A DNA stretch of 26,641 nucleotides, taken from positions 1 through 26,641 of the IMG/VR virus record IMGVR_UViG_3300025652_000444; one strand, 5' to 3'. The notes below the pieces were generated by a model, which ran no database searches, had not been told where the DNA came from, and saw only the letters and a program-made list of their open reading frames with translations. Within the stretch, counting starts at the first letter, position 1, and each line of letters starts with the position of its first letter. This DNA comes from a virus. A program made the translations under genes and the position numbers. Of the stretch, positions 1-26,641 are shown piece by piece.

Positions 1-1
1 C

Positions 2-964
2 CCGCACTCGGAACAAGAGGCAGCATTAGCTGAAATAAACCCGGATATTTACGATAAGACCTACGAGTGGTACACATCAGGCCCACGTCAGCGCCTACAG
101 CCGGGTGGGGCTATCGTTGTTGTGATGACGCGGTGGTCATTACGTGATTTAACGGCTAGAGTGTTGAAATCTTCGGCCCAAAGGGGCGGGGAAGAGTGGG
201 AAGTTATTGAATTTCCGGCAATTATGCCGTCAGGTACGCCGTTATGGCCCCAATTTTGGCCTCCAGCGGAGCTTCAGGCCCTAAAAGAGGAACTGCCCAA
301 CAGTAAATGGATGGCGCAGTACCAACAGCAGCCGACATCAGAGTCTTCGGCTATTGTGAAGCGTGAATGGTGGCGGGAATGGGAAGAAGATGAGCCTCCG
401 ACAGTTACTTTTATTGTTCAAGCGTGGGATACGGCGTTTGAAAAGACAAATAGATCGGATTATTCTGCGTGTACTACGTGGGGAGTGTTCTACCACGCAG
501 ATGAAGACGGAATAGAGCAAGCTAACCTTATACTTTTAAACGCTTTTAGGGATAGAATGGAATTTCCTACACTTAAGCGAGCAACTGTAGAGCAATATGA
601 CGAGTGGCAGCCAGATTCTTTAATTATTGAGAAAAAAGCTTCGGGTTCTCCTCTTATTTACGAAATGCGTGCGATGGGTATACCAGCGCAAGAGTTTACA
701 CCCACGAAGGGTAACGACAAGATTACAAGGTTGAACGCGGTATCAGATATGTTTGCGTCTGGCATAGTATGGGCACCAAACAGGTCTTGGGCAGAAGAGG
801 TTATTGACGAGGTTGCTAGTTTCCCCGCAGGGGAACACGATGACTACGTTGACTCAGTGTCTCTTGCGCTAGCGCGGTTCAGAAAAGGCGGGTTCATTCG
901 ATTGCCTTCGGACGAAAGGGAAGATGACCCTTTGTTTAGAAGGCGCAACGGCGGATATTACTGA
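2..964 (+). CDS. Terminase large subunit (TerL), C-terminal part, cut by the window start
   Basis: DNA-packaging motor protein. The frame is open from base 2, so the first in-frame ATG (122) is internal and about 320 residues are visible. The residues before it (RLQPGGAIVVVMTRW) look like the end of the ATPase domain; Walker A and B lie off the left edge. The RNase H-like nuclease domain is visible. Numbering from the ATG at 122, the likely metal-binding acids are D103 (in AWDTAFEKT), E170 (in SLIIEKKAS) and one or more of D240, D241 and D244 (in GEHDDYVDS). This D/E/D pattern and the position before a portal gene make the call firm. The stop TGA shares its last base with the portal ATG (TGATG), suggesting coupled translation. 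The nuclease half shows no damage. Confidence 0.95.
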   Translation, partial: PHSEQEAALAEINPDIYDKTYEWYTSGPRQRLQPGGAIVVVMTRWSLRDLTARVLKSSAQRGGEEWEVIEFPAIMPSGTPLWPQFWPPAELQALKEELPNSKWMAQYQQQPTSESSAIVKREWWREWEEDEPPTVTFIVQAWDTAFEKTNRSDYSACTTWGVFYHADEDGIEQANLILLNAFRDRMEFPTLKRATVEQYDEWQPDSLIIEKKASGSPLIYEMRAMGIPAQEFTPTKGNDKITRLNAVSDMFASGIVWAPNRSWAEEVIDEVASFPAGEHDDYVDSVSLALARFRKGGFIRLPSDEREDDPLFRRRNGGYY

Positions 965-3393
965 TGGCTATTGAAAAAGGTTTATACGAGATGCCCGAAG
1001 GCATCGAAGACATGGGAGAAAGCGAGGCCATAATAGCGATAGATGGCATGTCTGACGAGGGTGTCGAAGTAGTGCTGGAAGACGGCAGTGTAGAGATTAC
1101 CTTTGGTGAAGAAATAGAAGAAATTGATGCTGCTCCGTTTGATGCAAACCTTGCTGACTACTTAGAAGACGGCCAGCTGCAAGAAATCTCTGGCGATCTG
1201 TGCGAAGCCGTGGAAGGTGACATGGCAGCTCGTCGTGATTGGGCAGATAGTTACGTTGCGGGCCTTGACGTGCTGGGCATGAAATACGAAGAACGTACTG
1301 AGCCTTGGGAAAACTCCTGTGGTGTGTACTCTAACGTTCTAGCGGAAGCAGCTATCCGGTTCCAAGCCGAGGCTATGAGTGAAACTTTTCCCGCTGCGGG
1401 TCCTGTAAAGACTAAGATTCTTGGGGAAATTACTCAAGATAAAGAAGACGCTGCCCTACGCGTTAAGGCAGATATGAATTATGAGCTTACTGAAGTTATG
1501 GTAGAATACCGCCCGGAACATGAGCGGCTACTGTATTCACTCGGTTTAGCCGGTTCAGCGTTCAAAAAGGTGTACTTTGACCCCAGTTTGAATCGTCAGA
1601 TTGCCTTATATATTCCTGCGGAAGATGTGATTGTGCCCTACGGTGCCTCTAATATTGAGTCCGCAGAGCGCGTTACACACGTCATGCGCAAGACAAAGAA
1701 TGAAATGGTTAAGCTACAGGCGGCGGGGTTCTATCGGGACGTGGAACTTGGCGACCCTGTGTCGTTTTTCTCTGACGTTGAAGAAGCTAAGGCTGAGCAG
1801 TCGGGTGTATCCCTGACCTCAGATGACCGTTACACCGTGCTTGAAATACACGCTGATCTGAATATTGACGGTGTGGATGGGGCGGACAACGAAGACTCGC
1901 TGCAAGTCGCAAAGCCTTACGTGGTAACGCTTGAAAAGGGTACGGGAGAGATACTAGCTATCCGCCGTAACTGGAACCCTGACGATTCCTTGACACTAAA
2001 GCGTCAACATTTTGTTCATTATGCTTACGTCCCCGGATTTGGATTTTATGGACTCGGACTCATTCACATTATTGGTGGCTATGCTCGCGCTGGCACTAGC
2101 ATTATTCGTCAACTCGTGGACGCTGGAACCCTATCCAATCTCCCCGGTGGCCTCAAGTCTCGCGGACTACGAGTTAAGGGCGACGACACACCGATTGGTC
2201 CCGGCGAATTTCGTGATGTAGATGTACCGTCAGGTTCGATCCGCGATAATATTCTACCGCTCCCTTACAAAGAACCCAGCCAAACCCTGTTTGCGTTACT
2301 CAAGCAAATTACCGAAGAAGGCCGACGGCTAGGCGCTATCTCTGATATGAACATATCCGACATGAGTGCTAATGCTCCTGTTGGAACTACACTCGCTCTA
2401 CTAGAGCGTACTCTCAAGCCAATGGCTGCGGTGCAATCCCGTGTCCATTACTCGATGAAGCAGGAGTTCAAACTCCTTAGAAAGATCATCGCTGAGTATG
2501 CCCCTGAAGAGTATATGTACGTGCCTGACCGTGGTGAACCTCGTGCGCGACGCGCCGATTACGCTATGGTGGAAGTAATTCCTGTCAGTGATCCCAATAG
2601 CAGCACGATGGCACAACGAGTTGTGCAGTACCAAACCGTGTTGCAGATGGCACAGGCCACTCCACAAATTTATGACTTACCGCAGCTTCATCGCCAGATG
2701 ATCGAAATCTTGGGTATTAAAAACGCTGACAAACTTGTACCGGTTAAGGATGATATTAAACCTGCTGACCCTGTAAGTGAAAACATGGCGTTCTTGGTGG
2801 GTAAACCCGTAAAAGCCTTTATATATCAAGATCATCAGGCGCATATAGCTGTGCACGAGGCTTTCTTGCAAGACCCTCAGATGATGGCATTTATAGGGCA
2901 AAACCCCGCTGCACAGCAAATAGTTGCCGCAATTAAAGCTCACATTGGTGAGCACATGGCCTTCTTGTACAGACAACAGATGGAAACAAAACTGGGCGTA
3001 CCTTTACCTCCGCCAGATTCAGAGCTTAACAAAGAGCAAGAAGTACAATTGGCAGGCTTGTTGGCGAAGGCAGCACAACAGCTTACACAACAAAAACAAG
3101 CTACAGCGGCGGAGCAGCAAGCCAAGCAAAAAGCCCAAGACCCAATTATCCAGATGCAACAGGCGGAACTACAACTCAAGCAACAAGAGCAGCAGCGTAA
3201 AGCCCAGAAAGATCAAGCAGATACGCAACTTGATGCGGCAAGATTACAGCTTGATGCAGAGAAAGCTCAAACCACCGCTACTATTGAAGCAAGTCGTATA
3301 GCGGCGCAGAACGAGCAAGCGCAAGCTAGGAACGATTTGGACGAGGCAAAAGCTATTTTGGACATGGCAAAAGCTAATAGAGAGGGCAAATAA
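964..3393 (+). CDS. Portal protein, long P22-like type
   Basis: Predicted dodecameric portal at the packaging vertex, the docking site for terminase and then the tail adaptor. It has 809 residues, long for a portal and nearer the P22 type (about 725) than the HK97 type. The N-terminal ~70 residues are very acidic. The central part (about 80-640) has the look of the P22-type portal family in marine phages, including an ERTEPWENSCGVYSN stretch near 115-130 and a SMKQEFKLLRKI helix near 500. The last ~130 residues are rich in Gln, Ala and Lys and should form a long helix or coiled coil, as in the barrel extension of P22-like portals. Starts within the terL stop codon and ends in a TAATG overlap with the next gene. 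The call rests on family resemblance and position. Confidence 0.88.
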   Translation: MAIEKGLYEMPEGIEDMGESEAIIAIDGMSDEGVEVVLEDGSVEITFGEEIEEIDAAPFDANLADYLEDGQLQEISGDLCEAVEGDMAARRDWADSYVAGLDVLGMKYEERTEPWENSCGVYSNVLAEAAIRFQAEAMSETFPAAGPVKTKILGEITQDKEDAALRVKADMNYELTEVMVEYRPEHERLLYSLGLAGSAFKKVYFDPSLNRQIALYIPAEDVIVPYGASNIESAERVTHVMRKTKNEMVKLQAAGFYRDVELGDPVSFFSDVEEAKAEQSGVSLTSDDRYTVLEIHADLNIDGVDGADNEDSLQVAKPYVVTLEKGTGEILAIRRNWNPDDSLTLKRQHFVHYAYVPGFGFYGLGLIHIIGGYARAGTSIIRQLVDAGTLSNLPGGLKSRGLRVKGDDTPIGPGEFRDVDVPSGSIRDNILPLPYKEPSQTLFALLKQITEEGRRLGAISDMNISDMSANAPVGTTLALLERTLKPMAAVQSRVHYSMKQEFKLLRKIIAEYAPEEYMYVPDRGEPRARRADYAMVEVIPVSDPNSSTMAQRVVQYQTVLQMAQATPQIYDLPQLHRQMIEILGIKNADKLVPVKDDIKPADPVSENMAFLVGKPVKAFIYQDHQAHIAVHEAFLQDPQMMAFIGQNPAAQQIVAAIKAHIGEHMAFLYRQQMETKLGVPLPPPDSELNKEQEVQLAGLLAKAAQQLTQQKQATAAEQQAKQKAQDPIIQMQQAELQLKQQEQQRKAQKDQADTQLDAARLQLDAEKAQTTATIEASRIAAQNEQAQARNDLDEAKAILDMAKANREGK

Positions 3394-3557
3394 TGAAAGG
3401 TGTTAACCATTACAAAAAAGACGGAACTTTATTCACAGGTAACTCACACAAGATGCCCGATGGTTCTTTGCACAGCGGAAAAACCCATACTAAGGGTAGT
3501 GTGAAGTTATTTCACTTAAACGAGCTGTCTGCTACGGCAAAAAAGAAAGCTAAATAA
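3393..3557 (+). CDS. Small basic phage protein, unknown function
   Basis: A 54-residue frame whose ATG overlaps the portal stop (TAATG), so it is probably translated by coupling. The product starts MKGVNHYKKDGTLFTG and continues with a HKMPDGSLHSGKTH segment and a basic KKKAK tail. It has several His and Lys residues, and no membrane segment or cysteine. It resembles short conserved proteins found next to portal genes in marine phages, but I know no function. Tight spacing and sensible composition support a real gene. The 39 bases after it contain the AGGAG ribosome site of the next gene. Confidence 0.72.
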   Translation: MKGVNHYKKDGTLFTGNSHKMPDGSLHSGKTHTKGSVKLFHLNELSATAKKKAK

Positions 3558-3596
3558 AAGAACAGATAACCTTAAAATCACAGGAGTTAGAACCCT

Positions 3597-3809
3597 ATGA
3601 CCGAGATATTTGAAGAAAACCATAGAACGCTTAGGATTAACAAGAAGCTTGCCGGTATTGAAATTAACCTGCGTTTAGGCGTAATTGCCCTATCAAGGAA
3701 AGCGGGGGCCTCAGAGCATCAAGATGAGGCGATGAAATTCTCTCAAGCGGCTTTAAATCTGGCTAATGCAGCGGCGACCTTAAGCCGCTTAGACCAAGGG
3801 GATAATTAA
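3597..3809 (+). CDS. Small helical protein, unknown function
   Basis: Seventy residues, beginning MTEIFEENHRTLRINKK. The AGGAG at 3582-3586 sets the ATG at 3597. Predicted all-helical, with an Ala-rich C-terminal half (SQAALNLANAAATLSRL) suited to helix packing. No cysteines, membrane segment or recognisable motif. The TAA overlaps the ATG of the next gene by one base. It is first of three small helical genes between portal and co-chaperonin; their position in the head block suggests an assembly or accessory role, which is inference only. Confidence 0.75.
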   Translation: MTEIFEENHRTLRINKKLAGIEINLRLGVIALSRKAGASEHQDEAMKFSQAALNLANAAATLSRLDQGDN

Positions 3810-3994
3810 TGCGTGAATATACACCCATAGAAGCGGAAATACTCGAAGCGGTAGAAGCAAAACTAGAGCGGCTCGAAGCAAGTACTCGCGAAGAATTTGA
3901 TATGGACGAAAAAGCTATTATGGATTTAATGAGCCGTATAGATGGTGTGGAAAGCGCCCTAGACGAATTAAAAACTAGGTGGGAGGATAGATAG
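3809..3994 (+). CDS. Small acidic coiled-coil protein, unknown function
   Basis: Sixty-one residues starting MREYTPIEAEILEAVEAKL. Heptad-like leucine and isoleucine spacing (ILEAVEAKLERLEA, then MDLMSRIDGVESALDELK) indicates one long coiled coil, probably an oligomer. Strongly charged, with no cysteine and no membrane segment. It starts inside the previous stop (TAATG), and its TAG overlaps the GTG of the next gene. Function unknown. Short coiled-coil proteins at this position could be assembly cofactors, but nothing in the sequence proves it. Confidence 0.72.
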   Translation: MREYTPIEAEILEAVEAKLERLEASTREEFDMDEKAIMDLMSRIDGVESALDELKTRWEDR

Positions 3995-4191
3995 TGGCTA
4001 CAACCGTCTTTGACGTGCTGAACGAAAAGTTAACAGAGCATAAACGCTCTAGCGAAGAATTCTTAGCTTCGGGTGGTCCCAAAGACTATGCGGGGTATAA
4101 GGAGGTGTGTGGCGTGATTCGGGGTCTCGACGTTGCACTTAGAGAAATAAACGACCTCTCGCGTAATTATATGGAAGACGACAATGACTGA
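3994..4191 (+). CDS. Small helical protein with GTG start, unknown function
   Basis: Sixty-five residues beginning MATTVFDVLNEKLTEHK. The start is GTG at 3994, overlapping the upstream TAG by one base and preceded by GGGAGG at 3981-3986, a convincing ribosome site. Mixed-charge helical composition with an acidic tail (MEDDND) and one cysteine; no known motif. Its end overlaps the next gene by 8 bases. The pattern of an N-terminal helix, a GPKDYAGYKEVCGVIRGLD segment and a C-terminal helix resembles small portal-adjacent proteins of marine phages, but I cannot assign a role. Confidence 0.72.
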   Translation: MATTVFDVLNEKLTEHKRSSEEFLASGGPKDYAGYKEVCGVIRGLDVALREINDLSRNYMEDDND

Positions 4192-4642
4192 AACAATAAC
4201 CGTTAGCGGGGTCAGCGCTGTTGCTGAAGTAAAACCCGCAATGACTGCGTTAGAGCAAAAAAGACAGAAGCGTATAGAAGTAGAAGCTGTAGAAGAGGCA
4301 GAGTTGGAAGCCTCTATCCCTAAACCTGTGGGCTACAGGGTACTCATTGCCTTACCTAACGTCGAAGAGACCTTCGGGGAAAGCGGGCTTGTTAAGGCAG
4401 AATCTACCCGTCGAGAGGAATATATCCTATCTACTGTTGGGTCTGTACTTGATATGGGTAAAGAAGCTTACAGCGATAAAGAGCGTTTCCCTACTGGGCC
4501 TTGGTGCAAAGTAGGCGACCACGTGATGTTCCGAGCCAACACCGGTACGCGTTTTAAAGTGGGTGGGCAGGAGTTTCGCTTAATGAATGACGACTCTATT
4601 GAAGCCGTTGTAGACGATCCGCGAGCTGTTTCGCGTGCATAA
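4184..4642 (+). CDS. GroES-like co-chaperonin
   Basis: Predicted Cpn10-type co-chaperonin that would cap the host GroEL ring, as T4 gp31 does to let the capsid protein fold. It has 152 residues, longer than bacterial GroES (about 97). The first ~45 residues are a charged extension. The Cpn10 fold follows from about residue 46: PVGYRVLIALPNVEETFGESG matches the opening strands, STVGSVLDMG and KVGDHVMFRANTGTRFKVGG match the later barrel strands, and LMNDDSIEAVVDD matches the closing strand. The region between strands 1 and 2 corresponds to the mobile loop. It sits just before the scaffold and capsid genes, as expected for a capsid-folding factor. Its ATG lies inside the previous gene (8-base overlap). 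Confidence 0.8.
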   Translation: MTETITVSGVSAVAEVKPAMTALEQKRQKRIEVEAVEEAELEASIPKPVGYRVLIALPNVEETFGESGLVKAESTRREEYILSTVGSVLDMGKEAYSDKERFPTGPWCKVGDHVMFRANTGTRFKVGGQEFRLMNDDSIEAVVDDPRAVSRA

Positions 4643-4652
4643 GGAGTAAACC

Positions 4653-5690
4653 ATGCCTAGACAAAATGTAGAATTTGAGTTTCCCGATCCCGATAAAGAT
4701 GAAACATCTCAAGAAGTTGAGATTGATATTGCCGAAGAGGAAGACGCGCCCCTAGAAGTAGAAGGTGCAGTTGGCCGAGAGGCATTAAAGCCCCCTGAAA
4801 ATATTGTTAAGGCGGGCGATATAGAAATTGAAATAGAAGACGATACTCCGCCTGAAGATCGTGGGCGAAAGGCGTCTCCTCCACCAGAAGAAGTTACTGA
4901 TTCAGAGTTAAAAGACTATTCAGATGTAATTAAGAAACGAATTAGTAACCTAAGCAAAGGCATTCACGATGAGCGTAGGGCTAAAGAAGAAGCCCAGCGG
5001 CAACAACAAGCCCTTGAATCGTACACTAAAAACTTAATAGACGAGAACCAAAAGTTAAAAGGCTCGGTGGATCAAAGTCACAACTCGCTTATTCAATCGG
5101 CCAAGAAACAAGTGGATAGCGAACTTGCTGTAGCTAAGAACCAATACCGACAGGCGTACGAGTCGGGCGAGTCTGAGGCTATACTAGAAGCACAAACTGC
5201 TCTGAACACAGCACAGATACGTTTAGAGAAAGTTAACGGGTTGAAACCTAAGCAAATTGAAGCTTTACAACCCCAAGAAACTCCTGTACAAACGCAGGTA
5301 GATGCACCTCAACCTCAAGTGCAGCGAGACGAAAAAGCTGAAACATGGCGTGAAGAAAATTCATGGTTTGGGTCAGATGACGAAATGACTGCCTTCGCAT
5401 TAGGGTTGCATAACAAGTTAACAAAAGAGGGAGTAGACCCCAAATCAGATACTTACTACGAGAAAATTAACGCTCGTATGCAACAAGTATTTCCCGACCA
5501 GTTTGCTGGTGGGGCAGAAGAAACAGAGAGTACCCAAAGAAAATCTAGCAATGTGGTTGCACCCGCTACGCGGAGCACAGCGTCTAACAAAATTAGGCTC
5601 ACTCAATCACAGGTAGCTATCGCTAAAAAACTTGGGGTACCTTTGGAAACATACGCCAAACAGGCTGCTGAACTAATGAGGAAACAATAA
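4653..5690 (+). CDS. Scaffold-like head assembly protein
   Basis: A 345-residue protein with a very acidic N-terminal third (runs such as VEIDIAEEEDA and IEIEIEDDTPPE). A long Gln/Glu/Lys coiled coil follows from about 90 to 200, then a Pro/Gln linker, then a small C-terminal helical region ending in a basic segment (LGVPLETYAKQAAELMRKQ). This plan, just upstream of the major capsid gene, fits an internal capsid scaffold whose basic C-terminus binds the shell. No protease motif was seen. AAGGAG at 4642-4647 precedes the ATG. The stop overlaps the next ATG (TAATG). The family is not recognised by sequence; the call rests on composition and position. Confidence 0.7.
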   Translation: MPRQNVEFEFPDPDKDETSQEVEIDIAEEEDAPLEVEGAVGREALKPPENIVKAGDIEIEIEDDTPPEDRGRKASPPPEEVTDSELKDYSDVIKKRISNLSKGIHDERRAKEEAQRQQQALESYTKNLIDENQKLKGSVDQSHNSLIQSAKKQVDSELAVAKNQYRQAYESGESEAILEAQTALNTAQIRLEKVNGLKPKQIEALQPQETPVQTQVDAPQPQVQRDEKAETWREENSWFGSDDEMTAFALGLHNKLTKEGVDPKSDTYYEKINARMQQVFPDQFAGGAEETESTQRKSSNVVAPATRSTASNKIRLTQSQVAIAKKLGVPLETYAKQAAELMRKQ

Positions 5691-6139
5691 TGTCGAAACA
5701 GAGACTAGATAGAGAACTCGAAAACCGTGAAACAACTACCCGCAAAAAGGCGTGGGCGCGGCCAACAGTGCTGCCTGATCCCATTCCCCAAGACGGCTAC
5801 AAGTTCCATTGGGTTCGTGTGAGCACTATGGGTCAACCTGATTCTACTAATGTGTCCTCAAAATTACGTGAAGGTTGGGAGCCAGTACGCGCAGAAGACC
5901 ACCCAGAGATATTTAGTGACGCCGTTGCCGACGCACGGTTCAAAGATAATGTCATTGTTGGTGGGTTAATGCTGTGTAAGGCCCCAATAGAACTCGTCGC
6001 AGAACGTACTGAGTACTACGAAAACTTAACGGAGTCTCAAATGCGATCTGTTGACCAAGGTCTGATGCGTGAAAACGATCCTCGTATGCCCTTGTTTAAC
6101 GACAGGAAATCGAAGGTTACTTTCGGCAAAGGAAATTAA
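5690..6139 (+). CDS. Conserved head-block protein, unknown function
   Basis: A 149-residue soluble protein with a basic, Arg-rich N-terminus (MSKQRLDRELENRETTTRKK), then a segment with Pro and Trp (KAWARPTVLPDPIPQDGYKF). The rest is compact, with GGLMLCKAPIELVAERTEYY near the middle and the tail DPRMPLFNDRKSKVTFGKGN. I recognise the general pattern from uncultured marine phages, where it sits between scaffold and capsid genes, but know no function. It could be a minor capsid or assembly factor. It starts within the scaffold stop and is followed by a short gap with the AGGAG site for the next gene. Confidence 0.75.
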   Translation: MSKQRLDRELENRETTTRKKAWARPTVLPDPIPQDGYKFHWVRVSTMGQPDSTNVSSKLREGWEPVRAEDHPEIFSDAVADARFKDNVIVGGLMLCKAPIELVAERTEYYENLTESQMRSVDQGLMRENDPRMPLFNDRKSKVTFGKGN

Positions 6140-6161
6140 CTTTATTTTTTAGGAGTTTAAA

Positions 6162-6749
6162 ATGGCTTATCCAACAGTCAGTGCTCCCTACGGCTTTCAA
6201 GCAATTAACCGTGTAGACGGTACGCCTTATGCAGGTCAGACTCGCCTTATTCCTATAGCGAGCACCTACAATACGGCTATCTTTGCAGGTGATTTGGTTA
6301 AAATCGTAGCGGCAGGCACAATCGAGAAGTTTACTGGCACTACTACTGGCTCCCCTTCGGGCGTCTTTGTAGGTGTTCAGTACGTCAATTCATTGAGCCA
6401 GTTTACACCGGCTCAGTACTACCCCGGCACTAGCGTTACAGAAGCTTTTGCTATCGTAGTTGACGACCCATTGGCGGCGTTTAAAGTCGCTGTAACTGCT
6501 GCTAACAGTTCTATGTCTTCGGCGGCTCGCGCTGCTGTAGGCTCAAACATGTCTGTTTTGGCAGGTACGGGTGATACTGCTACTGGAAACTCTGGTGCGT
6601 CAGTACTAGCAGGGTCTGAAGCTACTACCGCAGGTCTAGTTGTGCGCGTTATTGACACAATAGACGAAACTAAAACCGCTGCTGATACTTTTGTGGAGCT
6701 GGTCGTCAAGATCAACCTGCACCAGTACAACAACACAACTGGCGTATAA
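6162..6749 (+). CDS. Probable capsid decoration or capsid-associated protein
   Basis: A 195-residue protein rich in Ala, Thr, Ser, Gly and Val with few charges, typical of beta-rich virion proteins. It opens MAYPTVSAPYGFQAINRVDG, a pattern seen in marine phages directly before the capsid gene. No cysteine, signal peptide or enzyme motif. AGGAG at 6151-6155 gives good initiation. Position between head-assembly genes and the capsid gene suggests a decoration or cement protein, as decoration genes often lie beside the capsid gene. An alternative is another head-shell component. Its stop TAA is part of the strong ribosome site of the capsid gene. Confidence 0.65.
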   Translation: MAYPTVSAPYGFQAINRVDGTPYAGQTRLIPIASTYNTAIFAGDLVKIVAAGTIEKFTGTTTGSPSGVFVGVQYVNSLSQFTPAQYYPGTSVTEAFAIVVDDPLAAFKVAVTAANSSMSSAARAAVGSNMSVLAGTGDTATGNSGASVLAGSEATTAGLVVRVIDTIDETKTAADTFVELVVKINLHQYNNTTGV

Positions 6750-6754
6750 GGAGG
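6747..6754 (+). promoter_or_regulatory. Perfect Shine-Dalgarno for the capsid gene
   Basis: TAAGGAGG, fully complementary to the 3' end of bacterial 16S rRNA, with 7 bases to the ATG at 6762. It shares its first three bases with the stop codon of the upstream gene. It is the strongest ribosome site I found in the window, which fits the need for many copies of the capsid protein. Confidence 0.8.
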
Positions 6755-6761
6755 CTTACTA

Positions 6762-7670
6762 ATGGCTATTTCAAGAGCGCAACTCCTTAAGGAGCTACTA
6801 CCGGGTCTAAACGCCCTATTTGGTCTCGAATACGCTAAGTATGGTGACGAGGCTGCTGCAATCTTCGATACCGAGTCTTCTGATCGGTCTTTCGAGGAAG
6901 AAACTAAGTTGTCTGGTTTCAGTGCCGCACCTGTTAAAGGTGAAGGTTCTGCAATCGAGTATGACAATGCGCAAGAAGCGTGGACTGCTCGTTACACTCA
7001 CGAGACCGTCGCAATGGGCTTCTCGCTCACCGAAGAAGCAATCGAAGATAACCTCTACGATTCACTCTCTTCACGTTATACAAAGGCACTTGCCCGCGCT
7101 ATGGCGTACACTAAGCAAACCAAAGGTGCTGCTATTCTTAACAACGCCTTTGCTGCCGGTACTACGTACGGTGATGGACAGCCACTATGTTCAACTGCTC
7201 ACCCTCTCGTATCTGGCGGTGTAAACTCAAACACTCCTGCTGTTGCGGCTGACCTTAACGAGGCTTCACTAGAAGCTGCTGTTATTCAGATCGCTGGCTG
7301 GACTGATGAGCGCGGTCTGCTTATTGCAGCTAAACCCACTAAGCTTGTTATCCCACCTGCGCTGCAATTCGTTGCTACTCGCCTGTTGGATACCACTCTT
7401 CGTCCGGGTACAGCGGATAACGACATCAATGCCATGAACAACAACGGTACAATTCCGGGTGGTTATACAGTTAACAACTACCTAACTGATACCAATGGTT
7501 GGTTCTTGATGACGGATATCCCCAACGGCCTGAAGCACTTCGTCCGCTCTCCTATGAGCACTAGCATGGACGCAGACTTCGACACAGGCAACAGCCGTTA
7601 TAAGGCTCGTGAGCGATACAGCTTCGGCGTATCTGACCCACTGGGCATCTTCGGTTCACCGGGCGCTTAA
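6762..7670 (+). CDS. Major capsid protein, Mu gpT-like family
   Basis: Main shell protein with the HK97 fold expected for this family. It has 302 residues, close to Mu-type gpT proteins. Family-like features are the N-terminal ALFGLEYAKYGDEAAAIFDT and the middle stretch YTHETVAMGFSLTEEAIEDN. A long helix then carries KALARAMAYTKQTKGAAILN, with LCSTAHPLVSG after it. A late segment, KPTKLVIPPALQF, is followed by a C-terminal part with YKARERYSFGVSDPLGIFG. No N-terminal delta domain or protease site is evident, consistent with the separate scaffold-like gene upstream. It is the last gene before two terminators, so its transcript probably ends here. Pairing a gpT-type shell with a P22-like portal and short-tail genes is mosaic. 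Confidence 0.9.
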   Translation: MAISRAQLLKELLPGLNALFGLEYAKYGDEAAAIFDTESSDRSFEEETKLSGFSAAPVKGEGSAIEYDNAQEAWTARYTHETVAMGFSLTEEAIEDNLYDSLSSRYTKALARAMAYTKQTKGAAILNNAFAAGTTYGDGQPLCSTAHPLVSGGVNSNTPAVAADLNEASLEAAVIQIAGWTDERGLLIAAKPTKLVIPPALQFVATRLLDTTLRPGTADNDINAMNNNGTIPGGYTVNNYLTDTNGWFLMTDIPNGLKHFVRSPMSTSMDADFDTGNSRYKARERYSFGVSDPLGIFGSPGA

Positions 7671-7691
7671 TAAGCAAACGGTGTTAGGATT

Positions 7692-7717
7692 GGGGGCTTC
7701 GGCCCCCTTTCTTTTGT
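7692..7717 (+). terminator. Rho-independent terminator after the capsid gene
   Basis: Perfect 6-bp stem GGGGGC (7692-7697) / GCCCCC (7702-7707) closing the very stable TTCG tetraloop, followed by TTTCTTTT. It begins 21 bases after the capsid stop. A textbook intrinsic terminator on the + strand. Confidence 0.9.
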
Positions 7718-7763
7718 CTTGAGTTTAGTGTTAGTTTTAAATTGCAGTACCCCTTGAGAAGTT

Positions 7764-7791
7764 GGCCCGTCCCCACAGACGGGTCTTTTTT
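7764..7791 (+). terminator. Second Rho-independent terminator in tandem
   Basis: Stem CCCGTC (7766-7771) / GACGGG (7778-7783) with a 6-base loop, extendable by a G-T and a G-C pair, followed directly by six T residues (7786-7791). It lies about 60 bases after the first terminator, giving a back-up stop for transcripts that read through. Confidence 0.82.
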
Positions 7792-7793
7792 AT

Positions 7794-7824
7794 TTGTGTA
7801 CTAGCTAAATAAGTGGTATATACT
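7794..7824 (+). promoter_or_regulatory. Possible sigma70-type promoter after the tandem terminators
   Basis: TTGTGT at 7794-7799 could be a -35 box. After 17 bases comes TATATA (7817-7822), preceded by TGG, which makes an extended -10 (TGnTATATA). TATACT at 7819-7824 is an alternative -10 with a 19-base spacer. The expected start is near 7830, immediately before the structured RNA. The boxes are imperfect and no experiment supports them. The location, right after two terminators and before a new gene block, is the main argument. Confidence 0.45.
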
Positions 7825-7829
7825 AAGAG

Positions 7830-7912
7830 AAATCCGGGGCCATCCGGTATATCTGACAGTCCCGGCTGACGACATGCAGGCAGATATACCTAAAACTAAC
7901 TCGCATGTGAGG
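7830..7912 (+). ncRNA. Structured RNA or leader with two possible pseudoknots
   Basis: A perfect 10-bp inverted repeat pairs GGTATATCTG (7846-7855) with CAGATATACC (7881-7890). Inside its 25-base loop, CAG/CTG (7857-7859 with 7866-7868) closes a small hairpin whose loop contains CCCGG (7861-7865). That can pair with CCGGG upstream (7834-7838). The same large loop holds ACATGC (7872-7877), which can pair with GCATGT (7903-7908), immediately before the GAGGA ribosome site (7909-7913) of the next gene. The fold could therefore control translation of the gene at 7921, act as a separate RNA, or stabilise a transcript end. I recall a published motif named Mu-gpT-DE for RNAs downstream of Mu gpT capsid genes; this may be a member, but I could not compare it. 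No peptide of note is encoded here. Confidence 0.68.
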
Positions 7913-7920
7913 AACTACCG

Positions 7921-8397
7921 ATGGGTACTACAACTTTCTCTGGCCCAGTTAAAGCGGGCACTATCTCCAATACTACCGGAACAACTCTCGGTAAGGACGT
8001 AAAGAACACGGGCCAAGTAACTATGGCTCAGACGTTCTCAACTGGCACTGCGCTTGCGTCTGGAGCTTCTGCTGCGAACGCTACTACTGTAGTTATTCCA
8101 GCCAACTCTCAAATTATTGATATTGTACTAGATTGCCCCACAGCTATAGGTAACGCAACAGCGGTACTGAGTATTGGCGATACTGTTGGCGGTAACGCTA
8201 CGTTTATTAACGCTTATAGCATTACAGTTGCTTCTGGTGCGGGTCGAAAGTACCCCACTACGCAAGCTGGTGGTGCCCTTGCTTGGGCAGATACTGGAAC
8301 TGCGGATAAAAAACTGACTTGGACTACCACCGGAGCTACTGACGCTGGTGAAATCAGAGCGACTGTTCTGTACCAACAAAACATTAATCTCGCCTAA
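7921..8397 (+). CDS. Probable virion structural protein, unknown role
   Basis: A 158-residue protein dominated by Ala, Thr, Gly, Asn and Val, opening MGTTTFSGPVKAGTI and lacking cysteine-based or enzymatic motifs other than one Cys. Beta-rich composition is typical of decoration proteins, head fibres and tail parts. I recognise the N-terminal pattern (GTTxFSGPVxxG) from marine phages directly after the capsid gene, where it is annotated only as structural or hypothetical. It is the first gene after the terminator/promoter/structured-RNA island, with GAGGA at 7909-7913, so its expression may be set apart from the head operon. A head fibre or decoration role is plausible but not shown. Confidence 0.7.
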   Translation: MGTTTFSGPVKAGTISNTTGTTLGKDVKNTGQVTMAQTFSTGTALASGASAANATTVVIPANSQIIDIVLDCPTAIGNATAVLSIGDTVGGNATFINAYSITVASGAGRKYPTTQAGGALAWADTGTADKKLTWTTTGATDAGEIRATVLYQQNINLA

Positions 8398-8431
8398 ATT
8401 GGGTTATTAACCTTAAAAATAGGAGAGGGAA

Positions 8432-8839
8432 ATGGCTGATACAGTAACGACGCAAATAATCCAAGATGGTAGCAAACAGGCGATCATTAAGGTTACTGCG
8501 GTTGTAGGTAATACCGACGTAGTAACTAGCACAATGGTTGATGTCTCTAGCTTATCGGTTGATCCGGTTAGCCGTAGAGCTTGTACTGGTGCTGTTCTGG
8601 CAAAGCTTACTTATGTAGGTGTTGGCGTAGGGGTCAAATTAGAATGGGATGCAAACACTAACGTCCTTATCTTTGACCTGCCCGTAAATTGGACAGAAGA
8701 TTATGATTTTTCTGACTATAGTGGCATACCCAACAACTCTGGAGCTGGTAAAACTGGCGACATCGTAGCTACTACGGTATCTCCATCTGCCGGGGACACT
8801 TACACCTTTATATTTACTGTGAATAAGCAATATGGCTAA
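8432..8839 (+). CDS. Probable virion protein, unknown role
   Basis: A 135-residue beta-rich protein (MADTVTTQIIQDGSKQAIIK at the N-terminus; SAGDTYTFIFTVNKQYG at the C-terminus). The VKLEWDANTNVLIFDLPVNW stretch looks like adjacent beta strands. One Cys, no membrane segment. AGGAGAGG at 8421-8428 is a good ribosome site. Similar proteins occur after the capsid gene in marine phages with no known function. The last 8 bases overlap the start of the next gene. The gap before it contains TAACCTTAAAAAT, which also occurs almost unchanged upstream of the gene at 3597. Confidence 0.7.
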   Translation: MADTVTTQIIQDGSKQAIIKVTAVVGNTDVVTSTMVDVSSLSVDPVSRRACTGAVLAKLTYVGVGVGVKLEWDANTNVLIFDLPVNWTEDYDFSDYSGIPNNSGAGKTGDIVATTVSPSAGDTYTFIFTVNKQYG

Positions 8840-9107
8840 GCAAGTAAATAAGAAAGCGATGGCTTGTAATAAGCCAAGACGAACTCCGTCCCATGCTAAG
8901 AAGTCCCACATTGTGAAGGCTTGTGAGAATGGGAAGGAGAAGATAATTCGTTTTGGCGAGAAAGGCGCAAGCACTGCTGGCAAACCCAAAGCGGGCGAGT
9001 CTGCCAAGATGAAAGCTAAGCGCAAGTCGTTTAAGGCTCGTCACGGCAAGAATATCGCCAAGGGCAAAATGAGCGCAGCCTACTGGGCTGACAAGGTTAA
9101 GTGGTAA
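8832..9107 (+). CDS. Small very basic protein 1 of a four-gene cluster
   Basis: Ninety-one residues with a very high Lys/Arg content, few acids and two Cys (MACNK near 10 and KACENG near 31). Motifs include RRTPSHAKKSHIVKACENGK, EKIIRFGEKGAST and a C-terminal KRKSFKARHGKNIAKGKM followed by SAAYWADKVKW. The pattern is familiar from marine phages and some large-virus small proteins, but no function is established to my knowledge. The charge suggests nucleic-acid binding or a role inside the virion; this is inference. The ATG lies in the tail of the upstream gene and the TAA overlaps the next ATG, so the cluster is translationally linked. Confidence 0.75.
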   Translation: MAKQVNKKAMACNKPRRTPSHAKKSHIVKACENGKEKIIRFGEKGASTAGKPKAGESAKMKAKRKSFKARHGKNIAKGKMSAAYWADKVKW

Positions 9108-9493
9108 TGCCTAGCAAAAGCAAAGCTCAGCATAATTTAATGGCGGCAGTAGCGAATAACCCTAAGTTCGCCAAGAAAACGGGCATTCCGCAAACGGTAG
9201 GAGCAGACTACATGAAAGCAGATAAAAAAGTTAAAAAGTACATGAAAGGTGGTATGTCCGAGCCTGATATGAAAGTAGGCGGGGCTACTCGCCGTACTAA
9301 AGTACAAGAAATGAATGGTATGAAAGCTGGTGGTTTGGCTATGGTAGAGAAGGGCGGTGAGAAAGTCCCATTCTACGCGGCTGACGGCGTAGGCAAGATG
9401 AACATGGGCGGCAAGGTTATGAAGTACAAAGCTGGTGGCTGTGTTGGGGATGGAATGGCTATCCGAGGTCGAACTAAAGGCCGAATGGTATGA
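9107..9493 (+). CDS. Small basic protein 2, MKxGG-repeat type
   Basis: 128 residues when started at the ATG at 9107, which overlaps the previous TAA (TAATG). An in-frame GTG at 9101 adds only two residues and is less likely. The N-terminus MPSKSKAQHNLMAAVANN recalls the MPxKSKAQxRLM opening of the DUF3008 small-protein family. The rest is rich in Lys, Met and Gly with irregular repeats (KKYMKGGM, DMKVGG, NMGGKVMKYKAGG). Such Met/Gly/Lys-rich proteins are common in marine phages and are usually hypothetical. Strong positive charge suggests contact with DNA or with acidic virion parts. The stop overlaps the start of the next gene. Confidence 0.75.
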   Translation: MPSKSKAQHNLMAAVANNPKFAKKTGIPQTVGADYMKADKKVKKYMKGGMSEPDMKVGGATRRTKVQEMNGMKAGGLAMVEKGGEKVPFYAADGVGKMNMGGKVMKYKAGGCVGDGMAIRGRTKGRMV

Positions 9494-9663
9494 TGAAGTG
9501 CCGAGGCATGGGCAAAATGAAGCCCATTACGTTTAAGAAGGGCGGCACGGTCAAAGACGACTGCTACCGTAAGGTTAAGGCATCGTACAAAGTCTTCCCT
9601 TCTGCGTACGCCTCGGGTGCTATAGCCAAGTGCCGAAAGAAGAAAGCCAGTGGCCGTTCGTAA
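9490..9663 (+). CDS. Small basic protein 3, CYRKVK...AYASGA...KCRKK type
   Basis: A 57-residue frame beginning with two ATGs (9490, 9493), overlapping the upstream TGA. The product has four Cys (MMKCRG, DDCYRK, AKCRKK; three clearly spaced) and the block CYRKVKASYKVFPSAYASGA followed by IAKCRKKKA. I know this block (CxxKVKxxYKVxPSAYASGAxxKCRK) from many marine phages and, in related form, from large DNA viruses of algae; its role is unknown. Small size, tight overlap on both sides and strong motif conservation make it a credible gene. It overlaps the next gene by 14 bases in another frame. Confidence 0.78.
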   Translation: MMKCRGMGKMKPITFKKGGTVKDDCYRKVKASYKVFPSAYASGAIAKCRKKKASGRS

Positions 9664-9928
9664 AACCGAGAAGGGCAAGGCCCTAAAACGGTGGTTTAAA
9701 GAGGACTGGAAAGACGTCAAAACAGGCAAGGCTTGTGGACGTAAAAAGGGCGATAAGCGGGGAACCCCGTACTGTAGGCCCACAAAGCGGGTCTCTAGCA
9801 AAACGCCTAAAACCTCTGGTGAGATGACAGCGGCAGAGAAGAAGTCCCGAATAGCGCAGAAGAAGCGCCTAGGGCAACCGGCAGGAAAACCTAAGCGTGT
9901 AACTCCGCTTAAAAGGAAGAAGAAATAA
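9650..9928 (+). CDS. Small basic protein 4, WFKExWxDVKTGKxCGR type, GTG start
   Basis: Ninety-two residues, starting at GTG 9650 inside the previous gene. Motif order: KALKRWFKEDWKDVKTGKAC, GRKKGDKRGTPYCRPTKRVS, then SKTPKTSGEMTAAEKKSRIA and a polybasic tail (VTPLKRKKK). The paired CGRK and YCRP cysteines could bind a metal. The same block occurs in marine phages and large algal viruses next to the AYASGA-type protein above, without an assigned function. Extreme basic charge again suggests DNA or RNA binding or packaging inside the capsid. No good ribosome site precedes the GTG, so translation is likely coupled. The TAA overlaps the ATG of the adaptor gene (TAATG). Confidence 0.78.
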   Translation: MAVRKTEKGKALKRWFKEDWKDVKTGKACGRKKGDKRGTPYCRPTKRVSSKTPKTSGEMTAAEKKSRIAQKKRLGQPAGKPKRVTPLKRKKK

Positions 9929-10632
9929 TGGCGACATCTGGCACTGCTACATTCAACATGGACTTCACCGAGATTGCGGAAGAAGCGTGGGAACGTGCCG
10001 GTAGAGAAATGCGTTCTGGTTACGACTTGCGCACTGCTCGTAGGTCTATGAATTTGTTGACTATTGAGTGGCAAAACCGTGGTATTAACATGTGGACTAT
10101 CGAGGAAGGTACAAAAAACCTCGTAGAAGGCACCGCTACATACGATCTGCCCGCCGATACAATAGACCTTTTAGAGCACGTTGTACGCACAGGTGACGGC
10201 AGTGTGACTACTCAGTCTGATCTAAACATTACGCGTATCAGCGTCTCTACCTATTCAAGCATCCCTAACAAGCTCTCTCAGGGCCGCCCTATACAAATTT
10301 ATGTAGACCGTGGTCAGGCTAACCCTTCGGTTACTGTGTGGCCTGTACCAAATCAAGGTACTGCACTTGCACCTTACTACGTGCTTAAGTACTGGCGGAT
10401 GCGCCGCATACAGGACTCAGGGACAGGCGTTAATACCGCCGATGTTAATTTCCGCTTCTTGCCCTGCCTCGTTGCAGGGCTTGCGTATTATATAGCCTCA
10501 AAAGACCCAGACCTTATGCCTAGAATACCTATGCTACAGGGTGAATATGAACGTCAATTTGAATTAGCAGCGGGCGAAGACAGGGAAAAAGCAACGATTA
10601 GCTTGGTGCCGCGTATACATGGCGTGAGGTAG
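9928..10632 (+). CDS. Head-to-tail adaptor, P22 gp4-like
   Basis: Predicted ring protein that binds the portal after packaging and joins it to the tail. It has 234 residues. Helical N-terminal half: DFTEIAEEAWERAGREMRSG then YDLRTARRSMNLLTIEWQNR, typical of the gp4/gp6-type adaptor fold in short-tailed phages. TYDLPADTIDLLEHVVRT and RPIQIYVDRGQANPSVTVWP give a beta insertion. The C-terminal part, NFRFLPCLVAGLAYYIASKD, is a helix, ending with AGEDREKATISLVPR. This plan recurs in marine short-tailed phages. Starts by TAATG coupling and is followed 2 bases later by a small zinc-ribbon gene. Confidence 0.78.
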   Translation: MATSGTATFNMDFTEIAEEAWERAGREMRSGYDLRTARRSMNLLTIEWQNRGINMWTIEEGTKNLVEGTATYDLPADTIDLLEHVVRTGDGSVTTQSDLNITRISVSTYSSIPNKLSQGRPIQIYVDRGQANPSVTVWPVPNQGTALAPYYVLKYWRMRRIQDSGTGVNTADVNFRFLPCLVAGLAYYIASKDPDLMPRIPMLQGEYERQFELAAGEDREKATISLVPRIHGVR

Positions 10633-10634
10633 GC

Positions 10635-10985
10635 ATGAGCTATAAGTATGCTTCGAGCCAGAGAGCAATCGCAATATGTGATGTATGTGGCTTTCAATAC
10701 AGGTTACGGCAGCTTAAAGAGCTGATTGTTAAAGGAAATAATACTAACATTAAGGCGTGTCCTGAGTGTTGGAACCCAGATCAGCCACAGCTTATGTTAG
10801 GTACGGTTCCAGTAGAGGACCCGCAAGCTATACGTAACCCAAGGTCCGACTCTGCTGAGTTAGTAGCAAGTAGGGATATTCAATGGGGTTGGGACCCAGT
10901 GGGGTTAACTGACCCATTTAGACTTACACCAGACAATTTGGAAGCCGTAGGTGCTGTAGGGCAAGTTACGGTAACCACAAGCTAG
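10635..10985 (+). CDS. Cys4 zinc-ribbon protein, unknown role
   Basis: A 116-residue protein with two CxxC knuckles, C15/C18 (ICDVCGFQ) and C42/C45 (KACPECW), 23 residues apart, which should bind one zinc. The rest has an Asp/Pro-rich segment (GTVPVEDPQAIRNPRSDSAE), a Trp motif (IQWGWDPVG) and a Gly/Val/Thr-rich end. I recognise the overall pattern from marine phages, where it sits between the two adaptor genes. That position suggests a structural head-tail part rather than a transcription factor. No ribosome site is strong; the ATG follows the upstream stop by 2 bases. Role unproven. Confidence 0.76.
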   Translation: MSYKYASSQRAIAICDVCGFQYRLRQLKELIVKGNNTNIKACPECWNPDQPQLMLGTVPVEDPQAIRNPRSDSAELVASRDIQWGWDPVGLTDPFRLTPDNLEAVGAVGQVTVTTS

Positions 10986-10994
10986 GAGACAGAA

Positions 10995-11177
10995 ATGAAA
11001 ATGAAGTCACGATCAAACGTAAAAGTACCCAAGGTTATCGAGTTCCCGAATGAGCCTACAATGTACAAAGTAGATACTTGCAACCAACCGCCTAAAGACA
11101 TGAAGACTAGCGGTATTAAGGTTCGCGGCGTAGGCGCAGCAACTAAAGGTACTATGGCCCGAGGCCCGATGGCTTAA
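10995..11177 (+). CDS. Small basic protein, unknown function
   Basis: Sixty residues beginning MKMKSRSNVKVPKVIEFPNE and ending with a Gly/Ala/Met-rich tail (KVRGVGAATKGTMARGPMA) also seen at the ends of small marine-phage proteins. Basic, one Cys, no membrane segment. GGAGA at 10985-10989 supports the ATG. The tail resembles that of the Met/Gly/Lys proteins at 9107-9493, hinting at a shared type of tail. The next gene uses the AAGGAG at its stop. No function can be given. Confidence 0.72.
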   Translation: MKMKSRSNVKVPKVIEFPNEPTMYKVDTCNQPPKDMKTSGIKVRGVGAATKGTMARGPMA

Positions 11178-11187
11178 GGAGTAGCAG

Positions 11188-11817
11188 GTGAACTACACCG
11201 AGCTTAAAACAAATATTGAGGACATCTGCGAGCAGTCGTTCACGGACGACCAAATGGCTATGTTTACTCAGCAGGCTGAGCAGAAGATATATAACACTGT
11301 TCAGATTCCTGCGCTGCGTCGAAACCAGACAGGCAACCTTACGCTCGGCGGCAAGTACTTAATATACCCTACAGACTTTTTGTACACGTTCTCTTTGGCG
11401 GTTATTGATGCGCAGGGCAATTACACGTATTTGCTGAATAAAGACGTTAATTTTATTCGTGAGGCGTACCCCGGACCGACAAGTACAGGTACTCCCGTAC
11501 ATTACGGAATTTTTGACGACACCGCGTTTATTATAGGCCCAACGCCTGATGCAGCGTATGAAGTAGAGTTACATTACGGCTACTACCCCGAGACTATTGT
11601 TACTGCGGGTACTACGTGGCTTGGCGATGAGTTTGACTCTGCCCTGCTTAACGGTGCTTTGGTCGAGGCGATACGCTTTATTAAGGGTGAGTCAGATATG
11701 GTAGCCTTGTATCAGAAGATGTACGTAGACGCTATGGCGTTATTAAAGAACTTAGGTGACGGAAAGATGCGAGAAGATATGTACCGTTCTGGTCAACTTA
11801 GAATAGAACCGCGTTAA
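11188..11817 (+). CDS. Second head-tail adaptor-like protein (SU10-adaptor type)
   Basis: A 209-residue protein starting at GTG 11188 with AAGGAG at 11176-11181. The N-terminal helices (MNYTELKTNIEDICEQSFTD, MAMFTQQAEQKIYNTVQIPA) lead into a beta-rich middle with YLIYPTDFLYTFSLAV and a C-terminal helix pair (LLNGALVEAIRFIKGESDMV, then YQKMYVDAMALLKNLGDGK). The AEQKIY...PALR and GTxxLGDEFDSALLNGALVE patterns match a family often annotated as phage adaptor, for which a protein of phage SU10 is the structural model. It may form the second ring under the gp4-like adaptor. Placement with that gene and the nozzle-like protein supports a short tail. Confidence 0.7.
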   Translation: MNYTELKTNIEDICEQSFTDDQMAMFTQQAEQKIYNTVQIPALRRNQTGNLTLGGKYLIYPTDFLYTFSLAVIDAQGNYTYLLNKDVNFIREAYPGPTSTGTPVHYGIFDDTAFIIGPTPDAAYEVELHYGYYPETIVTAGTTWLGDEFDSALLNGALVEAIRFIKGESDMVALYQKMYVDAMALLKNLGDGKMREDMYRSGQLRIEPR

Positions 11818-11837
11818 TTTAAATAGAGGAAAGTAAA

Positions 11838-12272
11838 ATGGCTATTTCACAAGCTATGGCAACATCATTTAAAGTTCAAATTCTTGGCGGAGACTTTGAC
11901 TTTGCTTCGGGCACGTCACAGGTCTTTAAACTGGCTCTGTATACGTCGTCAGCTACGCTAAGCGCAGCTACTACTGCGTATGCAACGACTAACGAAGTTT
12001 CGGGTACAGGTTATTCTGCCGGAGGTGCTGCGTTGACTATCTCAGCAAACCCTGCTTCAACCGGCACTACGGCGTTTTTGGACTTTGCCGATTTGACTTT
12101 TTCTACAGCTACTATTACTGCTCGTGGCGCTTTGATTTACTTAGCGAACGGTGGTACTAACCCTGCTATTGCAGTTCTGGACTTTGGTTCGGATAAGACT
12201 TCTACTGCGGGCGACTTTACTATTGTCTTCCCTGCTGCGGATGCAAGCAACGCGATTATCCGCATAGCTTAG
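11838..12272 (+). CDS. Conserved marine-phage virion protein, unknown role
   Basis: A 144-residue beta-rich protein. The order MAISQAMATSFKVQILGGDF, then FKLALYTSSATLSAATTAY, NEVSGTGYSAGG, ITARGALIYLANG and LDFGSDKTSTAGDFTIVFP, ending DASNAIIRIA, is a pattern I know from a great many marine phages, including short-tailed and contractile ones. It is called structural or hypothetical there. No cysteine or enzyme motif. Ribosome site GAGGAAA at 11826-11832. Position after the adaptors and before a repeat protein and the fibre suggests a tail or surface component. Confident as a gene, not for function. Confidence 0.72.
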   Translation: MAISQAMATSFKVQILGGDFDFASGTSQVFKLALYTSSATLSAATTAYATTNEVSGTGYSAGGAALTISANPASTGTTAFLDFADLTFSTATITARGALIYLANGGTNPAIAVLDFGSDKTSTAGDFTIVFPAADASNAIIRIA

Positions 12273-12281
12273 GCTAAGTAA

Positions 12282-13157
12282 ATGGCTGATGTTATCGTCC
12301 CACTCGCAGGGTGGGGTTACAGCACTTGGGGGACGGATTCGTGGGGCGAAGGTAATGCCCTGCCGTTCTTAACAGGTGAGTTGGGTTCAATAACGGTAAC
12401 TGCGGATGCTGTCGTTAGTGTTAGTGGCGTTGTAGGCACTACAGCTTTAGGGAATGCTACAGCACAAGTAGACGCTACTGTTAACGCTATCGGAGTTACC
12501 GCCACCGGTGAGTTAGGTACTCTTAGGTTCGACGCAACGGTTCTTTTGGGCGGTTGGGGTCGCGGAGTCTGGGGCCAAGGTGCGTGGGGAGAGTCACTAG
12601 GTCTCCAAGCTACCGGTGCTGTAGGGTCTGTAAGTGTTCAGGAAGGCGCTGGCGTATCAGTTACAGGTGTAGGAGCTACTACTGCACTAGGCAATATTGT
12701 AGCTAACGCCGATGGAGCAATAAGCGCTCTTGGTAACGCAGCAACTGGTGAGATAGGCACAACAACTGTAGTTGGTAACGCAATCTTTTCTGTTACTGGG
12801 GTGGCAGGCACAACTGCTTTAGGCACTTCCGGGGTGCAAAGTGAAGCAACTGTTAACGTTACGGGTGCTACAGGAACTACGGCACTAGGCGCGGTTACGG
12901 TAGTAGGCAAAGCAAACACCGCTGTAACGGGGGTAGCGGCTACATCAGCGCTAGGTAGCGCCACAGTAAAGCTAGTTATTAATGTTCCTGTTACGGGAGT
13001 TCAAGGCACTACAGCGTTAGGCGCTACAACAGAAACCGCCGATGCTAATGTCTACCCAATAGGAGTACAGGCTACTGGGGAAATAGGCACTGTTCTAGTT
13101 TGGAGTCAAATAGTTCCGGGCGGCAACCCTCGATGGACGGAGATAATAGCAGCATGA
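12282..13157 (+). CDS. Surface protein of exact 22-residue repeats with WG motifs
   Basis: A 291-residue protein of Gly, Ala, Thr and Val, almost free of charge. A Leu/Val/Ile-Gly step recurs at residues 34, 56, 78, then 114, 136, 158, 180, 202, 224, 246 and 268, an exact period of 22 (consensus near GTTALGxVTVxxxAxVxVTG). Two W-x4-W-x4-W elements (GWGYSTWGTDSWGE at 10-23 and GWGRGVWGQGAWGE at 91-104) precede the first run of three units and the second run of eight. The sequence suggests a beta-solenoid or fibrous beta structure, probably a virion surface or tail fibre part. Similar repeat proteins occur in marine phages. Role unknown. It ends in an ATGA overlap with the next gene. Confidence 0.75.
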   Translation: MADVIVPLAGWGYSTWGTDSWGEGNALPFLTGELGSITVTADAVVSVSGVVGTTALGNATAQVDATVNAIGVTATGELGTLRFDATVLLGGWGRGVWGQGAWGESLGLQATGAVGSVSVQEGAGVSVTGVGATTALGNIVANADGAISALGNAATGEIGTTTVVGNAIFSVTGVAGTTALGTSGVQSEATVNVTGATGTTALGAVTVVGKANTAVTGVAATSALGSATVKLVINVPVTGVQGTTALGATTETADANVYPIGVQATGEIGTVLVWSQIVPGGNPRWTEIIAA

Positions 13158-13366
13158 AAATAGTAAAAGAAGCGACAAACTTGGGTAACGCAATAGACCC
13201 AAAGCATGAAATTGAAGTGGTATGCGATAACTGCGGGTATGATGTAAAAGAGTCTGAATTAAACGCGGGTACTTGCTCAGATTGTGGCAACTCGTTAAAC
13301 TTGCGTCAGAATACAACGATTTACGCAACCACTATTCCCGCTGCTGGCGGCAGCACCTTAATTTAA
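13154..13366 (+). CDS. Small Cys4 zinc-ribbon protein
   Basis: Seventy residues from the ATG at 13154, which overlaps the upstream TGA (ATGA). A longer reading from 13100 would lie inside the repeat gene in another frame and is rejected. Two knuckles, C24/C27 (VVCDNCGYD) and C41/C44 (GTCSDCGNS), 13 residues apart, predict a rubredoxin-like zinc ribbon. The end (TTIYATTIPAAGGSTLI) is a flexible or beta segment. The ribbon could be a virion part or a small regulator; the location between fibre-like genes favours a structural role. Function not known. Confidence 0.72.
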   Translation: MKIVKEATNLGNAIDPKHEIEVVCDNCGYDVKESELNAGTCSDCGNSLNLRQNTTIYATTIPAAGGSTLI

Positions 13367-13382
13367 GTACCGGAGAAATCAA

Positions 13383-14537
13383 ATGGCTACTTATGTAAAT
13401 AACCTTCGGTTAAAAGAAATTACAACCGGCGATGAAGACGGCACTTGGGGAACTAGTACCAACACTAACCTTGAGCTAATTACCGACGGTTTCAGCTTGG
13501 GCACTAAGCAGATGTCTGCTGATGCTAACGAAACTTTTACTATGCCTGACGCTACGGCAGACGCGACTCGCTCGTTATACCTTAAAATAACTTCTGCGGG
13601 TTCTCTTACGGCAACTCGTGAGGTAACGCTTGGGCCAAACACGATATCTAAGACGTGGATTATTGAGAACGCCACCACTGGCAGTCAGATTATTACAATT
13701 AAACAAGGCTCTGGAGCTACGGTTAACGTAGCCAACGGCTCTAAGGTCATGGTCGTCACGGACGGTGCGGGTTCAGGAGCTGCGGTATTTAATGCTAACC
13801 CTACTGAAACAGGCGGATCGGTTACTAGCGTAGGCGGCACGGGTACGGTTAATGGAATTAGTCTTTCAGGCACGGTGACAAGTTCAGGTAACCTTACTCT
13901 TGGCGGCGCTTTGTCGGGCGTTAATCTAACCTCACAAGTTACGGGCACACTTCCTATCGCTAATGGCGGTACAAACCTTACGTCTTTAGGGTCAGCTAAC
14001 CAAGTGCTTGCGGTTAATTCAGGCGGGTCGGCTTTAGAGTATCAAACTTCCACTACCGGAACAGTAACAAGCGTAGCCGGTACAGGAACAGTTAGCGGAT
14101 TAACTCTTACGGGTACAGTAACAAGCTCTGGAAACCTAACGCTTGGCGGTACACTTGACGATATTAACTTAGCTAGTGGGGTTACAGGAACACTACCTGT
14201 AGCCAACGGCGGAACTAACGGAACTACTGCGGCTACGGCTAGAGCAAGTCTTTCGGCTAATGCCTTGCCAATTCTTAAAAGCGGAAACTACACGGCAGCA
14301 GTAGGCGAGTTTGTTACCGTTACAGCCGCAAGCATTACCATCACCTTACCTGCATCACCAAGCGCAGGGGATACGGTGACTATTAAAGACGGCACAGGAG
14401 CTGCGGCTACTAGTTCTTTTACTGTTGGACGTAACGGCTCTAATATAGCTAGCGATGCAAGTGATCTTACATTTGATTCTAGCTTTGCAGAAATAACAAT
14501 GTCATACATCAACGGTACTATCGGATGGAGTGTATAA
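13383..14537 (+). CDS. Tail fibre protein with a duplicated module
   Basis: A 384-residue fibre-like protein. The N-terminal domain (about 1-45) with LRLKEITTGDEDGTWGTSTN and TNLELITDGFSLG is a pattern I know from fibres of marine phages, perhaps the part fixed to the virion. A region of beta strands follows, then two 53-codon modules (13818-13976 and 14061-14219) sharing GTVTSVxGTGTVxGxxLxGT and TSSGNLTLGG, each ending in VTGTLPxANGGTN. A C-terminal domain with ITITLPASPSAGDTVTIKDG should end the fibre. GGAG at 13372-13375 supports the ATG. The next ATG follows the stop directly. Receptor binding cannot be read from sequence. Confidence 0.82.
   Translation: MATYVNNLRLKEITTGDEDGTWGTSTNTNLELITDGFSLGTKQMSADANETFTMPDATADATRSLYLKITSAGSLTATREVTLGPNTISKTWIIENATTGSQIITIKQGSGATVNVANGSKVMVVTDGAGSGAAVFNANPTETGGSVTSVGGTGTVNGISLSGTVTSSGNLTLGGALSGVNLTSQVTGTLPIANGGTNLTSLGSANQVLAVNSGGSALEYQTSTTGTVTSVAGTGTVSGLTLTGTVTSSGNLTLGGTLDDINLASGVTGTLPVANGGTNGTTAATARASLSANALPILKSGNYTAAVGEFVTVTAASITITLPASPSAGDTVTIKDGTGAAATSSFTVGRNGSNIASDASDLTFDSSFAEITMSYINGTIGWSV
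13818..14219 (+). repeat. Two 53-codon modules inside the tail fibre gene
   Basis: Copies at 13818-13976 and 14061-14219 have identical length (159 bases) and the same protein pattern, but many synonymous codon differences. The duplication is therefore old and kept at the protein level. A 28-codon linker separates them. The modules may set fibre length. Confidence 0.8.
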
Positions 14538-15404
14538 ATGAGTAATTTGAGCGACTTATTAGGCGGCGGAGGTGGAGCTAACCTCCAAGCGTTCACTTCG
14601 GGTGGAACTTGGACTAAACCCCCCGGAGCACAGTTTGTAATGGTTGAAACGTGGGGCGGTGGCGGCGGAGGTTCTGGCGGCGTGGGTTCTCCAAGTCCCG
14701 CCCCTAATAATGGCGGAGGTACTGGCGGCGGAGGTGGGGGCTATGCCTATGGCACGTTCGTAGCTCCCCTACTCGGCGCAACGGAAACAGTGACGATAGG
14801 TGCTGGCGGTGGTGGTGGTGCCGGTAACCCTTCGCCAAGTGACGATGGAACAGCAGGTGGTACAAGTAATTTTGGTACTTGGATTTACTCTGGAGGCGGT
14901 GTTGAAGGCGGACAAGGCGGTAGAGGCGGTTGGTCTTTTGCGCCGGGTTCTCACGTCGCTGCAAAGTATTCACCTCCTCAAGGCCCGGTTACTTTTAATC
15001 ACCAGATTCACGGTAATTACGGAACAGAGGGGTCTCCCTTAGCTACTGCTGTTTTTGGAACATTTGGTGGCGGACAAGGCGGCGGCTATTACAGCTCAAC
15101 TGGCGGTAACTCTATGTTCGGCGGAGGCGGAGGCGGTAGAGGCTCTCCCGCCGGTGGTGGTGGACAAGCAGCAGGAGGTTCTCGCAGTGGAGGTGCTGTT
15201 TCTGGCAGTGGAGGTGCAGCGGGAGCCGCAGGCGGAACTTATTGGGAAGGTGGCGGTGGCGGTAATGGCGGCCCCAGCAAAACTACCGGAAAATCTGGAG
15301 GCCGTGCCGGTGGCGGTGGCGGTGGCGGCGGTGCTCCAACTGGCCCAGCGGGAGCCGCAGGCGGAGCTGGTGGCGGTGGCTTAGTTTTTGTTTACTCATG
15401 GTGA
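14538..15404 (+). CDS. Polyglycine-rich adhesin-like tail protein
   Basis: A 288-residue protein, more than a third glycine by eye. It begins MSNLSDLLGGGGGANLQAFT followed by GGTWTKPPGAQFVMVETWGG, which matches the glycine-rich domain found at tips of phage fibres and in other surface proteins. Glycine tracts (GGGGGGSGG and similar) alternate with short hydrophobic or Ser/Thr segments, a plan like the polyglycine-helix adhesins of T-even phages (gp38), where variable loops between Gly tracts bind the receptor. It ends LVFVYSW. The ATG directly follows the fibre stop, and the tail-fibre chaperone gene follows, so a receptor-binding tip is likely. The +1 frame also stays open here, a side effect of composition. 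Confidence 0.75.
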   Translation: MSNLSDLLGGGGGANLQAFTSGGTWTKPPGAQFVMVETWGGGGGGSGGVGSPSPAPNNGGGTGGGGGGYAYGTFVAPLLGATETVTIGAGGGGGAGNPSPSDDGTAGGTSNFGTWIYSGGGVEGGQGGRGGWSFAPGSHVAAKYSPPQGPVTFNHQIHGNYGTEGSPLATAVFGTFGGGQGGGYYSSTGGNSMFGGGGGGRGSPAGGGGQAAGGSRSGGAVSGSGGAAGAAGGTYWEGGGGGNGGPSKTTGKSGGRAGGGGGGGGAPTGPAGAAGGAGGGGLVFVYSW

Positions 15405-15414
15405 GGTTAAGAAA

Positions 15415-15837
15415 ATGACTATAGTTAAAAAATGGGCTGTCGTTAAAGACGGTAAAGTAGCCAACACTGTGTTAGCCGACGAAGAGTTTGCTTCTGCGCA
15501 CCCTGACCATATAGAAATACCCGTAGCGCCAACTCCAACATATCCCGAGGATTGGAACAAAATTAGTACCGGTTGGGAGTGGTCGGGTTTTAAGTTTACT
15601 CCTCCTCCTAGAGATGTTGCTTCGGAACAGGCAGCGGCGGTAGAGCGTCGTAACGCCCTACTAGGAGACTCGGATGCTTATATCGCAAATGACCTTTGGA
15701 TGAATTACACTCCAGCGGAACAACAAGCATGGGCGGATTATAGGAGCGATCTCAGGAATTTATTTACAACTTTCCCTGACGATCCACAGGATATAGTATG
15801 GCCTATTTCCCCTAATTCCCCCGATGCAACAATATAA
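15415..15837 (+). CDS. Tail-fibre assembly chaperone-like protein
   Basis: 140 residues from the ATG at 15415, with GAGG at 15403-15406. A TTG further upstream (15388) would add nine residues but overlaps the adhesin gene, so it is less likely. The N-terminal part carries KKWAVVKDGKVANTVLADEE, a motif typical of N-terminal domains of fibre chaperones. The C-terminal part carries RRNALLGDSDAYIANDLWMN and AWADYRSDLRNLFTTFPDDP, ending with IVWPISPN. This matches the phage tail assembly chaperone pattern RRNxLLxxSDW...WxxYRQxLRDL...WP. It probably helps fold or trimerise the fibre or adhesin upstream and need not be in the virion. Confidence 0.75.
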   Translation: MTIVKKWAVVKDGKVANTVLADEEFASAHPDHIEIPVAPTPTYPEDWNKISTGWEWSGFKFTPPPRDVASEQAAAVERRNALLGDSDAYIANDLWMNYTPAEQQAWADYRSDLRNLFTTFPDDPQDIVWPISPNSPDATI

Positions 15838-15849
15838 GGTACAAGATTT

Positions 15850-16614
15850 ATGCCCAGCTCTGTTTTCATTGCGACCCCCATGTACGGGGGTCTTTGTTAT
15901 GGGGGTTATACTATTGGACTACTGGACACCTTAGACAAGTTAAAAGATTTAGAAATAACAATGCACTATAGCGAGCTAGGTAATGAAAGTTTAATTACCC
16001 GGGGAAGAAATAGATTAGTTAATCAGTTCCTGCATACAGACTCTGAGTATTTAATTTTTATAGACGCAGATATTGTTTTTAAAGCTGAAGATGTCTTAAA
16101 ACTTATTTTTGCTGAAAAAGAAATAATATGTGGTCTCTACCCAAGAAAAAATATTGATTGGGAAACTGTTAGAAAAGCTGCAAATAACGATGAAAAAAAC
16201 CTCGGGGACTATTCTTGTAGTTTTGTGGCAAACCCTAAAAACTTGGATTGGTCAACTCCTTTTGAAGGCATTGTTCCAATTGAAGAAGGAGGCACCGGGT
16301 TTATGTGTATTCACCGTAGTGTCTTTGAAAAACTTAGTCCTCTAGTTCCTGAGTATAGAGAATGTACTGTTACAAGAGGGCATAAACACTCTAAAAGACC
16401 TGATGGTTCTGATGTCTGGCCGGTTACAAAAAACTTCTTTGACGTTTCTATCGCTGAAGACGGTTTATACTTATCGGAAGATTATCATTTTTGTAGATTG
16501 TGGAACTCTGTTGGTGGCACTGTATATGCAGACACTTCTATAAATTTAAAACACGTAGGAACTCATGTTTTTTCGGGTTCTTTATCTTATGGACTTAACC
16601 CACCACAGGTATAA
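15850..16614 (+). CDS. GT-A type glycosyltransferase-like protein
   Basis: A 254-residue protein of the GT-A fold type. VFIATPMYGG opens the Rossmann-like half (MPSSVFIATPMYGGLCYGGY); RGRNRLVNQFL is followed by EYLIFIDADIVF, which carries the DxD-like motif D72-A-D74 for metal and nucleotide-sugar binding. The later GGTGFMCIHRSVFEKL and SEDYHFCRLWNSVGG resemble the acceptor half, and a late His (HVGTHVF) is a possible metal ligand. Sugar donor and acceptor cannot be read. It begins an A+T-richer block: one 60-base line here (16081-16140) has 17 G+C, against 29 in a line from the repeat gene (12421-12480). It may modify a virion protein, host surface sugar or DNA; the neighbours favour protein or base modification. 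Confidence 0.78.
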   Translation: MPSSVFIATPMYGGLCYGGYTIGLLDTLDKLKDLEITMHYSELGNESLITRGRNRLVNQFLHTDSEYLIFIDADIVFKAEDVLKLIFAEKEIICGLYPRKNIDWETVRKAANNDEKNLGDYSCSFVANPKNLDWSTPFEGIVPIEEGGTGFMCIHRSVFEKLSPLVPEYRECTVTRGHKHSKRPDGSDVWPVTKNFFDVSIAEDGLYLSEDYHFCRLWNSVGGTVYADTSINLKHVGTHVFSGSLSYGLNPPQV

Positions 16615-16616
16615 AA

Positions 16617-17246
16617 ATGCTTTGGCAACTAGACCCAAAACTTTTTGATGATAACGTAGAGAATTGGTCTTATCTAAGCCAAGCTTTTACTAAAGAAGAG
16701 TGTGAAAAAATTATTGCGTTAGGTACTTCTATTGCGGGAGGACCGGCTAAAGTTTCTAGCCCTACTGGGGAGAAAAACGCTGAAAACGAAGAAGAGGGGG
16801 AAGATGAAGGCGTACTAAAGCTTTCGGAAAGAATTAGTAATGTTTCTTGGATTACCCCTACAGAAGAAAGTGAGTGGATATTCAGAAGGTTAACAGATGT
16901 AGTACAAGGCGCTAATTCAAACTTTTTTAACTTTGACCTTTGGGGGTTTAGCGAAGGCTTGCAGTTTACAAAATACGAAGCGCCAGATGGCAACTATGCG
17001 GCTCATATAGATAAATGTCTCCACAAAAGTACACGTAAACTTTCTCTGGTTATACAACTGTCCGATCCAAAAGATTACGAGGGCGGAGAGTTAAAAATTA
17101 TATTCTCAAAAAAACCTCACGTGACGGAAAGAGAGCAAGGTAGGGCAACTATTTTTCCTAGTTACACACTGCATCAGGTCGATCCTGTTACTAAGGGAGA
17201 AAGATATAGTTTAGTGGCTTGGGTAACGGGGCCTAATTTTAGGTAA
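16617..17246 (+). CDS. 2-oxoglutarate/Fe(II) oxygenase 1
   Basis: A 209-residue non-haem iron dioxygenase, related to prolyl hydroxylase/PKHD-type enzymes. The iron triad is visible: H130 and D132 (YAAHIDK) and H186 (LHQVDPV), with R196 (GERYSLVAW) as the likely 2-oxoglutarate anchor. GGELKIIF and ATIFPSYTLHQV are typical core strands. An unusual acidic insertion (about 50-65, EKNAENEEEGEDEG) lies before the core. The substrate is unknown; many such phage enzymes are thought to hydroxylate proteins or bases. The gene lies 2 bases after the glycosyltransferase, so the two are probably co-transcribed. Confidence 0.87.
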   Translation: MLWQLDPKLFDDNVENWSYLSQAFTKEECEKIIALGTSIAGGPAKVSSPTGEKNAENEEEGEDEGVLKLSERISNVSWITPTEESEWIFRRLTDVVQGANSNFFNFDLWGFSEGLQFTKYEAPDGNYAAHIDKCLHKSTRKLSLVIQLSDPKDYEGGELKIIFSKKPHVTEREQGRATIFPSYTLHQVDPVTKGERYSLVAWVTGPNFR

Positions 17247-17250
17247 TACT

Positions 17251-17871
17251 ATGAAAAAAGAAGCTAAAACCTTTCAAGAAAAAGGTTATGTGGTAGTTAA
17301 AAATTTTGTGCCTAAACAAACCGCAAAAATGTTATTTAATTATTTAGTGTGTTTAAGTGTTGCCAAAAAATTGCTAGACCCAAATGTAAGCTTAGACGGA
17401 GACGAACAAGTCCCCGGAAGTTTGTTGGCACTAAACGGGGACACTATTTTTGAAAGTCTTTTATTTAGCTTTAGAGAAAAAATGGAGTTAAATACGGGGT
17501 TAAGCTTACTACCCGCTTACTCTTATAGAAGGCTGTATACGCACGGGAATATTTTGCATAAGCATAAGGACAGACCGGAATGTGAAATATCAGCAACAAT
17601 AAAGTTGTCGGATAATAGTGAATATAACTGGCCTATCTGGATGCAAGACACGGCCATCGAACTTGAAGACGGCGACGCTGTTTTATACCGAGGATGCGAC
17701 TTGGAGCATTGGAGAGAGCCTTGCGGCGGCCCAAAAAAATATTTAATGGGCCAAACTTTCCTGCACTACGTAGATGTAGATGGTCCTTTTGTAGACTCAG
17801 CTTTTGAAAAAAATGAAATAAGACAAAAAGCGTATGATAATTTTTTAAATTATTGTAGCTCACTGGATTAA
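17251..17871 (+). CDS. 2-oxoglutarate/Fe(II) oxygenase 2
   Basis: A 206-residue protein of a second oxygenase subfamily. HKHKDRPECEISATIKLS holds the HxD pair (H105, D107), and DGDAVLYRGCDLEHWREP holds the distal histidine H153 inside a characteristic GD...YRG..LEHWREP block, with R155 nearby. The MGQTFLHYVDVDGP segment gives a last core strand. The 2-oxoglutarate anchor is less clear than in its neighbours. I recognise the block from cyanophage and other marine-phage proteins annotated as oxygenases or hypothetical. Different enough from gene 1 not to be a recent copy. Gap of 4 bases from gene 1. Confidence 0.8.
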   Translation: MKKEAKTFQEKGYVVVKNFVPKQTAKMLFNYLVCLSVAKKLLDPNVSLDGDEQVPGSLLALNGDTIFESLLFSFREKMELNTGLSLLPAYSYRRLYTHGNILHKHKDRPECEISATIKLSDNSEYNWPIWMQDTAIELEDGDAVLYRGCDLEHWREPCGGPKKYLMGQTFLHYVDVDGPFVDSAFEKNEIRQKAYDNFLNYCSSLD

Positions 17872-17876
17872 GTTTA

Positions 17877-18476
17877 GTGGAAACCTGTAGAGCCGGTAAT
17901 CTTTCGTACCTAATAATAGACAATTTCTTTACAGAAGACGAACTACAAGAGGTAAAAAAAGAAGTTTTAGCCTTAAAACGATTTGAAGTATCACCTGAAA
18001 AAACTAGCACCGCCTTAGATAAAAAAGGAGGTTCCCCAATTAAATCTGGAACAGGGGTTTTTCTAGACGAAATTTATTCAGGGATAAGAGAAAAATCAAA
18101 CATACTTGAGGCGCATAATAAAATATATTCTTCAGAAATCGTTGATTTTGCTAAAGAATTTGACATAGTGTTTACTTGGCTAGATCATTCAAACTTCGAC
18201 AACACTTTAGTAAACTATTATCTAGAAGGGCAAGAATATAAACCACATCGGGACGGGTGTAGGATAAGCACTGTAACTTTCTTAAGATTTGGAGAGTTTA
18301 CGGGCGGCGACTTTATTTTCCCAGAGCAAGGGGTAAAAATTGAATGCGTCGAAAACAGAACAATAGTTTTTCCTAGCGTGGCGGTTCATTCTGCGCTACC
18401 CATACATGGCGCGGGCACAAGAGCGTCTATTGCTAGGTTTATAGATTATTCTGATGCCCGGGAGCAGCATTTGTAG
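17877..18476 (+). CDS. 2-oxoglutarate/Fe(II) oxygenase 3
   Basis: A 199-residue 2OG-Fe(II) oxygenase of the Oxy_3 type. Catalytic set: H124/D126 (YKPHRDGCR), H171 (SVAVHSALP) and R182 (AGTRASIARF). GGDFIFPEQG and RTIVFPSVAVHS are the expected core strands. It starts at GTG 17877 with no good ribosome site, so translation may be coupled to the gene before; a shorter start is possible. The N-terminal segment YLIIDNFFTEDELQEVKKE is a typical opening helix of this family. Substrate unknown. It closes the A+T-rich cassette, after which composition returns towards that of the rest. Confidence 0.86.
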   Translation: METCRAGNLSYLIIDNFFTEDELQEVKKEVLALKRFEVSPEKTSTALDKKGGSPIKSGTGVFLDEIYSGIREKSNILEAHNKIYSSEIVDFAKEFDIVFTWLDHSNFDNTLVNYYLEGQEYKPHRDGCRISTVTFLRFGEFTGGDFIFPEQGVKIECVENRTIVFPSVAVHSALPIHGAGTRASIARFIDYSDAREQHL

Positions 18477-18491
18477 AAATAGGTCGTAAAA

Positions 18492-18962
18492 ATGGCAGCA
18501 GAGATATTAGCAGCAGTACAAATTTGCGCCTCGTCTTACCGACTTATAAAAGCGGCTGTACATGAGGGCCGTGAAATAACAGACATGTCCAAATCTATTA
18601 GCAAGTTTTGGGACGCAAGAGAACAAGTCAGTGTTCTTGAGCAGAAAGCTACGAATCAAAGCAAAATAGAAAAATTGTTTGGCGGCAAATCCATAGAAAG
18701 TCAGGCACTAGAAATAACCCTCCAAAAACAAAAAGCAGTTCAGTTAGAAAAAGATTTAAAAGAATTGTTTTACTGGACGGGCAATGGCGATCTTTGGCAA
18801 GACATGATCAGGGAGCGCACCAGATTAAGAAATATGCGTATTCATGAAGCGAAAGCAAAAGCAGAAGCAAGAGCTAACACAATTGATGTTGTTATAGTGC
18901 TGATGTTTTTAATGTTTTCTGTTTTGGTTGTAGTTGGAATTACTAACGTGGTGATGAAGTAA
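18492..18962 (+). CDS. Tail-anchored membrane protein, unknown role in the host-exit block
   Basis: A 156-residue protein, cytoplasmic and helical for about 125 residues, with one C-terminal membrane segment (about 131-153, DVVIVLMFLMFSVLVVVGIT) and a short external tail. The soluble part contains long charged helices (EQVSVLEQKATNQSKIEKLF and RERTRLRNMRIHEAKAKAEA) suitable for coiled coil. No signal peptide and no enzyme motif. Similar proteins occur in marine phages near lysis genes without known function. It could be a holin regulator or an inner-membrane spanin-like part, but the C-in topology does not match a classical i-spanin. TAATG coupling to the next gene. Confidence 0.68.
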   Translation: MAAEILAAVQICASSYRLIKAAVHEGREITDMSKSISKFWDAREQVSVLEQKATNQSKIEKLFGGKSIESQALEITLQKQKAVQLEKDLKELFYWTGNGDLWQDMIRERTRLRNMRIHEAKAKAEARANTIDVVIVLMFLMFSVLVVVGITNVVMK

Positions 18963-19183
18963 TGGAATATCAAATAATGTTTAACGTGGCTATCGCCTTG
19001 GCAGGATTTATTGGCGGCTGGGTAGTAAACCGTGTGTTTGCTTTGCTTGATCGCATAGACGCTGACATGAAGTCTATTCCTATGCAGTACGTTTCCAAAG
19101 ATGATTACCGCGAAGACATCCGCGAAATTAAAGAAATGCTTGGCGCTATTTTTAAACGACTAGAGAGTAAAGTTGACAAATGA
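18962..19183 (+). CDS. Small membrane/coiled-coil protein, holin-like candidate
   Basis: A 73-residue protein with one N-terminal membrane segment (about 7-27, FNVAIALAGFIGGWVVNRVF) and a charged C-terminal helix (YVSKDDYREDIREIKEMLGA, then IFKRLESKVDK). This plan resembles the XhlA-like/haemolysin type and other small phage membrane proteins next to lysozymes, so a holin accessory is possible, but one membrane segment is few for a holin. It overlaps the lipase gene by 4 bases (ATGA). The true holin may instead be the protein at 21231. Confidence 0.6.
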   Translation: MEYQIMFNVAIALAGFIGGWVVNRVFALLDRIDADMKSIPMQYVSKDDYREDIREIKEMLGAIFKRLESKVDK

Positions 19184-19881
19184 AACTTGATCCAGTCCTT
19201 CTTAACATGGCCTGCTCGTGGTCTATGAAGGCGTACAAAGATACGAACAAAAATGCAATCAAGATAGAGTGCGGCTTGACTTCGACTACAGCTTTTATTG
19301 CCAAGCGCAAAACCATCGACATCATAGTGTTCCGTGGTACTCAGCAGGTGGGTGATTGGGCGTTTAACCTATTCCCGGTGCCTTTACCGTATGCTGGCAG
19401 GCTTTGTCACGGTGGATTCGTAGCAGCGCATAAGTCCGTTTGGAGCGAAATCGAAGAGCACATAGACTACAAGAAGCGAACCCTAATCTGTGGGCATAGC
19501 CTTGGTGGGGCACTAGCGGAGCTGTCTGCTGCCAAACTAAACGGTAAACACGACAACTTAAGCCTGATTACTTTTGGTAAGCCAAACACGTTCTTTAAAG
19601 GGTTTAAAAAGCCTCTTATACTCGACGATCAAATCTCCTGCGTGAACGGCAGTGATACAGTCGCCCGTGTTCCCCGTCTGTGTTACGGCCCCAGTAAGTC
19701 TCAAGACATGCTTTTCTTTTCCAATGAGGGCAGTAACCACATAAACCCTAGTAAGCGTTTCCGCAGGAAAGATCGTGGCATCAAAGACCGTGTTTCTGAC
19801 CACTTTATGGACGGGTACAAAGCTCGTCTATCTGAGTTCTTGGAGGACCAGAAAAATGACAAAACTGGCAATAATATCTAG
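19180..19881 (+). CDS. Class 3 lipase-like alpha/beta hydrolase
   Basis: A 233-residue alpha/beta hydrolase. The nucleophile elbow GHSLGG (105-110) gives S107. D159 (NGSDTVARVPR) and H208 (SDHFMDGYKARL) complete the triad in the order expected for class 3 lipases. VFRGTQQVGDW (50-60) carries the oxyanion-hole region typical of the family. No signal peptide is visible, so it would reach lipid or the outer membrane only after holin opens the inner membrane, or by another route. It is packed between a small membrane gene (4-base overlap) and a lipoprotein gene (26-base overlap). Substrate unknown: phospholipid, storage lipid or an ester in the envelope. Confidence 0.88.
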   Translation: MKLDPVLLNMACSWSMKAYKDTNKNAIKIECGLTSTTAFIAKRKTIDIIVFRGTQQVGDWAFNLFPVPLPYAGRLCHGGFVAAHKSVWSEIEEHIDYKKRTLICGHSLGGALAELSAAKLNGKHDNLSLITFGKPNTFFKGFKKPLILDDQISCVNGSDTVARVPRLCYGPSKSQDMLFFSNEGSNHINPSKRFRRKDRGIKDRVSDHFMDGYKARLSEFLEDQKNDKTGNNI

Positions 19882-20086
19882 CTTAATTTTTATTTTACCG
19901 GGATGCTCTGTGTCCGAGGATATGATCGCTAACAAAGAATTATATTGTAGTGGTGTGTATAAAGGCATTCGGGCTGTTGGTCGCGTGGCTACAGAAGTAA
20001 CCACAGGCGTGGCTATCCCTGATGTGTGCGACAGTATTGACGAAATCGTCAAGGAAGATACTGAGGGAAAGTTGTCAGAAACATAG
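19856..20086 (+). CDS. Small lipoprotein, possibly envelope-disrupting
   Basis: Seventy-six residues from the ATG at 19856, set by GGAGG at 19842-19846. A longer start at 19775 lies inside the lipase gene and is rejected. The signal MTKLAIISSLIFILPGC ends in a lipobox-like LPGC with the lipidated Cys at 17. The mature part has two more Cys (31 and 58) and no membrane segment (NKELYCSGVYKGIRAVGRVA and IPDVCDSIDEIVKEDTE). This is consistent with an outer-membrane lipoprotein; it could serve as an o-spanin partner or as a simple envelope factor. No i-spanin partner is clear. Confidence 0.7.
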   Translation: MTKLAIISSLIFILPGCSVSEDMIANKELYCSGVYKGIRAVGRVATEVTTGVAIPDVCDSIDEIVKEDTEGKLSET

Positions 20087-20117
20087 ATGCTGTAATTAAG
20101 CTCTATTTGTTAACGCT

Positions 20118-20330
20118 ATGATTCATGTCTTTGCTCTTATCGTCATTATAGGAGAGACCGTCCTAAGCGATGACGCATGTCGGAGAACGCTGTGCTTTAG
20201 AAATGTATACGAATGCAATCGTTTTATTCGTGCATTGACGCGAGAAGAAAGCGCAACCATCGAGCCAGTAGGGGCTTACTGCAAGCCAATCCTTATTGAC
20301 CCTAAGCAAGAGGGGATCAAGGTGTACTGA
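20118..20330 (+). CDS. Small exported protein with four cysteines
   Basis: Seventy residues. The N-terminal hydrophobic segment (MIHVFALIVIIGETVL) could be a signal peptide or membrane anchor. Cys 21, 26, 33 and 55 follow and could form two disulfides in the periplasm. Hydrophobic start and Cys content fit an exported factor, but no family is recognised with certainty. Similar short Cys-containing exported proteins occur in marine phages near lysozyme genes. No strong ribosome site lies before the ATG. The stop TGA overlaps the next ATG (TGATG). Function unknown. Confidence 0.65.
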   Translation: MIHVFALIVIIGETVLSDDACRRTLCFRNVYECNRFIRALTREESATIEPVGAYCKPILIDPKQEGIKVY

Positions 20331-21229
20331 TGATCATTGGCTCCGAGAATCCTGTTGGCAGCTATTCTGCGATCCAGTCGAATTCAACAGAAACTCTCCG
20401 GGTTAGCCTCTCCTCCGAGATGATGCAAGAGCTTGATCTTACTCAAGATCAAACCGTAAAAGGCTCAGTGTCCGAAGATGGCAAGTCAATAACACTTAAT
20501 ACTGATAATGGTCGTGTACAGATTTCTGGCAACTTTTCAGAAGTTTCTGGGGAAGATGTTAATGTTAGGGTTAGATCAACAGAGGCTCCTGTTACAGAAA
20601 AAACAAAGCAGGCGGGGCAGATACAAGGGCAAGTGCCAACAAGAAGCTCTGAGTTAGATGAAATTTTTGAGGGCGTTTCAGAGAAGATAGACAGCAGCAC
20701 TGAGTTTAAGCAGCTCATGAAAGAGCTAAAAAACGAAATAAATTGGAACGGCGATAACGCTTCTGGAGATATAGATATTTTTCAGGGCGCTCCGGTACAT
20801 ATAGAATTTTCTAAAATGGAATTGAAGGACTCCAGAGCCAGCGTCTGGGAAGAAGCCCCAGAATCACGAGAACTTGAGCTAGGCGAAAACTCTGTAGATT
20901 TTGGTGAAGGTGAAATAAACTCTGGAGAAGATGAGTGGGGTGGTTTTGGAAGAGCGGTTGTTCCTGATATGGAAGGCTGGTCTGTAAACATTAACCACGA
21001 GCTATCTAACGGCGACAATGTTTGGCTTACGGGCAGGGTAGAGGCAGATAACCACGCACGGCTGTCAATGTGGTTTGACAACAGCGGCACTGCTGCTTAT
21101 GCCTTGCAGAATGTAGGCACCATTCAAGCTAAGATAGAATCGATGGGCCTAATTGTTGACCTGTTAGGTATAGCTCCCTACCCGAAAGAAGGTGAGCGGC
21201 TTAAAAGCACGTTTATGATCGAGGTTTAA
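20330..21229 (+). CDS. Unknown protein with a faint FliK-like C-terminus
   Basis: A 299-residue acidic protein without membrane segments or cysteine. The N-terminal ~75 residues (TETLRVSLSSEMMQELDLTQ, then VKGSVSEDGKSITLNTDNGR) look like a small beta domain. The middle is low-complexity and acidic (ELELGENSVDFGEGEINSGE). The C-terminal ~75 residues (DNVWLTGRVEADNHARLSMW, GTIQAKIESMGLIVDLLGIA) faintly resemble the C-terminal domain of FliK, the hook-length control protein of flagella and injectisomes, in strand/helix order only. This is weak, seen by eye and unverified. No lysis motif. It sits between the exported protein and the holin-like gene; a virion or secreted role is possible. Confidence 0.6.
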   Translation: MIIGSENPVGSYSAIQSNSTETLRVSLSSEMMQELDLTQDQTVKGSVSEDGKSITLNTDNGRVQISGNFSEVSGEDVNVRVRSTEAPVTEKTKQAGQIQGQVPTRSSELDEIFEGVSEKIDSSTEFKQLMKELKNEINWNGDNASGDIDIFQGAPVHIEFSKMELKDSRASVWEEAPESRELELGENSVDFGEGEINSGEDEWGGFGRAVVPDMEGWSVNINHELSNGDNVWLTGRVEADNHARLSMWFDNSGTAAYALQNVGTIQAKIESMGLIVDLLGIAPYPKEGERLKSTFMIEV

Positions 21230-21230
21230 A

Positions 21231-21707
21231 ATGAAGTTAAAAGGGCTATTGGCGTCACTCGCCCCTACCGTTGGCAAAGCACTTGGTGGGCCGATGGGTG
21301 GTATGGCGGTCAAATTGGTGGCCGACAAGCTGGGTATATCTAACACCACAGATCCGGCAAAACTTGAAAAATATTTAGAAGAGCATCCTGAATCTATTGC
21401 CCTGCTGCAAGAAGCGGAACGCGAGTTTTTCCTGACAATTCAAGAACGAGAGATTGACTTAGACAACTTTAAGATGGAGATGCAAGACCGCAAGCACTCC
21501 CGTGATATTTTTGGAGACGACCCTACACCTAAGATTTTTGCTATAATCTCGTTGATGGGATTCTTAGCGTATATATTCCTTGTTACTTTTAGAGGCCCGG
21601 ACGATACCGATGAAGCCACTATGAATATAATCTTAGGCTATTTAGGCGGATTGATATCAGGTATTAGCGCTTTTTTCTTTGGGTCTAGTAATAACCGAGG
21701 CCAATAG
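21231..21707 (+). CDS. Holin-like protein (3TM-holin type pattern)
   Basis: A 158-residue protein. The N-terminal part (LLASLAPTVGKALGGPMGGM, an amphipathic or membrane-seeking helix) is followed by a soluble helical region. Two clear membrane segments lie near the end (IFAIISLMGFLAYIFLVTF at 102-120 and IILGYLGGLISGISAFFFG at 133-151), then a short polar tail. The APTxGxALGGPxGG opening and the GYLGG...FFFGSS ending are like the 3TM holin family. It directly precedes the lysozyme gene (2-base gap), the usual place for a holin. It is the best candidate for the pore that releases the lysozyme. GAGG at 21221-21224 supports the ATG. Confidence 0.78.
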   Translation: MKLKGLLASLAPTVGKALGGPMGGMAVKLVADKLGISNTTDPAKLEKYLEEHPESIALLQEAEREFFLTIQEREIDLDNFKMEMQDRKHSRDIFGDDPTPKIFAIISLMGFLAYIFLVTFRGPDDTDEATMNIILGYLGGLISGISAFFFGSSNNRGQ

Positions 21708-21709
21708 TT

Positions 21710-22129
21710 ATGGAACAACTAATAGAAATGCTTAAACGCCACGAAGGCGTAAAGAGTCACGTATATAAGTGCTCTGCGGGCTATGAAAGCATTGGCGTGG
21801 GCAGAAATATCTCCAAGTCCGGGTTAGGGTTATCCGAGGATGAAGTAGACTATTTATTAGAGTCTGACATATCTCGGGTTATAAAAGAGCTTTCTTCGGA
21901 ATATCCGTGGTTTAGCTCACTTGATGATGTGCGAAAAGATGCTATGATTGACATTAGTTTTAACCTTGGTGCCACTCGACTACGTGGTTTCAAGCGCGCA
22001 TTAGCAGCTATGGACGTTGCTAACTACAAAACCGCATCTTTAGAATTTTTAGATTCCAAGTGGAGTCGGGATGTTAAGGGACGCTCAACCGAACTCGCGT
22101 ACATGATCGAGACGGGGAAGTACCTATAA
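21710..22129 (+). CDS. T4-type lysozyme (glycoside hydrolase 24) endolysin
   Basis: A 139-residue muramidase that cuts the glycan of peptidoglycan. The active-site block LKRHEGVKSHVYKCSAGY...IGVG matches T4 lysozyme with the spacing E12-8 aa-C21-5 aa-S27. T4 has E11, D20 and T26; Cys at the Asp position is a known variant of this family (E-8-D/C-5-T), but Ser at the Thr position is less common. The C-terminal part (SKWSRDVKGRSTELAYMIETGKY) matches the T4 SxWxxQxxxRAxRxxxMxxTGxY pattern. No signal peptide, so export depends on a holin. It lies 2 bases after the holin-like gene. Confidence 0.88.
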   Translation: MEQLIEMLKRHEGVKSHVYKCSAGYESIGVGRNISKSGLGLSEDEVDYLLESDISRVIKELSSEYPWFSSLDDVRKDAMIDISFNLGATRLRGFKRALAAMDVANYKTASLEFLDSKWSRDVKGRSTELAYMIETGKYL

Positions 22130-22141
22130 TGAGGTTAAGAA

Positions 22142-24031
22142 ATGCCGCTTCAGAAACTACAGTTAAAGCCGGGCGTTGACCGCGAGAATACTCGCTATGC
22201 CGCCGAAGGCAGTTGGTACGAAACCGACAAGGTGCGATTCAGACGGGGTATGCCTCAGAAGATTGGCGGCTGGGTTCGTTTGTCTGCGGCAACGTTTCTT
22301 GGTGTTTGCCGGTCTATGCTTAACTGGTCTACCCTGCAAAGACAAAACCTCGTATCTGTAGGCACTAACCTCAAGTACTACATAGAGCGAGGTGGGGCTT
22401 ATTTTGACATTACCCCTATTAGAGCAACCACAGCAGCGGGCGATGTTACGTTTGCAGCCGTAAACGGCGATGCTACTCTTACTGTAACCGATACTTCTCA
22501 TGGCGCCCTCCAGAATGACTTTGTGACTTTCTCTGGGGCTGCTTCTCTAGGCGGCAATATTACTGCGGCGGTGCTCAATCAAGAGTATCAGATAGCCACT
22601 ATAATCAACGGTAACTCCTACACTGTAGAGGCCAAAGACACTTCTGGTAATACTGTGTTGGCTAACGGGTCAGATACAGGCAACAGTGGCGGTAGTACAG
22701 TAGGCACCTACCAAATCAATACGGGTAACGAAATTGCGGTGCCTTTTACAGGCTGGTCTGCGGGTACTTGGGGGTCGAATACATGGGGCAATAGCGGTGT
22801 TACACTTGCTCCTATGCGGCTTTGGAGTCAGGCTAACTTTGGTGAGGACTTGTTCTTTACCTACCGTGGCGGCGAGCTTTTCTACTGGGATGCAAGCAAC
22901 TCGATAACTACCCGTGCAGTCTATGTGTCTTCGCTTAGCGGCGCGTCTAATGTACCTACTATAGTAAACAAAGCCTTTGTGTCGGACATATTCCGCTTTG
23001 CGTTTTGTTTTGGTTCTAATGATCTGGGTGCTGCTGCCCTTGACCCTATGCTTATCCGTTGGTCAGACCAAGAAGACGTAGCTAACTGGACACCTGCTGC
23101 TACTAACCAAGCAGGTAGCCTACGCCTTTCCCGAGGTAGTGAGATCATTACTGCACTACAAGCACGTCAAGAAATCTTAGTTTGGACTGACACCGCTGTT
23201 TACGGTCTTCAGTACTTAGGTGCCCCAGAGGTTTGGGGTGCGCAGCTACTCGGTGACAACATCACTATAGCCAGCACTAACGCAGCGGTATATTCCGGCA
23301 ACATAGCGTATTGGATGGGCACGGATAAGTTCTACAGCTACGACGGTACGGTTAAGACCCTGCCTTGTTCAGTTCGCAGCTATGTGTTTAATGACTTTAA
23401 TACTTCTCAATATGCTCAAGTAGTAGCTGGCACTAACGAGCGGTTTGACGAAATTTGGTGGTTTTACTGTTCTGCTGGGGTAACGCAGAACGACCGCTAC
23501 GTAGTGTACAACTACCTTCAAGACGTTTGGTACTACGGCACGTTAGCGCGCAGTGCTTGGGTAGACTCGGACCTTCGAGAGAATCCTATGGCCGCTACCT
23601 ACAGCAATAATTTAGTAAACCACGAAGTGGGCTACGACAACCAAGAAGGTGCAACGGCAAGCGCGATTACAGCTACAATAACTTCTTCTGAGTTTGACTT
23701 AGATAACGGCGATAGGTTCATGTTTATTAACCGTATGTTACCGGACGTAACGTTTGACGGGTCTACCGTTAGCGCCCCTGCCGCTACTATGACTTTACTG
23801 CCTATGCAGAACTCGGGTTCGGGGTACAACAATCCTTTGTCAGAAGGTGGCACTAATACTTCTACGGTAACGCGTTCAGCTACTGTGCCTATTGAGAAGT
23901 TTACAGGGCAAGTGTTTGTTCGAGTCCGTGGTAGACAAATGGCGTTTACGATGGAATCTACTGAAATAGGTGTGGCTTGGAAGCTAGGTATACCACGTTT
24001 GGATATGCGTCCTGATGGCAGGAGAGGCTAG
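22142..24031 (+). CDS. Tail nozzle/hub-like protein (P22 gp10 or T7 gp12 analogue)
   Basis: A 629-residue protein rich in Thr, Ala, Asn, Trp and Tyr, typical of large beta-propeller tail nozzles. N-terminus LQLKPGVDRENTRYAAEGSW, then YETDKVRFRRGMPQKIGGW, a pattern common to large tail proteins of marine short-tailed phages. Many Trp/Tyr-rich blade-like blocks follow (IAYWMGTDKFYSYDGTVK, EIWWFYCSAGV, YNYLQDVWYYGTL). It carries a GWSAGTWGSNTWG element (22751-22789), the W-x4-W-x4-W spacing seen twice in the repeat protein at 12282. The size fits nozzles of short-tailed phages; sequence similarity to P22 or T7 is not evident. TGAGGTTAAGAA precedes the ATG, almost identical to the site before the chaperone gene at 15415. 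Confidence 0.72.
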   Translation: MPLQKLQLKPGVDRENTRYAAEGSWYETDKVRFRRGMPQKIGGWVRLSAATFLGVCRSMLNWSTLQRQNLVSVGTNLKYYIERGGAYFDITPIRATTAAGDVTFAAVNGDATLTVTDTSHGALQNDFVTFSGAASLGGNITAAVLNQEYQIATIINGNSYTVEAKDTSGNTVLANGSDTGNSGGSTVGTYQINTGNEIAVPFTGWSAGTWGSNTWGNSGVTLAPMRLWSQANFGEDLFFTYRGGELFYWDASNSITTRAVYVSSLSGASNVPTIVNKAFVSDIFRFAFCFGSNDLGAAALDPMLIRWSDQEDVANWTPAATNQAGSLRLSRGSEIITALQARQEILVWTDTAVYGLQYLGAPEVWGAQLLGDNITIASTNAAVYSGNIAYWMGTDKFYSYDGTVKTLPCSVRSYVFNDFNTSQYAQVVAGTNERFDEIWWFYCSAGVTQNDRYVVYNYLQDVWYYGTLARSAWVDSDLRENPMAATYSNNLVNHEVGYDNQEGATASAITATITSSEFDLDNGDRFMFINRMLPDVTFDGSTVSAPAATMTLLPMQNSGSGYNNPLSEGGTNTSTVTRSATVPIEKFTGQVFVRVRGRQMAFTMESTEIGVAWKLGIPRLDMRPDGRRG

Positions 24032-24678
24032 TGGCTGAGCGACTAGTACAAAAAGTCCCAGCGCCTGCGCTTCCTATACCCAAGGCGGGGCCACTTAAGC
24101 AGTATCTGGATGACCTGAACAACATATTACGTCTGTTTTTTAACTTAGTATCGAACGCGGTTAACAGTGTATTTGGAGAGCAAGGTGGGCGGTTTATAGA
24201 ATCTCCGAATGGTAAATTTTTCTCTACTACAGATCAAAACGCAGCGGTAGTAAATACGGCTTACGCATTACAGTTTGAAAATACGTATTTAGGAGAAGCC
24301 ATAACCATAGCTGGAGGCTCTAATACACAAATAACTCCAACACATTCAGGGGTTTATAATTTTGCGCTTTCGGTAGAGTTAAACAGCACTAGCGCTAGTA
24401 CCAAGACAGTAAACTTTTGGGTACGTAGAAGTGGTGTAGATATAGCCAACACAGGTAGAGAGCACGTAATTTCTGGTTCTGGTAGTATGAACGTGTTTAG
24501 TTACACTTTTTCAATAGACACAACAGCAGGGCAGTACATAGAGCTTATGTGGGCTACAGACGACACAAATATAACGTTAAACCATCAAGCAGCAGCTAGT
24601 CCTGCTCCTGTTGTGCCGTCCACCTTATTAACCGTAACTTTTGTGTCAGCGTTGCCAGAAACGCTACCGACACCGTAG
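24031..24678 (+). CDS. Fibre-like protein with a jelly-roll-type domain
   Basis: A 215-residue protein starting at GTG 24031, which overlaps the upstream TAG. An N-terminal helical segment (LKQYLDDLNNILRLFFNLVS, then NAVNSVFG) is followed by a beta domain (TAYALQFENTYLGEAITIAG, TPTHSGVYNFALSVELNS, VNFWVRRSGVDIANTG, SYTFSIDTTAGQYIELMW), whose strand order and GVYNF motif resemble C1q/TNF-like jelly-roll domains of phage fibres. It ends in a Pro/Thr tail. It may be a short side fibre attached to the nozzle or a part that binds a receptor. Similar proteins follow nozzle genes in marine phages. Role unproven. Confidence 0.72.
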   Translation: MAERLVQKVPAPALPIPKAGPLKQYLDDLNNILRLFFNLVSNAVNSVFGEQGGRFIESPNGKFFSTTDQNAAVVNTAYALQFENTYLGEAITIAGGSNTQITPTHSGVYNFALSVELNSTSASTKTVNFWVRRSGVDIANTGREHVISGSGSMNVFSYTFSIDTTAGQYIELMWATDDTNITLNHQAAASPAPVVPSTLLTVTFVSALPETLPTP

Positions 24679-24687
24679 GAGAAGATT

Positions 24688-26091
24688 ATGCTAGATGGAG
24701 GACTCAGTTGGCTTACTTCTAAAGTTCTTGTCCCTAGCGTGCTTTCTGGTATAGGAAGTTTGTTTGGTGGAGGTGGCAAAAGCATTGAAGCTACTCCAAT
24801 GACTCCAGAAGAAAAAGAGTTATTTAACGCCGCCCAAAAAACAGATAACGCTATACGCTTGGCAACACAAGATGAAGACGGGTTTGTTTCCGGTACAGAG
24901 GGCACTGCGCCAGAGGCTTACCTTTTAGATGCTTATGAAGCTGTTAACGCACTGCCAGATTCAGACTTAGAATTTTTTGGTGATACCAAAGATAAGCTTT
25001 TGGACAGTTTGGTGGGTGCGGGTGTTGACTCCTCTACGTCTTCACAGGGAGTTAAAGGTAAATGGTATGACCCCGAAACTGGAGAAGTATTGCCTGACTT
25101 TAATCCCAATACCGGTGAGGGTATGGGCACACTATTTCCGACTTTTTACCCAGACTCTGTAGCCGATCCGGGTGGTGGTGGGGGCGGTGGAGACACAGCA
25201 GCGAGTAGTGAAGCGGGTAGTACGGCTAGTAGCTCAACGGATAGTGCGCCAGAAAACGCAGTAGACTTAGATACTGAACATCCGTGGCTCTATGAAGGTA
25301 ATGGGGTGTTGCGTAATGTCTTTACTGGTGAAGTTCTAACAAACGAAAGTGGCACTGAAAATCTTGTTGTAGGTGGTAGGTACAGTACGGGCGAGCCAAA
25401 CCCTGCGACAGAAAGAACCGACACCGTGCCTACGGGCACTTTAACTTTACCTACTATTTTGCCCTTACCGGATTTTGGTGGCACTAGCACTACTAGCTCC
25501 CCATCCGACATTTCGTCCTTACCGGATTTTGATAGCACTAGCACTACTGGCTCAACGGGTACAGGTACAACGGGTACAGGAACTACAGGTACAGGAACTA
25601 CAGGTACAGGAACTACAGGTACAGGTACAACGGGTACAGGAACTACAGGTACAGGAACTACAGGTACAGGTACGACAAACACCGGAGGCACGGGTGGCGG
25701 GTTAAGCACTGGCACGGGCACAGGTGATGGTGCAGGTACAGGATCAGGTACGGGCACAGGTGACGGAGCGGGCGACGGGGATGGTACTGGAGATGGTACT
25801 GGAGACGGTACAGGCGATGGTGCAGAAAGAGGCCAAGAGCTTGCAAATATTGTAGGCGGTGGCGGTAGCGGTAGCGGCGGTATGCGTACTGTTAAGACAG
25901 AAAAAGCAGGGTTGGCTGACATAACTAACACATACGACCCAAGTCTTTCCCTTGCCGAAAACATGGCCCTTATGCTGGGTACAAAAACGCAAGAGGAAGA
26001 CGCAGTGGATAGCGCACTTATGTACGGTGGTGGTATAGTACAACCCGCTGATATAAATGCTGAAATTTTAAGAATTTTAGGGAGTCGCTAG
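24688..26091 (+). CDS. Low-complexity virion protein with tandem repeats, possible internal protein
   Basis: A 467-residue protein. The short hydrophobic N-terminus (LSWLTSKVLVPSVLSGIGSL) could be a membrane-active helix, as in some ejection proteins. A folded-looking acidic part follows to about 220. Two direct repeats around LPDF (54-base period, 25463 and 25517) lead into eight TGTGT-type units (25555-25674) and then four GDGT units (25777-25824). The C-terminus is more normal (LADITNTYDPSLSLAENMAL, MLGTKTQEEDAVDSALMYGG). No enzymatic motif. AGGAG at 24677-24681 gives a strong start. Position after the nozzle and fibre genes fits an internal/ejection or tail protein; not confirmed. Confidence 0.68.
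   Translation: MLDGGLSWLTSKVLVPSVLSGIGSLFGGGGKSIEATPMTPEEKELFNAAQKTDNAIRLATQDEDGFVSGTEGTAPEAYLLDAYEAVNALPDSDLEFFGDTKDKLLDSLVGAGVDSSTSSQGVKGKWYDPETGEVLPDFNPNTGEGMGTLFPTFYPDSVADPGGGGGGGDTAASSEAGSTASSSTDSAPENAVDLDTEHPWLYEGNGVLRNVFTGEVLTNESGTENLVVGGRYSTGEPNPATERTDTVPTGTLTLPTILPLPDFGGTSTTSSPSDISSLPDFDSTSTTGSTGTGTTGTGTTGTGTTGTGTTGTGTTGTGTTGTGTTGTGTTNTGGTGGGLSTGTGTGDGAGTGSGTGTGDGAGDGDGTGDGTGDGTGDGAERGQELANIVGGGGSGSGGMRTVKTEKAGLADITNTYDPSLSLAENMALMLGTKTQEEDAVDSALMYGGGIVQPADINAEILRILGSR
25463..25552 (+). repeat. Direct repeat, 54-base period
   Basis: CCTTACCGGATTTT occurs at 25463-25476 and 25517-25530, and similarity continues for about 36 bases (GGTGGCACTAGCACTACT and GATAGCACTAGCACTACT). It encodes two LPDFxxTSTTxS segments just before the TGTGT array. 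Confidence 0.8.
25555..25674 (+). repeat. Eight 15-base tandem units encoding TGTGT
   Basis: Eight in-frame units close to ACAGGTACAGGAACT. Units 1-4 and 5-8 match in order, so a higher 60-base period is present. Codon use inside the units is more uniform than in neighbouring sequence, pointing to recent slippage or unequal crossing-over. Confidence 0.92.
25777..25824 (+). repeat. Four 12-base units encoding GDGT/GDGA
   Basis: Units GGGGATGGTACT, GGAGATGGTACT, GGAGACGGTACA and GGCGATGGTGCA, in frame, just after the TGTGT array and a GTG-rich linker. Asp/Gly repeats of this kind could bind calcium, though the spacing does not match RTX nonapeptides. Confidence 0.85.
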
Positions 26092-26093
26092 CG

Positions 26094-26641
26094 ATGTCCG
26101 TGTTTACAAAGTTTATTAAAAATCGATACACCGACGACGGTGTGGGGTTAGGTAGCTTAGATTTTAGCAATATAGCCAAAGACTTAGGTGCAGCGACAGC
26201 CCTATACGGTATTGTAAATCCTAATGATTCCAGCGGGTTAGCTAACTTTTTTGGCACTGGGCGTCCACAACAGCCTGTCGGGTACACTGGCGGTATTCCT
26301 AATTACACTGCCACTAGGGAGCTAGCCCCTAACGCTTTTGCTTCTACTTACACTACTCCAGATGGAGAACTCGCTACTCGTAGGCCCGGTATGGCGGGAC
26401 GCAGGTATTTTACTGATACGCAGTTTACGCAGTCTACCGACGAACCCCTTATGGGTGTTACAAAAGAACAAATAGCTGCCCAAAACCAAGCTGCTATAGA
26501 CGATCAAGCGCTTTTTGAAAGCATACTGGGCGGGGTAGAAGCGCAACGCGTAGCCGACGCAGCTACACCTGTGGCTACACCTGTGGCTACACCTGTGGCT
26601 ACACCTGTGGCTACACCTGTGGCTACACCTGTGGCTACAAC
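26094..26641 (+). CDS. Partial virion-like protein ending in an ATPV repeat
   Basis: The ATG at 26094 follows the upstream stop by 2 bases (TAGCGATG) with GGGAG at 26080-26084. At least 182 residues are visible and the frame stays open to the window end. It begins MSVFTKFIKNRYTDDGVGLG, then SLDFSNIAKDLGAATALYGI. A Pro/Thr/Arg-rich middle follows (YTGGIPNYTATRELAPNAFA, MAGRRYFTDTQFTQSTD), then an Ala/Gln helix (EQIAAQNQAAIDDQALFESI). It ends in ATPV units. No known domain is visible; probably an internal/ejection or tail protein like its neighbour. The C-terminal part lies beyond the window. Confidence 0.7.
   Translation, partial: MSVFTKFIKNRYTDDGVGLGSLDFSNIAKDLGAATALYGIVNPNDSSGLANFFGTGRPQQPVGYTGGIPNYTATRELAPNAFASTYTTPDGELATRRPGMAGRRYFTDTQFTQSTDEPLMGVTKEQIAAQNQAAIDDQALFESILGGVEAQRVADAATPVATPVATPVATPVATPVATPVAT
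26562..26641 (+). repeat. 12-base tandem array encoding ATPV, open at the window end
   Basis: Six identical units GCTACACCTGTG (26562-26633), then a start of a seventh (GCTACAAC) whose last bases differ. The array is in frame and reaches the window edge. Identity at the DNA level shows very recent expansion. Confidence 0.92.

Follow-up and report, generated by a model that had tools for sequence, protein, structure and literature searches.

The DNA analysed here, called the window, is the whole stretch of 26,641 nucleotides of the viral record IMGVR_UViG_3300025652_000444. The locus of interest lies between the gene of a Mu gpT-type major capsid protein and the gene of a capsid cement protein, which holds the phage head together. 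The RNA found there consists of two helices, called P1 and P3, and two pseudoknots, called PK1 and PK2. The features are given below, together with the evidence for each of them.

6762–7670, + strand: major capsid protein gene, Phage_capsid_4 / Mu-like gpT (PF25209 7e-15, PF10124 9e-9, phrog_371 major head protein)
7692–7716, + strand: intrinsic terminator 1, GGGGGCTTCGGCCCCC and a T tract (terminator scan)
7764–7795, + strand: intrinsic terminator 2, GGCCCGTC..GACGGGTC and a T tract (terminator scan)
7819–7824, + strand: −10-like TATACT (sequence); predicted transcript start at ca 7831, 3 nt before PK1
7834–7838, + strand: PK1 5' strand, CCGGG (sequence, complement test in relatives, alignment A1)
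7846–7855, + strand: P1 5' strand, GGUAUAUCUG (sequence, covariation)
7857–7859, + strand: P3 5' strand, CAG, a new helix (3/3 pairs vary on both sides in 44 sequences)
7861–7865, + strand: PK1 3' strand, CCCGG, within the P3 loop (sequence, complement test in relatives)
7866–7868, + strand: P3 3' strand, CUG (covariation)
7872–7877, + strand: PK2 5' strand, ACAUGC, between P3 and P1 (sequence, complement test, covariation)
7881–7890, + strand: P1 3' strand, CAGAUAUACC (sequence, covariation)
7903–7908, + strand: PK2 3' strand, GCAUGU, flush with the Shine-Dalgarno sequence (sequence, complement test, position)
7909–7913, + strand: Shine-Dalgarno sequence GAGGA, 7 nt 5' of the AUG, starting directly after PK2 (sequence)
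7921–8397, + strand: capsid cement (decoration) protein gene, 158 aa (profile, predicted fold, annotated homolog)

The family profile of the 7921–8397 product matches the cement protein of cyanophage Pam1 (PDB 7eel_H, E 0.002) and the cement protein 7dn2 (0.005). Its AlphaFold model (pLDDT 72) has 7eel_H as the best match (E 6e-4), followed by other phage cement and capsid chains, and a homolog in phage DSL-LC04 is annotated as 'cement protein'. Profile and predicted fold thus indicate that the product is a capsid cement protein. No family for it was found in Pfam or PHROGs, and a weak match of distant homologs to phrog_20969, 'Rz-like spanin', was discarded, since this PHROG was judged to be misnamed given the structural matches. 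The cement-type proteins (window 7921–8397; loci L175–L294) have the N-terminal M..TTF.GPV in common, while their remainder is unrelated between phages. From this pattern, they would consist of a conserved capsid anchor joined to exchangeable decoration domains.

The preliminary description of this DNA had placed a structured RNA right after a Mu gpT-type capsid gene. The location is correct, but the RNA is not an element of that gene. Two terminators intervene, the −10 element precedes PK1, and the RNA moves along with the cement gene when the spacing changes; it is therefore the 5' leader of the cement mRNA, and a 3'-UTR role for the capsid gene was rejected. Among the matches listed, the capsid gene lies upstream of the motif in 100 of the 101 relatives with enough upstream sequence, and the RNA remains beside the cement gene even where 600–1000 nt, room for another gene, part the two genes. 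In the window, the RNA is followed by the cement gene without an intervening terminator. Sub-threshold Rfam matches at 7689–7799 were found merely to reflect the terminators.

Cement genes commonly have their own promoter at this position. The −10 box ends 7–9 nt 5' of PK1 in 95 of ca 129 leaders, and from this we infer that the transcript begins within a few nucleotides of PK1. Several relatives have TTGACA or TTGACC 16–17 nt upstream of the −10 box. The −35 element of the window itself is weak, and a consensus promoter scan gave nothing above threshold at its leader.

We now turn to the RNA itself. Its elements follow the order PK1 5' strand, P1, a single A, P3 (whose loop is the PK1 3' strand), AC, N, PK2 5' strand, NRR, P1', PK2 3' strand, Shine-Dalgarno sequence and AUG. 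The 10-bp P1 and the PK1 and PK2 pairings are present in the sequence exactly as the preliminary description had them, and PK2 indeed touches the ribosome site of the gene at 7921, whereas P3 had been overlooked. It had further been argued that so many complements are hard to explain by chance. For the single sequence this does not hold. A stem of at least 7 bp together with both pseudoknot complements occurs at one site in the whole window, but 20 shuffled windows gave 7 such co-occurrences (overlapping registers counted separately), and the nested minimum free energy fold is ordinary (z −0.2), although such folding is blind to pseudoknots and thus uninformative for this RNA. By itself, the window sequence is not convincingly above chance, and it is a lead only.

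Conservation of the fold in related phages

When the capsid protein and the 7921–8397 product were used as queries against IMG/VR, hundreds of loci were obtained, and the same architecture was found there, with different bases, upstream of the orthologous gene. A strict script sorted 243 unique leaders into 121 of the double-pseudoknot type (both pseudoknots with exact 5-bp pairing), 10 more with one pseudoknot, 68 of the Mu-gpT-DE type discussed below, and 44 'other', a group in which inspection by eye shows many double-pseudoknot RNAs. Since contig collections hold near-duplicates, the tests were run on non-redundant sets.

The pseudoknots were examined with a complement test that is independent of any alignment, the register being set by the core, and from which six leaders misparsed by the descriptor were excluded. 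For the PK1 loop 5-mer, 97.6% of 41 non-redundant leaders offer an exact complement in the 5' flank; for the PK2 5-mer, 95.1% offer one in the 3' flank. With shuffled flanks, the values drop to 2.6% and 3.5%, respectively. The number of distinct 5-mers is 12 for PK1 and 16 for PK2.

In alignment A1 (MAFFT, 29 sequences, 4 helices), pairing amounts to 87.3% and both sides have changed in 20 of the 23 pairs. The covariation score is 0.62, to be compared with 0.23 for shuffled alignments (reached in 0 of 500) and at most 0.16 when the helices are slid. PK1 is weaker here, at 67.6% paired, with its 5' strand out of register, which is why the register-free test was used for this pseudoknot. For P1 and P3 in 44 sequences, pairing amounts to 98.1%, the score is 1.06 versus 0.26, and all 11 pairs have changed on both sides. 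P3 occurs among the relatives as CAG/CUG, CUG/CAG, CCG/CGG, CGG/CCG, UAG/CUA, UUG/CAA and CCC/GGG. The RNA is also present in the cultured pelagiphages HTVC023P and HTVC027P; in the former (L170), the P1, PK1 and PK2 sequences all differ from those of the window, with the pairing kept.

The paired changes that the preliminary description had called for are thus pervasive, its proposal of a compact RNA with two pseudoknots is fully supported, and the complements in the relatives do exceed chance. We accept the structure as conserved because these complements and the covariation far exceed the shuffles, and the comparison moves the fold from plausible to near-certain. There is hardly any doubt that the double-pseudoknot leader is a genuine and so far uncatalogued regulatory RNA. 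This structured RNA has very strong support and a wide distribution, in hundreds of environmental phages from lake and ocean, and Rfam 15 does not contain it.

A context-free DNA pattern for the core gave at least 120 stretches, and among the matches listed, the product of the next gene starts with M..TTF.GPV or close to it in all 114 with enough sequence. It is important to point out that the AC, GAC and NRR elements served as bonuses or regular-expression terms in the parsing, so that the conservation of the core is overstated. The pattern for a divergent sub-class, called B, likewise gave at least 120 stretches; among the matches listed, PK1 and PK2 partners are present in 119 of 120, P1 has 8–11 pairs in 119 of 120, and 113 of 114 precede such a gene under a looser test. 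The covariance model R1 detects class B weakly (E 0.03), and the proposed unity of this class with the other leaders rests on the common architecture and core, not on the model score. The RNA is single copy per locus and, among the matches listed in both pattern scans, is not seen apart from the cement gene.

Mu-gpT-DE and its relation to the leader

The catalogued motif Mu-gpT-DE (RF03012) had been brought up as a possible identity of the RNA. This led to the right locus and to a sister RNA, but the window is not a member of the family: RF03012 gives no match there, neither at gathering (49 bits) nor at E≤10, nor does it match the double-pseudoknot loci tested (including L056, L104, L043, L127, L097, L105, L169, L170 and L164). 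It does match the orthologous leader elsewhere, namely in L144 (64.8 bits), L035 (69.9), L526 (61.9) and the cultured roseophages CRP-901 and CRP-902 (72.3 each), the leaders of this class scoring 62–72 bits. In the two roseophages (L162, L163; 2951–3003), the match covers the Shine-Dalgarno sequence and AUG of the cement gene; Rfam files the family as an sRNA.

The two RNAs have much in common. Both lie between a gpT-type capsid gene and a cement gene, and both have an outer P1, a single A, a P3 starting with C-G, an AC linker, RGA before P1' and a contact with the ribosome site. In the window, this core is represented by A7856, the C7857–G7868 pair and A7869–C7870, with AGG instead of RGA before P1'; most relatives have AGA or CGA. 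However, Mu-gpT-DE is 53 nt long and its P3 is a closed hairpin without PK1. The 3' strand of its P1, CCUG/CAGG, serves as the Shine-Dalgarno sequence, and the start codon takes part in its second pairing. The window RNA, which is ca 80 nt long, instead has the 10-bp P1 with CAGAUAUACC as P1', the loop-to-5'-end pseudoknot PK1, and PK2, which pairs with 7903–7908 just before the Shine-Dalgarno sequence at 7909–7913.

The start-codon pairing is not part of the Rfam model, which stops at the AUG. In RF03012-type leaders, the linker between P3 and P1' and the start codon occur as GCCA/AUGGC in 17 cases and as CCC(A)/AUGGG in 38, with no mismatched combination (Fisher 1.5e-14, kinship ignored), that is, in 55 of 57 leaders when only these two classes are counted. 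On the cement tree, linker and codon each change 8 times, always together, with only 3 independent switches on well supported branches. Rfam and ZWD have been reported to disagree on the structure of Mu-gpT-DE (PMC7657543), and part of the start-codon pairing could already be drawn in the ZWD version.

Given the common P1-A-P3-AC...RGA core at an orthologous position, it seems that a single superfamily of cement-gene leaders comprises both the double-pseudoknot leader and Mu-gpT-DE. The orphan RF03012 is thereby given a place in the genome, base pairs that its model lacks and a function open to test, namely the control of cement-gene translation.

Proposed function and alternative explanations

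PK2 is 5–7 bp long. In 34 of 39 non-redundant leaders, it either overlaps the Shine-Dalgarno sequence or is no more than 1 nt away from it, and the distance between this sequence and the AUG is the usual 6–9 nt in 38 of 39. This leads us to propose, with a probability of about 0.68, that the RNA is a translational operator that works in cis and is OFF when folded, and it is probably a switch that restrains the production of the capsid cement protein. In this mechanism, a promoter directly upstream would start the transcript about where PK1 begins, and the leader folds into P1, P3 and the two pseudoknots, as the covariation shows. When fully folded, PK2 would cover or abut the Shine-Dalgarno sequence, such that PK2 and 30S binding exclude or hinder each other; that this state is OFF is suggested by the position. 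A putative factor stabilising or melting the fold would then set the amount of cement protein relative to capsid protein, or the timing. Where PK2 is flush with the Shine-Dalgarno sequence but does not overlap it, as in the window, initiation might be possible on the folded RNA.

The most likely trigger would be a protein of the phage virion that binds to the invariant junction; a small molecule is the less probable choice. Leaders of different sub-classes are found with cement proteins that are 82–91% identical to that of the window, and other cement proteins agree in the N-terminus alone. This makes the cement protein a less likely reader, unless just the shared core is read, and a partner that does not vary, for instance the gpT-type capsid protein, would be a better fit. 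The Mu-gpT-DE leaders appear to act alike, as a shorter version with the Shine-Dalgarno sequence hidden in P1 and the start codon in the second pairing. As two layouts arrive at the same logic, translational control is favoured over a role in stability alone.

Such a role is nevertheless the nearest alternative, although an unlikely one. The knot would shield a late mRNA, present in large amounts, from attack by RNase E and RppH at its 5' end and insulate it from the RNA upstream, and PK2 would be close to the Shine-Dalgarno sequence simply because the leader is compact. This would agree with a predicted transcript start within ca 3 nt of PK1, with the position after terminators, with cement genes having their own promoter, and with a product that is an abundant structural protein. 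However, a plain hairpin would be enough for the purpose, and it would leave unexplained why PK2 is placed as it is in the 34 leaders and why the sister RNA pairs with its start codon. We consider a metabolite or ion riboswitch, in which the junction is the ligand pocket and PK2 the expression platform, to be still less probable. In the SAM-II and preQ1-II riboswitches, a loop-to-downstream pseudoknot covers or abuts the Shine-Dalgarno sequence and the conserved core is small. The window RNA is similar, with a compact pseudoknotted fold, a Shine-Dalgarno sequence sequestered by PK2, and a junction surrounded by a small number of unpaired bases that are conserved (A, AC/GC, NRR), while the helices are free to vary. 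It differs in topology (5'-a b a' c b' c'-3'), has no sequence match to them, and controls only a virion structural gene, in hosts as diverse as Pelagibacter, Roseobacter and those of freshwater phages; no Rfam riboswitch matches at gathering in the window or in 35 related loci.

An independent trans-acting small RNA, which is how Rfam files RF03012 (type Gene; sRNA), could account for the own promoter as well as for that label. The idea is very improbable given that no terminator separates the RNA from the cement gene, that the Shine-Dalgarno sequence, and in the sister RNA the AUG, belong to the structure, and that the RNA always accompanies the gene among the matches listed. We also considered a hammerhead-type self-cleaving ribozyme, as 7866–7872 reads CUGACGA, an exact CUGANGA box. 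This was rejected as having next to no likelihood, since relatives have CAGACGA, CGGACGA or CUGACUG, there is neither a GAAA partner nor a cleavage context, and no Rfam ribozyme matches even at E≤10.

The operator proposed here has counterparts in the T4 gp32 pseudoknot, T4 RegA and the RNA-phage coat operators, in which a phage gene likewise has a structured leader at its ribosome site. As with these, a phage protein could plausibly exert feedback in the present case, but the architecture is unrelated and the leader is spread over hundreds of diverse environmental phages. More tentatively, and with considerable doubt, both leaders could be versions of a single, ancient RNA switch of phages, which would respond to a component of the virion, for example free major capsid protein, and meter cement translation in head assembly. 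If true, this switch would operate in some of the most abundant ocean and lake phages; the group of HTVC023P and HTVC027P has been reported to outnumber every other known group of pelagiphages, and RNA-seq data from cells infected with HTVC027P are available (PMC12753301).

Other leaders and repeats

Four leaders (L098, L100, L122, L461) have, before the Shine-Dalgarno sequence of the same gene, a reduced GAC-hairpin-GAC element (UUG-AC-UGC-GUAA-GCA-GAC..CAAGGAG) without pseudoknots, which may be the minimal form of the leader family. In Synechococcus phage MinM2 (L166, 1528–1640), whose capsid gene is the same as that of Planktothrix phage Pag-Yong1, the gap after the gpT capsid gene is G+C-rich and gives no match to the model; it has a hairpin whose loop contains GACTGACGG, possibly another leader variant. 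Finally, the open reading frame at 24688–26091 of the window has ca 7–8 copies of tandem TGTGTT residues, a low-complexity repeat in a gene of the virion region.
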